Part shown: piece by piece, positions 1 to 64,000 of the stretch
How the letters are laid out: each line of letters opens with the position of its first letter
How positions within the stretch are numbered: the first letter of the stretch is position 1
Assembly: GCA_016873835.1 (NCBI GenBank)
Contig: VGVY01000001.1
Location: forward strand, 1 to 64,000
Origin: Ignavibacteria bacterium
GTDB lineage: Bacteria > Bacteroidota > Ignavibacteria > Ignavibacteriales > Melioribacteraceae
Direction of reading: 5' to 3'
Length of the DNA: 64,000 bases
Notes under the pieces: generated by a model
Seen by the model: only the letters and a program-made list of their open reading frames with translations
What the model was told of the DNA's origin: nothing
Database searches by the model: none
Translations under genes and position numbers: made by a program

Positions 1-1
1 T

Positions 2-1336
2 GAAACGTTTATGCTTCCGAACAATCACCCGAATATTAAAGTTAGGCTGAAACAACTCTTTCATGCTATCAAAAAAATATACATGTCAATTTATTTCCAA
101 AGATCTAAAGAATATATACGCGTTACTACTTACCGTTTAGAAGAAGAAAAGATGGCTGTAATTATTCAAAAACTTGTTGGTGGTTTGCATAACGGTAAAT
201 ATTATCCGGAATTTTCAGGTGTAGCTAAGTCTTATAATTTTTATCCCAATCCTCCATTGAAATCAAATGATGGAATTGTCTCAGTAGCACCCGGCTTAGG
301 AAAATATATTGTTGATGGTGGATTAACATTCAGATTTTCTCCGAAATATCCTCATCATATTCTTCAGTTTGCTACAATCGAAGATACAATGAACTACTCG
401 CCAAAAGAATTTTACGCTTTAAGTATGAATGATGGATCGGCAAAAGAAGTTTTAGAAGAAGAATCGTTATTAAAAACTTACAACTTATCAGAAGCTTTTA
501 AAGACGGAACTCTTGATTATACCGGCTCAACATATTCGATGGATAACAATACAATTTATGATGGTATTGATAGAGAGGGTATTAATTTATTCACAATGGC
601 TCCAATATTAAAACAAAAAGTTTTTCCCCTTCCAGAAATTCTTGAATTACTGCTCGAAATGGGAAGTTGGGGGACCGGATCTCTAGTTGAAATTGAATTT
701 GCAGTAAACTTTCAAGTCCCAGAAGGAAAACCTAAGGAATTTGCACTTCTTCAAATGCGGCCATTAGTTATAAGCCATGAGATTGAAGAACTTGATATTA
801 ATGCAATGGCTGAAGAGGAATTGATTTGTAGCAGCGATCAAGTTCTTGGTCACGGAGTAATTAATAATATTAAAGATATTGTTTGTGTTGATATTGGTAA
901 GTTCGATAGAAAACATACTCGAGAAGTAGCAAAAGAAATATCACAATTCAATGCTAAACTATTAGGTGAAAGAACTCCATATTTATTAATTGGCGTTGGA
1001 AGATGGGGAACATTAGATCCTTGGCTAGGTATTCCGGTAACATGGGAAAATATTAATGGAGCGAAAACAATAATTGAGAGTAACTTTTCTGACTTAAATG
1101 TTGCACCATCACAAGGTTCTCATTTTTTTCAAAATCTTACATCATTTAAAATTGGGTATTTTACTATTGATGAATTTAATGATCTTGGATTTTTAGACTG
1201 GAAATGGTTGATGGAACAACATTTTGCTGAACATAAAACTTTTACAAGTCATATTAAATTAGAAAATCCAATTACAATAAAAATTAATGGTCAAGTTAGT
1301 AAAGGAGTTATAATCAAACCGAATAATAGATCATAA
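2..1336 (+). CDS. PEP/pyruvate-binding (PPDK N-terminal-like) protein, C-terminal part
   Basis: The reading frame is open to the left edge (codons gaa acg ttt precede the first ATG at 11), so this is the C-terminal part of a longer gene cut by the window start. The first residues, which include MLPNNHP and KVRLKQL, look internal rather than N-terminal. The middle has the GLGKYIVDGG and LLQMRPLV segments characteristic of the ATP-binding domain of PEP synthase/pyruvate phosphate dikinase. The C-terminal part has GVGRWGTLDPWLGIPVTW and SQGSHFFQNL, which I recognise from a Bacteroidota/Ignavibacteria protein family annotated as PEP/pyruvate-binding. The family is presumed to use ATP for phosphotransfer, but its true substrate is unknown. 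No catalytic histidine domain is visible in this part. Confidence 0.75.
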   Translation, partial: ETFMLPNNHPNIKVRLKQLFHAIKKIYMSIYFQRSKEYIRVTTYRLEEEKMAVIIQKLVGGLHNGKYYPEFSGVAKSYNFYPNPPLKSNDGIVSVAPGLGKYIVDGGLTFRFSPKYPHHILQFATIEDTMNYSPKEFYALSMNDGSAKEVLEEESLLKTYNLSEAFKDGTLDYTGSTYSMDNNTIYDGIDREGINLFTMAPILKQKVFPLPEILELLLEMGSWGTGSLVEIEFAVNFQVPEGKPKEFALLQMRPLVISHEIEELDINAMAEEELICSSDQVLGHGVINNIKDIVCVDIGKFDRKHTREVAKEISQFNAKLLGERTPYLLIGVGRWGTLDPWLGIPVTWENINGAKTIIESNFSDLNVAPSQGSHFFQNLTSFKIGYFTIDEFNDLGFLDWKWLMEQHFAEHKTFTSHIKLENPITIKINGQVSKGVIIKPNNRS

Positions 1337-1388
1337 TGGATTTATTATTGTTGCAAATTCTTTATGATTATTAAACGATGGAGTGAAT

Positions 1389-2612
1389 ATGTCAAACTTT
1401 GTAATTAAACCAGCAGTTAGAACTCAAAACGTAACATATGCTGTTAGAGATATCGTAGTGTTAGCGAATCAAGTTGCAAAGACTGGTAAAGAAATGCTTT
1501 ATTTGAATATTGGCGATCCAAATTTGTTTGATTGGGAACCACCGCGTCATCTCATCGAAGAGACTTATAAAGCAATGCTAAAAAATTTTAACGGCTATGC
1601 ACCGTCATCTGGAATTAAACCGGCAGTTGAAGCGATCGAAAAAGAGGCTGATAAAAAAGGGATTAATAACGTTCAAGATATTTTTGTTACAACCGGCGCA
1701 AGTGAAGCAATTGACGTTTGTTTGACTGCTCTAGTTAATGATGGCGAAAATGTTTTAACACCAACTCCAGGTTATCCGTTGTATACTGCTATTCAAAGTA
1801 AATTACAGACTATGGAGAATCCATATTACTTAGATGAATCAAACGGATGGCAGCCGGATATTAATGATATTAAAAGTAAGATAAATGAAAAAACCAGAGC
1901 AATAATAATTATCAATCCAAACAATCCAACTGGTTCAAACAATTCATCGGAAACATTAAGACAGATAATTAAACTTGCTCTTGAACATAATCTTGTAATT
2001 TTTTCCGATGAGATTTATGACAAACTTTTAATGGATGGAAAGAAACATACTTCCATAGCCTCGCTAAATCCGGAAGTACCAGTAATTACTTTTGGGGGAC
2101 TTTCAAAAAATTATATGGTTCCCGGTTTTAGAATAGGATGGGGAATCGTAAGCGGCAACAGAGAAATTCTAAAAGACTACATTGAAGCAATTAATAAATT
2201 ATTGCGTGCACGTCTTTCAGCCAATCATCCGGAACAGTATGGAATTGCACCATCATTACTTGGGGATCAGTCTCATCTTGAAATTGCTATGAAAAAATTA
2301 ACGAAAAGAAGAGACTTAACAGTTGAAATGATGAATGCAGTGCCTGGAATTTCTTGTGTTGCACCGGAAGGTTCGTTTTATGCTTTCCCAAGAATTGAAA
2401 ATATTTCTGATGATGCACACTGGACTCAAGAATTAATAAAAGAAACCGGAGTGGTTGTAGTTCACGGAAGTGGATTTGGGCAATTGCCCGGGACAAATCA
2501 TTTTAGAATTGTATTTCTTCCGCCGGAAAATATTTTGGAGAAAGCATACAAAGCCATTGCGCAGTTTCATGGAAAGTACGTTGAAAAGTTTGTAAAGGTA
2601 TCAGTAAAATAA
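1389..2612 (+). CDS. PLP-dependent class I/II aminotransferase (AlaA-like)
   Basis: This is a fold-type I aminotransferase of 407 aa. An in-frame GTG lies at 1383, but ATG 1389 is preferred because GGAG (1380-1383) sits 5 nt upstream. Visible motifs are YAPSSGI, NPNNPTG (about residue 178), SDEIYD (Asp about 207) and the Schiff-base lysine in GGLSKNYMVPGFRIGWG (about K240). The SK-Y-x-PGFR-x-GW pattern is closest to glutamate-pyruvate aminotransferases of the AlaA/AlaC type, so an alanine-forming reaction is the best guess; aspartate or aromatic substrates are possible. It lies 52 nt after the PEP/pyruvate-binding gene, with no visible terminator between, so co-transcription is plausible. Confidence 0.85.
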   Translation: MSNFVIKPAVRTQNVTYAVRDIVVLANQVAKTGKEMLYLNIGDPNLFDWEPPRHLIEETYKAMLKNFNGYAPSSGIKPAVEAIEKEADKKGINNVQDIFVTTGASEAIDVCLTALVNDGENVLTPTPGYPLYTAIQSKLQTMENPYYLDESNGWQPDINDIKSKINEKTRAIIIINPNNPTGSNNSSETLRQIIKLALEHNLVIFSDEIYDKLLMDGKKHTSIASLNPEVPVITFGGLSKNYMVPGFRIGWGIVSGNREILKDYIEAINKLLRARLSANHPEQYGIAPSLLGDQSHLEIAMKKLTKRRDLTVEMMNAVPGISCVAPEGSFYAFPRIENISDDAHWTQELIKETGVVVVHGSGFGQLPGTNHFRIVFLPPENILEKAYKAIAQFHGKYVEKFVKVSVK

Positions 2613-2663
2613 AACTTAGTATGAAAATGAATCCAAGATACTCAAAACATCAGTGAAGTAATG

Positions 2664-2692
2664 TTGGAATCATAAACATCGATATCTATATT
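2664..2692 (+). promoter_or_regulatory. Promoter for the M16 peptidase-nuoGHI operon
   Basis: TTGGAA (2664-2669) and TATATT (2687-2692) are separated by exactly 17 nt. The -10 is followed by TG, so the same stretch also fits the Bacteroidota pattern TTG-N20-TAnnTTTG. The predicted transcription start is near 2699, just upstream of the TTG start of the peptidase. The architecture matches promoters at 9031, 20567 and 32425 in this window. Confidence 0.55.
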
Positions 2693-2715
2693 TGTCACAC
2701 AATTTTTGAATTCAA

Positions 2716-3981
2716 TTGCGCACAAATCTATTGAAAAACATAAATATTACTGAGCTACCGAACGGCATCACAATTATTTCAGAAAAGATTGAACATGTAA
2801 AATCCTTTTCTTTAGGATTCTGGTTTAATGTTGGATCGAGAGATGAAAATGAAATGAATAATGGGATTAGCCATTTCCTTGAGCACATGTTTTTTAAAGG
2901 CACAAAAAAAAGATCTGCTAAAAAAATATCAGAGGAAATAGAATCACTTGGCGGATACTTAAATGCATTCACTTCAAAAGAACATACTTGTTTATATGGA
3001 AGAGGATTAACAGTCCATATCGAAAAAACTTTTGAAGTTTTAGCAGATATTGTTCAAAACTCAACTTTTGCAGATAAAGAAATTTCTAAAGAGAAAAATG
3101 TCGTAATTGATGAATTGAATGATATAGAAGATTCTCCCGATGAATTAATTTTTGACAAATTTGAAAGCAACATTTTCAAGAATAATTCTTTGGGGATGCC
3201 GATAATCGGGACAGAACAGAATCTTAAAAAATTTACAAGAAATGATTTATTTAGTTTTATTAATGAAAATTATACAAGTAGTAAATTTTTCATTGTTGGT
3301 TCCGGGAACATTAATCACAATAAACTAATTTCTTTTGCTGAGAGATATTTAAGGAAAGATTTTAAAAAAATAATCACGACTCAAAGAACACTGAATTTGC
3401 ATCCAACACAAGATTTATTTGTAGAAAAAGATACCCAACAAGTTCATTACATTCTTGGAAAAGCGACTTACGGTTTAAAGGATAAGGAAAGAATTGCTAT
3501 AAATGTGCTTTCACATATTTTAGGTGAAGGGAGCAGTTCTCGTTTGTTTCAGAAAATTCGCGAAGAGCATGGAATTGCTTATCAAATTAATTCATTTCTA
3601 AATTCTTTTTATGATGTTTCTGCATTTGGTATTTATTTATCTACAAATGAAAATTCTATTCATAAAGCTCAAAGTTTAATTTTCAGTGAGCTTAAAAAAA
3701 TCAAAGAAAGAAAAGTATCTGAAATTGAATTAAGCAGAGCTAAGGAATATTTAATTGGAAATATGTTAATGAGTTTAGAAAGTACAACTTACCGAATGCT
3801 TAGAATGGCACAGTCGATGATTTATTATAAAAAAATCAGAACTGTTAATGAATCTATAAAAAAGGTAAATGCAATAACTCAAATGGATATTTTAAAATTA
3901 TCTAACGAGATATTTGAAAATGGTACCTTAACAAGAGTAATTTTAAGTCCAAGAAATTTATTACTTATTAGAGCAGCCTAA
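2716..3981 (+). CDS. M16 family zinc metallopeptidase (processing-peptidase-like)
   Basis: The 421-aa protein has the inverted zinc motif HFLEHMFFKGT (H53, E56, H57 counting from TTG 2716) and a downstream glutamate in VIDELND (E133) as the third ligand. This places it with active M16B peptidases related to mitochondrial processing peptidase and to PqqL/YmxG-type enzymes. No ATG is available near the N-terminus. The start is TTG at 2716 or TTG at 2731; both lack a clear Shine-Dalgarno, and the family alignment (ITELPNGITIISE near the N-terminus) fits either. No signal peptide is visible, so it is probably cytoplasmic. It ends 13 nt before nuoG and probably shares its transcript. Confidence 0.85.
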   Translation: MRTNLLKNINITELPNGITIISEKIEHVKSFSLGFWFNVGSRDENEMNNGISHFLEHMFFKGTKKRSAKKISEEIESLGGYLNAFTSKEHTCLYGRGLTVHIEKTFEVLADIVQNSTFADKEISKEKNVVIDELNDIEDSPDELIFDKFESNIFKNNSLGMPIIGTEQNLKKFTRNDLFSFINENYTSSKFFIVGSGNINHNKLISFAERYLRKDFKKIITTQRTLNLHPTQDLFVEKDTQQVHYILGKATYGLKDKERIAINVLSHILGEGSSSRLFQKIREEHGIAYQINSFLNSFYDVSAFGIYLSTNENSIHKAQSLIFSELKKIKERKVSEIELSRAKEYLIGNMLMSLESTTYRMLRMAQSMIYYKKIRTVNESIKKVNAITQMDILKLSNEIFENGTLTRVILSPRNLLLIRAA

Positions 3982-3994
3982 AAAGGAAAGTCGT

Positions 3995-5671
3995 ATGCCG
4001 ATTTTTATAGTCGATGGTCATCAAGTAGAATTCAAACCCGGACAAACCATAATTGAAGCCTCACGCAATGCTGGAATTTCAATTCCGCATTTTTGTTGGC
4101 ACCCAAAACTTTCTATTTCCGGTAATTGCAGAATTTGTTTAGTTGAAGTAGAAAAAATGCCAAAGCTTGTTATTGCATGTTCCACTTATGCATCTGAAGG
4201 AATGGTGGTTCATACCAAATCTGAAAAAACTATTGACGCAAGAAATGCTGTAATGGAATTTATTTTGATAAACCATCCTCTCGATTGTCCAATCTGTGAT
4301 GAAGCCGGTGAATGTAAGCTGCAAGAATACGCTTATTCTCATGGAAAAGGTGAAAGTCGGTTTGAAGAAATAAAAAATAGAAAAGAAAAGAGAGTTCAAC
4401 TTGGACCTCACATTAAATTTGATGGTGAAAGATGTATTTCTTGCTCAAGATGTATAAGATTTTCAGATGAAATAGCGCACGCAAATCAACTTACATTTAG
4501 GAATAGAGGAGACAAAGTTACTGTTACTACTTTTCCCGGCGAATTATTTGATAATCCTTACACATTAAACACTGTTGATATCTGTCCCGTTGGTGCATTA
4601 ACAAATAATGATTTTAGATTCAAATCACGCGTATGGGAAATGTCATCAACAGATTCGATTTGTATTGGATGCTCTAGAGGCTGCAACACAGAAATGTGGG
4701 TCCGCAATAATGAAATATTAAGATTAACACCGCGTAAAAATGACGAAGTCAATAGCGCATGGATGTGTGATAATGGAAGGCTTAATACATTTAAATTTGT
4801 TAATGCAGAAAATAGAATTGATGGAACTTATCTAAGATTTAACGGCTTTTTGAAAAAAGCAGAATTGAGTAGTGCAATTAACTTTACGGCAAAAAAAATC
4901 AAAGAATTTAAAAGCAATGAAATAGCTTTTATCGGTTCAGCCTATGCAACGTGCGAAGATAATTTTGTTTTAGCAAAATTTGCTAAGTCACTTGGTGTAC
5001 AAAACATTGATTTCCCAAAACACATTGCTCTTGGTGATTGCGATGATATTTTAATTATGGAGGATAAAACGCCGAATTCTTTTGGTGCTGAATTAGTTGG
5101 TGTGAAGCCAATAAACAATGGAAATAGTTTCGAAAGCATTATTACTAATATTGAAAGCGGTAAAATAAAAGCACTCTATATAATAGATGAAGATATTGCA
5201 TCCATATCAGATAAATATGAAAAAAATCTAACAAAACTTGACTTACTGGTTGTTCATTCATCAAATGAAAATAAAACAACAGCATTGGCGGATGTTGTTT
5301 TCCCATCTTCTACTTATGCAGAAAAAAATGGAACCTTTGTAAATTTCAACGGCAGAATTCAGAGAATTAAACCAGCGGTTACTACAGAAGAAATGGACCG
5401 GGCTCTTGATGGAATGAACATGAGCAGATGGGATAAATTTGGAACTAAGTTTGATAGGTGGATGCAAGGAAGAAGAGTAGATGCAAAATCATCTTGGAAT
5501 ATTTTATCAATGTTGTCTCTGCATCTAAATGGAAAAATGAAATATGATATGGCAGAAGAGGTTTTTGCTGATATTGCTTCTTCCATTGAAGAATTCAAAG
5601 GTTTAGATTATGATATGGTTGGAAGCAAGGGCATTAATCTAAAAATAAAAGAGAGTATAAAAGTTAAATGA
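3995..5671 (+). CDS. nuoG: NADH-quinone oxidoreductase subunit G
   Basis: This is the iron-sulfur subunit of the peripheral arm of complex I, which passes electrons from NADH toward quinone. Ligands are visible for a 2Fe-2S cluster (C34, C45, C48, C62), for the His/Cys 4Fe-4S cluster (H94, C98, C101, C107), for a second 4Fe-4S cluster (C147, C150, C153, C197), and for an N7-type cluster (C223, C226, C230, C258). A molybdopterin-oxidoreductase-like domain follows. At 558 aa it is much shorter than the E. coli protein of about 900 aa, because the C-terminal domain is reduced. The start at ATG 3995 has AAAGGAAAG 6 nt upstream. It lies between an M16 peptidase and nuoH; nuoE and nuoF are not adjacent. 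Confidence 0.93.
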   Translation: MPIFIVDGHQVEFKPGQTIIEASRNAGISIPHFCWHPKLSISGNCRICLVEVEKMPKLVIACSTYASEGMVVHTKSEKTIDARNAVMEFILINHPLDCPICDEAGECKLQEYAYSHGKGESRFEEIKNRKEKRVQLGPHIKFDGERCISCSRCIRFSDEIAHANQLTFRNRGDKVTVTTFPGELFDNPYTLNTVDICPVGALTNNDFRFKSRVWEMSSTDSICIGCSRGCNTEMWVRNNEILRLTPRKNDEVNSAWMCDNGRLNTFKFVNAENRIDGTYLRFNGFLKKAELSSAINFTAKKIKEFKSNEIAFIGSAYATCEDNFVLAKFAKSLGVQNIDFPKHIALGDCDDILIMEDKTPNSFGAELVGVKPINNGNSFESIITNIESGKIKALYIIDEDIASISDKYEKNLTKLDLLVVHSSNENKTTALADVVFPSSTYAEKNGTFVNFNGRIQRIKPAVTTEEMDRALDGMNMSRWDKFGTKFDRWMQGRRVDAKSSWNILSMLSLHLNGKMKYDMAEEVFADIASSIEEFKGLDYDMVGSKGINLKIKESIKVK

Positions 5672-5692
5672 GACTTCAGAATAATTCAAAAA

Positions 5693-5776
5693 TGTCATTT
5701 CGAAAGAGTCCGTCAACAGACGGACGACTGAGAAATCTTATTAAATCAAAGATTTCTCCCTTCGGTCGAAATGACA
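5693..5776 (+). repeat. Palindromic intergenic element predicted to fold as a three-way junction
   Basis: An 11-bp outer inverted repeat, TGTCATTTCGA (5693-5703) and TCGAAATGACA (5766-5776), encloses two perfect inner hairpins. The first is GTCCGTC-aaca-GACGGAC (5708-5725). The second is AGAAATCTT-N9-AAGATTTCT (5731-5757). This resembles REP/MITE-type intergenic palindromes that occur in many copies in genomes. It lies within the nuo operon between nuoG and nuoH, so it would be transcribed. I found only one copy in this window. Confidence 0.7.
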
Positions 5777-5827
5777 AACGATATTTTTCAGAAGTCTCCA
5801 AATGATAATTTGTTGAGGATTTAATTC

Positions 5828-6859
5828 ATGAGTCTTTTAGAAACTGTAATTTTTGCTGTAATTAAAATGCTTGTAATAGTTGTTGTAATGTTTTTGACTG
5901 TCGCCTATAGTGTTTACTTTGAGCGAAAGATTAGTGCATGGGCTCAGAATAGAATGGGTCCAAACAGAGTTGGATACAGAGGATTATTACAGCCCTTTGC
6001 TGACGTTTTTAAATTATTAGTAAAAGAAGATATTGTTCCTGATGCTGCTCATAAACCTTTGCATACTCTTGCACCTTTCATAGCACTTTTCGTTGCATTT
6101 GCTACTTATGCTGTTGTTCCTTTTGGTCCTTCAATTAATCTATTTGGATATGATGTAAAACTAGTTGTAGCTGATGTTAATATTGGAATTTTATATGTAT
6201 TAGCACTTACATCCCTTGGTGTTTATGGAATTACATTTGCCGGTTGGTCATCCGGAAGTAAATATTCATTGATGGGTGGAATTAGGTCTTCGGCACAAAT
6301 GATTTCTTACGAAGTTTCAATGGGATTTTCTATTGCTGGTGTTTTATTATTATCTGAATCTTTAAGACCAATAGAAATAGTTAATGCACAGTATGGCTGG
6401 ATGTGGAATGCTGTTTTACAGCCTATTGGTTTCATAACATTTGTCGTATCTGCATTTGCAGAAACTAATCGTTTGCCGTTTGACTTGCCCGAAGCTGAAC
6501 CTGAATTAGTTGGCGGTTATCATACTGAATATAGTTCGTTCAAATTTGCTGCATTCTTTTTAGCTGAATATGCAAATATGATCATTGCAAGCTGTTTAAT
6601 AGTTACTCTTTACTTAGGCGGTTGGCAAATTCCGTACATTGATAAATTGGGATTAGGTGAAACACTGACCGTGATCCTTCAAGTTGGAGCATTTATTTTT
6701 AAAGTTGTTTTTATGTTATTCTTTTTCATTTGGGTCCGTTGGAGTATTCCAAGATTTCGTTATGATCAATTAATGAATATTGGCTGGAAAGTTATGTTCC
6801 CGCTTTCATTGGTAAATATATTGTGGGTTGCAGTTTTAATTATGATTTTCAATCTATAA
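5828..6859 (+). CDS. nuoH: NADH-quinone oxidoreductase subunit H
   Basis: This is the membrane subunit of complex I that forms the quinone-binding chamber with the peripheral arm (ND1 family). The 343-aa protein is highly hydrophobic with about eight membrane segments. It carries the conserved family motifs [18 protein letters not shown] near residues 33-50 and [25 protein letters not shown] near residues 212-236, the acidic loop lining the quinone cavity. The start at ATG 5828 is preceded by TTGAGGA at modest distance. It follows nuoG after a 156-nt spacer that holds the palindromic element, and precedes nuoI by a few bases. Confidence 0.95.
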
Positions 6860-6872
6860 ACCAAGGTTGAAT

Positions 6873-7370
6873 ATGTCGGTAAAGAAAAGAAAGAAAGATC
6901 TAAATTTTTTTGAAAAGATTTATATAGTCGAAATTGCTAAAGGGATGATGCTTACATTAAGAAATATGTTTCGTCCCAAATTTACTATGGAATATCCGGA
7001 AGTAAAATTTGAACCACCCTCATCTTACCGCGGTCGTCCAGTATTGGTTCAAGAAAAAAATAATGTTGAAAGATGTGTTGCATGCGGTTTATGTTCAAGG
7101 GTTTGTCCGGCACTTGCAATTGAAGTTCAGGCAAATGAAACTGAACTTGAAAAGGAACGGTATCCAGAAAAATTTGAAATCAATATGCTCCGCTGCATCT
7201 TTTGCGGATTCTGTGAAGAAGTTTGTCCCGAAGAAGCGATTGTAATGAGCAAAGATTATGAATTGGTTTTCTCAAATCGTAATGACGCAATTTATGGTAA
7301 AGATAAATTATTAGTACAAGTCGAACAGTTATCTGACCGGTTAGATTACCTCCGAAAATTTAAGCAATGA
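6873..7370 (+). CDS. nuoI: NADH-quinone oxidoreductase subunit I (2x 4Fe-4S)
   Basis: This 165-aa ferredoxin-like subunit carries the two 4Fe-4S clusters (N6a/N6b) that relay electrons toward the quinone site next to NuoH. Two classical motifs are visible, [12 protein letters not shown] and [12 protein letters not shown], about 40 residues apart. Frames opening at TTG 6867 add only two residues; ATG 6873 is preferred because AAGG (6863-6866) lies 6 nt upstream. It is the last gene of the operon, with a hairpin terminator starting 7 nt after the stop. nuoJ-N do not follow, so the rest of complex I must be encoded elsewhere. Confidence 0.95.
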
Positions 7371-7376
7371 TAAGAT

Positions 7377-7400
7377 GCCCCACTAGGGGCTTTTTCTTTT
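7377..7400 (+). terminator. Rho-independent terminator of the nuo operon
   Basis: The GC stem GCCCC-acta-GGGGC (7377-7390) is followed directly by TTTTTCTTTT. It stands 7 nt after the nuoI stop codon. Confidence 0.85.
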
Positions 7401-7464
7401 ATATCGGTTTTGTTCAAAGTTTTTTTTTATTAGATTAAAACTGATTTATTTTAGGTTATAAACA

Positions 7465-9003
7465 ATGTTTTCCAAAGTTTATTCTGCTTCAACATTGGGA
7501 ATTGATGCTTATTTAGTTGAAGTTGAAACTCACACCGAAAAGCAACTCCCGTTAATTACAATTGTTGGTTTACCAGATAACGCAGTGAAGGAAAGCAAAG
7601 AAAGAGTTACTGCAGCTTTAAAAAATTCTGGTTTTGAAATTCCACTTAAGAAAATTACCGTTAACCTTGCACCGGCAGATATTAAGAAAGAAGGAAGTGC
7701 ATTTGATCTCCCAATTGCAATTGGAATTTTAGCTGCTAGTGATTTATTTGAATTAAATGAACTTGATAAATCTTTATTGCTTGGCGAACTATCATTAGAT
7801 GGTTCATTAAGAAAAATTAAAGGGGCACTTCCAATAACTGTTGAAGCAAGAAAATTAGGTTTCACTAAAATAATTCTCCCGGAAGAATCAGTTAAAGAAG
7901 CATCCATTGTTGAAGGGATAAGTGTTTTTGGTTTATCGCACATAAAAGAAGTTATTGAATTATTAGACGGAACTAATCACTTTCAACCGACATTCACAGA
8001 TAAGAATGAAGTTTTTGCTCAAGTAAATACTTATGCTTTAGATTTTTCTGACGTAAAAGGACAAGAAAATGTAAAAAGAGCTTTAGAAATTGCTGCCGCT
8101 GGCGGTCATAATATTTTGATGATTGGACCACCCGGTTCGGGTAAAACTATGCTTGCAAAAAGACTGCCTTCAATCCTTCCACCATTAACTTTTGATGAAG
8201 CACTTGCGACAACTAAAATTCATTCTGTTGCCGGGATATTATCAAAAGAAAAAGCACTCATTACAGAAAGACCATTTCGCAACCCGCACCACACAGTTTC
8301 CGATGCAGCATTAATTGGAGGAGGTAGTGTCCCTCGTCCCGGAGAAGTTTCTTTTGCTCATCATGGAGTTTTATTTTTGGATGAGTTGCCTGAGTTTAAA
8401 AAAAATGTTCTTGAAGTTTTACGCCAGCCATTAGAAGATTGCAAAGTAACAGTCAGCAGATCTAAAATGTCTTTAGAGTTTCCGGCAAATTTTATGTTAG
8501 CTGCTGCAATGAATCCTTGTCCATGCGGATATTTTACTGATCCAACTAAAGACTGCACATGCAACACTTCACAAATTCAAAAATATATGTCAAGAATTTC
8601 TGGTCCTTTGCTTGATAGAATTGACATTCATATCGAAGTGCCGGCGGTTAAGTTTAAAGAACTTTCTTCAAGCGCACAAGGTGAAAAATCTGAATCAATA
8701 AGAGCTAGAGTTGTAAAAGCAAGAGAGATGCAGATAAGTCGCTTCAAAGGAATGAAAAATATTTTCTGCAATTCAGATATGGCAACAAAAGAAATAAGAA
8801 ATTTTTGTAAGCTTGATTCTGCTTCAGAAGAATTATTAAAAATGGCAATGACACGGCTCGGCTTATCAGCACGTGCTTATGATAGAATAATTAAAGTGAG
8901 CAGAACAATTGCAGACTTAGAGCGATCCAACAATATTTTACCGCAGCACATCAGTGAAGCAATTCAATATAGAAGTCTCGACCGAGACATCTGGGGCCAT
9001 TAA
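7465..9003 (+). CDS. YifB/ComM family Mg-chelatase-like AAA+ ATPase
   Basis: The 512-aa protein has the three-part YifB layout. An N-terminal ChlI-like domain holds GLPDNAVKESKERV at about residues 35-48. A central AAA+ domain has Walker A GPPGSGKT (221-228) and Walker B LFLDELPEF (303-311). A C-terminal Mg-chelatase domain contains the NPCPCGYF cysteine motif. In proteobacteria the homologue ComM is a hexameric helicase that promotes branch migration during natural transformation; that role is known for the family but not shown here. ATG 7465 follows the nuo terminator by about 65 nt, so it probably has its own promoter, which I could not identify with confidence. Confidence 0.88.
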   Translation: MFSKVYSASTLGIDAYLVEVETHTEKQLPLITIVGLPDNAVKESKERVTAALKNSGFEIPLKKITVNLAPADIKKEGSAFDLPIAIGILAASDLFELNELDKSLLLGELSLDGSLRKIKGALPITVEARKLGFTKIILPEESVKEASIVEGISVFGLSHIKEVIELLDGTNHFQPTFTDKNEVFAQVNTYALDFSDVKGQENVKRALEIAAAGGHNILMIGPPGSGKTMLAKRLPSILPPLTFDEALATTKIHSVAGILSKEKALITERPFRNPHHTVSDAALIGGGSVPRPGEVSFAHHGVLFLDELPEFKKNVLEVLRQPLEDCKVTVSRSKMSLEFPANFMLAAAMNPCPCGYFTDPTKDCTCNTSQIQKYMSRISGPLLDRIDIHIEVPAVKFKELSSSAQGEKSESIRARVVKAREMQISRFKGMKNIFCNSDMATKEIRNFCKLDSASEELLKMAMTRLGLSARAYDRIIKVSRTIADLERSNNILPQHISEAIQYRSLDRDIWGH

Positions 9004-9030
9004 TTTATTTATCATACCTTAAATTTATTC

Positions 9031-9059
9031 TTGACAAATGGAATTTCACTATTTATATT
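9031..9059 (+). promoter_or_regulatory. Promoter of the ilv-leu-cimA operon
   Basis: A perfect TTGACA (9031-9036) and TATATT (9054-9059) are separated by exactly 17 nt. The predicted start is near 9066. This gives a leader of about 290 nt before ilvD that contains the Ile/Leu/Val leader peptide and the attenuator hairpins. Confidence 0.8.
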
Positions 9060-9144
9060 CACCCCTAAATTTTCACTAATGATTAACTCACAACAAAATA
9101 GCGCTCAAAAAAATTTGATGGCTAAAATCACCAAAGGGAATGTT

Positions 9145-9249
9145 GTGAGCATTTATTCAATAAATTTCATTTCTTCAGAAACAATTCTACTAGGGATTAT
9201 TATTCTTTTAGCTCTACTAGTGGTAAATATTATTGCCATTATTAGCTAA
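9145..9249 (+). CDS. ilv operon leader peptide (Ile/Leu/Val-rich)
   Basis: A short ORF between the promoter and ilvD encodes a peptide whose last 21 residues before the stop contain 8 Ile, 6 Leu and 2 Val (16 of 21), in runs such as ILLGIIILLALLVV. Translation of this stretch would stall when branched-chain aminoacyl-tRNAs are scarce. GTG 9145 is preferred because AAAGGGA (9133-9139) lies 5 nt upstream, giving 34 aa; ATG 9118 (43 aa) and ATG 9079 are in the same frame and cannot be excluded. The peptide has no expected function beyond being translated. The alternative, a real small membrane protein, is less likely given the flanking hairpins. Confidence 0.75.
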   Translation: MSIYSINFISSETILLGIIILLALLVVNIIAIIS

Positions 9250-9349
9250 AATAATAGGTCAATCCCAATATCTTACATAATAACATAAAATAATAAAAGT
9301 CAGATTGAGGGGTTGACAGAACCCTAAATTGATTCTGAAGATTTTTTTT
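9193..9349 (+). promoter_or_regulatory. Transcription attenuator of the ilv-leu-cimA operon
   Basis: Four segments can pair in the classical alternating way. Segment 1 is GGGATT (9193-9198) inside the leader peptide codons. Segment 2 is GTCAATCCC (9258-9266), just after the leader stop codon. Segment 3 is GGGGTTGAC (9309-9317). Segment 4 is AACCCT (9320-9325). Pairing 1:2 is 6 bp. Pairing 2:3 is 9 bp with one G-U (antiterminator). Pairing 3:4 is 6 bp. Pairing 3:4 is extended outward by TCAGA (9300-9304) with TCTGA (9334-9338), forming a terminator stem followed by eight T (9342-9349). Stalling within the leader codons would hide segment 1, favour 2:3 and permit read-through into ilvD. Confidence 0.75.
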
Positions 9350-9359
9350 GGAGGAAATC

Positions 9360-11039
9360 TTGAGATCTGATTTAATCAAAAAAGGGTTTGAAAAAGCTCC
9401 ACACAGAAGTTTATTGAAAGCAACCGGAGTCATCAAAAGTGACGAGGATTTCAACAAACCCTTTATTGGTATTTGTAATTCATATATAGATTTGATTCCC
9501 GGTCACGTTCATCTGCAAGAATTTGGTAAACTAATTAAAGATGCTGTTAGAGAAGCTGGTGGTGTTCCTTTTGAATTCAATACAATTGGTGTTGATGATG
9601 GAATTGCAATGGGTCATCTTGGAATGCGCTATTCACTTGCAAGCAGAGAATTAATCGCAGATTCGGTTGAGACAGTTGTTGAAGCACATCGTCTTGATGG
9701 AATGATATGCATTCCAAATTGTGATAAGATTGTTCCGGGTATGATGATGGGCGCGGCACGTGTTGATATCCCAACAATTTTTATTTCCGGCGGACCAATG
9801 AAAGCGGGCCGATTACCAAGTGGTGAAAAAGTTGATCTAATTTCTGTATTTGAAGGAGTTGGGAAATATTCAAGCGGTATTATTGGTGATACTGAATTAA
9901 AACAACTTGAAAATTTTGGTTGCCCAACTTGTGGTTCGTGTGCTGGAATGTTTACTGCAAACTCAATGAATTGTTTGCTTGAAGCATTAGGATTAGCATT
10001 GCCCGGCAATGGTACAATTTTAGCAGTTGATCCAAAAAGAAAAGAACTTGCAATTTCTGCTGCTAAACAAATTTTGAAGTTAGTACAAGATGAGTTAAAA
10101 CCAAGTAAAATTTTAAACTATAACTCATTCAAAAATGCTTTCACACTCGATCTTGCGATGGGAGGAAGCACAAATACAATTTTGCATACACTTGCTGTTG
10201 CTCATGAAGCTGGTATTGAGCTTGATTTAGAAATGTTAAATGAGCTTGCAGAAATTGTTCCTTACTTGTGTAAAGTTAGCCCGGCAACAAAAGAAGTCCA
10301 TATTGAAGATGTTGATGAAGCCGGCGGGATTTCTGCAATTCTAAAAGAACTGACCAAGAAAAACTTGATAGAAAAAAATTGTATGACGGTTACCGGAAAT
10401 ACATTAGGTGAAAATATTTCTTCAGCAAGAAATTTAAACGAAAATGTTATTAGAACAATTGATAATCCATTCTCACAAAAAGGAGGATTAGCTGTTCTGT
10501 TTGGAAATCTTGCACCCGATGGTGCAATTGTAAAAACCGGAGCTGTTGATGAAAAAATGTTTAAATTTTCTGGACCAGCAAAAATTTATGAATCACAAGA
10601 AGAAGCAGTTGAAAAAATTCTTAAAGGTGATCTTAATGCTGGTGATGTTGTTGTGATTCGTTATGAAGGACCAAAGGGTGGACCGGGGATGCCTGAAATG
10701 TTAACTCCAACTAGTGCAATAATGGGAATGGGATTAGGAGATAAAGTTGCATTAATAACAGATGGAAGATTTTCAGGAGGTACAAGGGGTGCGTGTATTG
10801 GTCACGTATCGCCAGAAGCAGCAGAACGTGGTCCTATTGCAGCTCTAAAAAATGGTGATGTTATTGAAATAGATATACTTGAACGAAAACTAAATATAAA
10901 ACTTTCGGATGAAGAGATTTCTAGCAGAATAAAATCACTGCAAAAGTTCGAACCAAAAATAAAGCGTGGTTATTTAGCTCGTTATTCACAGCTTGTAACC
11001 TCAGCTAATAGAGGAGCAGTTTTAACTAACAGATTTTAA
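9360..11039 (+). CDS. ilvD: Dihydroxy-acid dehydratase
   Basis: This enzyme dehydrates 2,3-dihydroxy-isovalerate and 2,3-dihydroxy-3-methylvalerate to the keto acids that precede valine/leucine and isoleucine. The 559-aa protein has the conserved iron-sulfur cysteines in [23 protein letters not shown] and [17 protein letters not shown], plus the C-terminal [12 protein letters not shown] and [10 protein letters not shown] motifs. The start is TTG 9360, 5 nt after GGAGG (9350-9354). The longer frame from 9348 would place the start upstream of this ribosome site and inside the attenuator U-tract. It is the first structural gene of the operon and ends 8 nt before ilvB. Confidence 0.95.
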
Positions 11040-11047
11040 GGAGGAAT

Positions 11048-12763
11048 ATGGAAAAGGATAGTCAAGTGTTGAGTGGTGCAGACATATTTTTTGAATGCTT
11101 AAAAAGAGAAAAAGTTGAATACATTTTCGGTTATCCTGGGGGAGCCGTTTTAAAATTATATGAACATCTTTATGATGTCGATTTTTTAAAACACATTCTT
11201 GTTCGCCACGAACAAGGAGCCGTTCACATGGCTGAAGGTTATGCCAAAGCTTCTGGAAAAGTTGGGGTAGTTCTAGTTACATCTGGTCCTGGGGCTACTA
11301 ACACTGTAACGGGAATTGCGGATGCATATATGGACTCTGTACCAATAGTCGTGTTTACGGGACAAGTACCTTCTCACCTAATTGGTAATGATGCTTTCCA
11401 AGAAGCTGATATCGTTGGAATTACAAGACCAATTACAAAACACAATTTTCTTGTTCGAAATATTAATGAACTTGCTTTGACAATAAGAAAAGCATTTTTT
11501 ATTGCAGCAACTGGAAGACCTGGTCCAGTCGTAGTTGATCTACCAAAGGATGTAATTAATTCGAAAACAAAGTTTGAATATCCAGTTGATGTAGATCTTC
11601 GTGGATATAAACCAATATATAAAGGTCACACAAATCAAATTAAAAAAGCAGCAGAAATAATTTCAAAATCTAAAAGACCTTTACTTTATGTCGGCGGCGG
11701 AGTTATTATGTCTGGCGGCACAAATGAACTTGCATTATTAGCAAGAGAAAATAAATTTCCAGTCACCATGACGCTTCAAGGATTAGGTGCTTTTCCCGGA
11801 ACGGATGATTTATCGTTAGGAATGTTAGGAATGCATGGAACATATTGGGCAAATCAAGCTGTTAACAACTGTGATCTTTTGATTTCTTTAGGTGCAAGAT
11901 TTGATGATAGAGTAACCGGAAGGCTTGATACTTTTGCAACAAAGGCATTTAAAATTCATGTAGACATTGATCCAACTTGTATTGATAAAAATGTAATAGT
12001 TGATTTGCCAATTGTTGGAGATGTAAAACACATAATGGCAGAAATTGCAGCCGAATTAAATTCACCGCCCGACACTAATGAATGGCTGGCACAAATAAAA
12101 GAATGGAAAAAAGAATGTCCAATGCACTACGATAATGATGGAAGATTAAGAACTGAATTTGTAATCGAAAAAATTTCTGAGAAGACAAAAGGTAATGCGG
12201 TAGTGGTAACTGATGTTGGACAACATCAAATGTGGACTGCTCAATATTTTAAATACAATTATCCGCGTTCAAATATTACAAGCGGTGGTTTAGGAACAAT
12301 GGGATTTTCAGTCCCAGCGGCAATTGGTGCGTCTTTCGCCGTACAAGATAGACCAATCATTTCCATAAGCGGCGATGGCGGTTTCCAAATGAATATGCAA
12401 GAACTAATTACTGCCAGTTATAATAAAGTTCCGGTTAAGTTTTTCATTATCAATAATAGTTTTTTAGGAATGGTAAGACAGTGGCAAGAACTTTTTCATG
12501 CCGAGAAATACAGTTTTACAGACCTAAGAGCAAGTAATCCGGATTTTATGAAAGTTGGTGAAGCTTTTAATATTGAATCGTATTCAACTGAAAATCCAAA
12601 CGAAGTTGATTCCTTATTAGACAAAGCTTTTTCCATTAATGACCGTCCAGTCTTAATTGAGTTTAAGGTAGTAAAAGAAGATATGGTATTTCCTATGGTC
12701 CCATCCGGAGGTTCAATTTCTGATATGATAGTTAAAAGATTAAATCCAAAGAGGATGACATAA
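11048..12763 (+). CDS. ilvB: Acetolactate synthase large (catalytic) subunit
   Basis: This TPP- and FAD-dependent enzyme condenses two pyruvates to acetolactate, or pyruvate with 2-ketobutyrate to acetohydroxybutyrate. The 571-aa protein shows the catalytic glutamate in RHEQGAVHMAEGYA (E55) and the TPP-binding GDGGF...INN motif in the C-terminal third. ATG 11048 is preceded by AAGGAGGA. Its stop overlaps the start of ilvN by one base (TAATG), indicating translational coupling with the regulatory subunit. Confidence 0.95.
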   Translation: MEKDSQVLSGADIFFECLKREKVEYIFGYPGGAVLKLYEHLYDVDFLKHILVRHEQGAVHMAEGYAKASGKVGVVLVTSGPGATNTVTGIADAYMDSVPIVVFTGQVPSHLIGNDAFQEADIVGITRPITKHNFLVRNINELALTIRKAFFIAATGRPGPVVVDLPKDVINSKTKFEYPVDVDLRGYKPIYKGHTNQIKKAAEIISKSKRPLLYVGGGVIMSGGTNELALLARENKFPVTMTLQGLGAFPGTDDLSLGMLGMHGTYWANQAVNNCDLLISLGARFDDRVTGRLDTFATKAFKIHVDIDPTCIDKNVIVDLPIVGDVKHIMAEIAAELNSPPDTNEWLAQIKEWKKECPMHYDNDGRLRTEFVIEKISEKTKGNAVVVTDVGQHQMWTAQYFKYNYPRSNITSGGLGTMGFSVPAAIGASFAVQDRPIISISGDGGFQMNMQELITASYNKVPVKFFIINNSFLGMVRQWQELFHAEKYSFTDLRASNPDFMKVGEAFNIESYSTENPNEVDSLLDKAFSINDRPVLIEFKVVKEDMVFPMVPSGGSISDMIVKRLNPKRMT

Positions 12764-13272
12764 TGAAACATACAATTTCAATTTTAGTCGAAAATCATTT
12801 TGGTGCCTTCGATAGAGTTGCTACTATGTTCAGTGGTAAAGGATTTAACATTAGAAGTATTTCGATTGGTGAAACAGAAATTGAAGAGATTTCCAGAATG
12901 ACAATTGTAACTGAAGGTGATGATCAAATAATTGATCAAGTAGTAAAACAATTAAACCGGCTTATCGATACAATTAAAGTTGTTGATCTATCAGATGTAC
13001 CTCGCATTGAACGTGAGCTAGCCTTGATCAAGGTAACTATGAACAAAGGCTCGATGGAAGAAATAAAAAACATTAACGACATTTTTCGCGGAAACATCGT
13101 AGATATTACAAACAAAACCATGACATTAGAAATTACTGGTCCGCCGGATAAAGTTGATGCTGCAATAAATGTTCTTTCACCCTTCGGAATAAAGGAGCTT
13201 GCAAGAAGTGGTGTTGTAGCGATTAAAAGAGGTGAGCAATCAAAAATTGTAAAAAAACAAAATCTATCATAA
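12763..13272 (+). CDS. ilvN: Acetolactate synthase small (regulatory) subunit
   Basis: The 169-aa protein begins with an ACT domain (TISILVENHFGAFDRVATMF...GFNIRSISIG), which in the family binds valine and mediates feedback inhibition of the large subunit. The C-terminal half matches the conserved small-subunit activation domain. The length is usual for the longer IlvN/IlvH type (about 160-175 aa). The ATG start overlaps the ilvB stop by one base, and ilvC follows after 18 nt. Confidence 0.95.
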   Translation: MKHTISILVENHFGAFDRVATMFSGKGFNIRSISIGETEIEEISRMTIVTEGDDQIIDQVVKQLNRLIDTIKVVDLSDVPRIERELALIKVTMNKGSMEEIKNINDIFRGNIVDITNKTMTLEITGPPDKVDAAINVLSPFGIKELARSGVVAIKRGEQSKIVKKQNLS

Positions 13273-13290
13273 ACATACTGAGGCACTAAA

Positions 13291-14280
13291 ATGAAAGTTT
13301 ATTACGATGATGATTCAAATCTAGAATTACTCAAAGGAAAAAATGTTGTTGTGCTTGGATTTGGCAGCCAAGGACACGCGCACGCTCTCAATTTAAAAGA
13401 GAGTGGCGTTAATGTTTGCGTTGGACTTCGAAAGGAATCTGCTAATTGGAAAAATGCAGAGTCTGCTGGACTTGAAGTCAAAACAGTTTCTGAAGCAGTC
13501 AAATGGGGAAATGTTATAATGATTCTGCTTCCCGATCAAAATCAAAAATCAGTTTATGAAAATGAGATAAACCCAAATTTAAAAGAAGGCGATACGCTTG
13601 CATTTGGTCATGGTTTTAATATTCATTACAAACAAATTGTTCCCCCTTCAAATGTTAACGTAATGATGATTGCGCCTAAAAGTCCGGGACATTTAGTACG
13701 CAGAACATTTCAACAAGGTAGCGGAACCCCATGTCTTATTGCAGTCTATCAAAATCCAAGCGGCAATACAAAAGAATTAGCTTTGGCTTGGGCAAAAGGA
13801 ATAGGTGGAACAAGAGCTGGCGTTATTGAAACTAATTTTAAAGATGAAACTGAAACCGATTTGTTTGGCGAACAAGCAGTTCTTTGCGGGGGTTCAGCTC
13901 AATTAATTAAAGCTGGATTTGAAACTTTAGTTGATGCCGGTTATCCGCCAGAACTTGCTTATTTTGAATGCATGCATGAAATGAAATTAATTGTGGATCT
14001 CTATTATGAAGGTGGATTATCCAGAATGAATTATTCTGTAAGTGATACTGCGGAATATGGAGGCATGACTCGCGGTTCAAGAATTATTACAGAGGAAACT
14101 AAAAAAGAAATGAAAAAAATTCTTAAAGAAGTTCAAGATGGAAGTTTTGCAATGGAATGGTTAAACGAATATAACAGCGGACAAAAACAAATGAATAAAC
14201 TGAGAAAAGAAAATAAGGAGCATCCTATTGAAACTATTGGTTCTAAACTGCGCGAAATGATGAGTTGGTTAAAAAAATAA
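13291..14280 (+). CDS. ilvC: Ketol-acid reductoisomerase (class I, NADPH type)
   Basis: This enzyme isomerises and reduces acetolactate or acetohydroxybutyrate to the dihydroxy acids used by IlvD. The 329-aa class I protein has the Rossmann motif GFGSQG (23-28). The cofactor loop GLRKESANW has Arg47 and Ser50, consistent with NADPH preference. The C-terminal metal-binding region has [14 protein letters not shown] and [15 protein letters not shown] 13291 is preceded by CTGAGG. It lies between ilvN and leuB. Confidence 0.95.
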
Positions 14281-14320
14281 TTTTGAAAGTATTAAAAGCT
14301 GTCTCATAAATGGAGTAACA

Positions 14321-15415
14321 ATGTATAAAATTGTTTTGTTGCCTGGTGATGGAATAGGAAATGAAGTAACAGCATCTGCTGTGGAAATAATAAAAACAGT
14401 TTCTAAATATTTTAATGTAGAGATACAACTTGAAGAACATTTAATTGGAGGTTCTTCTTATGATAAATATGGCACTCCAATAACTGATGAAACTTTATCT
14501 GCTTGTTATAATTCCGATGCTGTTTTTCTTGGGGCAGTTGGAGGTTTTAAATGGGATAATCTTCCTCATCAATTAAAACCAGAAGCAGCATTATTGAAAC
14601 TTAGAAAAGCGTTAGGATTATTTGCAAATATCCGTCCAGCTAAAATTTATAGGCCTCTTCTCGATTCTTCAACACTAAAAAAAGAAGTTTTAGAAAACGT
14701 TGATTTTATAGTACTGAGAGAACTGACAAGCGGAATTTATTTTGGTGAACCAAGAATGTTTGATGATATGCATGGTCTTAACACAATGATATATCATAAA
14801 GAAGAAGTTGAACGGATTGCAAAAATAGCATTCAAAATTGCAAGAGAAAGAAATAAAAAAGTTACTTCTGTTGATAAAGCTAACGTACTTGAAGTTTCTC
14901 AGTTTTGGCGGAATGTTGTTCATCAAGTACATAAAGAATTTGAAGATGTTCAATTAAGTGATATGTACGTTGATAATGCAGCAATGCAAATTGTCCGTAA
15001 TCCAAAACAGTTTGATGTAATTCTAACTTCAAATTTATTTGGAGATATTTTAAGTGACATTGCTGGAATGATAACCGGAAGTTTGGGAATGCTTCCTTCG
15101 GCAAGTTTAGGGACAAAATATTCATTGTACGAACCAGTTCACGGCAGTGCACCTGACATAGCCGGACAAAATAAAGCCAATCCATTGGCAGCAATTGCTT
15201 CTGTTGCAATGATGTTCGATTATTCATTCGGATTAAAGAGTGCAGCTAATTTAATTAACGAAGCAATTTCAAAAAGTCTTGAAGAAAATTTTCGTACAAC
15301 TGACATTTATTCAAAAGGTTGTCAACTCGTTTCAACAAATGAAATGACGAAATCAGTAATTGAAAAATTCGAAGAACTATTTCATTCTCAAGCAATTGGG
15401 GTCTTTACACTTTAA
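14321..15415 (+). CDS. leuB: 3-Isopropylmalate dehydrogenase
   Basis: The 364-aa beta-decarboxylating dehydrogenase oxidises 3-isopropylmalate to 2-ketoisocaproate in leucine synthesis. With CimA present, it should also convert erythro-3-methylmalate to 2-ketobutyrate. Visible motifs are GDGIGNEV near the N-terminus, LRELTSGIYFGEPR, NLFGDILSD for metal binding, and EPVHGSAPDIAGQNKANP for NAD binding. ATG 14321 is preceded by TGGAG. It sits 40 nt after ilvC and 24 nt before leuA. Confidence 0.95.
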   Translation: MYKIVLLPGDGIGNEVTASAVEIIKTVSKYFNVEIQLEEHLIGGSSYDKYGTPITDETLSACYNSDAVFLGAVGGFKWDNLPHQLKPEAALLKLRKALGLFANIRPAKIYRPLLDSSTLKKEVLENVDFIVLRELTSGIYFGEPRMFDDMHGLNTMIYHKEEVERIAKIAFKIARERNKKVTSVDKANVLEVSQFWRNVVHQVHKEFEDVQLSDMYVDNAAMQIVRNPKQFDVILTSNLFGDILSDIAGMITGSLGMLPSASLGTKYSLYEPVHGSAPDIAGQNKANPLAAIASVAMMFDYSFGLKSAANLINEAISKSLEENFRTTDIYSKGCQLVSTNEMTKSVIEKFEELFHSQAIGVFTL

Positions 15416-15439
15416 TTATTTAATTTTTTTGAGGTAACA

Positions 15440-17023
15440 ATGAGAGAAAAAATAATAATTTTTGATACAACTTTAAGAGATGGTGAACAGTCTCCGGGTG
15501 CATCATTATCTGTACATGATAAAGTTGAAATTGCTCGTCAACTATCAAGATTAAATGTTGATGTAATTGAAGCTGGTTTTCCAGTTTCATCACCAACACA
15601 ATTTGAAGCTGTCAAAAGAATTTCAGATGAATCTGATAAAATAATTGCCGGTCTTTGTCGTGCAAAAGAAATAGATATTAAAACAGCTTATGATGCTCTT
15701 CGAAATGCAAAGCATCCAAGAATACATACATTTTCAAGTACTTCAGATATTCATGTTTTAGGAAAATTTAGTGATAGTAAATATGGTATTTCTCTAAAAG
15801 AAAAAAAGTCAACAGTTTTAAAAATGTCAGTTGATGCAGTTGCATTTGCAAAAACATTTACAAGCGACATTGAATTTTCTGCTGAAGATGCCGGTAGAAC
15901 AGATATTGGATATCTCTGTGAGATTATTGAAGCAGTAATCGAAGCCGGAGCTACTACTATCAACATCCCAGATACAACTGGATATACATTTCCACATGAG
16001 CTTGGAAATAAATTTTATGAAATAAAAAATAGAGTTAAAAATATTAATAAAATTATCTTAAGTGCTCACTGCCATAATGATTTGGGTTTAGCGGTTGCTA
16101 ATTCAATTTCAGCAATTAATAATGGAGCGCGGCAAATTGAATGCACAATCAATGGAATTGGAGAAAGAGCCGGCAATGCTTCCTTAGAAGAATTAGTGAT
16201 GGCATTAAAGGTCAGAAAGGAAATAAATAATTATTACACAGATATAAATACTACTGAAATTTATAATACAAGCAGAATGGTTTCTAGTTACACTGGTATA
16301 ATAGTTCAGCCGAACAAAGCAATAGTTGGTGATAATGCATTTGCACACGAGAGTGGTATTCATCAAGATGGTGTTCTAAAAGATAAATCAACTTATGAAA
16401 TAATGACTCCAGAATCGATTGGAGTTCCAAAAAGTAAAATCATTTTAGGAAGACATTCTGGAAGACACGGATTAAAATCAAGATTGAAAGAGCTTGGATA
16501 TCATCCATCTGAAGAAGAGATGCAAAATGTTTATGAATCATTTCTTGATCTTGCCGATAAAAAGAAAGAAGTTTTTGATGATGATCTCAGAATGCTGATG
16601 GGTGACGAAGAAATAACTCACTCTGCTTATTATAAAATTGATTACCTCAATGTTATTTCTGGAAATGCTGCAATTCCAACTGCTACTGTAAGAATAAAAT
16701 CTCCTGAAAATGTTTTCGAAGAATCATCTACTGGCGATGGTCCAGTTGACGCCCTATTCAATGCTATTGACAGAGCTTTAAATATTAAGCCGACTGTTGA
16801 ATCTTATTCAGTTAGATCAGTAACTTCTGGCAGACAAGCACTTGGTGAAGTAAATCTTCGTCTAAAATTTGGAAATAAATATTTAGGAGGAAGAGGTTTA
16901 TCAACAGATATTATTGAAGCGAGCTGCAAAGCTTACTTGCAAGCAATTAATCATGATGTTTTTTTAAAAATGGAGAATCAATTTGATTATGAGTACGAGA
17001 ATCAGATAAGGTTTAGAGGGTAA
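15440..17023 (+). CDS. leuA: 2-Isopropylmalate synthase
   Basis: This enzyme condenses acetyl-CoA with 2-ketoisovalerate, the first committed step of leucine synthesis. The 527-aa protein has the HMGL-like TIM barrel with DTTLRDGEQSPGAS at residues 9-22 and the metal-binding HCHNDLGLAVANS segment. It then has the ESGIHQDG and GRHSGRHGL linker motifs and a C-terminal LeuA dimer domain expected to bind leucine as feedback inhibitor. ATG 15440 follows TTGAGGTAAC. The paralogous cimA at 18956 shares the barrel but differs in the substrate loop (DGTQGEA), which supports assigning this copy to leucine. Confidence 0.93.
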   Translation: MREKIIIFDTTLRDGEQSPGASLSVHDKVEIARQLSRLNVDVIEAGFPVSSPTQFEAVKRISDESDKIIAGLCRAKEIDIKTAYDALRNAKHPRIHTFSSTSDIHVLGKFSDSKYGISLKEKKSTVLKMSVDAVAFAKTFTSDIEFSAEDAGRTDIGYLCEIIEAVIEAGATTINIPDTTGYTFPHELGNKFYEIKNRVKNINKIILSAHCHNDLGLAVANSISAINNGARQIECTINGIGERAGNASLEELVMALKVRKEINNYYTDINTTEIYNTSRMVSSYTGIIVQPNKAIVGDNAFAHESGIHQDGVLKDKSTYEIMTPESIGVPKSKIILGRHSGRHGLKSRLKELGYHPSEEEMQNVYESFLDLADKKKEVFDDDLRMLMGDEEITHSAYYKIDYLNVISGNAAIPTATVRIKSPENVFEESSTGDGPVDALFNAIDRALNIKPTVESYSVRSVTSGRQALGEVNLRLKFGNKYLGGRGLSTDIIEASCKAYLQAINHDVFLKMENQFDYEYENQIRFRG

Positions 17024-17024
17024 A

Positions 17025-18320
17025 ATGGGAATGACTATTACAGAAAAAATTTTTGCAAAAGCTTCAGGTAAAAAAATTTTGCAGCCTGGGGAAAATGTTT
17101 GGCTTAATGTTGATGTATTAATGACGCACGATGTTTGCGGTCCTCCAACAATTAACATTTGGAAAAATGAATTTGGGGTAAATGCAAAAATTTGGGATAA
17201 AAATAAATTAGTAATTTTCCCAGATCATTACATCTTTACTAATAATCCTCACGCAAATAGAAATGTAGATTTGCTTCGACAATTTTCGGCAGAACAAAAC
17301 CTACCCAACTATTTTGATGTTGGAACAGAAAAGTATAAAGGTGTTTGCCATATCGCATTAGCTGAAGAAGGATTTAACATTCCTGGTACAGTTTTATTCG
17401 GAACTGATTCACATACATGTACAAGCGGTGCTTTCGGAATGTTTGCTACTGGAGTTGGTAACACAGATGCAGCATTCATTTTAGGTACTGGTAAAATTTG
17501 GGAAAAAGTTCCAGAATCTATGAAGTTTTCTTTTCATGGTGAAATGCCCGAGTACTTAACAGCTAAAGATTTAATTCTGCATATACTTGGTGATATCACT
17601 ACAGATGGTGCAACATACCGTGCAATGGAATTTGATGGTGAAGCAATTGAAAAAATGAATATGAATGAAAGAATGAGTCTTACAAATATGGCAATTGAAG
17701 CTGGTGGAATGAATGGCATAATTTCAGTTGATGATGTGACAAAAAATTACCTCGCTGAGATTGGCATTAAAGAATATGATGAATTTTACAGTGATGCTGA
17801 TTCAAAATACTTTTCTATATATGAATATTATGTATCATCAATTGAACCAACAGTAGCAAAACCTCATAGCCCTGATAATCGAGACACAGTTCGAAACGTA
17901 GAAGGAACCAAACTTACAAAATGTTATATCGGTTCTTGCACCGGCGGAAAAATAACTGACTTTCAGAATACAGCAAAAATATTAGTTGGTCAGAAAGTTA
18001 AAGTTCCAACCTTTATTGTTCCAGCTAGCACTCAAGTGGCTGCAAAACTTTCTGAAGAAACCATAAATGGAATTTCATTAAAAGAAATTTTTTTGAATGC
18101 CGGCTGCATAATTGCAGAATCTTCATGTGCTGCTTGTCTTGGTGGTCCTTCAGATACAATTGGAAGAAGTACAGATGGAGATGTAGTAATTTCTACAACG
18201 AACAGAAATTTTCCGGGCAGAATGGGAAGTAAAACATCGGAAATTTATTTGTCTTCTCCTTTAACGGTTGCTGCAAGTGCTATAAGTGGAGTAATAACTG
18301 ATCCGAGGAAATTTTTATAA
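17025..18320 (+). CDS. leuC: 3-Isopropylmalate dehydratase large subunit
   Basis: This aconitase-family subunit carries the 4Fe-4S cluster that isomerises 2- to 3-isopropylmalate. Together with CimA in the same operon, it would also isomerise citramalate. The 431-aa length fits the shorter LeuC type. Cluster ligands are visible at C305 (YIGSCTGG), C368 and C371 (SSCAACLGGPSD), and GTDSHTC lies at 126-132. ATG 17025, one base after the leuA stop, has AGAGGG 4 nt upstream; ATG 17031 is a possible alternative. A 64-nt spacer separates it from leuD. Confidence 0.94.
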   Translation: MGMTITEKIFAKASGKKILQPGENVWLNVDVLMTHDVCGPPTINIWKNEFGVNAKIWDKNKLVIFPDHYIFTNNPHANRNVDLLRQFSAEQNLPNYFDVGTEKYKGVCHIALAEEGFNIPGTVLFGTDSHTCTSGAFGMFATGVGNTDAAFILGTGKIWEKVPESMKFSFHGEMPEYLTAKDLILHILGDITTDGATYRAMEFDGEAIEKMNMNERMSLTNMAIEAGGMNGIISVDDVTKNYLAEIGIKEYDEFYSDADSKYFSIYEYYVSSIEPTVAKPHSPDNRDTVRNVEGTKLTKCYIGSCTGGKITDFQNTAKILVGQKVKVPTFIVPASTQVAAKLSEETINGISLKEIFLNAGCIIAESSCAACLGGPSDTIGRSTDGDVVISTTNRNFPGRMGSKTSEIYLSSPLTVAASAISGVITDPRKFL

Positions 18321-18384
18321 TTAAAAAGGTAAAAATTAAGCTCAAACTAACTTAAAAATGATATTTTAAAAAGAGCAGAGAAGA

Positions 18385-18942
18385 ATGGCAAATATAATTG
18401 TTGGGAAAGCATTTGTTCTTGGAGATAATATTGATACTGATCAAATTATTCCCGCTGAACATCTGGTATACAGCACGAGTAATCCAAGTGAATTAAAAAT
18501 GTATGGGAAGTTTTCTCTTTCTGGAGTACCAATAGAAAAATCTGGATTACCCAATGGGAGCTGTAAATTTATTGAAGGTGAAGAACTAACTTCAGGATAT
18601 TCAATAGTTATTGGAGGGAAAAATTTTGGATGCGGTTCTTCCAGAGAACATGCTCCACTTTCACTTCATGTTGCCGGAGTTAAAATAATTGTAGCAGAAT
18701 CTTATGCAAGAATTTTTTATAGAAATTCTGTTGACGGCGGTTTTATAATTCCTATTGAATCTATTGAAAAATTAAATGATAAAATTTCAACTGGTGATGA
18801 AATTGAGATTGATTTGGGAAAAAACAATTTGACTGTAATGACAACCGGAAAAACTTACAATTTAAAACCACTTGGCAGTGTAATCGAAATTGTTAGAAGC
18901 GGCGGACTTTTTAACTATGCAAGAAAAAAGAAAATGATTTGA
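18385..18942 (+). CDS. leuD: 3-Isopropylmalate dehydratase small subunit
   Basis: This 185-aa swivelling domain partners LeuC. It has the family motifs GDNIDTDQIIPAEHL at about 13-27, GKNFGCGSSREHAP around 73-86, and the IVAESYARIFYRNS segment. The length is normal for the small-subunit type paired with short LeuC. The ATG is preceded by GCAGAGAAGA. The 64-nt gap to leuC contains a GGTAAAAATT stretch resembling the ribosome-site motif seen elsewhere, but no ORF follows it. Confidence 0.94.
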   Translation: MANIIVGKAFVLGDNIDTDQIIPAEHLVYSTSNPSELKMYGKFSLSGVPIEKSGLPNGSCKFIEGEELTSGYSIVIGGKNFGCGSSREHAPLSLHVAGVKIIVAESYARIFYRNSVDGGFIIPIESIEKLNDKISTGDEIEIDLGKNNLTVMTTGKTYNLKPLGSVIEIVRSGGLFNYARKKKMI

Positions 18943-18955
18943 GAAGGACATTATA

Positions 18956-20548
18956 ATGAGTTCAAGAACAATAGAATTATTTGATACAACACTTCGTGAC
19001 GGAACACAAGGCGAAGCAATAACTCTTACAGTTCGTGATAAACTTTCGATAGCTCAAAAGTTAGATGAATTTGGTATTGATATTATTGAAGGAGGATGGC
19101 CTGGCAGTAATCCTCGCGACGAAGAATTTTTTAAAGAAGCAAAAAAAATAAAACTATCACATTCTGAATTATGTGCTTTTAGTTCTACTGCAAGATTTCC
19201 AGATAAAATTTCATCAGACTCAAATATTAATGCACTTTTATTTGCTGAAACTCCAATGGTTTCTATTTTTGGCAAGACCTGGAAATTTCATGCAGAGTTT
19301 GGACTTGGTCTTTCTGAAGATGAAAATGAAGAATTGATTTTTAATTCGGTTAAGTTTTTGGTTGAAAGAGGAAGAAGAGTTGTATTTGATGCCGAACATT
19401 TTTTTGATGGATATAAGGACAACAGAAATTTTGCAATGAAAATGCTTAAAGCTGCAGAAAGTGGCGGCGCATCAGTTATTACATTATGCGACACAAATGG
19501 AGGGACTTTATCTTCGCAAATAAAAAGTGTTGTTCAGGATGTTTTAGAAAATATTTCAAGCCCCATTGGAATTCATACTCATAATGATAGCGAACTTGCT
19601 GTTGCCAATTCATTAATTGCGATTGAAACTGGGGCAAGTCATGTTCAAGGAACAATAAATGGTGTGGGAGAAAGATGCGGTAATGCAAACCTAATTAGTA
19701 TCATTCCAAATCTATTGTTAAAGATGGGGTATTCAACAAAGCGAAAAATTCAACTTGAGCATCTAACTTCTTTGTCAAATTTTGTTTTTGAATTAATGAA
19801 TCTTGCACCAAATACTCGCGCTGCATTTGTTGGTAAATCAGCTTTTGCTCATAAAGGAGGAATTCATGTAAGTGCTGTTTTGAAAGACAGCAGAATGTAT
19901 GAACATTTAAACCCAAGTTTAGTTGGAAATATTCAACGTGTGCTTGTATCAGATTTATCAGGTCAGAGTAATATCAAATATAAAGCTAAGGAATTTGGAA
20001 TCGATGTTTCTGACAACACAGAGTTCAGTAAAAAATTAGTCAGTCATATTAAAAATCTTGAATATAATGGATATCAGTTTGATGGTGCTGAAGCTTCATT
20101 CGAATTGATTCTTCATTCAGAAAAAAATGATTTTAGTCCTTTCTTTAACACAATTGATTCAAAAGTGAATGTCACATTTGATGATCAAAAACAATCTAAT
20201 GCAGAAGCAGTTATTAAGATTGAAGTTAATGGAGAAATTGAACACACTGTTGCAAATGGAAATGGACCGGTAAATGCATTAGATAATGCACTTAGAAAAG
20301 CACTTGTGAGGTTTTATCCAGAAGTGTCAATAATTAAACTTGTTGATTATAAAGTACGAGTTCTTGATGAAAAAGATGGTACGGCGGCTAAGGTACGAGT
20401 TCTAATTGAATCAAGTGATGGAGAATCAATTTGGTCTACTGTTGGGGTATCTGAAAATATTATTGAAGCAAGCTGGCAAGCATTATGTGATAGCATAAAT
20501 TATAAGCTTTTCAAAATTCAGAAAAACAAAATTCTCAAAGTAAATTAA
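18956..20548 (+). CDS. cimA: (R)-Citramalate synthase
   Basis: This enzyme condenses pyruvate and acetyl-CoA to citramalate, the entry to threonine-independent isoleucine synthesis. The 530-aa protein is a second LeuA-like synthase with DTTLRDGTQGEAI at about residues 9-21, the IIEGGWPGSNPRDEEFF substrate region typical of CimA, HTHNDSELAVAN, AFAHKGGIHVSA and a C-terminal LeuA-dimer domain. Asn-Pro and Gly-Trp in the substrate loop separate it from leucine-type LeuA. It closes the ilv-leu operon, so LeuCD/LeuB made from the same mRNA can act on its product; no ilvA is present in the window. ATG 18956 follows GAGAAGGA. Confidence 0.93.
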   Translation: MSSRTIELFDTTLRDGTQGEAITLTVRDKLSIAQKLDEFGIDIIEGGWPGSNPRDEEFFKEAKKIKLSHSELCAFSSTARFPDKISSDSNINALLFAETPMVSIFGKTWKFHAEFGLGLSEDENEELIFNSVKFLVERGRRVVFDAEHFFDGYKDNRNFAMKMLKAAESGGASVITLCDTNGGTLSSQIKSVVQDVLENISSPIGIHTHNDSELAVANSLIAIETGASHVQGTINGVGERCGNANLISIIPNLLLKMGYSTKRKIQLEHLTSLSNFVFELMNLAPNTRAAFVGKSAFAHKGGIHVSAVLKDSRMYEHLNPSLVGNIQRVLVSDLSGQSNIKYKAKEFGIDVSDNTEFSKKLVSHIKNLEYNGYQFDGAEASFELILHSEKNDFSPFFNTIDSKVNVTFDDQKQSNAEAVIKIEVNGEIEHTVANGNGPVNALDNALRKALVRFYPEVSIIKLVDYKVRVLDEKDGTAAKVRVLIESSDGESIWSTVGVSENIIEASWQALCDSINYKLFKIQKNKILKVN

Positions 20549-20566
20549 TTCGTTTCTATCTTTTTC

Positions 20567-20595
20567 TTGCAACTTTAAAAAGATGCATATATATT
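20567..20595 (+). promoter_or_regulatory. Promoter of the tRNA-rpmG-secE-nusG-rpl-rpo region
   Basis: TTGCAA (20567-20572) and TATATT (20590-20595) are separated by 17 nt and followed by TG. The predicted start is near 20602, about 32 nt upstream of tRNA-Tyr. The -35 lies in the loop of an AT-rich inverted repeat, ATCTTTTT/AAAAAGAT. Confidence 0.6.
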
Positions 20596-20633
20596 TGATG
20601 CTTGCTTTTTGAAATATTGGGTGAAATACGTCC

Positions 20634-20717
20634 GGGCGGACGCCGGAGTTGGAGAGCCGGGGCGGACTGTAAATCCGTTGGCAAACGCCTTTGGGGGTTC
20701 GAATCCCTCGCCGCCCA
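20634..20717 (+). tRNA. tRNA-Tyr (GTA)
   Basis: Class II tRNA with acceptor GGGCGGA/GCCGCCC (last pair mismatched), D stem CCGG/CCGG, anticodon stem GCGGA/TCCGT around loop CTGTAAA (anticodon GTA), a long variable arm and T loop TTCGAAT. CCA is not encoded. It is the first of a Tyr-Gly-Thr cluster, an arrangement that in many bacteria precedes tufB. Confidence 0.93.
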
Positions 20718-20815
20718 CAATTTAGAATTGCTGAAGGAGAATCAACTCCAAAATTATTCGTACTTCGCCAGTTCTTTCCCCTTTGCGAAATAGTTTATTT
20801 ATTTTGAGAGATTTC

Positions 20816-20829
20816 TCTCTCTATTTTTA
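20816..20829 (+). other. Short hairpin between tRNA-Tyr and tRNA-Gly
   Basis: AGAGA-ttt-CTCTCT is followed by a T-rich stretch (tatttttatt) just before tRNA-Gly. It could be a weak terminator or a processing site in the tRNA precursor. The remainder of the 119-nt spacer shows no gene that I can support. Confidence 0.3.
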
Positions 20830-20836
20830 TTGAAAT

Positions 20837-20909
20837 GCGGGAGTAACTCAGTTGGTAGAGTCACAGCCTTCCAAGCTGTTGGTCGCGGGTTCGAGTCCCG
20901 TCTCCCGCT
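20837..20909 (+). tRNA. tRNA-Gly (TCC)
   Basis: Acceptor GCGGGAG/CTCCCGC, D stem ACTC/GAGT, anticodon stem ACAGC/GCTGT with loop CTTCCAA (anticodon TCC), T arm GCGGG-TTCGAGT-CCCGT. The discriminator is T and CCA is not encoded. It lies 7 nt before tRNA-Thr. Confidence 0.95.
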
Positions 20910-20916
20910 CAGAAAT

Positions 20917-20989
<73 letters not shown>

Positions 20990-21020
20990 CAACAAGAATG
21001 AGATTTAAAAGGTAAAATAA

Positions 21021-21188
21021 ATGGCAAAATCAAAAAATATTAGACAAATAATAATTTTAGAAAGTAGCGCCGGTACGGGCTATCGATATAGTACAAAAAA
21101 GAATAAAAGAAATCATCCTAACCGCGTAGAGTATAAGAAATACGATCCAGTTGCTAAAAAACACGTAATATTTAAGGAAACTAAATAA
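21021..21188 (+). CDS. rpmG: 50S ribosomal protein L33
   Basis: The 55-aa protein contains the L33 core ([14 protein letters not shown]...[15 protein letters not shown]). It has no cysteines, so it is the zinc-independent form. ATG 21021 is preceded by GGTAAAATAA, the unusual ribosome-site motif shared with secE, rplK and rplA. It is packed tightly between tRNA genes: tRNA-Thr ends 31 nt upstream and tRNA-Trp begins one base after the stop codon. RNase P cleavage of the tRNA would therefore cut the message almost at its stop. Confidence 0.92.
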
Positions 21189-21189
21189 T

Positions 21190-21262
<73 letters not shown>

Positions 21263-21286
21263 CAAGGGATAAAAACGGTAAAAATA

Positions 21287-21469
21287 ATGAAAGAAAAAAT
21301 AATCAACTTTGTGAATGATGTAGTCAAGGAAATGAAAAAAGTTACTTGGCCATCAAGAGAAGAATTAAAAGAATCAACTTCAATTGTTATTGTAGTCTGT
21401 TTAATACTAGCTGGTTTTACTTATATAATTGATATGGCTTTGACACAAATTTTAAAAGGAATCTTTTAG
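21287..21469 (+). CDS. secE: Protein translocase subunit SecE
   Basis: This 60-aa single-span subunit of the SecYEG channel has the conserved amphipathic stretch EMKKVTWPSREEL followed by one membrane segment (about residues 33-52). It clamps SecY. A longer frame from GTG 21260 overlaps the tRNA-Trp 3' end and is rejected; ATG 21287 has GGTAAAAATA just upstream. nusG starts 2 nt after the stop. Confidence 0.93.
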   Translation: MKEKIINFVNDVVKEMKKVTWPSREELKESTSIVIVVCLILAGFTYIIDMALTQILKGIF

Positions 21470-21470
21470 G

Positions 21471-22016
21471 TTGGAAAATAACAATTCAAAATGGTATGTC
21501 GTTAGAACTTTTTCAGGACATGAAAATAAAGTAAAGACTTTAATTGAAGGTGAATTAAAAGATAATGAAGCTTTACGGGCAAGGATTTTTGAAGTTCTAG
21601 TTCCAACCGAAAAAGTATTTGAAGTTAAAGATGGGAAGAAAAAAACAAAAAAGAAAAATTTCTTTCCTGGTTACATTTTAGTCTGTGCTGATTTAGATAT
21701 AAAGGCAAAGGACTTTATCATAAATACTCCATCAGTAATGGGATTTCTGGGTTCACAAAATAATCCTCTACCGCTGCAGTATGATGAAGTAAAGCGAATT
21801 GTTGGAAGAATTACCCAAAGTGACGAAACTGAGAGAACTGAAACAATATTTAGAAGTGGTGATTTTGTAAAAATTATTGACGGACCTTTCAATAATTTTT
21901 CAGGTGTCATTCAAGAAGTAAATGAAGAAAAAATGAAGATAAAAGTAATGGTTTCAATTTTCGGAAGAAAAACCCCAGTTGAAATTGACTTTGTTCAAGC
22001 AGAATTAGAGAAATAA
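21471..22016 (+). CDS. nusG: Transcription termination/antitermination factor NusG
   Basis: The 181-aa protein has the NGN domain (KWYVVRTFSGHENKVK at about 7-22, then NFFPGYILV) that binds RNA polymerase. A C-terminal KOW domain (GDFVKIIDGPFNNFSGVIQEVNEEKMKI) follows, which contacts S10 or Rho. The start is TTG 21471 with AAAAGGA about 10 nt upstream; no ATG is available nearby. It is in the conserved secE-nusG-rplK order. Confidence 0.95.
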   Translation: MENNNSKWYVVRTFSGHENKVKTLIEGELKDNEALRARIFEVLVPTEKVFEVKDGKKKTKKKNFFPGYILVCADLDIKAKDFIINTPSVMGFLGSQNNPLPLQYDEVKRIVGRITQSDETERTETIFRSGDFVKIIDGPFNNFSGVIQEVNEEKMKIKVMVSIFGRKTPVEIDFVQAELEK

Positions 22017-22032
22017 AAATTAGGTAAAAATT

Positions 22033-22458
22033 ATGGCAAAGAAAGTAGATAGTTTCATTAAGTTACAAATACCAGCTGGTCAAGCAAACCCTTCACCTCC
22101 GGTTGGTCCAGCTCTTGGTCAAAAAGGTGTCAACATTATGGAGTTTTGTAAGCAATTCAATGCAAGGACTTCAGATAAACAAGGATTGATTATACCCGTA
22201 GTTATTACTGTGTATACTGATAAATCCTTTACATTTATTACTAAAACACCACCCGCTGCAGTATTATTAAAAAAGATTATTAATATAGAAAGAGGCTCTG
22301 CTGAACCAAATAAAACAAAAGTTGCTAAAGTTTCTAAATCTCAATTAAAGGAGATTGCAGAAATTAAGATGCCGGATTTAAATGCGCATGATGTTGAACA
22401 TGCAATGAGCATGATTGCGGGAACAGCGCGCAGTATGGGAATAACAGTAGAAGAATAA
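22033..22458 (+). CDS. rplK: 50S ribosomal protein L11
   Basis: The 141-aa protein of the GTPase-associated centre has [23 protein letters not shown] at the N-terminus (the thiostrepton and stringent-response region) and the RNA-binding C-terminal domain ending [12 protein letters not shown]. Its length is normal for the family. ATG 22033 is preceded by TAGGTAAAAATT. It is followed by rplA after about 30 nt. Confidence 0.97.
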
Positions 22459-22487
22459 TCAATAATAATTTTAAAATGGTAAAAACA

Positions 22488-23189
22488 ATGAGAGTAGCTA
22501 AAAGAATTAAAGCGATAAAAGAAAAAGTTGACACAACAAAAGAATATTCGCTTGAAGATGCAATCAAAGCATTGAAAGAAAATACAAAAGTAAAATTCAA
22601 TGAATCATTAGATTGTGCAATTAGGCTTGGAGTAGATCCAAGACATGCTGATCAAATGGTCCGAGGGACAGTTTCCTTACCACATGGTACTGGAAAAAAA
22701 GTATCAGTTTTAGTAATTGCAAAAGGATCTATTGCTGAAGAGGCACTGAATGCTGGTGCTGAATATGCCGGATATGAGGAATATTTAGAAAAAATTAAAA
22801 ACGGCTGGGCAGAAGTTGATGTCATTATCGCGACACCAGATGTTATGGGTGAACTCGGAAAACTTGGTAGAGTTTTAGGACCAAAAGGACTGATGCCAAA
22901 TCCAAAAAGTGGAACTGTAACTCAAGATGTTTCAAAAGCAGTAAAAGAAGTTAAAGCCGGTAAAATTGAATTTCGAGTGGAGAAAGCCGGAATAGTTCAT
23001 GCATCACTTGGCAAATTAAATTTTTCTGTTGATCAATTAACAGAAAACACAAGAATGTTTTTACAGACAATTATTAAAATGAAACCGGCATCAGCAAAAG
23101 GTCAATATGTTAAAAGTGTTTTCCTTTCTTCAACAATGGGGCCAGGTTTAAGGATTTCGAAAGAGGAATCCTCTTTATCATTAAAATAG
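22488..23189 (+). CDS. rplA: 50S ribosomal protein L1
   Basis: This is the L1 stalk protein that helps release E-site tRNA and, in many bacteria, represses its own operon. It has the family segments [26 protein letters not shown] and the [16 protein letters not shown] region. Two starts are possible. ATG 22488 (233 aa) is preferred because GGTAAAAACA precedes it, matching the neighbouring genes; ATG 22476 would add four residues. The 3' end of the gene contains a short dyad, AAAGAGG-aat-CCTCTTT. Confidence 0.95.
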
Positions 23190-23199
23190 AAATTACGCA

Positions 23200-23226
23200 C
23201 TCGCCCCGATTGTGAGCGGGGCAATT
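23200..23226 (+). promoter_or_regulatory. Hairpin in the rplJ leader (probable L10 autoregulatory leader)
   Basis: The GC-rich stem GCCCCG (23203-23208) and CGGGGC (23217-23222) encloses an 8-nt loop and stands out from the AT-rich surroundings. It lies in the 86 nt between rplA and rplJ, where many bacteria carry an L10(L12)4-binding leader. No T-tract follows, so a terminator is less likely. Confidence 0.45.
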
Positions 23227-23275
23227 ATAAACGCTTCAAGCCGATTAGTTGAATATCAATTGATTCGGGAGGATG

Positions 23276-23797
23276 ATGAAAAAAGAAGAAAAAGTAGAGA
23301 TAGTTGAGAAAATTAAAGAACTTGTTAACAAATCAACCGGTGTCTTTTTAGTTGATTACAGAGGAGTAAATGTTGAAGATATCAATAAACTCCGAAGTAC
23401 ATTTCGAAAAGAAGGTGTAACATACCAAGTCTTTAAAAATACTCTATTCAAAAAAGCCTTAGAACAAATAGGCGGTTTTGAAAAATTAAATGAACAGCTC
23501 GTAGGCATGATTGGAGTTGCTTTTGCTGGTGAAAATTTTGTTGCTCCAGCAAAGATAATCAAAAAATATTCTGATGACTCTAAAAAATTTGCTTTCAAAG
23601 GTTGTTATATCGATTCAACTTTTTATGATGCAGAACAATTAAATACTTTAGCATCCATGCCAACTAAGGAAGAGATTATTTCTAGTATCATTGGTAGTGT
23701 TGCTTCACCAGCATCAGGAATTGTTGGAGCCATTAACGCAGTAATGCGCGACCTCGTAAGTGTTATTGACGAAGTTGGCAAGAAGAAAGCTGCATAA
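23276..23797 (+). CDS. rplJ: 50S ribosomal protein L10
   Basis: This 173-aa base of the L7/L12 stalk has the rRNA-binding N-terminal domain (VFLVDYRGVNVEDINKLR, then KNTLFKKAL). It ends in a C-terminal helix for L7/L12 dimers (PASGIVGAINAVMRDLVSVI). Two adjacent ATG codons exist; 23276 is preferred because GGGAGG ends 3 nt before it, whereas 23273 would abut the ribosome site. It is upstream of rplL as usual. Confidence 0.95.
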   Translation: MKKEEKVEIVEKIKELVNKSTGVFLVDYRGVNVEDINKLRSTFRKEGVTYQVFKNTLFKKALEQIGGFEKLNEQLVGMIGVAFAGENFVAPAKIIKKYSDDSKKFAFKGCYIDSTFYDAEQLNTLASMPTKEEIISSIIGSVASPASGIVGAINAVMRDLVSVIDEVGKKKAA

Positions 23798-23836
23798 AAA
23801 GAAATTGAATATTTATAAAGAATAGGAGAAATAAAA

Positions 23837-24214
23837 ATGTCAGAGAAAATTTCTGAAATTGTTGAAAAAATAAAAGCATTAACATTAGTTGAAGCTTCTG
23901 AATTGAAAAAAGCATTAGAAGATGAATTTGGTGTTACAGCTGCTGCACCAGTTGTTATGGCTGGTGGTCCAGTTGCCAGTGCCGCTCCAGTTGTTGAAGA
24001 AAAAACTGAATTTGATGTTGTTCTTCAAAGTGCTGGTGCAACAAAAATAAATGTTATTAAAGTTGTTCGTGCTCATACTGGACTTGGCTTAAAAGAAGCT
24101 AAGGACCTTGTAGACGGAGCTCCAAAAACTGTTAAAGAACAAGTATCTAAAGACGAAGCTGAAAAAATCAAGAAAGAATTAGAAGAGGCTGGTGCAACAG
24201 TTCAGCTTAAATAA
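23837..24214 (+). CDS. rplL: 50S ribosomal protein L7/L12
   Basis: The 125-aa acidic stalk protein recruits translational GTPases. It has an N-terminal dimerisation helix region, an alanine/proline-rich hinge ([18 protein letters not shown], about 35-52) and the C-terminal domain with KTEFDVVL and [18 protein letters not shown] 23837 is preceded by TAGGAGAAATAAAA. A 114-nt spacer with a strong dyad separates it from rpoB. Confidence 0.97.
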
Positions 24215-24243
24215 TTTATTTCAGCTGAATTAAATAAAAATTG

Positions 24244-24277
24244 AAGTGGTAAGATGACTAAATCCGTTTTACCACTT
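24244..24277 (+). promoter_or_regulatory. Dyad between rplL and rpoB
   Basis: A perfect 9-bp inverted repeat, AAGTGGTAA (24244-24252) and TTACCACTT (24269-24277), encloses a 16-nt loop. No clean U-tract follows (tcttgcatta). Its position suits a partial attenuator or an RNase processing site that lowers rpoBC expression relative to rplL, as known in other bacteria. Confidence 0.45.
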
Positions 24278-24328
24278 TCTTGCATTATAAAATGGAAGAA
24301 AGCCTACTAAAAAACTTGGAGGTTAGGT

Positions 24329-27300
24329 TTGGAAAAAGCAAAAATTAACAGAAGCAACGGGCGTATTACTTTTTCGTCAATAGTATCTGCTATGAAAGTC
24401 CCGGATCTTTTGAATATTCAGTTGGAATCCTTTGAGGATTTCCTTCAACTGAAAGTTCACCCTATGGAAAGAGAAAACAAAGGTTTGCAAGGTGTTTTTA
24501 ATCAAAACTTTCCAATTCTGGACAATAAAGAATTTTTTAGATTAGATTTTATAGAATATAATATTGAGAAACCAAGATTTTCAATTCCGGAATGTGAAGA
24601 AAGAGGATTGACATACTCCGCCCCTTTAAAAGCTAAACTGCGTTTATCTACTAAAGATGATGAAACTGAAGAGTATGTAAATACAGTTGAACAAGAAGTT
24701 TATCTTGGCAATCTTCCTTTTATGACGCAAAGAGGTACATTTATAATTAATGGTGCCGAAAGAGTGATTGTTAGTCAATTACATCGTTCGCCCGGAGTAG
24801 CATTTGCTCAAACTGTTCATCCAAACGGCACACCAATTTATTCAGCTAGAATTATTCCATTTAGAGGTTCTTGGGTAGAATTTGCAACAGACATTAATAA
24901 CATACTTTATGTTTATATAGATAGAAGAAAAAAATTCCCATCAACAACACTTCTTCGTGCACTCGGTTATGAGAATGATGAAGAAATATTAAATCTATTT
25001 AATTTAATCGAAGAAGTTGGTGTTAAACAATTACATGTTGATAAACATTCTGGAAGACTTGTAGCTAAGGACATTATAAACGTTGAGACGGGTGAAATTT
25101 ATATCTCAAAAGATGCTGAATTAACCGAAGAAATTATTCAAAGCATAAAAAGTTCATCAGTACAAAAAATTCAGTTGTTAAGTTTCGAAACCAGTTTCGA
25201 ACAAGACTTAATCATCAATACATTAAAGAAAGATACTTCTCAAACAAAAGAAGAAGCATTATACGCAATTTACAGACAACTCCGATCAGGTGAAGCTCCA
25301 GACATTGATACAGCAGTTGGATTAATTGATAAATTATTCTTCAATGAAAAGCGTTACGATTTGGGCGATGTTGGACGTTTCAGAATGAATGACAAATTAA
25401 ATTTAAGTGTTCCAGATAATGTAAAAGTTCTTACTGTTGAAGATATTATTGCAATTATGAAAAACATTATCAAATTGAAAAATGGTAATGTAAACGTTGA
25501 TGATATTGATCACCTTGGAAATAGAAGAGTGCGTACTGTTGGCGAACAATTAATGCAGCAGTATAATGTTGGATTGGCAAGAATGTCGCGTACTATAAAA
25601 GAAAGAATGAACATGCGCGATAACGAAAACATGCAGCCGCAAGATTTAGTAAACGCAAGAACAATCAGTAGCGTTATTAATGCCTTTTTTGGGACAAACC
25701 AATTATCACAATTTATGGATCAAACTAACCCGCTTTCTGAACTTACACATAAAAGAAGAGTTTCTGCTTTAGGTCCTGGCGGATTGACACGAGAACGTGC
25801 TGGGTTTGAAGTCCGTGACGTTCATCATTCTCACTATGGAAGATTATGTCCAATTGAAACCCCAGAAGGTCCAAACATCGGTTTGATCTCTTCGCTTACA
25901 ATTTTTGCAAGAGTTAATCATTATGGATTTTTAGAAACACCGTATCGTAAAGTAAAAGAAGGAAAAGTATCTGGAAGCGTTTCTTATTTAAGCGCAGACC
26001 AAGAAGATGAATTTACAATTGCACAAGCAAACGCACCTCTTGATGATAGTGGTAATTTTAAACTGGAAAGAGTAAAGTGTAGAAACAAAGGAGAGTTTCC
26101 GGTAGTACATCCAGAAGAAGTTCACTACATGGACGTTGCACCGGCACAAATAGTAAGTGCTGCTGCTGCGTTAATTCCATTCCTTGAACATGATGATGCA
26201 AATAGAGCATTGATGGGTTCGAATATGCAACGTCAAGCCGTTCCATTGTTGATGCCCGAAGCACCAATAGTTGGAACTGGAATGGAACAAAAAGTTGCAC
26301 ATGATTCGCGTTCAATAATTATTGCTGATGAAAGTGGAGTTGTAGAATACTGCGATTCTAAAAAGATAATTGTAAAATATGACGTTGATGAAAATGATCC
26401 TGAAACATTAGTTAGCTTTGATGATGAAAAACGAGTTGAATATAATTTGACAAAATTTACTGGCACAAACCAAGAAACTTGTTTCATTCAAAAACCTATT
26501 GTCATTACTGGTCAAAAAGTGAAAAAGGGAGAAGTTCTTGCTGATGGTCCAGCCTTAGATCATGGTGAACTAGCATTAGGTAGAAACATTTCAGTTGCAT
26601 TCATGCCTTGGCGAGGTTATAACTTTGAGGATGCCATTGTTTTAAGTGAACGATTAGTTTCAAATGATATTTTTACTTCAATTCACATTGAAGAATTTGA
26701 ATTACAAGTTCGAGAAACTAAACGCGGCGAAGAAGAATTGACACGCGATATTCCAAATGTAAGTGAAGAAGCCACTAAAGATCTTGACGAAAATGGTATA
26801 ATTAGAGAAGGCGCAGAAGTTAAAGAAGGAGATATTTTAATTGGGAAGATTACTCCAAAAGGAGAAACAGATCCAACTCCTGAAGAAAAATTACTTAAAG
26901 CAATCTTTGGAGATAAAGCTGGTGATGTTAAAGATGCTTCACTTAAAGCACCTCCTGGTTTAAAGGGAACTGTTATTCGAACTAGGCTATTTACAAGAAA
27001 GAAAAAAGATGCGGAATCAAAAAAATTAGAGAAAAAACAATTAGATACTTTGGAACATGATTTTGATAATAAAAGAAAAAATCATTACAAAAAATTTGTT
27101 ACTAAGTTAACAAGAATTACTGAAGGTAAAACGACTTCGGGAATTCGCGATCTTGATGGATCAGTTGTTTTAAGAAGTGGGTCATCTATAAGAGAAAACA
27201 CTTTTGAAGATTTTGAAGACATCACAAAACTTGATTACACAAAAGATTGGTTCGAAAGAAAAAATACAAATGAATTAGTGAAAAAAATATATGCTAACTA

Positions 27301-28108
27301 CTTCAAAATGTTGGCAAATATTGAAGAAGAATACAAAAGAGAGAAATTAAAAATTCAAAGCGGCGATGAGTTGCCTCCTGGAATTACTCAGTTAGCTAAA
27401 GTCTATGTTGCTAAGAAAAGAAAGGTTTCAGTTGGTGATAAAATGGCTGGAAGACACGGTAATAAAGGTGTTGTTGCTAAAGTAGTACCAATTGAAGATA
27501 TGCCATACCATGAAGATGGAACTCCAGTTGATATAGTTCTAAATCCCCTTGGGGTACCTTCACGTATGAATCTTGGTCAACTTTATGAAACAGCGTTAGG
27601 ATGGGTTGGAAAAAAATTAGGTGTCAAATTTGAAACACCGATTTTTGATGGGGCAGTTGTTAAAGATGTTGAAGAATGGATCAAGAAAGCAGAATTATAC
27701 GAAGGAAGTAAAACTTGGTTGAACGATGGCAGAAGCGGCGAAAAATTCCATCAAAAAGTTACAACCGGTTACATTTATATGATGAAACTTGGGCATATGG
27801 TTGATGATAAAATTCACGCTCGTTCAATTGGGCCATACTCATTAATTACACAACAACCTTTAGGCGGCAAAGCTCAATTTGGTGGACAAAGATTTGGAGA
27901 AATGGAAGTTTGGGCTCTTGAAGGCTATGGTGCAGCAAACATTTTACAAGAAATATTAACAGTAAAAAGCGATGACGTAACTGGTAGAGCTAAGACTTAC
28001 GAAGCTATTGTTAAAGGAGAAAACATTCCTGAACCGAATATCCCTGAAGCTTTTAATGTTATGATTAAAGAACTTCAAGGCTTAGGTCTTGATATAAAAA
28101 TTAACTAG
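24329..28108 (+). CDS. rpoB: RNA polymerase beta subunit
   Basis: The 1259-aa catalytic subunit shows an intact rifampicin region (NQLSQFMDQTNPLSELTHKR at about 470-490, then GPGGLTRERAGFEVRDVH). It also has the ETPEGPNIGLI motif, and KMAGRHGNKGV and the QPLGGKAQFGGQRFGEMEV motifs near the C-terminus. The start is TTG 24329 with GGAGG (24318-24322) 6 nt upstream. rpoC follows after 49 nt. The length is near that of Bacteroidota/Chlorobi homologues. Confidence 0.97.
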   Translation: MEKAKINRSNGRITFSSIVSAMKVPDLLNIQLESFEDFLQLKVHPMERENKGLQGVFNQNFPILDNKEFFRLDFIEYNIEKPRFSIPECEERGLTYSAPLKAKLRLSTKDDETEEYVNTVEQEVYLGNLPFMTQRGTFIINGAERVIVSQLHRSPGVAFAQTVHPNGTPIYSARIIPFRGSWVEFATDINNILYVYIDRRKKFPSTTLLRALGYENDEEILNLFNLIEEVGVKQLHVDKHSGRLVAKDIINVETGEIYISKDAELTEEIIQSIKSSSVQKIQLLSFETSFEQDLIINTLKKDTSQTKEEALYAIYRQLRSGEAPDIDTAVGLIDKLFFNEKRYDLGDVGRFRMNDKLNLSVPDNVKVLTVEDIIAIMKNIIKLKNGNVNVDDIDHLGNRRVRTVGEQLMQQYNVGLARMSRTIKERMNMRDNENMQPQDLVNARTISSVINAFFGTNQLSQFMDQTNPLSELTHKRRVSALGPGGLTRERAGFEVRDVHHSHYGRLCPIETPEGPNIGLISSLTIFARVNHYGFLETPYRKVKEGKVSGSVSYLSADQEDEFTIAQANAPLDDSGNFKLERVKCRNKGEFPVVHPEEVHYMDVAPAQIVSAAAALIPFLEHDDANRALMGSNMQRQAVPLLMPEAPIVGTGMEQKVAHDSRSIIIADESGVVEYCDSKKIIVKYDVDENDPETLVSFDDEKRVEYNLTKFTGTNQETCFIQKPIVITGQKVKKGEVLADGPALDHGELALGRNISVAFMPWRGYNFEDAIVLSERLVSNDIFTSIHIEEFELQVRETKRGEEELTRDIPNVSEEATKDLDENGIIREGAEVKEGDILIGKITPKGETDPTPEEKLLKAIFGDKAGDVKDASLKAPPGLKGTVIRTRLFTRKKKDAESKKLEKKQLDTLEHDFDNKRKNHYKKFVTKLTRITEGKTTSGIRDLDGSVVLRSGSSIRENTFEDFEDITKLDYTKDWFERKNTNELVKKIYANYFKMLANIEEEYKREKLKIQSGDELPPGITQLAKVYVAKKRKVSVGDKMAGRHGNKGVVAKVVPIEDMPYHEDGTPVDIVLNPLGVPSRMNLGQLYETALGWVGKKLGVKFETPIFDGAVVKDVEEWIKKAELYEGSKTWLNDGRSGEKFHQKVTTGYIYMMKLGHMVDDKIHARSIGPYSLITQQPLGGKAQFGGQRFGEMEVWALEGYGAANILQEILTVKSDDVTGRAKTYEAIVKGENIPEPNIPEAFNVMIKELQGLGLDIKIN

Positions 28109-28157
28109 TTAGTTCTTAGTTCGCTAATTGCAATTAAGTTTTGAGGAGAAAAATAAA

Positions 28158-31100
28158 ATGCGATTCAAAACACAAGAAACAAAAATTAAACAAATAGATA
28201 AACTGACAATCAGTCTTGCTAGTCCAGATGATATTTTATCTCGATCTCATGGTGAAGTTACAAAGCCCGAAACAATTAATTACAGATCTTTCAGACCGGA
28301 AAAAGAAGGATTGTTTTGTGAAAAAATATTTGGCCCGGTAAAAGATTGGGAATGTGCTTGCGGTAAATATAAAGGGATTCGTTATAAGGGAATTGTATGC
28401 GATCGTTGCGGTGTTGAAGTAACTCTTAAAAGTGTAAGACGCGAAAGAATGGGGCACATTTCATTGGCTGTACCAGTTGTTCACATTTGGTTTTTCAAAG
28501 CACTTCCATCTAAGATTGGCAACATTATTGGGATGACAACAAAAGAATTAGAAAAAATTGTTTACTATGAATCTTATGTTGTTATTAATCCGGGTCCTAC
28601 TGGATTGAATAGGAAAGATTTGATTTCTGAAGACCAGTATTATGAAATCGTCCAATCATTACCTCATGATAACGATTCACTTGATGATGATGATCCAAAA
28701 AAATTCCTTGCAAGAATTGGCGGAGACGCTGTAAAAGAATTACTAAAGCAAACCGAAATTGAATCAACATTTCAAGAATTAAAAGCTCAACTTGCTGTCG
28801 AAACATCTCAACAAAAAAGAAATGATGCATTAAAAAGATTGCGTGTTTTAGAAGCATTCAGAGAATATGAAGGGAAAGTTCCGAATAAACCAGAATGGAT
28901 GGTTTTGAGTGTGATTCCAGTAATTCCACCAGAACTTAGACCATTAGTACCACTTGAAGGTGGAAGATTTGCAACAAGTGATTTGAATGATTTATATAGA
29001 AGAGTAATCATTAGAAATAATCGTTTGAAAAGATTAATTGATATTAAAGCTCCGGAAGTAATTTTAAGAAATGAAAAAAGAATGCTTCAAGAATCTGTAG
29101 ATGCTTTGTTTGATAATTCTAGAAGAGCAAGTGCAGTTAGAAGTGACGGCAATCGTCCGTTAAAATCTTTAAGTGATATGCTGAAAGGAAAGCAAGGACG
29201 CTTTCGTCAAAATCTTTTAGGTAAACGTGTTGATTACTCTGGCCGTTCTGTAATTGTTGTTGGTCCAGAGTTGAAGTTGCACCAATGCGGTTTACCAAAA
29301 GACATGGCAGTGGAATTGTTCAAACCTTTCATTATAAGAAAATTGATTGAACGTGGACATTTTAAAACCGTTAAAAGTGCTCGCAAAGCTGTTGATAGAA
29401 AAGAAGCCGTTATTTGGGAGATTCTTGAAAGATTGATTGATGGTCATCCAATTATGTTAAACCGTGCACCAACTTTGCACAGACTTGGTATTCAAGCTTT
29501 TCAACCAATCTTGATTGATGGAAAAGCAATTCAATTGCATCCAATGGTTTGTACAGCATTCAATGCTGATTTTGACGGTGATCAAATGGCAGTACACATT
29601 CCATTATCTTTTGAAGCCCAGCTTGAAGCTTCAATATTAATGTTAAGCAGCCATAATATTCTTTCACCGCAAAATGGTATGCCAATTGTAATTCCAACGC
29701 AAGACATAGTTCTTGGTTGTTATTATTTAACCAAAGTGAAAGCTAATGCTATTGGCGAAGGAAAAACTTTCAGCAGTATGGATGAAGTATTAATTGCTTA
29801 CAATTCTAAGGTTGTTGAACTCCATTCAAAAGTAAAAGTAAAAATTGATGATAAATTAGTTGATACAACTGTTGGTAGAGTAATTTTTAATCAAATAGTT
29901 CCTAGAGAATATGGCTATATAAATGAATTGCTGGTTAAGAAAATTTTCAGCGGACTTATTTATAACATGTTTATAAAATTGGGCAATGAAAAAACTGCAA
30001 AATTTTTAGATGATGTAAAAGAATTAGGATATAGATATGCAACAGCATCCGGTTTGTCGATCAGTTTTAGTGATATGATCATCCCAGATGAAAAAACAAA
30101 ATTGATTGATGATTCAAACAAAAAAGTAAATTCGATTCTAAATGAACATGAACAAGGATTAATTACTGACGCGGAAAGATATAATAAAATTATTGACGTA
30201 TGGACATTTACTACAAATAACGTAGCTAAATCATTGATGGATCGCCTCAAAACAGATCAAGGCGGATTTAATTCACTTCATATGATGGTTGATTCAGGTG
30301 CAAGAGGATCACAAGAGCAAGTACGTCAGCTTGCCGGTATGAGAGGATTGATGCAGAAACCTCAAAAGAGCTTGTCTGGTCAATCAGGTGAAATTATTGA
30401 AAATCCAATTGTTGCTAATTTCAAAGAAGGATTGTCGGTATTAGAATATTTTATTTCTACCCATGGTGCACGAAAAGGACTTGCCGATACTGCTTTGAAA
30501 ACAGCAGATGCTGGTTACTTAACTCGTAGATTATGCGATGTTGCTCAAGACGTAATTATTTCTGAAGTAGATTGCGGGACAATACGTGGTGTTTATGTGA
30601 CTGCATTGAAAGATGTTGAATTGGAAAGAGAACCGCTAGCAGAAAGAATAACTGGTAGAACTTCTCAGGAAGATATTTATGATCCACGAAGTGACGAACT
30701 TATAGTTGAAGCTGGCGATTTAATTAGTGAAGAAATTGCCGATAAAATAGATGAATCAAATATTGATCAAGTTTATATTCGAACAGTTCTTACTTGTGAA
30801 TCTAAAAGGGGTGTATGTGCAAAATGTTACGGTCGTAATTTAACCACCGGATCTCTTGTTGAAATTGGTGAAGCAGTTGGTATTATTGCAGCTCAATCAA
30901 TAGGTGAACCGGGCACTCAATTAACACTTCGAACATTTCACTTTGGTGGTACTTCATCACGTATTGCTAGTCAATCTCAAGTTGAAGCCAATGTCCCAGG
31001 TCAAATTAAATTTGATAAAATAACATACGTTGAGAAAAGTGACGCATTTGGAAATATTAAAGTAGTGATTGGTCGAAGAGGTTCAATAGGAATTTATGAT

Positions 31101-32396
31101 GATGATAATCGACAAATTAAAAAATTTGAAATCCCTTACGGTGCAGAATTAATTGTTGAAGAAAGTCAAAAAGTTGTGAAAGGTCAGCCATTATATAATC
31201 ACGATCCATATAACTCTGTAATTGTTACTGATATTTCTGGAAAAGTTTCTTTCATAGATTTAGTTGATACTGTTACATTTCAACAAGTTGCAGACGAACA
31301 AACTGGTCACGTCCAAAAAGTTGTAATTGAATCAAAAGATAAAAATCTAACCCCGAGTGTTTCTATTAGAGATGAAAGAGGGAACGAAAAAGTTTTCAAT
31401 ATTCCAACTAGAGCATATCTTGCAGTTGAAGAAGGGGAAGTAATACAAGCTGGAACTATTTTAGCAAAAATTTCAAAGGCAACTGCTAAAACAAGAGATA
31501 TTACTGGTGGACTCCCAAGAGTTACAGAATTATTTGAAGCAAGAAGTCCACATGATCCAGCTGTAGTTTCTGAAATTGAAGGTAAAGTTAAGTTTGGTGC
31601 TCGTAAAAAAGGATCTCGTGAAATAATTATTGAATCTTTCGATGGTTCAATCCAAAAAGTATATGCAGTTCCTTATGGTAAACATATTTTAGTTCAAGAA
31701 AACGATGAAATTCCGGCTGGTGAAAAAATAACAGATGGACCAATTGATCCTCATGATATTTTGAAAATCAAAGGGACCAATGCCGTTCAAGAATATCTCG
31801 TTAATGAAATTCAAGACGTCTATCGTCTACAAGGTGTTAAAATAAATGATAAACATATTGAAGTAATTGTAAGGCAGATGTTACAAAAACTTCGTATCAT
31901 TTCAGCCGGTGATACAAATTTCATAGAAGAAGATTTGGTTGATAGAATAAAATTAATCGATGAAAATGAAAAAATAAAAGGAATGGTTACACTTACTGAC
32001 ATTGGTCAATCTAAATTTAAACAACATCAACTGGTTTTAAAAACAAAGTACAGAGAAATTAATGCTGAACTTACAAGAAAAGGTAAGAAAACAATGAAAT
32101 CAAAAGATGCTGAGCCAGCAACTTTTGACAATATTTTATTAGGAATTACTCATGCAGCATTATCAACTGAAAGCTTTATTTCAGCAGCCTCGTTTCAAGA
32201 AACTACTAAAGTTCTTACAAACGCCGCAACTGAAGCGCGGGTGGACTCTTTGAATGGACTAAAAGAGAATGTTGTTATGGGTCATTTAATTCCAGCTGGA
32301 ACCGGATTGAAGAAATATAAAAATATTATCCTTACAGTAGAAGAAATGTCTATTCCTGAAGAAAGCATTGAAGAAAAAGAGAAAGAAATTGTATAG
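28158..32396 (+). CDS. rpoC: RNA polymerase beta' subunit
   Basis: The 1412-aa subunit contains the catalytic [14 protein letters not shown] motif (three Mg-binding aspartates). It has an N-terminal zinc site (CACGKYKG...CDRCGVE), the second zinc cluster [16 protein letters not shown], and the C-terminal bridge and trigger regions ([16 protein letters not shown]). A frame extending to 28128 exists, but ATG 28158 has GAGGAG (28143-28148) upstream and gives the usual MRFKTQE start. The str operon promoter begins 29 nt after its stop. Confidence 0.97.
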
Positions 32397-32400
32397 TTTT

Positions 32401-32453
32401 TATTGATAAATTGGTTTTGATTCCTTGACATTTGAATCGAATATCAATAAATT
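32401..32453 (+). promoter_or_regulatory. Promoter of the str operon with overlapping inverted repeats
   Basis: TTGACA (32425-32430) and TAAATT (32448-32453) are spaced by 17 nt; the predicted start is near 32460, 38 nt before rpsL. Two dyads overlap it. The outer one is the perfect 8-bp pair TATTGATA (32401-32408) and TATCAATA (32442-32449). The inner one pairs TTTGATTC (32416-32423) with GAATCGAA (32434-32441), including one G-T. The repeats could be an operator or the 3' hairpin of the rpoC message. Confidence 0.6.
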
Positions 32454-32497
32454 TTAAGTCTGAATTTTTATGGAAATATCATTTTTGGAGGAAAAAA

Positions 32498-32875
32498 GTG
32501 CCAACAATCAATCAGTTGGTAAGAAAAGGCAGAGTTGTTGTAACATCGAAAAATAAAGCGCCCGCTTTAGATTCTTGTCCACAAAAACGTGGGGTATGTA
32601 CCAGAGTTTACACAACAACACCAAAGAAACCAAACTCTGCTCTTAGAAAAGTTGCAAGAGTTAGGTTAACAAATGGAATTGAAGTGACTGCTTATATTCC
32701 TGGTGAAGGTCACAATTTACAAGAACACTCAATTGTATTGATTAGAGGTGGTAGAGTAAAAGATTTACCTGGTGTTAGATACCATATTATTAGAGGAACA
32801 CTTGATACTGGTGGTGTTGAAGATAGAAAAAAAGGCCGATCTAAATACGGAACTAAAAAACCTAAAGTAAAATAA
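32498..32875 (+). CDS. rpsL: 30S ribosomal protein S12
   Basis: The 125-aa decoding-centre protein has the wild-type streptomycin-region motif [12 protein letters not shown], and [10 protein letters not shown] and GVRYHIIRG further on. The start is GTG 32498, 5 nt after GGAGGA; the longer frame from 32432 begins inside the promoter and is rejected. It opens the str operon rpsL-rpsG-fusA-tuf. Confidence 0.96.
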
Positions 32876-32883
32876 ATATTGAT

Positions 32884-33351
32884 ATGAGAAAGAAAAGAGC
32901 TGAAAAAAAATATTTAAAACCTGACCCTAAGTTTAATGATATAATGGTTGCAAAACTTATAAACTATTTAACTTGGGATGGGAAGAAATCGGTTGCACGA
33001 AAATTGGTTTATGATAGTTTTTCATTCATTGAACAAAAAACAAAAAAACCTCCTATGGATGTTTTTAAAAAGGCAATTCAGAATGTACAACCAATGGTTG
33101 AAGTGCGAAGCAGAAGAGTTGGTGGCGCTACTTATCAAGTGCCAATGGAAGTTAGGCATGAAAGAAGAACTGCGCTTGCTTTAAGATGGATACGATCTTA
33201 TTCAAGGGAAAGAAAAGATAAATCTATGGCAATGAAACTTGCAGCCGAACTTATGGCCGCTGCTAATGGGGAGGGTAATGCAGTGAAAAAGAAAGATGAT
33301 ACACATAGAATGGCAGAAGCAAATAAAGCTTTTGCACATTTTAAATGGTAA
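32884..33351 (+). CDS. rpsG: 30S ribosomal protein S7
   Basis: This 155-aa primary 16S-binding protein nucleates assembly of the 30S head. The conserved PMVEVRSRRVGGATYQVP and RRTALALRWI segments are present. The start at ATG 32884 is 8 nt after the rpsL stop; the ribosome site is weak, so coupling with rpsL is likely. The length is normal (about 155 aa). In other bacteria S7 is the repressor of this operon. Confidence 0.96.
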   Translation: MRKKRAEKKYLKPDPKFNDIMVAKLINYLTWDGKKSVARKLVYDSFSFIEQKTKKPPMDVFKKAIQNVQPMVEVRSRRVGGATYQVPMEVRHERRTALALRWIRSYSRERKDKSMAMKLAAELMAAANGEGNAVKKKDDTHRMAEANKAFAHFKW

Positions 33352-33372
33352 TTGAAAGGAAATTTTATTTAG

Positions 33373-35475
33373 ATGTCTGATAATAGAGTTGAAATAAATA
33401 AAGTAAGAAATATCGGTATTATGGCCCATATAGATGCTGGTAAAACAACAACCACAGAACGCATATTGTATTACACTGGTAAATTACATCGTATGGGTGA
33501 AGTGCATGACGGAGCAGCAACAATGGATTGGATGGAACAAGAAAAGGAACGCGGGATCACTATTACAAGTGCTGCAACAACTACTGAATGGAATAATCAT
33601 CAAATAAATATTATAGACACTCCTGGTCACGTCGATTTTACAGTAGAAGTTGAGAGATCTTTAAGAGTTCTTGATGGTGCTATTGCTTTGTTCTGTGCAG
33701 TTGGTGGTGTTGAACCTCAATCAGAAACTGTTTGGAGACAAGCCGATAAATATGGTGTACCAAGAATTGCATTTGTTAATAAGATGGATAGAATTGGCGC
33801 AGATTTTTACAATGCTGTCCAAATGATGAAAGATAAATTAGGTGCTAACGCAGTCCCTATTACCTTACCGGTAGGTGATGGTGATTTATTTAGCGGTATT
33901 ATAGATTTGATGAAAATGAAAGCTCGAATGTTTCATGAAGATACTTTGGGTATGTCGTATGAAGATGTTGACATTCCCTCAGATCTTTTTCCTCTTGCAC
34001 AGAAATATAGAACCTTGATGCTCGAAGCTGTATCTGAAATAGATGATTCTTTGTTAGAAAAATATTTAGAAGGAAAAGAAATTTCTGAGGCTGAAGTAAA
34101 AAATGTTTTGCGTGAAGCAACTACCCAGTTAAAAATAATTCCAGTTCTTTGTGGCTCTTCTTTTAAAAATAAAGGAGTGCAAATGTTGTTGGATGCTGTT
34201 GTTGATTTTCTTCCTTCACCGTTTGATGCTGGAACTTTAGTTGCTCATCACGTTCATAAAAATGATCACGTTGAAAGAAAAATTGATCTGAAAGAAAAGT
34301 TTACTGCATTAGCATTTAAAATTATGACTGATCCTTATGTTGGTAAATTGACTTTTATACGTGTTTATAGTGGTTCTTTAAAAGCTGGTTCATATATTTT
34401 TAATTCTGTATCAGACAAAAAGGAAAGGGTTGGTCGTGTTTTGCAAATGCATGCAAATCATCGGGAGGATATGGAGGAAATTAGGACTGGTGATATAGCT
34501 GCAATAGTTGGACTAAAACACACTCGTACTGGGGATACTCTTTGTACAGAAGATGATCCAATAATTCTAGAAAAGATGGCATTTCCAGAACCGGTTATTC
34601 AAATTGCAATTGAGCCAAAAACGAAAGCTGATCAAGATAAACTTTCTGAGTCGTTAGCAAAGTTAAGTGATGAAGATCCAACTTTCAAAGTAAAGGTTGA
34701 TGACGAAACTGGACAAACACTCATTAGCGGTATGGGTGAACTTCATCTTGAAATATTAGTTGATAGAATGAAACGTGAATTTAAAGTTGAAGCAAATGTT
34801 GGTAAGCCACAAGTTGCCTATAGAGAAACAATTACAAAGGCAGTTGATGCTGAAGGAAAATTTGTTAAACAAACTGGCGGTCGCGGTAAGTATGGACATG
34901 TATGGGTAGAACTTTCTCCAAACGAACCTGGAAAAGGATTTGAATTTGAAAATGCAATTGTTGGCGGATCGGTTCCAAAAGAATATATCAATCCGGTTAT
35001 ACAAGGACTTCAAGATTCTATGAGGAACGGAGTTTTGGCTGGCTATCCAGTTGTTGATGTTAAAGCAAAATTGTTTGATGGTTCTTATCATGATGTTGAT
35101 TCGGATGAAATTTCATTTAAAGTAGCAGCTTCAATGGCGTTTAGAAGCGGTGCTTTAAAAGCTAATCCGATAATTTTAGAACCAATGATGAGTGTCGAAG
35201 TTACAACACCCGAAGAATATCTAGGTGATGTAATGGGCGATTTAAATTCAAGACGAGGAAAGATTGAAGGATTTGTTTCTAGAAAAGATGCTCAGGTTAT
35301 CAAAGCTTTGGTACCACTTGCACAAATGTTTGGGTATGCTACAACACTTCGTTCTATGACTCAAGGAAGAGCAATTTTTTCAATGCAATTTTCACATTAT
35401 TCAGAGGTACCGAAATCAGTAGCAGAAGAAATTACAGAAAAATTGCAAATAAAGAAAACTTTAGAAACTGTTTAA
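33373..35475 (+). CDS. fusA: Elongation factor G
   Basis: The 700-aa translocase GTPase has all G motifs: [19 protein letters not shown], the switch segment [28 protein letters not shown] and [10 protein letters not shown]. The C-terminal domains ([30 protein letters not shown]) are complete. ATG 33373 has AAAGGAAA about 12 nt upstream. It is in the standard rpsG-fusA-tuf order and is the only EF-G in the window. Confidence 0.97.
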
Positions 35476-35522
35476 TAAATATTAATTCAATAAGAAAATA
35501 AAATTACAAGGAGAGTAACTCG

Positions 35523-36728
35523 ATGGCAAAAGAAAAATTTGATCGTAGTAAACCTCACGTTAACATAGGTACTATCGGACACGTAGACCATGGTAAGACT
35601 ACTCTTACAGCTGCCATCACCATGGCCTTAGCATTAAAAGGTTTGTCACAAATCAGAACCTTCGATAGTATTGATAATGCCCCTGAAGAAAGAGAAAGAG
35701 GTATTACAATTGCTACTGCTCACGTTGAATATTCAACAGAAAATAGACACTATGCACACGTTGACTGTCCAGGTCACGCTGACTATGTTAAAAACATGAT
35801 CACTGGAGCTGCACAAATGGACGGAGCTATCTTAGTAGTAGCTGCAACTGATGGTCCAATGCCTCAAACACGTGAACATATTTTATTAGCTCGTCAAGTA
35901 GGTGTTCCAAAAATGGTAGTATTTATGAATAAAGTTGATGCTGTTGATGATCCAGAATTATTAGACTTAGTTGAAATGGAATTAAGAGAATTATTAAGTA
36001 AATATGAATTCCCAGGTGATGAAATTCCAATTATTAGAGGTTCAGCATTGAAAGCTTTAGAGGCTGGTACTTCTAATGCACCTACAACAGATGAAAGATA
36101 TAATTGTATTTGGGATTTGATGAAATCAGTTGACGAATATATTCCAATACCTGATCGCGATGCTGATAAACCATTCATCATGCCAGTCGAAGACGTTTTC
36201 TCAATTACTGGTCGCGGAACAGTTGCTACTGGTAGAGTTGAAAGAGGATCTCTCAAATTGAATGAAGAAGTTGAATTGATTGGTTTAGGAGTTCATAAAA
36301 AGACTGTTGTTACTGGTATCGAAATGTTTCGTAAGGAGTTGGATTCTGCAATTGCTGGTGATAATGCTGGTTTATTATTACGCGGTGTTGATAAAAATGA
36401 AATTGAAAGAGGAATGGTACTTGCTAAACCAGGTTCTATTACGCCTCATACTATTTTTGAAGGAAAAGTTTATATACTATCAAAAGAAGAAGGTGGAAGA
36501 CATACCCCATTTTTCAATGGCTACAGACCACAATTTTATTTTAGAACAACTGACGTAACTGGTGTTGCTACTTTACCTGAAGGAACTGAAATGGTTATGC
36601 CTGGTGATAGTGTTCAATTAAAAGTAGATTTGATTTCTGAGATTGCTATGGAAGAAGGTTTAAAATTTGCTATTCGTGAAGGCGGTAGAACAGTAGGTGC
36701 TGGTTTAGTTACAAAAATTATTAAATAA
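35523..36728 (+). CDS. tuf: Elongation factor Tu
   Basis: The 401-aa GTPase delivers aminoacyl-tRNA to the ribosome. The motifs [49 protein letters not shown] and NKVD are intact. ATG 35523 has AAGGAGAG upstream. It seems to be the only tuf here: the usual tufB position after the tRNA-Tyr/Gly/Thr cluster is occupied by rpmG. A 13-bp hairpin follows. Confidence 0.97.
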
Positions 36729-36740
36729 GAATAATTGCAC

Positions 36741-36770
36741 GTAAGGGGAAAGCAAATGCTTTCCCCTTAC
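36741..36770 (+). promoter_or_regulatory. Strong hairpin between tuf and rpsJ
   Basis: A perfect 13-bp inverted repeat, GTAAGGGGAAAGC (36741-36753) and GCTTTCCCCTTAC (36758-36770), closes a 4-nt loop AAAT. There is no U-tract after it (tatgtctgaa). It may be an attenuator, an mRNA-stabilising 3' end for tuf, or a processing site dividing the str and S10 operons. Confidence 0.65.
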
Positions 36771-36797
36771 TATGTCTGAAATAGGAGATTATTTAAA

Positions 36798-37106
36798 GTG
36801 CCCGGTCAAAAAATTAGAATTAAGCTGAAGTCTTACGACCATATTTTGATTGATAAATCAACTGAGAAAATTATTAAAACTGTTAAAAGTACTGGAGCTA
36901 TTGTTTCTGGTCCAATTCCTCTCCCAACAAAGAGAACAGTATTTACCGTTTTGAGATCACCGCATGTTGATAAGAAATCTAGAGAGCAATTTGAGATTAG
37001 GGCTCACAAAAGAATAATTGATATTCATAACTCAAGTAATAAAACAGTTGATGCGCTAAGTAAATTAGAAATTCCAGCTGGCGTTGATATTGAGATTAAG
37101 TTATAG
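36798..37106 (+). CDS. rpsJ: 30S ribosomal protein S10
   Basis: The 102-aa protein also acts as NusE in antitermination. The conserved [23 protein letters not shown] and [15 protein letters not shown] segments are visible. The start is GTG 36798 with TAGGAG 10 nt upstream. It opens the S10 block, downstream of the tuf hairpin. Confidence 0.96.
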
Positions 37107-37117
37107 GGAAAATTGAA

Positions 37118-37738
37118 ATGCCTGGTTTGTTAGCTAAAAAATTAGGAATGACCAACATATATTCAGAAGATGGACAGATTATTCCAGTTACTGTTTTAGA
37201 AGCTGGTCCTTGTACCGTTTATGCTGTAAAAAATATTGATAAAGATGGATATGAATCCGTTCAACTTGGCTTTGGTGAAAAGAAAGATAAAAAAGTTAAC
37301 AAGCCACAGTCAGAACAATTTAAAAAGGTCAATTTGAAAGCTCCTCAGTTTTTAAAAGAATTTAGAAATTTTGAAACTGGTCAATTAAAAGTTGGCGATG
37401 AAATAAAAGCTGATCTTTTCAAGGTTGGTGATAAAGTTAAAGTTTCTGGAAAATCAAAAGGAAAAGGTTTTCAAGGTGTGATTAAAAGACACGGATTTGG
37501 CGGTGTTGGAGGAACAACACATGGTCAAAGTGATAGAGTAAGAGCACCTGGTTCTATAGGTGCAAGTTCTTATCCCTCACGTGTGTTTAAAGGCCAGAAA
37601 ATGGCTGGCAGAAAAGGTTACGAAAATGTAACTACACGTAATCTTAAAGTTGTAAAAGTTTTATCAGATAAAAATATAATAATGGTAAAGGGTGCAGTAC
37701 CCGGTTCTGTTAATACAATTGTTGCTATTAATAAATAA
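37118..37738 (+). CDS. rplC: 50S ribosomal protein L3
   Basis: The 206-aa L3 contacts the peptidyl transferase centre. It has the N-terminal LLAKKLGMTNIY motif and the loop region GFQGVIKRHGFGG plus THGQSDRVRAPGSIG and RVFKGQKMAGRKG. ATG 37118 has AGGGAAAAT upstream. It is followed by rplD after 5 nt. Confidence 0.96.
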   Translation: MPGLLAKKLGMTNIYSEDGQIIPVTVLEAGPCTVYAVKNIDKDGYESVQLGFGEKKDKKVNKPQSEQFKKVNLKAPQFLKEFRNFETGQLKVGDEIKADLFKVGDKVKVSGKSKGKGFQGVIKRHGFGGVGGTTHGQSDRVRAPGSIGASSYPSRVFKGQKMAGRKGYENVTTRNLKVVKVLSDKNIIMVKGAVPGSVNTIVAINK

Positions 37739-37743
37739 TATTA

Positions 37744-38376
37744 ATGAATATGAAATTAGAAGTATATAAAACTGACGGATCTAAAAGCGGTGAAGAAGTA
37801 GAATTATCAAAAGATATTTTCGAAATCGAACCGAATGATCATGTGTTATATCTAGCTGTAAAAGCTTATTTAGCTAATCAAAGACAAGGTACGCACAAAA
37901 CTAAAGAGAAACACGAAGTTCGTGGTGGCGGTAAAAAACCTTGGCGTCAAAAAGGAAGAGGCGGTGCTAGAGCTGGTTCTACTCGTTCTCCTCTTTGGAT
38001 TGGTGGCGGAACAATTTTTGGTCCAAAACCAAGAGACTATCGTCAAAAATTAAATAAGAAAGTTGTTTCTCTTGCAAGAAAATCTGCGTTGTCTTACAAA
38101 GCTAAATCAAATCAAATTTTAGTTGTAGAGGATTTTAATTTCGAATCTCCAAAAACAAAAGAGTTTGTAAAAATTCTTAATGCTCTCCAACTTAAAGGTA
38201 AGAAGACTTTGTTTCTCACAAATGGAACATTAGAGAACGTTTATAAATCTGGCAAAAATGTTGAACGAATGAACATCCTTGAAGCCAATAACGCTTCAGC
38301 TTATGATTTATTGAACAATCAAATTTTATTATTACAGAAAAGCGCTGTTAATTTATTAGAAAGTACATTCAATTAA
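37744..38376 (+). CDS. rplD: 50S ribosomal protein L4
   Basis: The 210-aa L4 (L1e family) has the exit-tunnel loop RGGGKKPWRQKGRGGARAGS and PLWIGGGTIFGPKPRDY. In enterobacteria L4 represses the S10 operon; whether it does so here is not shown. The start is ATG 37744 or ATG 37750, only two codons apart, and neither has a clear Shine-Dalgarno, so coupling with rplC is likely. Confidence 0.95.
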   Translation: MNMKLEVYKTDGSKSGEEVELSKDIFEIEPNDHVLYLAVKAYLANQRQGTHKTKEKHEVRGGGKKPWRQKGRGGARAGSTRSPLWIGGGTIFGPKPRDYRQKLNKKVVSLARKSALSYKAKSNQILVVEDFNFESPKTKEFVKILNALQLKGKKTLFLTNGTLENVYKSGKNVERMNILEANNASAYDLLNNQILLLQKSAVNLLESTFN

Positions 38377-38388
38377 TACGGTTAGAAA

Positions 38389-38685
38389 ATGAAAAGTGTT
38401 TTAATACGACCCTTAATAACTGAAAAGATGACTGGAATTAGCGAAAAACAACCAACTAAGTTCGGATTTGTTGTTTCAGTTAATGCTAACAAAATAGAAA
38501 TTGCTAAAGCATTAAAAGAAAAATTTAATGTTGATGTTGTGAGTGTTAATACTATGACCTACAAAGGAAAAACAAAAACTCAGTTTACTAGAAAAGGTCG
38601 TTTCTCAGGTAAAACACCAAAGTTTAAAAAAGCAATTGTAACACTTAAAGAAGGTCAAACCATAGACATTTTTAGTCAAGCATAA
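38389..38685 (+). CDS. rplW: 50S ribosomal protein L23
   Basis: This 98-aa protein at the tunnel exit docks trigger factor and SRP. It begins VLIRPLITEKMT and has KFGFVVSVNANKIEIAKAL and MTYKGKTKTQFTRKGRFSGKTP. ATG 38389 is preceded by CGGTTAGAAA. Its length and order after rplD are normal. Confidence 0.95.
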   Translation: MKSVLIRPLITEKMTGISEKQPTKFGFVVSVNANKIEIAKALKEKFNVDVVSVNTMTYKGKTKTQFTRKGRFSGKTPKFKKAIVTLKEGQTIDIFSQA

Positions 38686-38711
38686 TGACCTTTGATGCGG
38701 AGTTGAATTAA

Positions 38712-39536
38712 ATGGCAATTAGAAAATTAAAACCAGTAACACCTGGAACAAGATTTATGAGTTACGCTTCTTTTGAGGAGATAACAAAAACTACTCCGGA
38801 GAAATCGTTGACAAGGGCGATTAAAAAATCTGGTGGTAGAAATAATCTTGGCAGAGTTACTTCTCGTCATCGTGGCGGCGGTCATAAAAGAAAATATAGA
38901 GTGATAGATTTTAAAAGAAATAAAACTGGAATTCCGGCAAAAGTTTTTTCAATTGAATATGATCCGAACAGAACATGCAGAATTGCTTTGTTGAATTATG
39001 TTGATGGCGAAAAAAGATACATTTTAGCTCCAGATGGATTGAAAGTTGGTGAAACTGTAGTTTCAGGTTCTGGTTCAGAAATAAAAATTGGCAACGCTCT
39101 TCCACTGAAAGAAATTCCTTTAGGAAGTTTTGTTCATAATGTTGAATTAAAATCTGGTAAAGGCGGTCAAATCGGAAGATCTGCTGGTACATCTATTCAA
39201 GTAATGGCAAGAGAAGGAAGAAATGCTCAGTTAAAAATGCCTTCTGGAGAAGTAAGAATTGTGAGCTCAGATTGTATGGCTACCTATGGTGTTGTAGGAA
39301 ATACAGACCATGAAAACATAAGTTTAGGTAAGGCTGGAAGAAGCAGATGGTTAGGCAAAAAACCTCATGTTCGTGGCGTCGCAATGAATCCAATAGATCA
39401 CCCAATGGGTGGTGGTGAAGGAAAAACTTCCGGAGGCGGTCATCCAGTTTCTCCTTGGGGTCAAAAAGCCAAAGGATTGAAAACTAGAAAAAGAAAAAAT
39501 CGTTCTAACAAATACATTGTTAAAAGAAGAAAATAG
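38712..39536 (+). CDS. rplB: 50S ribosomal protein L2
   Basis: The 274-aa L2 is required for peptidyl transferase assembly. It has the [18 protein letters not shown] segment and the functionally important [14 protein letters not shown] histidine motif, and ends in a basic tail. Length is normal. ATG 38712 follows GCGGAGTTGAATTAA. Confidence 0.97.
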
Positions 39537-39548
39537 ATAGAGTAATAT

Positions 39549-39836
39549 ATGCCAAGATCAGTTAAAAAAGGTCCTTACATAGACGTGAAACTGTTAAATA
39601 AGGTTAGAAAACTCAATGAGACTAATCAGAAAAAAATTGTTAAAACTTGGTCTCGGTCAAGTACTATTTCTCCTGAATTTGTTGGGCACACTATTGCTGT
39701 TCATAACGGTAATAAGATGATACCAGTTTATATTTCGGAAAATATGGTTGGTCATAAGTTAGGCGAGTTTTCTCCAACAAGAATTTTTAGAGGTCATCCA
39801 GGAACAAAAGCTGAAAAAGCATCCAAGGTAAAATAA
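39549..39836 (+). CDS. rpsS: 30S ribosomal protein S19
   Basis: The 95-aa S19 starts [16 protein letters not shown], with [21 protein letters not shown] and [11 protein letters not shown] following. It forms the S13-S19 head complex. ATG 39549 is 12 nt after rplB. Confidence 0.96.
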
Positions 39837-39866
39837 ATCTTGGTCGAATTAATTGAGGTAAATTAG

Positions 39867-40217
39867 ATGGAAGCAAAAGCGACACACAAATACATAACTT
39901 CTTCACCGAGAAAGATGCGATTAGTAATCGATTTGATTAGAGGAAAATCAGTTGATCAAGCAATTGAAATTTTACATTTTTCACCTAAACACGCATCAAA
40001 GCCAGCTGAAAAAGTTTTGCGATCTGCTGTTTCAAATTTGATGAACAAAGATGAAAATGCTAAACATGAAATTTCTGGACTTTTCGTTAAAGAAGCTTTT
40101 GTTAATCAAGGTCCAACCTTAAAAAGAATTTCGCCAGCTCCGATGGGTAGAGCTTATAGAATTAGAAAAAGATCTAATCATTTAACAATTGTTGTTGCAA
40201 CAAAAAAGCAATCTTAG
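39867..40217 (+). CDS. rplV: 50S ribosomal protein L22
   Basis: The 116-aa L22 lines the exit tunnel. Conserved segments are SPRKMRLVIDLIRGK near the N-terminus and the beta-hairpin end PTLKRISPAPMGRAYRIRKR. ATG 39867 is preceded by GAGGTAAATTAG. It is followed by rpsC after 9 nt. Confidence 0.96.
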   Translation: MEAKATHKYITSSPRKMRLVIDLIRGKSVDQAIEILHFSPKHASKPAEKVLRSAVSNLMNKDENAKHEISGLFVKEAFVNQGPTLKRISPAPMGRAYRIRKRSNHLTIVVATKKQS

Positions 40218-40226
40218 GAGGAACTT

Positions 40227-40868
40227 TTGGGTCAAAAGACAAATCCAATCGGCTTACGGGTTGGAGTAATTAAAGGATGGGAATCAAACTGGTACGAAAA
40301 TAAAAGTTACGCACCAAAGCTCATCGAAGATAAAAAATTAAGAATCTATATTAGAAAAAGATTACAGAATGCCGGTGTTTCTTCAATTAAGATTGATAGA
40401 ACTTCTAAGAATATTATTTTAACAATTTACACTTCAAGACCCGGTGTTGTAATCGGTAAAAGTGGAAAAGAGATAGCTCAGATTGAAGAAGAATTAAAAA
40501 AATTAACTGATAAAGAAGTAAAAGTTCAGATTACAGAAATTAAGAGACCGGAATTAGATGCATTTTTAGTTGCAGAAAATGTTTCAAGACAAATTGAAGG
40601 AAGAATTTCATTTAGAAGAGCAATGAAATCTGCGATTACTTCTGCTATGAGAATGGGTGCCGAAGGAATTAGAGTAATGTGTTCTGGCAGATTAGGCGGT
40701 GCTGAAATGGCGCGTACTGAACAATATAAAGAAGGTAGAATTCCACTTCATACATTAAGAGCTGACATTGATTATGCTACTGCTACAGCTCAAACAATCT
40801 ATGGAGCAATTGGAATAAAAGTATGGATTTGTCGCGGTGAAATTTTAGGTAATAGGGCTACAGAATAA
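40227..40868 (+). CDS. rpsC: 30S ribosomal protein S3
   Basis: The 213-aa S3 has the N-terminal [17 protein letters not shown] motif, the KH domain ([18 protein letters not shown]) and the C-terminal [13 protein letters not shown] region. It contributes to mRNA helicase activity at the entry tunnel. The start is TTG 40227, directly after GGAGGAACTT. Confidence 0.96.
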
Positions 40869-40900
40869 AGTACTAGCAAAAAGTTTTAGGAGTTTTTCTC

Positions 40901-41320
40901 ATGTTAATGCCAAAAAGGGTAAAATATCGTAAAGCACATAGAGGTAGAAGATCTGGTAAAGCTACCCGTGGTCATCTTGTAAATTTTGGTGATTATGGAT
41001 TGAAAGCTATGGAACCAGCATGGATTACTAGCAGACAAATTGAAGCTTGCCGTGTTGCATTATCGCGTCATATGAAAAGAGACGGAAAAGTTTGGATCCG
41101 CATTTTTCCTGATAAACCAGTTACTAAGAAACCACTTGAAACCAGAATGGGTAAAGGAAAAGGTGCTCCAGAATTTTGGGTTGCTGTAATTTTACCTGGT
41201 AGAATTATGTTTGAAGTTGGCGGTGTTGATCGAGCAACAGCACATGAAGCATTGAAAGTAGCTTCTCACAAACTGCCAATTAAAACAAAAATAGTTCAAA
41301 GACCGGATTTAGAATCATAA
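40901..41320 (+). CDS. rplP: 50S ribosomal protein L16
   Basis: The 139-aa L16 begins [16 protein letters not shown], matching the usual N-terminus, so ATG 40901 is kept in preference to ATG 40907. The [24 protein letters not shown] region and [14 protein letters not shown] are conserved. A GGAG lies 12 nt upstream. Confidence 0.96.
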
Positions 41321-41335
41321 AAGGATTTTGACGAA

Positions 41336-41554
41336 ATGAAGATTTATGAAATACGAGAAATGTCCACAGATGAAATCAAGAAGAGAATTCTTGAAGAACA
41401 AAAAAATATTGTGGATTTAAGATTTCAACATGAATTAAAAAATTTAACAAACACTTCAAAATTGCGTCTTGTAAAAAAAGATATTGCAAAAATGAAAAGT
41501 GTTCTTAAAGAGCGTGAGTTACAAGAAGCAGCAAACTCGAAGGAAAAAAAATAA
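41336..41554 (+). CDS. rpmC: 50S ribosomal protein L29
   Basis: The 72-aa two-helix protein of the tunnel exit starts MKIYEIREMSTDEIK and contains DLRFQHELKNLTNTSKLR. ATG 41336 follows AAAAGGATTTTGACGA. A tiny 6-codon ORF (41562-41582) starts just after its ribosome-site-bearing tail and overlaps the rpsQ start; it is probably fortuitous. Confidence 0.94.
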   Translation: MKIYEIREMSTDEIKKRILEEQKNIVDLRFQHELKNLTNTSKLRLVKKDIAKMKSVLKERELQEAANSKEKK

Positions 41555-41571
41555 GGAGATAATGTCTATCC

Positions 41572-41829
41572 ATGGAGACTAGAAATTCCAGAAAAGTTAG
41601 GATTGGTACTGTTGTAAGCAACAAAATGCATAAGAGTATTATTGTTGCAATTGAAAGACGTGTTGCACATCCTATCTACAAGAAATATTTCAAGAAAACA
41701 ACAAGGTTGATGGCTCACGATGAAAAAAATGAATGTGGATTGGGTGATGTTGTTAAATTGATGGAAGTACGTCCTTTGAGTAAAAGAAAAAAATGGCGCT
41801 TAATTGAAATAGTTGAAAAAGCTAAATAG
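41572..41829 (+). CDS. rpsQ: 30S ribosomal protein S17
   Basis: The 85-aa S17 has the core [33 protein letters not shown] and ends in the basic [16 protein letters not shown] tail. ATG 41572 has AAGGAG 13 nt upstream, which is a long spacing. Confidence 0.95.
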
Positions 41830-41871
41830 CCCTTGGCTTATAATAAAAGTTTGATGAGGAGCTGATAAATA

Positions 41872-42240
41872 ATGATACAAGAAGAAACAAATTTAATTGT
41901 AGCAGATAATTCCGGTGCAAAGAAAGTAAGATGTATTAGAGTGCTTGGTGGCAGCAACAGAAGATATGCTAGTGTTGGTGATGTAATTGTTGTAAGTGTT
42001 AAGACTGCAATACCAGGCGGCGGAGTTAAAAAAGGTGAAGTATCTCGTGCTGTAATTGTAAGAACAAAAAAAGAGGTAAGACGCAACGATGGATCCTATA
42101 TTCGCTTCGATGAGAATGCGGCAGTGCTTTTAAATGCTCAAGGCGAACCACGCGGAACTCGTATTTTTGGACCAGTCGCAAGAGAATTAAGAGATAAAAA
42201 ATTTATGAAAATAATTTCTCTGGCTCCAGAGGTTTTATAG
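41872..42240 (+). CDS. rplN: 50S ribosomal protein L14
   Basis: The 122-aa L14 starts [22 protein letters not shown] and has the [13 protein letters not shown] and [14 protein letters not shown] signatures. It begins the spc gene order. ATG 41872 follows GAGGAGCTGATAAATA. Confidence 0.97.
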
Positions 42241-42253
42241 AGGTTGATTAAAA

Positions 42254-42580
42254 ATGAAAATTAAAAAAAATGATAATGTAATTGTAATTTCCGGAAACTA
42301 TAAAGGTAAAACTGGGAAAGTATTAAAAGTTTTTCCGTCAGATAGTAGAGTTATTATTGAAGGTGTTAATTTGAGGAAGCGTCACACTAAACCAAATCAG
42401 AAAAATCCTCAAGGCGGTATTGTTGAAAAAGAAGCACCGGTTCATGTATCTAATGTAATGTTGTTAGATCCAAAAACTAATGAACCTACAAAAATTGGCG
42501 CAAAAATAATTATTGACGATAAAACTGGTAAAAAGAGAAGAGTTAGAGTTAGCAAAATTAGCGGCGAAATGCTGACATAA
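42254..42580 (+). CDS. rplX: 50S ribosomal protein L24
   Basis: The 108-aa L24 begins with a KOW motif ([28 protein letters not shown]) and has [17 protein letters not shown]. It is an assembly initiator of the 50S subunit. ATG 42254 follows AGAGGTTGATTAAAA. Confidence 0.96.
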
Positions 42581-42603
42581 AATTTCAAGGATTAATAATC
42601 GTA

Positions 42604-43245
42604 ATGGCAAAGCAAAAAGAAAACAAAGATCAAAAAGAACAGAAACCGAAAGCTGGCGCAGAGAAAAAAGAAAAAGTTGTTGAAGAAAAAATTCCAGCTA
42701 GGTTGAAGCAAAGATACGTAAAAGAGATTGTTCCAAAATTAAAAGAACAATTCAATTATTCTAGTACGATGGAAGTCCCAAAACTTGATAAAATTGTTGT
42801 TAACATGGGTGTTGGCGCTGCTGTTCAAGATTCAAAAATTTTAGAAGAAGCAGTTAAAGATCTTGAAACAATTACCGGTCAAAAATCTTCTGTTAGACAA
42901 GCAAGAAAATCGATCTCTAATTTTAAACTTAGAGAAGGGATGAAGATTGGAGCAAAAGTTACCTTACGTAATGAAAGAATGTATGAATTTTTAGATCGGT
43001 TTATTTCAATTGCGTTGCCAAGAGTTAGAGACTTTAGAGGTGTATCTGATAAATCATTTGATGGAAGAGGAAACTATACACTAGGAATTAAAGAACAAAT
43101 TATTTTTCCCGAAATTAATGTTGATAAGGTTACGAAAATTTTAGGAATGGATATTACCTTTGTAACTACTGCAAAGTCGGATAAAGAAGCATACGAATTA
43201 TTAAATGCATTCGGTATGCCTTTCAGAAAAAAAGAAATTAATTAA
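42604..43245 (+). CDS. rplE: 50S ribosomal protein L5 with charged N-terminal extension
   Basis: The core is standard L5 (5S rRNA binding), with [23 protein letters not shown] and [16 protein letters not shown]. At 213 aa it is longer than the usual about 180. The first about 32 residues form a Lys/Glu-rich, low-complexity extension. ATG 42604 has AAGGATTAATAATCGTA upstream. A later start is not supported because no other ribosome site precedes the core. Confidence 0.95.
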
Positions 43246-43254
43246 AGGTAAACA

Positions 43255-43524
43255 ATGGCAAGAAAAAGTTTATTAGCAAGAGAAGCAAAAAAACGAAGAC
43301 TTTATGCTAAGTATGCTGAAAAAAGAAAAGAATTAAAAGCTAAAGGTGATTTTGAAGCTCTTCAAGCTTTACCAAGAAATTCATCACTATCTCGTGTGCA
43401 TAATAGATGTCAAATAAGCGGTAGACCGAGAGCATATTATAGAAAATTTGGTGTCTCTCGTTTAGTTTTAAGAGAAATGGCTTTACATGGAATTATTCCA
43501 GGTGTAAAGAAATCAAGTTGGTAA
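43255..43524 (+). CDS. rpsN: 30S ribosomal protein S14 (zinc-free form)
   Basis: The 89-aa S14 begins [17 protein letters not shown] and ends in the conserved [20 protein letters not shown]...[18 protein letters not shown] region. The longer length and absence of CxxC pairs mark the zinc-independent form. ATG 43255 follows TAAAGGTAAACA. Confidence 0.95.
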
Positions 43525-43540
43525 AAGAGGAGAATTGTAA

Positions 43541-43936
43541 ATGCCCGTAACAGATCCGATATCAGATTTTTTAACAAGAATTAGAAATGCTGTTAAAGCC
43601 AGAAAGAAATTTGTAGATATTCCTTCTTCTAAAACAAAAGTTGGACTGGCAGAAATTCTGAAGAATAATAGATTTATTAGAGATTTTAATGTTATAGAAG
43701 ACAACAAACAAAATATTTTAAGAATTCATTTACAATATTTAAAAGGTATTTCTTCTATAACTGGATTGAAGAGAATTAGTACGCCAGGATTACATACTTA
43801 TGTTGGAAAAGACGAGTTACCGAAAGTATTAAATGGTTTAGGAATTGCTATTATTTCAACCCCAAAGGGATTACTAACTGATAAACAAGCAAAACAAGAA
43901 GCAGTTGGCGGAGAAGTAATCTGCCATGTTTGGTAA
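43541..43936 (+). CDS. rpsH: 30S ribosomal protein S8
   Basis: The 131-aa S8 has [18 protein letters not shown] at the N-terminus and the C-terminal [26 protein letters not shown]. In E. coli S8 represses the spc operon. ATG 43541 follows AGAGGAGAATTGTAA. Confidence 0.96.
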
Positions 43937-43966
43937 ATTTTTAACAAGTTTGAATGAGGTTCAAAA

Positions 43967-44503
43967 GTGTCGCGTATAGGTAAAAAACCGATTCCAATTA
44001 AAGATGTAACTGTTACAAAAGATAATAGTAATATAAAGGTAAAAGGAAAACTTGGCGAGTTATCGATGCAAGTTCATCCCAATATGAAGGTTGAAGTAAC
44101 AAAAGATGAAATTGTTGTTACACGTCCGGATGATTCCAAAGAAAATAGATCCTTACACGGATTAACAAGAGCGTTATTGAATAATATGGTTAAAGGTGTA
44201 TCTGAAGGTTATACAAAATCTTTGGATATAGTTGGCGTTGGCTATAGAGCAGAGGCTAAAGGGAATGCAATATTATTTAACTTGGGTTATTCACATCCAA
44301 TTTATTTTATGCCTCCAGATGGAATTAAAATAGAAGTACCAGCACCAACTCAAATAAAAATTAGTGGAAATGATAAAGAATTAGTTGGAATGATAGCTGC
44401 AAAAATTAGATCATTCAAAAAACCTGAGCCTTATAAAGGTAAAGGTGTTAAATATTCGAATGAAAAAATTATTCGTAAAGCTGGTAAGACGGCGGGCAAA
44501 TAA
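43967..44503 (+). CDS. rplF: 50S ribosomal protein L6
   Basis: The 178-aa L6 starts SRIGKKPIPI and has two repeated RNA-binding domains, ending with the PEPYKGKGVKYSNEKIIRKAGKTAGK signature. The start is GTG 43967 with GAGG 7 nt upstream. Confidence 0.96.
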   Translation: MSRIGKKPIPIKDVTVTKDNSNIKVKGKLGELSMQVHPNMKVEVTKDEIVVTRPDDSKENRSLHGLTRALLNNMVKGVSEGYTKSLDIVGVGYRAEAKGNAILFNLGYSHPIYFMPPDGIKIEVPAPTQIKISGNDKELVGMIAAKIRSFKKPEPYKGKGVKYSNEKIIRKAGKTAGK

Positions 44504-44520
44504 TCAGGAGAGATTAAAAA

Positions 44521-44886
44521 ATGTTCTTAAAGGATAATAAGAAAAGAGCAAGAAAAAAAGCACGAGTGAGAAGAAAAATTAGCGGAACTGCTGAAAGACC
44601 AAGATTAAGTGTTTTCAGAAGTTTAAATCATATATATGCTCAAGTAATTGATGATAATAATAAAAATACATTAGCAGCAGCATCAACAAAAGATAAGGAA
44701 TTAGCTGACGAATTAAAGACTTCTAAAGGGAAAGCTTCAAAAAGTAAATTAGTTGGAATGCTGTTAGCCAAACGAGTTCTTGATAAAGGTATAAATGCAG
44801 TTGTTTTTGATCGAAGCGGATATCAATACCAAGGTAGAATAAAAGCACTTGCTGAAGGCGCTCGTGAAGGCGGATTGAAATTTTAA
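44521..44886 (+). CDS. rplR: 50S ribosomal protein L18
   Basis: The 121-aa 5S rRNA-binding protein contains [20 protein letters not shown] and the C-terminal [29 protein letters not shown] 44521 follows CAGGAGAGATTAAAA. The tRNA-Gln gene starts only 5 nt after its stop codon. Confidence 0.96.
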
Positions 44887-44891
44887 ATCAC

Positions 44892-44962
44892 TGCCGGGTC
44901 GTCTAATGGCAGGACAGCGGCCTTTGGAGCCGTATGTGGAGGTTCGAATCCTCCCCCGGCAG
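44892..44962 (+). tRNA. tRNA-Gln (TTG) inside the spc operon
   Basis: Acceptor TGCCGGG/CCCGGCA, D stem GTC/GAC, anticodon stem GCGGC/GCCGT with loop CTTTGGA (anticodon TTG), T arm GGAGG-TTCGAAT-CCTCC, discriminator G; CCA is not encoded. It lies on the same strand between rplR and rpsE, so it is probably transcribed within the spc message and released by RNase P and 3' processing. That processing would cut the mRNA there. Confidence 0.93.
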
Positions 44963-45010
44963 CTGTAAAAAATAATAATTAAGAATGACAGAATTAGAGG
45001 AGTTACTAAA

Positions 45011-45538
45011 TTGAATTTTAAGTACAAAAAAGTTTCTGGATTAGAGAACCTCAAAGAAAAAATTGTGCACATTAACAGAGTTGCAAAAGTTGTTAAAGGT
45101 GGTAGAAGGTTCAGCTTTAATGCGATAGTAGTAGTTGGAGATGGGAATGGCCACGTTGGTGTTGGGCTAGGAAAAGCAAACGAAGTAACTGATGCAATTT
45201 CCAAAGGGATAGATGACGCAAAGAAGAATGTCTTTAGAGTTTCAATAGTAAAGGGGACTATACCTCATTCAATAATTGGAAAATTTGGAGCCGGGCAAGT
45301 ATTATTAAAACCAGCATCGCCAGGTACCGGACTTATTGCCGGCGGCGGTGTGCGTGCAGTTCTTGAAGCAGCTGGTGTTCAGGATATATTAACAAAGTCA
45401 TTGGGTTCTTCAAATCCACATAATCAAGTGAAAGCTACTTTAAATGCATTGCTAAATTTAGTAGATGCAAGAACTATGGCAGCAAAACGTGGAATGAAAG
45501 TAAATGAGTTGTTTAATTTATCAATTCAAGCAAGTTAA
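45011..45538 (+). CDS. rpsE: 30S ribosomal protein S5
   Basis: The 175-aa S5 has the dsRBD-like N-terminal part with [34 protein letters not shown] and [22 protein letters not shown], then the usual C-terminal domain. The start is TTG 45011 with GAGGAG (44997-45002) 8 nt upstream. It is preceded by tRNA-Gln rather than by rplR directly. Confidence 0.96.
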
Positions 45539-45552
45539 ACAACGAGGATCAA

Positions 45553-45741
45553 ATGGCTAAAAAATTAAGAATAACTCAGACTGGCAGTGTTATTGATAGA
45601 CCACTAAGACAAAAGGCAACGATAAAAGCTTTAGGTTTGGGCAGACCAAATTATAATGTAATTCATAATGATACTCCTCAGATTAGAGGAATGATTAAAA
45701 AAGTATCACATCTTGTGAAAGTTGAAGAATTGGAAGCATAG
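45553..45741 (+). CDS. rpmD: 50S ribosomal protein L30
   Basis: The 62-aa L30 has [20 protein letters not shown] and [24 protein letters not shown] 45553 follows CGAGGATCAA. It is in standard order between rpsE and rplO. Confidence 0.94.
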
Positions 45742-45748
45742 GAGACAA

Positions 45749-46213
45749 ATGAGCTATCTAAGTAATCTGAGACCTGCAAAAGGATCAAATAAAAAAGTAA
45801 AAAGAATTGCAAGAGGCGAAGGATCAGGGCATGGCGGTACAGCAACACGTGGAATGAATGGACAAAGATCACGTTCTGGTGCAAAATATAGAGCATGGTT
45901 TGAAGGCGGTCAAATGCCATTGCAAAGACGAGTTCCTAAAAGAGGTTTTAAAAGTCCATTCAGAGTTGAATATCAAGTTGTAAACTTAAATCGTTTACAA
46001 AGCTTAGTTGATAACAAAAAGATTGAAGATGGAATTATCAACGCTGTATCTTTATATAAAAATAAAGTTATATCAAAAGCAGTAGCACCATATAAAATAC
46101 TTGGTGTTGGTGAATTAAAAGCAAAATTAAATGTAGAAGCACATGCATTTAGTGCTTCTGCAAAAGAAAAAATTGAATCAGTTGGCGGAACTATAAAAGA
46201 GATTAAATTTTAA
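45749..46213 (+). CDS. rplO: 50S ribosomal protein L15
   Basis: The 154-aa L15 has the NLRPAKGSNKKVKRIARGEGSGHGGTATRG N-terminal glycine/basic motif and FEGGQMPLQRRVPKRGFKSP. An open frame extends to 45722, but ATG 45749 with AGGAG 5 nt upstream gives the normal N-terminus MSYLSNLRPA. Its stop overlaps the secY start by one base. Confidence 0.96.
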   Translation: MSYLSNLRPAKGSNKKVKRIARGEGSGHGGTATRGMNGQRSRSGAKYRAWFEGGQMPLQRRVPKRGFKSPFRVEYQVVNLNRLQSLVDNKKIEDGIINAVSLYKNKVISKAVAPYKILGVGELKAKLNVEAHAFSASAKEKIESVGGTIKEIKF

Positions 46214-47550
46214 TGGCTACTTTTCAAGAAACTTTCCGAAACATTTTTAAAATTCATGAATTGAGGCAAAGAATTTTATACACTCTTGCCTTATTATTTA
46301 TTGTAAGAGTTGGGACACATGTTACTGTGCCTGGGATTGACTCTTACTTACTTAATTCAGCAATGGCAAATACAACTTCCGATAATTTATTTGGTTTATA
46401 TGACTTATTTGTTGGAGGCGCATTTCGTAATGCTGCTATTTTTGCTTTAGGCATCATGCCATACATATCTGCATCAATTATTTTACAATTAGCTGGTGCG
46501 GTTGTACCATACATCCAAAAATTACAGCGCGAAGGTGAAGAAGGCAGAAAAAAAATTAATCAGTGGACACGATATGGTACTGTCCTTATTTCTGCATTCC
46601 AAGCTTGGGGTGTAACAATACACCTTATGAATCTTCAATATAATAATGCACACATTGTCCCAGATGCTGTGAGAGGTTTTACTTGGACTTTATCGACGGT
46701 CATTTTATTAGTAGCTGGAACGATGTTTATTATGTGGATGGGTGAACAAATTACGGAGAAAGGGATTGGAAACGGAATTTCCTTAATTATATTTATTGGA
46801 ATCATTGATCGTTTCCCATATTCAATATTAGATGAATACAGATTAATTTCAGCTGGACAAAGGAACTTGGTAATCGAAGTTGTAATATTAGCATTCATGG
46901 TTTTAGTTATTGCTGGCGTTGTTTTAGTTACTCAAGGTACAAGAAGAATTCCAGTGCAGTATGCTAAGAGGGTAGTTGGAAGAAAAGTGTATGGTGGAGT
47001 AACCCAATATATTCCATTACGCGTGAATACAGCTGGTGTTATGCCAATTATTTTTGCTCAATCCATTATGTTCATTCCAAGTACTTTATTATCATTTTTT
47101 CCTAATAATGAATTTGTTGCATCAATTGCTGGTTATTTTTCTTGGGAATCATTTACGTATTCACTTATTTATGCAATAATGATAGTGTTCTTTACTTATT
47201 TTTATACAGCTATTGCATTTAATCCGCAAGATGTTGCTGAAAATATGAAAAAACAAGGTGGTTTTATTCCTGGTATACGTCCAGGGAAACAGACTGCAGA
47301 TTTTATAGATAACATTTTAACAAGAATTACATTACCAGGTTCGATCTTTTTGGCAATTGTAGCAATTCTTCCAGCATTTGTTTCAAAGTTTGGTGTATCT
47401 GGTAGTTTTGCGCAATTTTTTGGAGGCACCAGTTTGTTAATTGTCGTTGGAGTTGCATTAGATACATTGCAGCAAATAGAATCTCATTTGTTAATGCGCC
47501 ACTACGATGGATTTATGAAAGCTGGTAAATTAAAAGGAAGAAGATTTTAA
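46213..47550 (+). CDS. secY: Protein translocase subunit SecY
   Basis: The 445-aa channel protein has about ten membrane segments. It includes the plug-region motif TVPGIDSYLL, the TM2 segment DLFVGGAFRNAAIFALGIMPYISASI and the conserved cytoplasmic loop ENMKKQGGFIPGIRPGKQT. The ATG overlaps the rplO stop by one base. Most bacteria have adk next; here map follows directly. Confidence 0.97.
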   Translation: MATFQETFRNIFKIHELRQRILYTLALLFIVRVGTHVTVPGIDSYLLNSAMANTTSDNLFGLYDLFVGGAFRNAAIFALGIMPYISASIILQLAGAVVPYIQKLQREGEEGRKKINQWTRYGTVLISAFQAWGVTIHLMNLQYNNAHIVPDAVRGFTWTLSTVILLVAGTMFIMWMGEQITEKGIGNGISLIIFIGIIDRFPYSILDEYRLISAGQRNLVIEVVILAFMVLVIAGVVLVTQGTRRIPVQYAKRVVGRKVYGGVTQYIPLRVNTAGVMPIIFAQSIMFIPSTLLSFFPNNEFVASIAGYFSWESFTYSLIYAIMIVFFTYFYTAIAFNPQDVAENMKKQGGFIPGIRPGKQTADFIDNILTRITLPGSIFLAIVAILPAFVSKFGVSGSFAQFFGGTSLLIVVGVALDTLQQIESHLLMRHYDGFMKAGKLKGRRF

Positions 47551-47562
47551 GACAGCTTTGAT

Positions 47563-48324
47563 GTGGTTTTAATAAAAACAAAAAAAGAAATTGATTTTAT
47601 AAGAGAAAGCTGTCAGATAGTAGCAGAAGTATTACAATTAATGAAGCGTTATGCCAAACCTGGTATAACGACCATTGAACTGGATAAAATTGCCGAGGAT
47701 TATATCTTAAGCAATAATGCAAGACCAGCATTCAAGGGATATTCACAAGCTGGTTCTTTTGATTTTCCGGGTTCAATTTGTTCTTCAGTTGATGATGAAG
47801 TTGTTCACGGTATTCCCGGGAATAGAATTCTAAATGAAGGTGAAATAATTTCAATTGATGTTGGTGTCGAGAAAAACCAATATTTTGGTGATGCCGCACT
47901 AACAATTGCAATTGGAAAAATTTCTGATGAAAAACAAAAATTAATGAACTCAACAGAAAAATCACTTTACTTAGGTATTGTAGAAGCAAATATCGGAAAT
48001 AAGATTGGTGATATTGCTTATGCAATTCAAAGCGAAGTTGAGAGTAATGGTTTTTCAGTTGTAAGAGATTTATGCGGGCATGGTGTTGGAAAACACCTTC
48101 ATGAAGATCCACAAATTCCGAATTACGGGAAACGTGGGACGGGAACTTTGATTAAAAATGGAATGACGCTGGCAATTGAACCAATGATCAATTTAGGTTC
48201 TTTTAAAGTTTATGTTGAAGATGATGGCTGGACAGTGAAGACTAGTGATGGACTTCCATCAGCACATTTTGAACATACTATAGCAATAATTGACGGCAAA
48301 GCAGAAATTTTAACTAAGTGTTGA
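47563..48324 (+). CDS. map: Methionine aminopeptidase, type I
   Basis: The 253-aa enzyme removes initiator methionine. Metal ligands are visible in SIDVGV and YFGDAA (two Asp), CGHGVGKHLHE (His), AIEPM (Glu) and HFEHT (Glu). The start is GTG 47563; the overlapping ATG at 47561 reads into a stop. It follows secY by 12 nt, with infA 3 nt after its stop. Confidence 0.96.
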   Translation: MVLIKTKKEIDFIRESCQIVAEVLQLMKRYAKPGITTIELDKIAEDYILSNNARPAFKGYSQAGSFDFPGSICSSVDDEVVHGIPGNRILNEGEIISIDVGVEKNQYFGDAALTIAIGKISDEKQKLMNSTEKSLYLGIVEANIGNKIGDIAYAIQSEVESNGFSVVRDLCGHGVGKHLHEDPQIPNYGKRGTGTLIKNGMTLAIEPMINLGSFKVYVEDDGWTVKTSDGLPSAHFEHTIAIIDGKAEILTKC

Positions 48325-48327
48325 TAA

Positions 48328-48546
48328 ATGGCAAAACAAGGTCCAATAAAAGTAGATGGTGTTGTAACAGAAACATTGCCAAATGCTCATTTTAAAGTAA
48401 AACTTGATAATGGACATGAAATACTTGCACATATATCTGGAAAAATGAGAATGCACTTCATAAAAATATTAGTAGGTGATAAGGTTGCAATAGAACTATC
48501 ACCTTATGATTTGAATAAAGGCAGAATAACATATAGGTATAAATAA
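48328..48546 (+). CDS. infA: Translation initiation factor IF-1
   Basis: The 72-aa OB-fold protein has [33 protein letters not shown] and [23 protein letters not shown]. Full normal length. It is between map and rpmJ, as in many bacteria. Confidence 0.96.
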
Positions 48547-48556
48547 CGGAGAAGAG

Positions 48557-48670
48557 ATGAAGGTTAGAGCTTCCGTAAAAAAATTGTGTGAGCACTGCAA
48601 GATAATTAAGAGAAAAGGTGTAGTGCGCGTAATTTGTAAAAATCCAAAACACAAACAAAGACAAGGTTAA
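48557..48670 (+). CDS. rpmJ: 50S ribosomal protein L36 (zinc-binding form)
   Basis: The 37-aa gene is too short for most ORF searches. It starts ATG 48557 after GGAGAAGAG and encodes [17 protein letters not shown] followed by [13 protein letters not shown]. The Cys-x2-Cys-x12-Cys-x4-His zinc ribbon is complete. It lies in its standard place between infA and rpsM. Confidence 0.95.
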
Positions 48671-48688
48671 AACGAGGAGGAACAAGAT

Positions 48689-49072
48689 TTGGCTCGTATA
48701 GCTGGCATAGATTTACCAAAACAAAAAAAAGTTTACATCGGATTAACTTATATTTTTGGAATTGGAAGAACATCTGCATTGAACATACTTTCACAAGCAA
48801 ATGTAGATGCCAATAAAAAAATAAGCGAATTAACTGAAGAAGAAGTTGCAAAAATTCGTTCTGTTATGACTGCAGACTATAAAGTAGAAGGTGCACTCAG
48901 AAGCGAAGTACAGCAAAATATTAAACGCTTAATGGATATTGGTTCATATAGAGGTTTAAGACACAGACGCGGTTTACCAGCTAGAGGTCAAAGAACAAGA
49001 ACTAATTCCAGAACTCGAAAAGGAAAACGTAAAACAGTTGCCGGCAAGAAAAAAACTCCGGCTAAGAAGTAA
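48689..49072 (+). CDS. rpsM: 30S ribosomal protein S13
   Basis: The 127-aa S13 starts with [25 protein letters not shown] and has [19 protein letters not shown] and a basic tail. It contacts P-site tRNA. The start is TTG 48689 after GAGGAGGAACAAGAT. It begins the alpha block. Confidence 0.96.
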
Positions 49073-49092
49073 TAAATAAATGAGGAGCTACA

Positions 49093-49479
49093 TTGGCTAA
49101 GGTAGTTAAAAAGACTAAAAAGAAAGTACACGTAGATGCTGTTGGTGTTGCTCATATAAAAGCTTCATTCAATAACGTGGTAGTTACAATTACAGATATT
49201 TATGGAAATACAATTTCCTGGTCGTCTGCTGGAAAAAATGGTTTTAAAGGATCCAGAAAAAACACACCATTTGCTGCACAAGTTACAGCTGAAGCTGCAG
49301 CTAAAGAAGCACACGATCTTGGATTGAGAAAAGTTGATGTATTTGTAAAAGGACCTGGTGCTGGAAGAGAAGCCGCAATACGGGCATTGAATGTTGCCGG
49401 TTTGGATATTTTATCAATAAAAGATAACACTCCAATTCCTCACAATGGTTGCAGACCACCAAAACGCAGAAGAGTTTAA
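49093..49479 (+). CDS. rpsK: 30S ribosomal protein S11
   Basis: The 128-aa S11 contains [23 protein letters not shown] and ends [18 protein letters not shown]. It lies on the 30S platform. The start is TTG 49093 with GAGGAG 6 nt upstream. Confidence 0.96.
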
Positions 49480-49493
49480 GGAGAAATAATTAG

Positions 49494-50120
49494 ATGGCAA
49501 GATATACTGGGTCAAGTTGCAAATTATGCAGAAGAGAGAGGCAAAAATTATTTTTAAAGGGATCAAAATGCCATTCCGAAAAATGCCCTTTAGATAAAAG
49601 AAATTATGCACCTGGTCAACATGGTTTGACTCGTAGAGCTAAATTTTCTGAATTCGGAGTTCAGCTTCGGGAAAAACAAAAAGTTAAAAGAATTTACGGA
49701 TTGCAAGAAACTCAATTCCGTAATTATTTCGAAAAAGCAACAAGACAAAAAGGGATAACTGGTTCAAATCTTGTTAAGCTTCTTGAGAGAAGACTTGATA
49801 ATACCATCTATCGTCTTAGCTTTGCTGCCTCTAGAAAAGCAGCAAGACAATTAGTATTGCATAGACATTTTACTGTGAATGGACAAATTGTTGATATTCC
49901 CTCATTTTTACTTGCTCCTGGTGATGTAATATCAGTACGTGACAAAAGTAAAAAGCTTGATGCAGTTCATGATTCTTTAAGAAAAACCAAAGATAATGTT
50001 TACAGTTGGTTGTCAGTTGATAAAGCAACTCTTTCAGGTACCTTTCTAAATGTTCCGGAAAGAGAAGATATTCCGCTTAATGCAAATGAACAATTAATTG
50101 TAGAATTATATTCTAAGTAA
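49494..50120 (+). CDS. rpsD: 30S ribosomal protein S4 (zinc-binding form)
   Basis: The 208-aa S4 nucleates 30S assembly and in enterobacteria represses the alpha operon. The N-terminus carries four cysteines (C9, C12, C26, C31) in the zinc-binding arrangement, followed by NYAPGQHG and the S4 RNA-binding domain ([26 protein letters not shown]). ATG 49494 follows AAGGAGAAATAATTAG. Confidence 0.96.
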
Positions 50121-50147
50121 TTTTTAAAATTTAATAGAGGATACTAA

Positions 50148-51143
50148 ATGAGCTATCCGTTTTTAAAACTGCCTGAAGGCGTAATACAAGATGAATCCTC
50201 AAAAAGTGCTACTTTTGGAAGATTTTCTATACAACCGTTGGAAAGAGGATTCGGAGTTACACTAGGAAATTCATTAAGAAGAGTACTTTTATCCTCGCTT
50301 GCCGGGTCAGCAATTATTGCTGTAAAAATCGAAGGTGTATTGCACGAGTTTTCAACTGTTCCTGGGGTTATTGAAGATGTAACTGAAATAATCCTTAATC
50401 TTAAAAAAGTTAGGATGAGAGTTATTAACAAAAAAACATTAGGATGCGAAATTTCACTTACTGGTGCTAAAGAATTCAAAGCTAAAGAAATTCAAAATGT
50501 ATGTCCTGATGTTGAAATTTTAAATCCAGAACTTTTGATTGCTCGATTAAATGCTGATGCAAAACTAAATATGGAATTAAAATTTGGAACCGGAAAAGGA
50601 TATGTTCCTTCAAACGAACAAAAAATTCCAGAGATGACAATTGGGACAATACCGATAGACTCAATATTTACACCAATTGTTAATGTTAAATATGATGTTG
50701 AGAATGTTCGTATCGGTGAAAAAAATGATTTCGAGAAATTAGCTCTTGAAATTACAACCGACGGTTCAATTACACCAGAAGAAGCATTATCATGTTCATC
50801 AAAAATAATGAAAGATCATATTCAGTTATTCATCAATTTTGATGCTGAGCCAGAAGAAGAAAAAGTAGAGACAGAAAAAGATGCTGAAACAGAAAGATTG
50901 AGAAAAATACTTTCTACAAGTGTAGATGATCTTGAATTAAGTGTTCGTTCTCATAATTGCTTGAAAGCAGCTAACATTAAATCATTAGGTGATTTAGTAA
51001 GACGCGATGAAAATGAAATGTTGAAGTTCAGAAATTTTGGTAGAAAATCTTTAGCAGAATTAATTGAAATAGTCGATAATTATGGTTTAGAATTTGGAAT
51101 GGAAGTCGATAAATATCTAGAAGAAAAAAAAGAAAATAACTAG
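50148..51143 (+). CDS. rpoA: RNA polymerase alpha subunit
   Basis: The 331-aa subunit has the N-terminal assembly domain with FSIQPLERGFGVTLGNSLRRVLLSSL. It then has a flexible acidic linker (about 230-250) and the C-terminal domain with ELSVRSHNCLKAANI and LLKFRNFGRKSL-like sequence, which binds UP elements and activators. ATG 50148 follows AGAGGATACTAA. Confidence 0.97.
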   Translation: MSYPFLKLPEGVIQDESSKSATFGRFSIQPLERGFGVTLGNSLRRVLLSSLAGSAIIAVKIEGVLHEFSTVPGVIEDVTEIILNLKKVRMRVINKKTLGCEISLTGAKEFKAKEIQNVCPDVEILNPELLIARLNADAKLNMELKFGTGKGYVPSNEQKIPEMTIGTIPIDSIFTPIVNVKYDVENVRIGEKNDFEKLALEITTDGSITPEEALSCSSKIMKDHIQLFINFDAEPEEEKVETEKDAETERLRKILSTSVDDLELSVRSHNCLKAANIKSLGDLVRRDENEMLKFRNFGRKSLAELIEIVDNYGLEFGMEVDKYLEEKKENN

Positions 51144-51164
51144 TACTTTACTGAAGGTTTAATA

Positions 51165-51749
51165 ATGAGACACAGAGTTAAAGGTCGAAAATTAAGTAGA
51201 ACATCGGAACATAGACGTGCAACATTAAGGAATCTTGCAACATCGTTATTAAGGCACAAAAAAATCAAAACAACTGTTGCTAAGGCAAAAGAATTAAGAT
51301 CATTTGTTGAGCCATTAATTACAAAAGCTAAAAGTGATTCTGTTGCTGCAAGACGACATGTTGCTGATTTTATTAAGGAAAAAAGTGTTGTAAAAGAGTT
51401 GTTTACCGATATAAATGCAAAAGTTGGTGAAAGACCCGGAGGTTATACTCGCATTGTTCGTTTAGGACAAAGAAAAGGCGATGCTGCTGAGCTTGCGATA
51501 ATTGAACTTGTTGATTATAGTGGAGTATTAAAGCCTAAACAATCTAAAAAAGCTAAAAGTGAAAAAGTAGAACCTGAAGTTGAAGAAGCAAAAATTGTTT
51601 CTGAAGAGGTAAATGAAGAAGTAAAACCGAAGAAGAAAGCTTCAAAAACTTCGAAAAAGAAAAAAGAAGAATCTGAAGAAAAGGAAACGAAGAAGAAAAA
51701 AGCAGCGCCGAAAAAAACTACAACAAAGAAAACAACTAAGAAGAGTTAA
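51165..51749 (+). CDS. rplQ: 50S ribosomal protein L17 with long Lys/Glu-rich C-terminal tail
   Basis: Residues 1-125 are a standard L17 (RHRVKGRKLSRTSEHRRATLRNLATSLL, then RPGGYTRIVRLGQRKGDAAELAIIELV). The remaining about 65 residues form a low-complexity tail dominated by Lys, Glu, Ser and Thr, so the protein is 194 aa against about 120-130 usually. Tails of this kind occur in Bacteroidota-related L17. It is the last gene of the ribosomal block, followed by a strong terminator. Confidence 0.94.
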   Translation: MRHRVKGRKLSRTSEHRRATLRNLATSLLRHKKIKTTVAKAKELRSFVEPLITKAKSDSVAARRHVADFIKEKSVVKELFTDINAKVGERPGGYTRIVRLGQRKGDAAELAIIELVDYSGVLKPKQSKKAKSEKVEPEVEEAKIVSEEVNEEVKPKKKASKTSKKKKEESEEKETKKKKAAPKKTTTKKTTKKS

Positions 51750-51769
51750 TTTGATTTTTTGAATGTATC

Positions 51770-51802
51770 AAAAAAGGCAGTTTCAACTGCCTTTTTTGTT
51801 TT
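51770..51802 (+). terminator. Rho-independent terminator after rplQ
   Basis: AAAAAAGGCAGT (51770-51781), loop TTCA and ACTGCCTTTTTT (51786-51797) form a 12-bp stem; the T run continues as GTTTT. It closes the ribosomal protein block 20 nt after the rplQ stop. Confidence 0.93.
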
Positions 51803-51856
51803 AAATCTCGAACTCGAAATAGACATGCATTATTTTGTTAATAATTATATTTGTGT

Positions 51857-52438
51857 ATGAATAAGATTGAATTTTATAAAGCTATTTATAACTTGACTGA
51901 ATTACCAAAAAGACAGTTATCAACAATCGTTCTTTGTGGTAGGTCTAATGTTGGAAAATCATCTTTTATAAATTGTTTATTTAGTCCTCAAAAAGTTGCA
52001 AAAACTAGTTCTACGCCAGGTAAAACAAGATCTATCAATTATTATTTAGTTGATGATAAAATTTATTTAGTTGACTTACCTGGATTTGGATATGCAAAGG
52101 TATCCAAAACTGAAAGAGAATACTGGCAGAAAATTATTGAAAAATATTTTGTTATGAACGATTCGATTATCTTAGCTTTTCACATCGTAGATAGCCGGCA
52201 CGAACCAACTGAATTGGATGATATGCTACATCAGTTTCTTGTTAACCATAATATAAGCTTTGCCGTAATCTTGAATAAAATTGATAAGCTGAAGCAGTCT
52301 GAAATTGCTCAGCTTAAAAGAAAGTCGATAGACTATTATCCAAATCTTGAATTCGAAAAGAATTTATTTCATTTCTCATCAACCAAGGGAATAGGAAAGA
52401 AAGAAATTTTTTCTCTGCTAGAATCTCAGCTTTTATGA
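51857..52438 (+). CDS. engB: Ribosome biogenesis GTPase EngB/YsxC
   Basis: The 193-aa GTPase assists 50S assembly. G motifs are CGRSNVGKSSFIN (G1), STPGKTRSINYY (G2), DLPGFGYAKV (G3) and LNKIDKL (G4). An in-frame TTG at 51851 is the longer option, but ATG 51857 is preferred. A -10-like TATATT (51846-51851) ends only 5 nt before the ATG, so a leaderless or near-leaderless message is possible. It stands alone after the rplQ terminator. Confidence 0.93.
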   Translation: MNKIEFYKAIYNLTELPKRQLSTIVLCGRSNVGKSSFINCLFSPQKVAKTSSTPGKTRSINYYLVDDKIYLVDLPGFGYAKVSKTEREYWQKIIEKYFVMNDSIILAFHIVDSRHEPTELDDMLHQFLVNHNISFAVILNKIDKLKQSEIAQLKRKSIDYYPNLEFEKNLFHFSSTKGIGKKEIFSLLESQLL

Positions 52439-52512
52439 AAAATTGACAAAACTTTATTATTATTGAATGAAAATTTGTAAAAAATTGACAATTCAATAAA
52501 TCTGGCGGTTGG

Positions 52513-54387
52513 ATGGAGTTTTCCGACAAACACAAAAAACGCATTTTAATTTTTTTGTTAATTCCTATACTCATTGCTGTTCCGTTTTTTACCGAAGATT
52601 TATATATGAAATTAATTGCCGGTATAATTTTACTTGTTTATATCGGATTTATTATTTTTTTGCGGGACTTACCAAAGCAAGAATCATCACAAATGACCAA
52701 TGGATTCGATGATATAGAAATTGATGATGAGGAAAAACTTATTAATGGGAATTACAAACCAGACCATGGGGAAGATTTTAAAATTGTCTCGTCCACTAAA
52801 AACTTAGAATTTATAACATCAGAAAGTCTGAATCGATCTTTTGGAAATGGGAAAAAAGAATTTTTCAAACCGCAAGATTTTAAAGAAAATTTTGAAAAAA
52901 TTGTTCATGAAGAATTACCGAGAGATGTTAGTCACGACGAACAATTTGGGTTTGTTTTAGAAAAAATTCTACATGTTGTTAAAGATTCTTTCATGGCACA
53001 TACAGCAGCTTTTTTCTGGTTCAATAAGAATAAAAAAAGATTAACACTTGAAAGGTATGTTTCAAGTTCTTCAAAAATTGCCAAGCAAAAATTTGATTTA
53101 GTTGATGATATCCTTGGTAAGATTATTCAAAAAGAAGAACCTGAAGTATTCGATGTATCATCTACTGCTGAACAAGATGTTATAAGATATTATACTTCTC
53201 CTCAGGGAATTAAAAGCTTTTTGGGTGTTCCCTTGTTTTATGGAAAATCACTTACGGGAATTTTTGTTCTTGATTCTAAAGTAACAGATGCTTTTGGCAT
53301 TGAACACATTTATGCTTTAGGCAGAATTGTAAGAGTAATTTCTGTTATAATAACCTTATTTGAAGAAAAGTATTCCGATTCACAATCTGAGAGACGTTTA
53401 AATGCATTACTTGGCGTTATTAATTTCGATAAAAAATTTGAATCGGAGACTGACTTGTACAATGCTATTGAAAATGCGATACATGGATTATTAGAATGGG
53501 ACGCATTTACATTTGTTTCTTATCTGCCATTAGAACATAAATTCAAAACTGCACGAATAATTAATAAGACATCTTTAAAATATATTGGACAAAACTTAGA
53601 AATTGATTTAACCGGCACCTTAGTTGGTAAATCGATTCTAAGCTCTTCGCCGGTTAAAATTGATGATACAACCGAAACTGAGCTACCACGATTTTCTAAA
53701 AATGAAGATGTCAGTTTTGATGGTTCTTTTTTAGCTATTCCTCTTTTGTATGACGAACAGAATTATGGAGTATTGTGCTTCGAAAGTTTAAAAAAGAATG
53801 TATACTCTAACAGCGAAGTAAATTTTATTAAGAATTCAACAAAAATATTTGCTTTTATTCTTCATTCACATTCCACTATTAGCATATTGAAGAATTTACT
53901 TTCAGTCGATATTGAAACTAGAACACTTAATTATGACTCCTTTAGAGAAAGACTTGCAATTGAATTAGTTAAAGGAAAAGAACTAAATGTACAAAGCGCC
54001 ATTAGTTTGATACGAGTTGATGATTTTCTTGCACAAGAATCATTATTTGAGCATGACCCCTTCCCAAAAGTTTTACGAGCGGTATCACAAATGATCAGAG
54101 AGGAGATGACACCTTTTAATATCTTAGGACGTATAAGTGAAAAAATATTTGCGGTTTATTTTTTCAACTTGTCATCTAAAGAAGTTTTTCTCTGGTCAGA
54201 AAAGTTAAGAATTAAAATTGCACGAAAACCAATTGCCGTTGTATCGAAGCAAACTACTTTCACAGTTTCGATTGGCGTTGCATCCACAACTGGTAAAACA
54301 GACATTCAAGAAGTTTTACATGATGCAGAATTAGCACTTAAGAAAGCACTTGAAAAAGGCGGAAACTCAGTTAAATCTACAAGCTAA
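52513..54387 (+). CDS. Membrane sensor protein, two GAF domains and a degenerate GGDEF domain
   Basis: The 624-aa protein starts with two adjacent membrane segments (about residues 11-26 and 33-50) and an acidic linker. A GAF-like domain follows at about 115-280 (AFFWFNKNKKRLTLERY, FLGVPLFYGKSLTGIFVLDS), then a second GAF-like domain at about 310-455 (FLAIPLLYDEQNYGVLCFES). The C-terminus is a GGDEF-type fold, with DIETRTLNYDSFRERL at about 470 and VSIGVAST near the end. The signature GGDEF is replaced by RISEKIFAV, so cyclase activity is unlikely. It probably senses an intracellular ligand or binds c-di-GMP or a partner. ATG 52513 is preceded by CTGGCGGTTGG. Confidence 0.8.
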   Translation: MEFSDKHKKRILIFLLIPILIAVPFFTEDLYMKLIAGIILLVYIGFIIFLRDLPKQESSQMTNGFDDIEIDDEEKLINGNYKPDHGEDFKIVSSTKNLEFITSESLNRSFGNGKKEFFKPQDFKENFEKIVHEELPRDVSHDEQFGFVLEKILHVVKDSFMAHTAAFFWFNKNKKRLTLERYVSSSSKIAKQKFDLVDDILGKIIQKEEPEVFDVSSTAEQDVIRYYTSPQGIKSFLGVPLFYGKSLTGIFVLDSKVTDAFGIEHIYALGRIVRVISVIITLFEEKYSDSQSERRLNALLGVINFDKKFESETDLYNAIENAIHGLLEWDAFTFVSYLPLEHKFKTARIINKTSLKYIGQNLEIDLTGTLVGKSILSSSPVKIDDTTETELPRFSKNEDVSFDGSFLAIPLLYDEQNYGVLCFESLKKNVYSNSEVNFIKNSTKIFAFILHSHSTISILKNLLSVDIETRTLNYDSFRERLAIELVKGKELNVQSAISLIRVDDFLAQESLFEHDPFPKVLRAVSQMIREEMTPFNILGRISEKIFAVYFFNLSSKEVFLWSEKLRIKIARKPIAVVSKQTTFTVSIGVASTTGKTDIQEVLHDAELALKKALEKGGNSVKSTS

Positions 54388-54392
54388 CCTTA

Positions 54393-55556
54393 TTGAATAA
54401 TTTTATAGTAATAATATTGGATGGTGTTGGAGTTGGGGAATTGCCAGATGCTATCAATTATCAAGATGAAGGAAGTAATACTTTATCAAATTTAGCTACT
54501 GCTGTTGGCGGAATTTTATTACCCAATCTTGAATCACTTGGTCTAGGAAATATTATCCCAATTATGGGAATTAATCCACAAATTAATCCCCGTGCTTCTT
54601 TCGGAAAACTTGCTGAAAAATCTAAAGGAAAAGATTCCACAACGGGACATTGGGAATTGGGAGGTATAATCACTGAAAAAGAATTCCCAGTTTACCCAAA
54701 TGGATTTCCAGCGGATGTAATAAATAAGTTTTTGTCAGAAACAAAAATGAAGGGATACTTAGCCAATTATGCCTCCTCAGGAACAAAAATTATTTTACAA
54801 TTAGGCGATGATCATATACGCACTGGATTTCCGATTATATATACTTCTGCCGATTCAGTATTTCAAATTGCTGCTCACGAAGATGTAATATCACTGGAAC
54901 GATTATATGAAATTTGTATGATCACTCGTAAAAAAGTTATGGTTGGTGATCATGAAGTAGGAAGAATAATAGCTCGCCCATTTATTGGGAGTACTGGCAA
55001 TTATTCGAGAACAACGAATCGGAAAGATTTTTCAGTCGATCCGCCTTCAAAAACAATTTTAAATTTTTTAAAGGATGAAGGGATTGAAACAATAGCAATT
55101 GGAAAAATTAATGATCTATTTAATTACAATGGGATCACTACTCAAATTAAATCTAAGTCTAATATTGAAGGGATTCAAGCTATAATCAAAGCAGCTCAAG
55201 AGAAATCAAACTCATTAATTATTGCTAACTTAGTTGATTTTGATGTTTATTATGGTCATAGAAATGATCCGGTTGGTTTTGCAAACGCATTAAAAGAATT
55301 TGATGACAACTTACCAAATATTCTTGCATGTTTGAAGGAATCAGACAGACTCATTTTAACTGCTGATCATGGGAATGATCCTACTACTCCTAGTACGGAT
55401 CATAGTAGAGAATATGTTCCACTGTTATTCTACAAGGTTAGTTCAGGCGGCAAAAATATTGGAGTTCGTTCTTCTTTTGCAGATGTTGCCCAGACAATTG
55501 CACATTTTTTCAAAGTTAACAATAACCTCAGAGGAATTAGTTTTTTGAATGACTAG
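54393..55556 (+). CDS. deoB: Phosphopentomutase
   Basis: This alkaline-phosphatase-superfamily mutase interconverts (deoxy)ribose 1- and 5-phosphate in nucleoside salvage and breakdown. The 387-aa protein has LDGVGVGELPDA at 9-20 (first metal Asp), the phospho-accepting Thr in STTGHWELGG, DFDVYYGHRNDPVGF and TADHGNDPTTPSTDHSREYVP metal ligands. The start is TTG 54393, six bases after the sensor-protein stop, with no clear Shine-Dalgarno. A 57-aa ORF overlaps its 3' end by 8 nt. Neighbouring EutN/CcmL genes suggest a link of deoxyribose phosphate metabolism with a microcompartment (inference). Confidence 0.93.
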   Translation: MNNFIVIILDGVGVGELPDAINYQDEGSNTLSNLATAVGGILLPNLESLGLGNIIPIMGINPQINPRASFGKLAEKSKGKDSTTGHWELGGIITEKEFPVYPNGFPADVINKFLSETKMKGYLANYASSGTKIILQLGDDHIRTGFPIIYTSADSVFQIAAHEDVISLERLYEICMITRKKVMVGDHEVGRIIARPFIGSTGNYSRTTNRKDFSVDPPSKTILNFLKDEGIETIAIGKINDLFNYNGITTQIKSKSNIEGIQAIIKAAQEKSNSLIIANLVDFDVYYGHRNDPVGFANALKEFDDNLPNILACLKESDRLILTADHGNDPTTPSTDHSREYVPLLFYKVSSGGKNIGVRSSFADVAQTIAHFFKVNNNLRGISFLND

Positions 55557-55722
55557 AATTAAAAAAAATACTAATCTTTTAATAAATAAAATCACAAATC
55601 AACAAGTCGAAGAATCAAAGCTAATTGAAAGAATAATGATTAAACAATCATTACCAATTGATGTTGTTAAAAACTTTCGTAAATCACGCGGTACTTTTTC
55701 AAATCTTAAAATAAATTATTAA
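55549..55722 (+). CDS. Small hypothetical protein, 57 aa, possible antitoxin partner of the PIN protein
   Basis: The ORF starts at ATG 55549, overlapping the last 8 nt of deoB (ATGACTAG), and ends 6 nt before the PIN gene. The protein starts MTRIKKNTNLL and ends SRGTFSNLKINY; it is strongly basic and Ile/Asn/Lys-rich. I recognise no family. Tight overlap with neighbours and its position directly before a PIN-domain gene are the only hints for an antitoxin-like role. The ribosome site GAGGAAT is about 13 nt upstream, so coding status is moderately uncertain. Confidence 0.5.
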   Translation: MTRIKKNTNLLINKITNQQVEESKLIERIMIKQSLPIDVVKNFRKSRGTFSNLKINY

Positions 55723-55728
55723 AATTAA

Positions 55729-56169
55729 ATGCAGACAAAAGATGTAAATGAATATTTAATTGACACTGATATTTTAGTCGAGCATTTGACCAATAGAAAA
55801 TATAATGAATTGTCTATTTTGGAATCTCTAATGATCGATGGCATCTGTTTTACAACAGTACTTAATGCGTCTGAAATATTTTATCGTTCAGAGAATGAAA
55901 CTAATGCATTAAATATTAAATCCTTATTGAGTGCATTGAAAATATTAGGATTACATTCACGATACAGTTTGAACATTTCAGATTTTTTTAATAAAGTTGC
56001 AAACGTGCGTGACGCTTTAATGTGTGTAACTGCTAAGATTAACAGACTTCCGATTGTTACTTTAAATGAAAAAAGATATAAAAACAGTAGTGTAAAAATA
56101 ATTAACCCATTAAAAATGCGAGGTAAATCTGATACTCGGAAAAGTTATAGGGACAGTTTGGTCAACTAG
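55729..56169 (+). CDS. PIN-domain protein (VapC-like)
   Basis: The 146-aa protein has the PIN-domain layout. YLIDTDILVEHL gives Asp12; NASEIF gives Glu49; NVRDALMCVTA gives Asp95. The final metal-binding position is Asn113 in TLNEKRY, a substitution seen in some VapC toxins. PIN proteins are Mg-dependent ribonucleases, often toxins of VapBC pairs. The preceding 57-aa ORF is in the antitoxin position but is not recognisable as VapB. The 3' end overlaps the start of the first EutN/CcmL gene by 41 nt, which argues for an integrated operon rather than a mobile cassette. Confidence 0.75.
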   Translation: MQTKDVNEYLIDTDILVEHLTNRKYNELSILESLMIDGICFTTVLNASEIFYRSENETNALNIKSLLSALKILGLHSRYSLNISDFFNKVANVRDALMCVTAKINRLPIVTLNEKRYKNSSVKIINPLKMRGKSDTRKSYRDSLVN

Positions 56170-56410
56170 AAAAGATGAGAATTTAGTTGGAGCAAAATTT
56201 TTGATTGTAAGGCAGTTAGACTTAGACTATACTCCTAAACAAGCAACCGTAATTGCCGTTGATTCTGTTGGAGCTGGAGTTGGTGAAGTCGTGCTTGTTG
56301 CTCAGGGAAGTTCTGCTCGCCAAACAACATTTACTAAAAATAAACCAGTTGATGCGGTGATTATGGCTATTGTTGATAAGCTGGATGTTTCAGTTAATGA
56401 AAAAAAGTAA
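56129..56410 (+). CDS. EutN/CcmL family microcompartment vertex protein (first copy), CTG start
   Basis: The protein belongs to the pentameric vertex family (EutN/CcmL/BMC-P) that caps bacterial microcompartment shells. Reading only from TTG 56201 would give 69 aa without the conserved N-terminus. The frame extends upstream to CTG 56129, which follows GAGG (56120-56123) by 5 nt. This yields an N-terminus ILGKVIGTVWSTRKDENLVG that aligns with [21 protein letters not shown] of the next gene. DSVGAGVGEVVLVAQGSSAR and the C-terminal AIVDKLDV are typical of the family. Length from CTG is 93 aa, the normal size. It overlaps the PIN gene by 41 nt. Confidence 0.85.
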   Translation: MILGKVIGTVWSTRKDENLVGAKFLIVRQLDLDYTPKQATVIAVDSVGAGVGEVVLVAQGSSARQTTFTKNKPVDAVIMAIVDKLDVSVNEKK

Positions 56411-56419
56411 TAAGTTGAT

Positions 56420-56692
56420 ATGTATCTAGGAAAAGTGATTGGTACAATTTGGGCGACTAAAAAGTATGATGCTGTTGTTGGATATAAAATGCAATTTGTG
56501 CAGCCTTTAAATGGCAGTTTAGAAAAAACTGGAGATCCAATTATTGCATTAGACACGATTGGCGCTGGACCAGGTGAAATTATTTATTATATTACTGCTA
56601 GTGAAGCTGTTATACCCCTCGATGTGGACATGGCTCCAGTTGATGCTTCAATTGTTGGAATAGTTGATTCTATTCATGTAGAAAAAAAATGA
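56420..56692 (+). CDS. EutN/CcmL family microcompartment vertex protein (second copy)
   Basis: The 90-aa pentameric vertex-type protein begins [21 protein letters not shown], continues with FVQPLNGS and ends with [23 protein letters not shown] and [12 protein letters not shown]. It is a diverged tandem paralogue of the preceding gene, starting 9 nt after its stop. No shell hexamer (BMC-H) or cargo enzyme is seen within the window. Nearby deoB makes deoxyribose 5-phosphate, a substrate of aldolases found in some microcompartments; the link is an inference. Confidence 0.88.
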
Positions 56693-56699
56693 GGCATTT

Positions 56700-57554
56700 G
56701 TGAAAATTACGAAACAATTTACAAATAGAGAAAGTCAATCACTCGATAAATACTTGCAAGAAATTGGTAAAGTTGATCTATTAACTCCTGATGATGAAAT
56801 AGATCTTGCAAAAAGGATTAAAAAAGGCGATCAAATTGCATTAGAAAAACTTGTTAAAGCCAATCTTCGATTTGTTGTTTCTGTAGCAAAACAATATCAG
56901 AACCAAGGTTTATCCCTTGGAGATTTAATCAACGAAGGTAACTTAGGATTAATTAAAGCTGCAAAAAGGTTTGATGAAACACGTGGTTTTAAATTTATTT
57001 CTTATGCAGTTTGGTGGATACGTCAATCAATCTTACAAGCTTTAGCAGAGCAATCAAGAATAGTAAGACTTCCACTAAATAGGGTTGGTGCTTTAAATAA
57101 AATCGGCAAAGCTTACAGTAACCTTGAGCAAGAATTTGAAAGAGAACCAAGTGCTCATGAACTCGCACAAGAATTGCAGATGGATATTAGTGAAGTATCT
57201 GATACACTTAAAATATCTGGCAGACATGTTTCAATGGATGCACCATTTACGCAAGGAGAAGAAAATAGACTTCTTGATGTCCTTGAAAGTGATGAAATTC
57301 CATCTCCTGATTTTACTCTAATGTCCGATTCACTTCGAAAAGAAGTTGAACGTGCTCTTTCAACCTTAAATGAAAGAGAGTCTGAGGTTATAAAATTATA
57401 TTTTGGTTTAAATAAAGAACATTCACTAACACTTGAAGAAATTGGTGAAAAATTTAATCTAACTAGGGAAAGAGTGAGACAAATAAAAGAAAAAGCTATA
57501 AGAAGGTTAAGACATGCATCCAGAAGCAAAAACCTTCGCTCTTACCTTGGTTAA
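56700..57554 (+). CDS. rpoD: RNA polymerase sigma factor, RpoD/SigA type
   Basis: The 284-aa factor has sigma-70 regions 1.2 ([22 protein letters not shown]), 2.1-2.4 ([38 protein letters not shown]), 3 and 4.2 ([34 protein letters not shown]). The large non-essential N-terminal region is missing, as usual in primary sigma factors of Bacteroidota and relatives. GTG 56700 follows GAGG; it starts 7 nt after the second EutN gene. It is likely the principal sigma factor reading the TTGnnA-N17-TATATT promoters in this window, although a second sigma factor may exist elsewhere. Confidence 0.92.
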
Positions 57555-57564
57555 AGAATTATAA

Positions 57565-58269
57565 ATGAATTTGAATTGGAATAAAATATTTTTCGTTGTT
57601 TTAATTTTATCTATTATAATTATTGGGTGCAGTTCTTCAACTACCTCGCAGAGATATAATCAACCAAAACCAACTAGCGAACAAAAACCCTCAAAGAAAG
57701 TTCGATTTACATCCGCCGATTCAACCGAAGTAAAAGAAAAAACTAGCAGACAAGAGACAATAACTTATAAAAATATTCCAGACAGTGTTTATGTTGAATT
57801 CGATGAAATACCAATTGAATCAAATCCAGTTGATAAATCAAAGTTTGTAGCTAATTACAGCAAATTGCAGAATTTTAATATTGCTCTGACTAATCGAGAA
57901 AAAATCTTGTTTGAAGTTATTAAATATTTGGATACACCTTATAAATACGGCGGTAATTCTAAAAACGGAATTGATTGTTCTGCTTTTACAAAAGAAGTAT
58001 ATCAAAGCTCAATTGCTATTGAATTACCACGTACAGCACGTGAACAATACATGGTTGGTGAAAAAATTGCAAAAGAGGAATTAAAATTTGGAGACCTTAT
58101 TTATTTTAATACAACAAAAAGAACGTTCCCAGGTCATGTTGGAATTTATTTAGGCGAAGATCAGTTTGTTCATGCGAGTCGAAGTTTAGGAGTTTCTGTA
58201 TCTTCACTGAGTGAATCATATTATAAGAAGAGATTTGTTGGTGCTAGACGAATCGAAAAGTTGGATTGA
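57565..58269 (+). CDS. NlpC/P60 family lipoprotein, probable cell-wall peptidase
   Basis: The 234-aa protein has a lipoprotein signal with a hydrophobic core (residues 8-21) and lipobox IIGC with Cys22. A disordered Ser/Lys/Thr-rich linker follows. The C-terminal NlpC/P60 domain has the catalytic triad Cys138 (NGIDCSAF), His191 (GHVGIYLG) and His203 (FVHAS). Such proteins usually cleave peptidoglycan stem peptides at the outer or inner membrane surface. ATG 57565 is 10 nt after the sigma gene. A 193-nt spacer with a dyad follows before fumC. Confidence 0.88.
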   Translation: MNLNWNKIFFVVLILSIIIIGCSSSTTSQRYNQPKPTSEQKPSKKVRFTSADSTEVKEKTSRQETITYKNIPDSVYVEFDEIPIESNPVDKSKFVANYSKLQNFNIALTNREKILFEVIKYLDTPYKYGGNSKNGIDCSAFTKEVYQSSIAIELPRTAREQYMVGEKIAKEELKFGDLIYFNTTKRTFPGHVGIYLGEDQFVHASRSLGVSVSSLSESYYKKRFVGARRIEKLD

Positions 58270-58400
58270 AATGTTATATTGATATTAAAGGTTTGTCCAA
58301 CAAATATTAAATTTTGTAGGAAATACTCTCTCCTAAAAAAAATCTATGCAGTTAATTAATTCTTCTTTAAATGTTCCTTTCAATGATAAATTATTATTAA

Positions 58401-58429
58401 TTGAAATTAAGACGAGTTTGCCTTAATTT
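58401..58429 (+). promoter_or_regulatory. Promoter and inverted repeat upstream of fumC
   Basis: TTGAAA (58401-58406) and TAATTT (58424-58429) are 17 nt apart. A perfect 8-bp inverted repeat, AAATTAAG (58404-58411) and CTTAATTT (58422-58429), spans the same region, so it may be an operator. Alternatively it is a weak terminator for the upstream lipoprotein gene, as short T runs follow. The predicted start is about 27 nt before the fumC ATG. Confidence 0.4.
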
Positions 58430-58462
58430 TTCATATATAACAATAATTTTTCGGAGAATAAA

Positions 58463-59854
58463 ATGGATTATAGAATTGAAACTGATAGCATGGGTGAGAT
58501 ACAAGTACCAGTTGACAAATATTACGGGGCACAAACTGCTCGTTCATTAATGAATTTTAAAATTGGCGGTGAAAGATTCCCCGCTGAAATGATTAGAGCT
58601 TTAGGAATTGTTAAGAAAGCTGCTGCATTTGTTAATAATGAACTAGGAATTCTTCCAACTGAGAAAATGGAATTAATTATCAAAGCTGCTGACGAAGTTA
58701 TTGCCGGTAAATTAAATGATCATTTCCCATTAGTTGTATGGCAGACCGGAAGTGGTACTCAATCCAACATGAATACCAATGAAGTAATTTCAAACCGTGC
58801 TATTGAAATGACCGGTGGGGTATTAGGCAGTAAAAAACCAATTCATCCAAATGATGATGTAAACAAAGCTCAGTCAACAAATGATGCATTCCCAACTGCA
58901 ATTCATGTTGCCGCAGTTGAAGAAATTTACAGACGACTTATTCCAATGATCGCAAGATTAAGAAACGTTCTTGACAAAAAAGCAATTGAATTCAAAGATA
59001 TTATCAAGATTGGAAGAACCCATTTGATGGATGCTACTCCATTAACATTAGGTCAAGAATTTTCAGGCTATGCTCATCAACTGACAAATGGATTAGCAAG
59101 AATTGATGATTCATTAGAAAGACTTCTCGAAATACCTTTAGGCGGAACAGCCGTAGGTACGGGATTAAACACACATCCAGATTATGCTGAAAAAGTGGCA
59201 ATAAAGATCTCTGAAATTACCGGCAAAAAATTTAAAACTGCTCAGAATAAATTTGAAGCAATGGCCGGTAAAGATGCTTTAGTGGAAATGAGTGGTGTAT
59301 TAAAAACTATTGCAGCATCATTAATGAAAATTTCAAATGATATAAGATGGCTTGGTTCAGGACCGCGATGTGGAATAGGTGAAATAGCACTTCCAGAAAA
59401 TGAACCAGGAAGTTCAATTATGCCGGGCAAAGTAAATCCGACTCAATCTGAAGCAATGACAATGGTTTGTGCTCAAGTGTTTGGGAATGATGTTACTGTT
59501 AATTTTGCCGGTGCAAGCGGTAATTTTGAATTGAATGTTTTCATGCCGGTAATTGCGTTTAATGTTTTGCAATCTATAAAATTGATTGCTGATGCTTGCG
59601 AGAGTTTTGCTGATAATTGTGTTGTTGGTATTGAAGCAAATGAAATTAATATTAAAAAGCATTTAGAAAATTCGTTAATGCTTGTTACTTCGCTTAATCC
59701 AGTGATTGGTTACGACAATGCCGCAAAGGTTGCTAAGAAAGCACACAAAGAAAATAAAACTCTTAAAGAAGCCGCAATGGAATTAGGCTTGTTAACATCA
59801 GAAAAATTTGATGAAGTAGTTCGACCAGAAAAAATGATTGGACCAAAAAAATAA
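58463..59854 (+). CDS. fumC: Fumarate hydratase class II
   Basis: The 463-aa enzyme hydrates fumarate to malate in the TCA cycle as a tetramer. It shows the [18 protein letters not shown] segment, [36 protein letters not shown] and the superfamily signature [16 protein letters not shown] 58463 follows TTCGGAGAATAAA. It stands as a single gene followed by its own terminator. Confidence 0.96.
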
Positions 59855-59888
59855 TTTTGTTTATTTCTAAAGATTGACACTTTTAATT

Positions 59889-59914
59889 GATGCCGGTTTA
59901 TCCGGCATCTTTTT
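59889..59914 (+). terminator. Rho-independent terminator after fumC
   Basis: GATGCCGG (59889-59896), loop TTTAT and CCGGCATC (59902-59909) are followed by TTTTT. It is 34 nt after the fumC stop. A TTGACA (59874-59879) just upstream probably is fortuitous. Confidence 0.92.
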
Positions 59915-59932
59915 ATATTGAACTTATTTACT

Positions 59933-60664
59933 ATGGAAATATCTTCAACACTCTTATTAATTTTAATGATTATATTTATAGGATCTTTGATTAGATCGGC
60001 TATGGGATTTGGAGAAGCAGTTGTAGGAATGCCACTACTTGCTTTAATAATTGATGTAAAATCAGCAACACCTATTATTGCATTGACTGCATCAACTCTT
60101 GCTCTTTTTATGTTAATTTCCTATTGGAATAAGGTAAATATTAGAGAGTCGATCAGTTTTATTCTATCTACAATAATTGGTTTGCCAATTGGATTATATT
60201 ATTTAAAAAATACACCAGATTCTTTCATTAAATTAGTTCTCGGTATTCTGCTAATTGGATTTGGAATCTATAATTTAACTGTTAAAAATTTACCCTATCT
60301 AAGAAACGATAGATATTCATTTTACTTTGGATTTTTTGCGGGAATTCTTGGTGGAGCATATAATACAAATGGTCCGCCAACTGTTATTTATGGAGTTCTA
60401 AGACGTTGGAAACGGGAAAATTTTAGAGCAACTTTGCAAGGAATATTTTTTCCTACTGGAATACTTATTAACATTGGACATGGTATCAGTGGATTGTGGA
60501 CCGATTTTGTAATTAGTTCTTATTTATTAGCATTGCCGGTAATCATTGTTGCATTATTAATAGGTAGTTATCTTAATAGTAAACTAAATGAAGAATTATT
60601 CAAAAAAATTATTTACTGCTTCATAATACTGATTGGATTTATTTTAATAATTAATTCAATTTAG
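59933..60664 (+). CDS. TauE/SafE family sulfite/organosulfonate-type membrane transporter
   Basis: The 243-aa protein has about eight membrane helices and the duplicated family motif, RSAMGFGEAVVGMPLLAL in the first half and FFAGILGGAYNTNGPPTVIYG in the second. The substrate is uncertain; family members move sulfite, sulfoacetate or other small anions out of the cell. The frame opens at TTG 59918, but that codon overlaps a TATATT stretch right after the terminator, so ATG 59933 is preferred. It is followed by a small membrane protein and a D-cysteine desulfhydrase-family gene, hinting at sulfur metabolism (inference). Confidence 0.82.
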   Translation: MEISSTLLLILMIIFIGSLIRSAMGFGEAVVGMPLLALIIDVKSATPIIALTASTLALFMLISYWNKVNIRESISFILSTIIGLPIGLYYLKNTPDSFIKLVLGILLIGFGIYNLTVKNLPYLRNDRYSFYFGFFAGILGGAYNTNGPPTVIYGVLRRWKRENFRATLQGIFFPTGILINIGHGISGLWTDFVISSYLLALPVIIVALLIGSYLNSKLNEELFKKIIYCFIILIGFILIINSI

Positions 60665-60670
60665 AATTCA

Positions 60671-61024
60671 ATGATTCTAAAATTCAAAAGACTTATTCTA
60701 ATATTATTTTTTACATTTTTATTGGATTTTTTTATACGGTACATTTCAAATTTTAACATATCGATTACATTACCTTTGGAAGGAATATTATTCCTTTTTA
60801 TTTCCACAATATTATTTTGGTTTTCAATTAAAAAAAAATCTAACAGCACAAATGTAATTAGCAATGAAAAGTTATTTGCTTATTTATTTCTTATTGCATC
60901 AGTCTGTCCTTTAGTTTGGTTTTTTAGTAAGAATGTTAGTATAGCAAATATTTCAATTACCACAATAGCATTATTATTCATATTAATTTACTTGCTATAT
61001 AGAAAAGGAAAAGTTGTAAAATAA
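60671..61024 (+). CDS. Small integral membrane protein of unknown function
   Basis: I do not recognise this 117-aa protein. It has about four predicted membrane segments (about 6-22, 36-52, 66-84, 92-110) separated by short basic loops. ATG 60671 lies 7 nt after the TauE/SafE stop, and the next gene begins 13 nt after its own, so all three are probably co-transcribed. Base composition is very AT-rich, with many Ile, Phe and Leu codons. No catalytic motif is visible. Confidence 0.6.
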   Translation: MILKFKRLILILFFTFLLDFFIRYISNFNISITLPLEGILFLFISTILFWFSIKKKSNSTNVISNEKLFAYLFLIASVCPLVWFFSKNVSIANISITTIALLFILIYLLYRKGKVVK

Positions 61025-61036
61025 GGATAATTAATT

Positions 61037-62023
61037 ATGGATTTTGCAAAAATTCCCAAAAGAAAATTAGGATTTTTCCCAACCCCATTGATTGAGTTAG
61101 AAAATCTCTCAAAGAAATTAAACGGGCCAAAAATATTAATGAAGAGAGATGATTTAACTGGGCTAGCTTTTGGAGGGAATAAAACGAGAAAACTTGAGTA
61201 CTTGATTGGAGATGCAATTCAAAAAGGATGCGAAACATTGATCACTGGCGGCGCATTACAGTCAAATCATTGTAGACAAACAGCCGCCGCTGCAGCTGCA
61301 TCTGGATTAAGCTGTCATCTCGCACTTGGAGGTGAACCACCGCAAAACTACTCTGGAAATATTTTAATTGATAAATTACTTGGTGCGAATATTCATTGGA
61401 CTGGCGAATTTCGAAAAGGAGAGAAAATTCCTGAAATTGCTGAACAGCTATTAAATACTGGGAAAAAACCTTATGTTATTCCATATGGTGGTTCAAATGA
61501 AATAGGTGCAGTTGGTTTTATTGAAGCGATGAATGAATTAAAACTACAGCTTGATTCTATTAATAGAAGTATTGATGCTATCGTGTTTGCTTCAAGTTCA
61601 GGAGGAACCCACACTGGAATTTTACTTGGCAGTAAAATTTTTAATCTTAATGCAAAAATTTATGGAATTAAAATCGATAAAGCTGAGTATGAGAATTTGG
61701 ATTATGAATTATTTTTGTCAATTCTAATTGAAAGAACAAAAAAACATTTTGAAATTAAGTGCGAAATAACTAAAAAGGATATTTTTTTAGATGAAAATTA
61801 TCTTGGTAGTGGTTACGGAGTTTTAGGAGAGTTGGAACGACGAGCAATAAAATTATCAGCTGAAACAGAAGGTATATTAGTTGACCCAGTTTACACTGGA
61901 AGGGCATTTGGAGCTATGATTGACTTGATAGAGAAAAAATATTTTTCAAAAAATGAAACAATTTTGTTTTGGCATACTGGTGGAACGCCATCCTTATTTG
62001 CCTATGGAGATGTAATGTTTTAA
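61037..62023 (+). CDS. D-cysteine desulfhydrase/ACC deaminase family PLP enzyme
   Basis: The 328-aa fold-type II PLP enzyme has the binding lysine in FGGNKTRKLEYL (K49), preceded by LMKRDDLTG. It also has GGALQSNHCRQTAAAAA, YGGSNEIGAVGF, FASSSGGTHTG and HTGGTPSLFAY. These features define the D-cysteine desulfhydrase / 1-aminocyclopropane-1-carboxylate deaminase family; D-cysteine breakdown to pyruvate, sulfide and ammonia is the more likely bacterial role. ATG 61037 follows AAGGATAATTAATT. The neighbouring TauE/SafE-type transporter fits a sulfur theme. Confidence 0.88.
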   Translation: MDFAKIPKRKLGFFPTPLIELENLSKKLNGPKILMKRDDLTGLAFGGNKTRKLEYLIGDAIQKGCETLITGGALQSNHCRQTAAAAAASGLSCHLALGGEPPQNYSGNILIDKLLGANIHWTGEFRKGEKIPEIAEQLLNTGKKPYVIPYGGSNEIGAVGFIEAMNELKLQLDSINRSIDAIVFASSSGGTHTGILLGSKIFNLNAKIYGIKIDKAEYENLDYELFLSILIERTKKHFEIKCEITKKDIFLDENYLGSGYGVLGELERRAIKLSAETEGILVDPVYTGRAFGAMIDLIEKKYFSKNETILFWHTGGTPSLFAYGDVMF

Positions 62024-62049
62024 TTAACTTCCAAACAGTGAGGTTGTAG

Positions 62050-64000
62050 ATGAAGAAATACTATTTAGCTTTAATGATGCTTGTTAATTGTGCTTTTTTT
62101 AATCTATCGGCGCAACAGAAAAAAGCATTGACTCTCGAAGATGTAATGAAATTTAAACAAATAAGAGAGACTGTTATTTCCGACAATGGAAGTTGGTTAG
62201 CTTATAGTATAAAACTTGATAGAGGTAACGGCGAACTGATAATTCAATCATCATCCAGCGAAAGAAAATATTCGGTTGAAAGAGGAATAAAACCAATATT
62301 CAGTTTGAATGAACAATGGCTCAGTACTGTAATTGAACCTGATTTTATTGACCTTGATAAAAGTGAAAAGGATAGACCAAGAAATAATTTGGGTATTATT
62401 AACCTTAAGAACGGAGTTACCGAAACTATAGTTGAAGTAAAATCATCTGAGTTTACTAAAAATTCAGGTTGGATTGCTGTTCATTTTTTTGAAAAAAAAG
62501 ATACTTCTAAAAATGCAAAACCAAAGAAAAATATTGGCAGCCGATTGTTGGTCAAGAATCTAACTTTGAATTTTTCTGATACGCTTGATTTTGTTCACTC
62601 ATATTCTATTGATAGTCTTTCAAATTATATCGCATATTCTGTGTCTGATACAAATAAGAATAATAATGGACTCTACTTTTATGATTTGAAGAAAAAAATT
62701 TTTGAGGTTATTGATAAAGAAAAAAATTCATTTATTGATGGTCTTAAATGGAATAAAGATCAAGAATTATTATATACAAAAACGTTTTTAATTAAGGATG
62801 ATAAAAAAGATAGTGCAGTTGTTTATTTGTGGTCGAAAGAAAAATCAAATAAAATAGCAGAATCTTCTCAATTAATAACTGATTGGTATATCCCTTCTGA
62901 AAATACTTTAAACTGGACAGAAGACGGAACAAAAATATTTTTCGGCATCAAACCGGTAATTAAAAATAAAAAAGCTGAGCCTGAAAAGAATAAAAAGAAA
63001 AACCCTTATGATTTTGAAGAAATACTTTCAAAAAGTGAAATTGATGTTTGGCATTGGAATGATCCGCTCATTAAATCAAATGAAATTAAAGAATGGAAAA
63101 GCAAAGAAAAGTTTTCTTACACAACTTTATTTGATAAGAAAAGTAAAAGAATTATCTACTTAACAGACCTTAGCATTCCTAATTTGATTGTCAATAAGAA
63201 TAATAACGTAGGATTACTTTCAAGTGAAATTCCATATCAAAAACTTAAAACTTGGGACGGTAATTATGCAGATTATTATGTGACAGATTATGATAACGGA
63301 GAGAAAAATTTAGTAGCTAGAAAATTGAGTGATAGAGTTTATCTATCCCCGCATGGGAAATATGTTTTATTTTTTGAAAGAGGGGATTGGTACATTTATT
63401 CAATCAAGTCAAGGTCTACTAAAAACATAACTGAAAATGTAAAAGCAAATTTTGCAGATGAAGATAATGATACGCCTTCTGAACCTAATAGCTACGGAAT
63501 TGGTGGTTGGACTAAAGAAGACGAATCAATTTTTATTTATGACAAATATGATATTTGGAAATATAATACTGAAAGTGATTACATATCATGTCTAACTGAT
63601 CACTATGGTCGGCAAAATAAATTAACTTTACGGATTCAAAAACTTGATAAAGATAAACAATTCTATGACAAGCAAGAACAAATACTCCTTACCGGATTTA
63701 ATCATAAAACTAAATCAACTAATTTATTCAGCGCTAACATTACAAAGAAAGGGATAAACACTTTAACAAATGAAAACAAGAAATATTCCTTCACTGCCAA
63801 AGCTGCTAAGTCAGATAAAATAATTTTTACAAGAGAAAGCTATGATGAATATCCAGACTTATGGTTTTCTACTATGAAGTTTGAAAACCCAATAAAAGTA
63901 ACAGATTTAAATTCTCAGCTTGAGAAATATGCCTGGGGTAGTTCAACACTTATTGAATGGAATAGCATTGACGGTAAAAAGTTAGATGGTGCAGTAATTC
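62050..64000 (+). CDS. S9-type exported peptidase, N-terminal part (cut by window end)
   Basis: The frame is open from ATG 62050, with GTGAGG 7 nt upstream, to the window end (650 codons), so the C-terminus is missing. A signal peptide is visible: MKKYY, a hydrophobic core and a cleavage-like FNLSAQ at about residues 17-22. The rest resembles the beta-propeller portion of prolyl-oligopeptidase-like S9 proteins of Bacteroidota, with repeats such as ISDNGSWLAYSI and LSPHGKYVLFFERGDWYIY. The final part, SSTLIEWNSIDGKKLDGAVI, looks like the entry to the alpha/beta-hydrolase domain. The catalytic Ser-Asp-His triad would lie beyond the window. Confidence 0.8.
   Translation, partial: MKKYYLALMMLVNCAFFNLSAQQKKALTLEDVMKFKQIRETVISDNGSWLAYSIKLDRGNGELIIQSSSSERKYSVERGIKPIFSLNEQWLSTVIEPDFIDLDKSEKDRPRNNLGIINLKNGVTETIVEVKSSEFTKNSGWIAVHFFEKKDTSKNAKPKKNIGSRLLVKNLTLNFSDTLDFVHSYSIDSLSNYIAYSVSDTNKNNNGLYFYDLKKKIFEVIDKEKNSFIDGLKWNKDQELLYTKTFLIKDDKKDSAVVYLWSKEKSNKIAESSQLITDWYIPSENTLNWTEDGTKIFFGIKPVIKNKKAEPEKNKKKNPYDFEEILSKSEIDVWHWNDPLIKSNEIKEWKSKEKFSYTTLFDKKSKRIIYLTDLSIPNLIVNKNNNVGLLSSEIPYQKLKTWDGNYADYYVTDYDNGEKNLVARKLSDRVYLSPHGKYVLFFERGDWYIYSIKSRSTKNITENVKANFADEDNDTPSEPNSYGIGGWTKEDESIFIYDKYDIWKYNTESDYISCLTDHYGRQNKLTLRIQKLDKDKQFYDKQEQILLTGFNHKTKSTNLFSANITKKGINTLTNENKKYSFTAKAAKSDKIIFTRESYDEYPDLWFSTMKFENPIKVTDLNSQLEKYAWGSSTLIEWNSIDGKKLDGAVI

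What the first reader, a model, noticed from the sequence alone, without database searches (positions are those of the whole stretch)
9031..9360. Complete ribosome-mediated attenuator in front of ilvD-B-N-C-leuBACD-cimA
The 344-nt region between yifB and ilvD holds a perfect TTGACA-N17-TATATT promoter, a leader ORF and a three-state hairpin system. Segment 1, GGGATT (9193-9198), lies inside the leader codons and can pair with segment 2 (9258-9266). Segment 2 can instead pair with segment 3 (9309-9317, 9 bp). Segment 3 can instead pair with segment 4 (9320-9325) in a longer terminator (9300-9338) followed by eight T. This is the logic of enterobacterial ilv/leu/trp attenuation. Here, in an Ignavibacteria-like genome, one attenuator governs a nine-gene operon. 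The leader peptide is usually not annotated.
Basis: partly seen in the sequence, partly recalled or inferred. Interest (0 to 1): 0.8.

Follow-up and report, generated by a model that had tools for sequence, protein, structure and literature searches.

The report
Ribosome-sensing attenuator before ilv-leu operon
Before a nine-gene operon for making isoleucine, leucine and valine lies what looks like an RNA switch that senses these amino acids through translation of a short peptide; it belongs to a conserved bacterial family with an extra long-range RNA helix, and in most relatives examined the usual stop signal for transcription was not found.

Summary
The window holds a consensus-like promoter, a leader ORF (start better placed at ATG 9079; 56 aa ending ILLGIIILLALLVVNIIAIIS), segments 1-4 at the stated coordinates, a U8 tract and ilvD (TTG 9360). 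Of 40 ilvD upstreams read in the family, all 38 of the orthologous type carry the leader, as do 16 of 18 in other families of the order. Leader cores use Leu codon CTA at 48% against 5% in ilvD. Helix 2:3 covaries strongly. A folding model gives antitermination when the ribosome stalls in the Ile/Leu run, and terminator when it sits at the stop codon. No Rfam family matches. A terminator-like hairpin plus U-tract was found in 13 of 53 upstreams, including the window; the other 40 keep leader and core without it, so their readout is unknown. The element also precedes leuB in one genome and, as weak matches, ilvB in two others. Verdict: ribosome-mediated attenuator, a new variant of a known kind.

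The parts
9031..9059 (+). sigma-70-like promoter TTGACA-N17-TATATT
   Evidence: 11 of 12. In a 130-nt stretch reaching from upstream of the leader into it, TTGAC occurs in 53 of 53 upstreams and a -10-like word (TAnnTTTG, TATAATTG or TATATTC) in 40 of 53
9079..9249 (+). leader ORF, 56 aa, MINSQQNSAQKNLMAKITKGNVVSIYSINFISSETILLGIIILLALLVVNIIAIIS, stop TAA 9247-9249
   Evidence: start chosen by similarity of the N-terminus to L002 (MKNSQQHIA...) and others
9172..9186 (+). segment 1': leader codons that pair with 9327-9341
9193..9198 (+). segment 1, GGGATT (Gly-Ile codons), pairs with 9261-9266
9206..9251 (+). leader-end hairpin (9206-9213 with 9244-9251) that includes the stop codon and lies inside hairpin 1:2
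   Evidence: similar complementarity in relatives seen by eye only, not tested
9258..9266 (+). segment 2, GTCAATCCC; starts 11 nt after the first base of the stop codon
   Evidence: 7-13 nt in 35 of 38 family upstreams (not found by the pattern in L011 and L013; 29 nt in L007, which has a premature stop)
9300..9304 (+). 5' arm of the terminator base (TCAGA), competitor of segment 1' for 9334-9338
9309..9317 (+). segment 3, GGGGTTGAC; pairs with segment 2 (antiterminator) or segment 4 (terminator)
9320..9325 (+). segment 4 upper, AACCCT
9327..9341 (+). segment 4 lower, pairs with segment 1' (long-range) or, in part, with the terminator base 9300-9304
9342..9349 (+). U8 tract of the terminator (stem 9300-9338, -11.5 to -12.3 kcal/mol, 3-nt spacer)
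9350..9362 (+). Shine-Dalgarno GGAGG 9350-9354 and ilvD start TTG 9360
9360..20548 (+). operon ilvD-ilvB-ilvN-ilvC-leuB-leuA-leuC-leuD-cimA
   Evidence: co-transcription inferred from gene order and short gaps

Best explanation
It is a ribosome-mediated transcription attenuator that senses charged Ile/Leu/Val tRNAs and controls the ilv-leu-cimA operon. Transcription starts near 9066 (inferred) and a ribosome translates the 56-codon leader. With enough charged tRNA it reaches the stop codon and covers segment 2; segments 3 and 4 fold into the terminator and RNA polymerase stops in the U8 tract just before the ilvD Shine-Dalgarno site. When Ile, Leu or Val is short it stalls in the ILLGIIILLALLVVNIIAII run; segment 2 is free, pairs with segment 3 and prevents the terminator. 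If the stall lies far enough downstream, leader segment 1' behind the ribosome is free and captures the lower arm of segment 4, giving a second lock against the terminator. Without translation, hairpin 1:2 (-25.8 kcal/mol) should form first and let the terminator form. Shown: the sequence parts, their conservation, covariation of 2:3, partner-swap support for 1':4, and modelled folds. Inferred: ribosome stalling, termination, the role of 1':4 and the regulatory outcome.
For: Leader in all 38 orthologous-type upstreams read in the family (L007 has a premature stop) and 16 of 18 of other families in the order. I/L/V make up 97.6% of hydrophobic residues in the last 22 codons of 53 leaders against 69% in 11 TM-like stretches. 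CTA is 48% of Leu codons in leader cores against 5% in the same genomes' ilvD, higher in 27 of 29. Segment 2 begins 7-13 nt after the stop codon's first base in 35 of 38. 2:3 is 92.9% paired with 22 double-change cells, 0 of 500 shuffles; 1:2 94.0% with 5 cells, 1 of 500. Swapping partners among 52 upstreams over 28 segment pairs: 2:3 z -10.4, 1':4 z -8.9. Folding in the window with everything 5' of the ribosome masked: A-site 9181 gives P12 0.95 and P34 0.95; A-sites 9184-9205 give P23 0.94-0.97; at the stop with 14 nt beyond the A-site covered P34 is 0.95. Mean of 53 in the same mode: P23 0.77 at the Gly codon against 0.10 at the stop, P34 0.19 against 0.64. Covariance-model matches lie just before ilvD in 38 of the 39 matching family genomes (75 searched); the 39th, G033, has it before leuB.
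Against: No expression data. Terminator-like hairpin plus U-tract in only 13 of 53 upstreams (a stricter scan gave 4 of 53 and only a -2.6 kcal/mol stem in the window); the window's terminator has an imperfect stem and a 3-nt spacer, and the generic terminator scan did not list it. At equilibrium without ribosomes the window favours 2:3+1':4, so termination without translation rests on folding order. With 11 nt instead of 14 covered beyond the A-site, a ribosome at the stop leaves 2:3 at 0.85. With everything 5' of the ribosome masked, 2:3 is weak at A-sites 9211-9220 (0.03-0.53). Only 33 of 53 upstreams pass a strict switch criterion. 1:2 (z -3.7) and 3:4 upper (z -3.5) do not exceed the worst control pair, 2:5 (z -4.4). 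For 1:2 all double changes are at one pair, and a one-column slide keeps 77.8% paired with a higher covariation score than the helix itself (0.195 against 0.098).
Confidence: 0.85

Rival explanations
1. The conserved core (leader, 1:2/2:3, 1':4) is a ribosome-sensing switch whose main or ancestral readout is translation of ilvD (or Rho), not intrinsic termination: 4-lower pairs either with leader segment 1' (Shine-Dalgarno free) or with the Shine-Dalgarno flank (segment 5, closed). The U-tract terminator of the window's clade is a later addition.
For: 40 of 53 upstreams lack a terminator-like site by the rule. The flank of the ilvD Shine-Dalgarno site is complementary to 4-lower in a number of them, with what look like compensating changes, read by eye (CTGAA/TTCAG in L006, L032, L033, L131, L135, L138; CTGAT/ATCAG in L134; CTGT/ACAG in L128; CTGAAAG/CTTTCGG in L030; weaker, CTAA/TTAG in L017, L023). 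In 21 species chosen for this hairpin the modelled share of unpaired Shine-Dalgarno bases is 0.38 without ribosome, 0.17 with a ribosome on segment 1', 0.37 with a late stall. The GC-rich G453 copy before ilvB has the core and shows no U-tract in the 120 nt after the match (by eye).
Against: 4:5 gives z -3.7 to -3.8, no better than control pair 2:5 (z -4.0 to -4.4); in L017 and L023 the native partner ranks only 21st and 20th of 53. The 21 species were chosen after the fact; the 32 others show no change (0.36-0.42). Even in the 21, stalling (0.22-0.37) is not cleanly separated from the stop position (0.32). The window does not hide its Shine-Dalgarno site (unpaired 0.63; 98% of shuffled controls are at or below that).
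Confidence: 0.25
2. The ORF encodes a small membrane protein that merely happens to precede ilvD.
For: The C-terminal 22 residues are hydrophobic; the N-terminus (roughly M-K-N-x-x-[KQ]-[NH]-I) is recognisable across many genera (by eye).
Against: Hydrophobic residues are almost only I, L and V (97.6%), unlike TM-like stretches (69%); rare CTA codons; the codons overlap RNA helices with support of their own; spacing to segment 2 is nearly fixed.
Confidence: 0.03
3. A T-box, ppGpp or other known riboswitch controls the operon.
For: Such elements control ilv/leu operons elsewhere (T-box in B. subtilis: PMC5794164, passage; ppGpp riboswitch: PMC8632094, passage).
Against: No Rfam match in the window upstream at gathering score, and no such family among the 11 weak matches at E up to 10. 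Codon-level selection and the stop-codon spacing point to ribosome sensing.
Confidence: 0.02

Closest known systems
Enterobacterial ilv, leu and trp attenuators (classical model, recalled)
   Same: leader peptide rich in regulatory codons, rare Leu codon CTA, mutually exclusive 1:2, 2:3, 3:4 helices, terminator before the first gene
   Different: no Rfam family matches the window's leader at gathering score; additional conserved long-range helix 1':4; no terminator found in 40 of 53 upstreams
ilvD attenuator of Staphylococcus aureus (PMC5794164, passages read)
   Same: short Leu/Ile-rich ORF upstream of ilvD, terminator stem 52 nt after the peptide stop, stalling proposed to allow readthrough
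ilvB-II and ilvB-OMG uORF motifs (PMC10272879, outline and section 14 read)
   Same: uORF rich in branched-chain codons before BCAA genes; ilvB-OMG is reported from various phyla
   Different: those precede ilvB; their alignments were not seen, so identity of ilvB-OMG with the L194/L195 copies is not excluded
LEU element and ilvB leaders of Actinobacteria (PMC1262725, passages read)
   Same: leader ORF with Leu run; leader codons can pair with the Shine-Dalgarno box; attenuators with missing components
   Different: pseudoknot; other phylum; sequences not compared

Membership tests
ribosome-mediated transcription attenuators of amino acid operons | short translated leader ORF with a run of codons for the operon's products | tested here: met
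   38 of 38 orthologous-type upstreams read in the family and 16 of 18 in the rest of the order; codon bias. Translation itself not tested.
ribosome-mediated transcription attenuators of amino acid operons | antiterminator helix conserved by compensatory changes | tested here: met
   2:3; z -10.4
ribosome-mediated transcription attenuators of amino acid operons | competing 1:2 helix conserved by compensatory changes | tested here: inconclusive
   94.0% paired, 5 double-change cells at one pair (1 of 500 shuffles), but a one-column slide scores higher on covariation, and z -3.7 is within the range of controls
ribosome-mediated transcription attenuators of amino acid operons | intrinsic terminator with U-tract between leader and first gene | tested here: met
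   met in the window (-11.5 kcal/mol, T8, 3-nt spacer), though a stricter scan found only a -2.6 kcal/mol stem there; not met in 40 of 53 upstreams
ribosome-mediated transcription attenuators of amino acid operons | ribosome at the stop codon would mask segment 2 | tested here: met
   segment 2 begins 11 nt after the stop codon's first base; the modelled switch needs 14 nt covered, not 11
ribosome-mediated transcription attenuators of amino acid operons | readthrough rises when the cognate charged tRNA falls | not testable with these tools
   needs expression data
Rfam amino-acid leader families (Leu, Thr, Trp, His leaders; names recalled) | match to the covariance model | tested here: not met
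   none at gathering score in the window, none among the 11 weak matches in 9004-9400 at E up to 10
T-box | match to the T-box covariance model | tested here: not met
ilvB-OMG uORF motif | match to its alignment | not tested

The most novel reading that the evidence does not exclude
A phylum-old ribosome-sensing core with an exchangeable readout: leader segment 1' and segment 4-lower form a long-range helix that, in most members, frees the ilvD Shine-Dalgarno site from a 4:5 hairpin, so that leader translation controls translation (or Rho access) of the operon; the intrinsic terminator of the window's clade was added later, and the same core moved between ilvD, leuB and ilvB.
Probability: 0.25. 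Interest if true: 0.7.

Novelty: new variant of a known kind. Interest (0 to 1): 0.5.

Why it matters
Attenuation by leader peptides is a textbook mechanism described mainly from Proteobacteria, Actinobacteria and some Firmicutes (PMC2965389 and PMC5794164, passages). Here a conserved family (39 of 75 family genomes match its model) sits in little-studied relatives, with two helices supported independently that can be tested by mutation. Loss or absence of the terminator in 40 of 53 upstreams, with leader and core kept, makes the question of how an attenuator can change its readout testable by comparing close relatives. For annotation it adds a leader gene and a covariance model for which the window's copy has no match in Rfam.

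Tried and rejected
Slips, corrected: one search translated one base out of frame; read minus-strand loci in the wrong orientation (redone); one search did not apply the ribosome masks (redone); one search stopped with an error after a few rows (redone).

Translation-level switch: I expected Shine-Dalgarno accessibility to follow the ribosome in all relatives. The mean over 53 does not (0.30-0.41 with the footprint masked; 0.18-0.42 with everything 5' masked, the low values at the last codons with few sequences), and the 4:5 signal is no better than control pair 2:5. Kept only as a rival and as the novel case.

Terminator counts depend on the rule: stems ending within 2 nt of a T run gave 4 of 53 and no good stem in the window; allowing up to 4 nt gave 13 of 53. 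I loosened the rule after seeing that it missed the window's terminator; the shuffled control (2 of 318) was run with the looser rule. A first count by T content alone (7 or more T in 8) gave 20 of 54 and was dropped because several runs lie inside other stems.

A second exact segment 2/3 pattern in the window's genome (C70:11288-11348) lies antisense within an open frame of 325 aa and was taken as chance. The exact pattern itself found only 11 of 75 family genomes, so it is no measure of the family. For trp and his attenuators in the same genome there was nothing to examine: no hisG match and no trpE match over the cut-off; upstreams of the two weak trpE-family matches were not analysed.

Rows dropped before counts: L007 (premature stop in the leader) from all 53-upstream counts and from alignment A1; L137 (GC-rich) also from the 52-upstream permutation; L039 and L040 (44% identical ilvD) from family counts; L133, L136, L139 and L140 (no such leader) from the pairing statistics. 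Two family genomes with ilvD matches (G063, G040) were not read for the leader; the model later matched G063 and not G040. The covariance model was built from 40 of the 52 listed upstreams. The script that located segment 1 placed L005, and perhaps L030 and L034, at a later Gly codon, which blurs slightly.

Full report
What is there. Relatives suggest that the leader starts at ATG 9079, about 13 nt after the inferred start of transcription, giving 56 aa; by the script's choice of start 45 of 53 leaders have 49-57 aa. ilvD begins at TTG 9360 behind GGAGG, directly after the U8 tract 9342-9349. The nine genes downstream are ilvD, ilvB, ilvN, ilvC, leuB, leuA, leuC, leuD and cimA.

Conservation. 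In the window's family 42 of 79 genomes have an ilvD match. I read 40 of these upstreams: 38 belong to the orthologous type and all 38 have the leader (L007 with a premature stop); the two with a 44% identical ilvD differ (L039 has two other Ile/Leu-rich ORFs, L040 none). In other families of the order all 18 full-length matches of at least 71% identity listed were read: 16 have it (the GC-rich L137 in a divergent form), L133 and L136 do not; two upstreams of the 44% type (L139, L140) do not. Segment 2 begins 7-13 nt after the first base of the stop codon in 35 of 38 family upstreams. A covariance model of leader core to segment 3 (R1) matches 39 of 75 family genomes and 18 of 345 genomes drawn from the phylum, 16 of them in the window's order. 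In 38 of the 39 it lies just before ilvD. Other places: G033, before leuB; an orphan copy in G005; a second copy in G043 before a broken ilvD start; and two weak ones before ilvB elsewhere in the phylum (E 2.5e-5 and 8e-4). A weak match in G003 and an antisense one in G049 were not followed.

Codons, not a membrane protein. In the last 22 codons of 53 leaders I, L and V make up 97.6% of the hydrophobic residues, against 69% in 11 TM-like stretches of this window. CTA is 48% of Leu codons in the leader cores and 5% in the same genomes' ilvD; the leader has more in 27 of 29. Part of this bias may come from RNA pairing.

Helices. Helix 2:3 is 92.9% paired over 37 sequences with 22 double-change cells; none of 500 shuffles reaches that, and sliding lowers pairing to 18-53%. 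Helix 1:2 is 94.0% paired with 5 double-change cells (1 of 500), all at one pair; a one-column slide keeps 77.8% paired and has a higher covariation score. I then compared all 28 pairs of eight segments by native against swapped partners (52 upstreams): 2:3 z -10.4 and 1':4-lower z -8.9 stand apart; then 2:5 -4.4 (not expected, a control), 1:2 -3.7, 4-lower:5 -3.7, 3:4-upper -3.5; the other pairs lie between -3.2 and +3.5. So 2:3 and 1':4 are firmly supported, the rest only together with other evidence. In the window 1':4 pairs 9172-9180 with 9333-9341, 9182-9186 with 9327-9331, and 9191-9195 with 9322-9326. In L018 it is a nearly unbroken helix, and L026, L034 and L036 keep it with other letters. 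The native partner is not always best: in L015, L021, L024, L028, L029, L031 and L038 it ranks 17th to 35th of 37.

Model of the switch. With everything 5' of the ribosome masked: just before the Ile/Leu run (A-site 9181) 1:2 and 3:4 form (0.95 each); with the A-site at 9184-9205, 2:3 is 0.94-0.97; at the stop codon, covering 14 nt beyond the A-site, 3:4 is 0.95, but covering 11 nt, 2:3 stays at 0.85. In this mode 2:3 weakens for A-sites 9211-9220 (0.03-0.53); if RNA behind the ribosome may pair, 1':4 forms there (0.71-0.99) and 2:3 stays at 0.97 or more. I therefore infer that 1':4 is a second antiterminating lock that lets late codons be sensed. Over 53 upstreams P23 falls from 0.77 (Gly codon) to 0.10 (stop) and P34 rises from 0.19 to 0.64; 33 of 53 pass a strict criterion. 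These are equilibrium calculations. Free of ribosomes the window favours 2:3+1':4, so silence without translation depends on 1:2 forming first.

Readout. A terminator-like hairpin with U-tract occurs in 13 of 53 upstreams and 2 of 318 shuffles, including the window and L002, L009, L010 and L011. The other 40 keep leader and core. In some, 4-lower is complementary to the ilvD Shine-Dalgarno flank with apparent compensating changes, which suggests control of translation, but the permutation test does not separate this from a control and the model shows no general effect. The linker between segments 2 and 3 is poor in G (4.2% G, 15.5% C; C exceeds G in 51 of 53), which suits an unpaired spacer and would also suit Rho; nothing here decides.

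Known or new. No Rfam family matches the window upstream. Searches of the paper library for leader peptides or attenuation with Ignavibacteria, Chlorobi or Bacteroidetes listed no paper that describes this: none found, none by title. Subscription papers are mostly missing from the library, and a 2010 comparative survey of attenuators by Lopatovskaya and co-workers, seen only as a reference in PMC4833913, was not read. Attenuators before ilvD or ilvB are reported for S. aureus (PMC5794164, passages), Corynebacterium and, as ilvB-OMG, various phyla (PMC10272879, outline and one section); an ilvD-associated RNA motif of Veillonella is reported in PMC8632094 (passages); incomplete attenuators are reported for Actinobacteria (PMC1262725, passages). 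Hence: new variant of a known kind.

Noticed in passing
L143, L144, L145, L146, L148, L150, L156, L157 (and perhaps L153): In other families of the class ilvD is preceded by a different I/L/V-rich leader (for example ...LSLLLVLSLIIVG) followed by a conserved GCCAGAGGC...GCCTCTGGC-like hairpin and sometimes a U-tract: a second, apparently unrelated ilvD attenuator type (by eye). No Rfam match at gathering score in the eight of these nine that were scanned; L145 was not scanned.
   Followed up: partly
L193:283-407, L194:335-471, L195:310-449: The same core lies before leuB (G033) and, as weak matches, before ilvB in two other genomes of the phylum; the GC-rich L195 keeps GGGATT, GGTCAATCCC and GGGATTGACC.
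   Followed up: partly
L192:141-271 (reverse complement); L196:379-510: A copy of the element with no biosynthetic gene behind it in the stretch held (G005), and a copy before an ilvD start that stops after a few codons (G043).
   Followed up: partly
L039 (G033), upstream of a 44% identical ilvD: Two short Ile/Leu-rich ORFs, one MKNFSLINIILLIIVIIIPGYWE, reminiscent of enterobacterial ilv leaders (resemblance recalled).
   Followed up: no
L054, L065, L066, L074, L106, L118: ilvD of named Anaerolineae, Gemmatimonadetes, Desulfobacteria and one unassigned record is preceded by an I/L/V-rich ORF and a GC-rich hairpin, in several followed by a T-run: textbook-like attenuators in further phyla.
   Followed up: partly
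L042, L046: Records titled Caldithrix abyssi (MAG) and Bacteroidetes bacterium carry leader and segments 2/3 like the window's (GGTCAATCCC/GGGATTGACC and GGTCGATCCC/GGGGTTGACC) before ilvD (by eye).
   Followed up: partly
L007, leader before ilvD: Leader cut short by a premature stop codon; strain variant or assembly error.
   Followed up: no
window 20634-21263: tRNA genes Tyr, Gly, Thr and Trp follow the operon; the Tyr gene was found by ARAGORN but not at the Rfam gathering score.
   Followed up: partly
own genome G000: No hisG match and no trpE match over the cut-off in an assembly of 98.8% completeness, although genes for the Ile/Leu/Val pathway are present.
   Followed up: no
L046:1681-1868, minus strand: SAM riboswitch (72.3 bits) about 630 nt before ilvD, on the opposite strand, in a Bacteroidetes record.
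   Followed up: no
family of the window's genome: 37 of 79 family genomes lack an ilvD match and 36 of 75 lack the element: the operon seems absent from many relatives, which suggests repeated loss or gain of the pathway (some are incomplete assemblies).
   Followed up: no

Follow-up and report, generated by a model that had tools for sequence, protein, structure and literature searches.

A probable ribosome-mediated attenuator in front of the ilvDBNC-leuBACD operon of an Ignavibacteria bacterium

The leader reading frame and its operon

In the window, a stretch of 64,000 nucleotides of contig VGVY01000001.1 from an Ignavibacteria bacterium, a short reading frame rich in isoleucine, leucine and valine codons lies directly before genes for the synthesis of these amino acids. 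This raises the question whether translation of the frame controls the operon, and by which RNA structures. We conclude with a probability of about 0.85 that the element is a ribosome-mediated attenuator of the ilvDBNC-leuBACD operon, and it very probably responds to all three branched-chain amino acids.

The first gene of the operon is ilvD (9360-11039, plus strand; TIGR00110, E = 4e-251), which has a TTG start codon and the sequence GGAGG at 9350-9354. It is followed on the same strand by ilvB, ilvN, ilvC, leuB, leuA, leuC and a leuD-like frame (11048-18942), all with NCBIfam matches except the leuD-like frame (18385-18942, plus strand), the translation of which was read by eye. The products of the operon are exactly isoleucine, leucine and valine, the amino acids of the leader codons. 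At the end of the operon, an open reading frame (18956-20548) resembles citramalate synthase by eye, suggesting that isoleucine is made via citramalate. The gene upstream of the leader is yifB, ending at 9003. When sister attenuators were sought in the same genome (G000), the trpE (PF04715) and hisG (PF01634) families had no match in the whole genome and only a homoserine dehydrogenase was found. The source organism is probably a tryptophan and histidine auxotroph that has retained the synthesis of branched-chain amino acids.

Direct reading of the plus strand at 9184-9249 gave ATT CTA CTA GGG ATT ATT ATT CTT TTA GCT CTA CTA GTG GTA AAT ATT ATT GCC ATT ATT AGC TAA. As the initial annotation had stated, 16 of the 21 codons in this control run (9184-9246) encode branched-chain residues, namely eight isoleucines (all ATT), six leucines (four CTA, one CTT and one TTA) and two valines. 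At least 16 such residues per 21 occur in only 5 of the 44,283 stop-free stretches in the six frames of the window. Two of these are the leader peptide itself, and the remaining three overlap each other on the minus strand.

For comparison, an IlvD search of relatives provided 45 loci at the level of the order with a readable upstream region, to which a contig named Caldithrix abyssi (L032) was added. Each of the 46 loci has a reading frame of 46 to 59 codons that ends in an Ile/Leu/Val run. A comparative alignment had been proposed as a check of the leader, and in it the Ile/Leu/Val codons are conserved while the N-terminal half drifts. A Gly-Ile in the centre of the run is nearly universal; L004 has tryptophan instead of the glycine and L123 is without the motif. 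Most of the peptides end in glycine (often GGC TAA), for which slow termination is one guess.

The start codon was assigned with the same set. GTG 9145-9147 had been preferred earlier, and the ribosome-site-like AAAGGGA 5 nt upstream of it is present, as are ATG 9118 and ATG 9079 in the same frame. The homologue frames, however, are open further upstream up to an ATG, replaced by TTG or GTG in three of them, which is equivalent to ATG 9079 by position and N-terminal sequence, and the N-termini can be aligned as M-K/N-N/D-x-x-x-N-I. Because of this alignment, ATG 9079 is very probably the start of the leader. GTG 9145 was rejected; it more probably forms the second codon in a Val-Val pair that recurs. 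The leader peptide would then have 56 residues (MINSQQNSAQKNLMAKITKGNVVSIYSINFISSETILLGIIILLALLVVNIIAIIS; 9079-9249, plus strand). Upstream, a predicted promoter TTGACA-17-TATATT (9031-9059, plus strand) matches the consensus in 11 of 12 bases, and each of the 46 homologues has TTGAC ahead of its leader start; the distances from TTGAC to the start are understated in several loci, where the script took an in-frame TTG within the promoter as the start. This would leave a 5' untranslated part of just about 10-20 nt, in which the window has no clear Shine-Dalgarno sequence.

The codon choice in the leaders was compared with that in the ilvD genes of the same genomes. CTA makes up 42% of the leucine codons in the leaders versus 5% in ilvD (odds ratio 13.7, p = 1e-61), and none of the 308 leader leucine codons is TTG. 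The share of ATT among isoleucine codons is 81% versus 58%, and that of GTG among valine codons 34% versus 10%. Leucine codons preceding GGN touch the RNA segment 1b described below; among those not before GGN, CTA still accounts for 37%. The bias is consistent with a role of specific tRNAs, as had been suggested from the window. CUA is also the codon used, and predicted to be the best, in the enterobacterial leu attenuators, according to theory and mutation data (PMC1183508). As the favoured sensing codon in both groups, it offers a natural test of whether the charging of isoacceptors dictates the choice of control codons.

RNA helices and their covariation

Five segments on the plus strand could form competing helices. 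Segment 2 (GGTCAATCCC, 9257-9266) can pair with segment 3 (GGGGTTGAC, 9309-9317; consensus GGGRTTGAC across the homologues) to form a putative antiterminator, helix P2. Segment 1a (9172-9186) lies within the leader frame and can pair with segment 4b (9327-9341) to form helix P1. Segment 1b (9193-9198), consisting of the GGG ATT codons, is complementary to the AATCCC of segment 2 (p = 0.037 and 0.013). As an alternative to 1a, 4b can take part in the terminator-like 3:4 hairpin (9300-9338, -11.5 kcal/mol), whose stem is followed after three nucleotides (AGA) by a U-tract of eight T (9342-9349).

The leader stop codon TAA at 9247-9249 is separated by 8 nt from the segment 2 repeat arm GTCAATCCC, which starts at 9258, in agreement with the spacing given before. 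In all 46 homologues the gap is 4-10 nt (the stop codon's first base is 7-13 nt ahead of segment 2), and the loop between segments 2 and 3 measures 25-58 nt. Since the distance is fixed, a ribosome at the stop codon would cover part of segment 2.

In the alignment of the 46 sequences, the helices 2:3 and 1a:4b together had standard pairs in 81.5% of the cells, and both partners differed in 109 cells. Their joint score was matched by none of 500 shuffles, and after sliding by one column, the pairing fell to 45-48%. For 1b:2, 84% of the cells were paired and the covariation score was matched by 1 of 500 shuffles. Permuting leaders against tails gave z = 7.3, with none of 20,000 permutations as high. 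Because relatedness inflates shuffle tests, we also used a tree-based null, where one side of each pair was simulated on the IlvD tree with 37 members. Helix 2:3 had 9.0 double canonical changes versus 1.1 expected (p < 0.001), 1a:4b had 10.0 versus 4.0 (p = 0.005) and 1b:2 had 2.0 versus 0.3 (p = 0.037). An earlier and cruder version for 1a:4b, which scored the raw overlap of changes on the same branch without the canonical-pair condition, had given p = 0.08. Comparison of the sequences shows the reading frame, its codon bias, the fixed position of the stop codon, 2:3, 1a:4b and, more weakly, 1b:2. On this basis helix 2:3 is firm, the long-range helix 1a:4b well supported and 1b:2 moderately supported, whereas the place of the 3:4 hairpin in this mutually exclusive set is a prediction from folding. 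Segment 2, which had been proposed from the window, is genuine and forms one arm of a conserved helix. We also considered the 4b box (TATATCTG after TTGAC) as an internal promoter and rejected it, since the TTGAC of segment 3 changes to TTAAC or TCGAC in step with its segment 2 partner.

These data bear on two other explanations of the locus. The reading frame might encode a small functional membrane protein or a hydrophobic toxin, the RNA structures being incidental, and its 21 C-terminal residues are indeed hydrophobic enough for a transmembrane helix. The hydrophobic part, however, varies freely in length and residues, and its codons track their RNA partners even through nonsynonymous changes (GGG/GGA with segment 2, TCA/TTA with 4b). 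The synonymous codon bias is extreme, and the frame stands before ilvD, ilvB or leuB in different genomes. NCBIfam had no family match for the leader peptide, and Pfam returned only two non-significant leader-peptide matches (E = 0.28 and 0.31). A protein is therefore a highly improbable explanation. Only slightly less improbable is an RNA- or DNA-binding protein that recognises the inverted repeat GTCAATCCC/GGGATTGAC and leaves the leader frame a secondary role, as has been proposed for the actinobacterial LEU element. The unusually good conservation of the repeat, even in distant classes, would fit such a protein. But the arms change together (GTTAATCCC/GGGGTTAAC, GTCGATCCC/GGGGTCGAC and GGTCAACCCC/GGGGTTGACC), which indicates that the pairing is kept and not the sequence, the loop between them is variable in length, and recognition by a protein leaves the codon bias and the fixed stop distance unexplained.

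Ribosome position and the output of the element

The dependence of the attenuator structures on the ribosome was analysed by equilibrium folding with a masked ribosome footprint. In the window, a ribosome at the stop codon gave probabilities of 0.03 for 2:3 and 0.73 for 3:4, and a ribosome stalled at Leu-Gly-Ile gave 0.98 and 0.00. In the ribosome-free fold, 2:3 was at 1.00. The means over the 46 leaders for 2:3 and 3:4 were 0.15 and 0.37 at the stop, 0.85 and 0.06 when stalled, and 0.82 and 0.09 without a ribosome. As the mask necessarily overlaps with part of segment 2, the loss of 2:3 at the stop codon is partly imposed, whereas the rise of 3:4 is not. The folding suggests that the position of the ribosome selects the structure as the attenuator model demands. 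Classical attenuator models expect termination without translation, and the ribosome-free equilibrium fold here favours 2:3 and 1a:4b, that is, read-through. The order of co-transcriptional folding might alter this preference.

In the mechanism that we propose, the RNA polymerase would start about 10 nt upstream of ATG 9079, and a ribosome would begin the leader of 56 codons. When charged tRNA for isoleucine, leucine (especially the reader of CUA) or valine is short, the ribosome would stall within 9184-9246 and cover 1b. Segment 2 would then pair with segment 3 and block the 3:4 hairpin. A ribosome that has passed 1a would leave it free to pair with 4b as well, locking away the 3' arm of the terminator, and with 2:3 formed the polymerase would read on into the operon. 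With plentiful amino acids, the ribosome would reach the stop codon and cover the 5' half of segment 2, allowing the 3:4 hairpin to form and transcription to end in the U-tract. Of these steps we infer the stalling, the termination and the role of 1a:4b. The regulatory leader of the initial annotation, with a segment 2 that a stalled ribosome frees and a terminating one covers, is thus well supported by the alignment, the stop distance, the covariation and the codon bias, with a different start codon.

Termination of transcription is the likely output in this species, since the window has the hairpin followed by eight U. The start of the U-tract 3 nt after the stem is not ideal for a terminator, and a strict terminator scan did not report the 3:4 hairpin with its U-tract. 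Termination does not seem to be a conserved output, because a stretch of 8 bases with 6 T or more near 4b is present in only 18 of the 46 homologues.

The same sensor could instead act on the translation of the first gene, by an RNA switch that exposes or hides the ribosome-binding site, or on Rho-dependent termination. The 28 homologues without a good U-tract would fit such an output. In a single genus of GC-rich members of the phylum (L147-L151, before ilvB, with the same 2:3 core), CTTCACAGG after segment 2 is complementary to the Shine-Dalgarno region CCTGTGAGG of ilvB in the five genomes inspected, one of which has a single deviating base. Several members of the order have TCTGAA in 4b and TTCAGAGG at the Shine-Dalgarno site, where the own-versus-cross comparison gave z = 3.2; relatedness is uncontrolled in this value and may be the source of the signal, and we did not retain the 4b:Shine-Dalgarno pairing. 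Against a translational output stand the hairpin and U8 of the window and, in the masked folding of the 46 leaders, a Shine-Dalgarno exposure that is independent of the ribosome state (mean 0.29 in both). Sequestration was rejected as a general output on account of this equal accessibility. We consider control of translation or Rho-dependent termination unlikely here, and the output of the attenuator may differ between lineages.

Riboswitches also exchange outputs under a conserved sensor. As a tentative extension of the attenuator model, with somewhat less than even odds, 1a, at the beginning of the control run, would act as a second lock. It would pair with 4b across a distance of about 140 nt, and arms 1 and 3 would thereby be competitors for arms 2 and 4. 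The arrangement and its 2:3 core would be older than the divergence of several Bacteroidota classes and Calditrichota. Under this conserved sensor, the lineages would have exchanged terminator and translation control.

Distribution and relation to known attenuators

A covariance model of the element matched in 28 of 395 genomes of the phylum. We inspected the sites in genomes from outside the order and the one in G005, and named the adjacent genes by eye from the translations. These sites precede ilvB, ilvD or leuB: ilvB in G412, G416, G448, G454, G527, G545 and G601, ilvD in G678, where the arms are GGTCAACCCC/GGGGTTGACC, and leuB instead of ilvD in G005 (L173, G005:C12:97100-97205), a member of the window's own family. 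Two weak matches on the opposite strand are the same palindromic sites. In the window, Rfam had no match except tRNAs, and the T-box covariance model had none at the gathering threshold or in a permissive scan. No report on these bacteria came up in the literature searches; Lopatovskaya 2010, the likeliest overlapping comparative study, was outside their coverage.

The usual view of leader-peptide attenuators is that they evolve quickly and can be recognised only in close relatives. The attenuator here is traceable by covariation across an order and by the covariance model into other classes, before ilvD, ilvB and leuB. This provides about 50 natural variants to ask which parts are essential, such as the U-tract, the long-range helix, the CUA codons and the position of the stop. 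Its leader peptide is longer than the enterobacterial ones. With the enterobacterial ilvGMEDA, ilvBN and leu attenuators it shares a short Ile/Leu/Val-rich frame before branched-chain amino acid genes, the competing helices 1:2, 2:3 and 3:4 and the use of CUA (PMC1183508), and it differs from them by the extra helix 1a:4b, by the many homologues without a U-tract and by having no Rfam, Pfam or NCBIfam leader-family match. The leucine-rich attenuator peptide of staphylococcal ilvD is likewise encoded by an Ile/Leu leader frame directly before ilvD of an ilv-leu operon, and its terminator/antiterminator model has genetic support (PMC5794164). Compared by description, that peptide has 26 residues and the proposed antiterminator keeps the terminator stem intact and pairs with the U tail (PMC5794164). 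In the actinobacterial LEU element upstream of leuA, leader codons also pair over a long distance with the region next to the first gene, the run of leucine codons contacting the Shine-Dalgarno box at the base of a pseudoknot (PMC1262725). Here, in contrast, 1a lies upstream of most control codons, pairs with the 3' arm of the terminator and is nested with 2:3. The Bacteroid-trp motif (RF01692, PMC2864571), compared by name and listing, is also a candidate cis-regulatory RNA in Bacteroidetes, before trp genes by its name and thus unlike the element here. The present element is new in two respects, namely the long-range helix that covariation supports and a deeply conserved sensor whose terminator is unevenly present.

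Other leaders were seen during the search. In three loci of a further family of the class, no such leader was seen. In another family of the class, eight loci (L129-L136), also before ilvD, have an Ile/Leu/Val leader ending in LILSLLLVLSLIIVG and the stop codon. Their inverted repeat GCCAGAGG/CCTCTGGC is unrelated and they lack a U-tract; this is the same logic in a different RNA. On contigs of candidate division CSSED10-310 and of Desulfobacterota (L045, L096, L098, L103 and L108), short frames rich in isoleucine, leucine and valine are followed by inverted repeats before ilvD and are possibly further independent attenuators.
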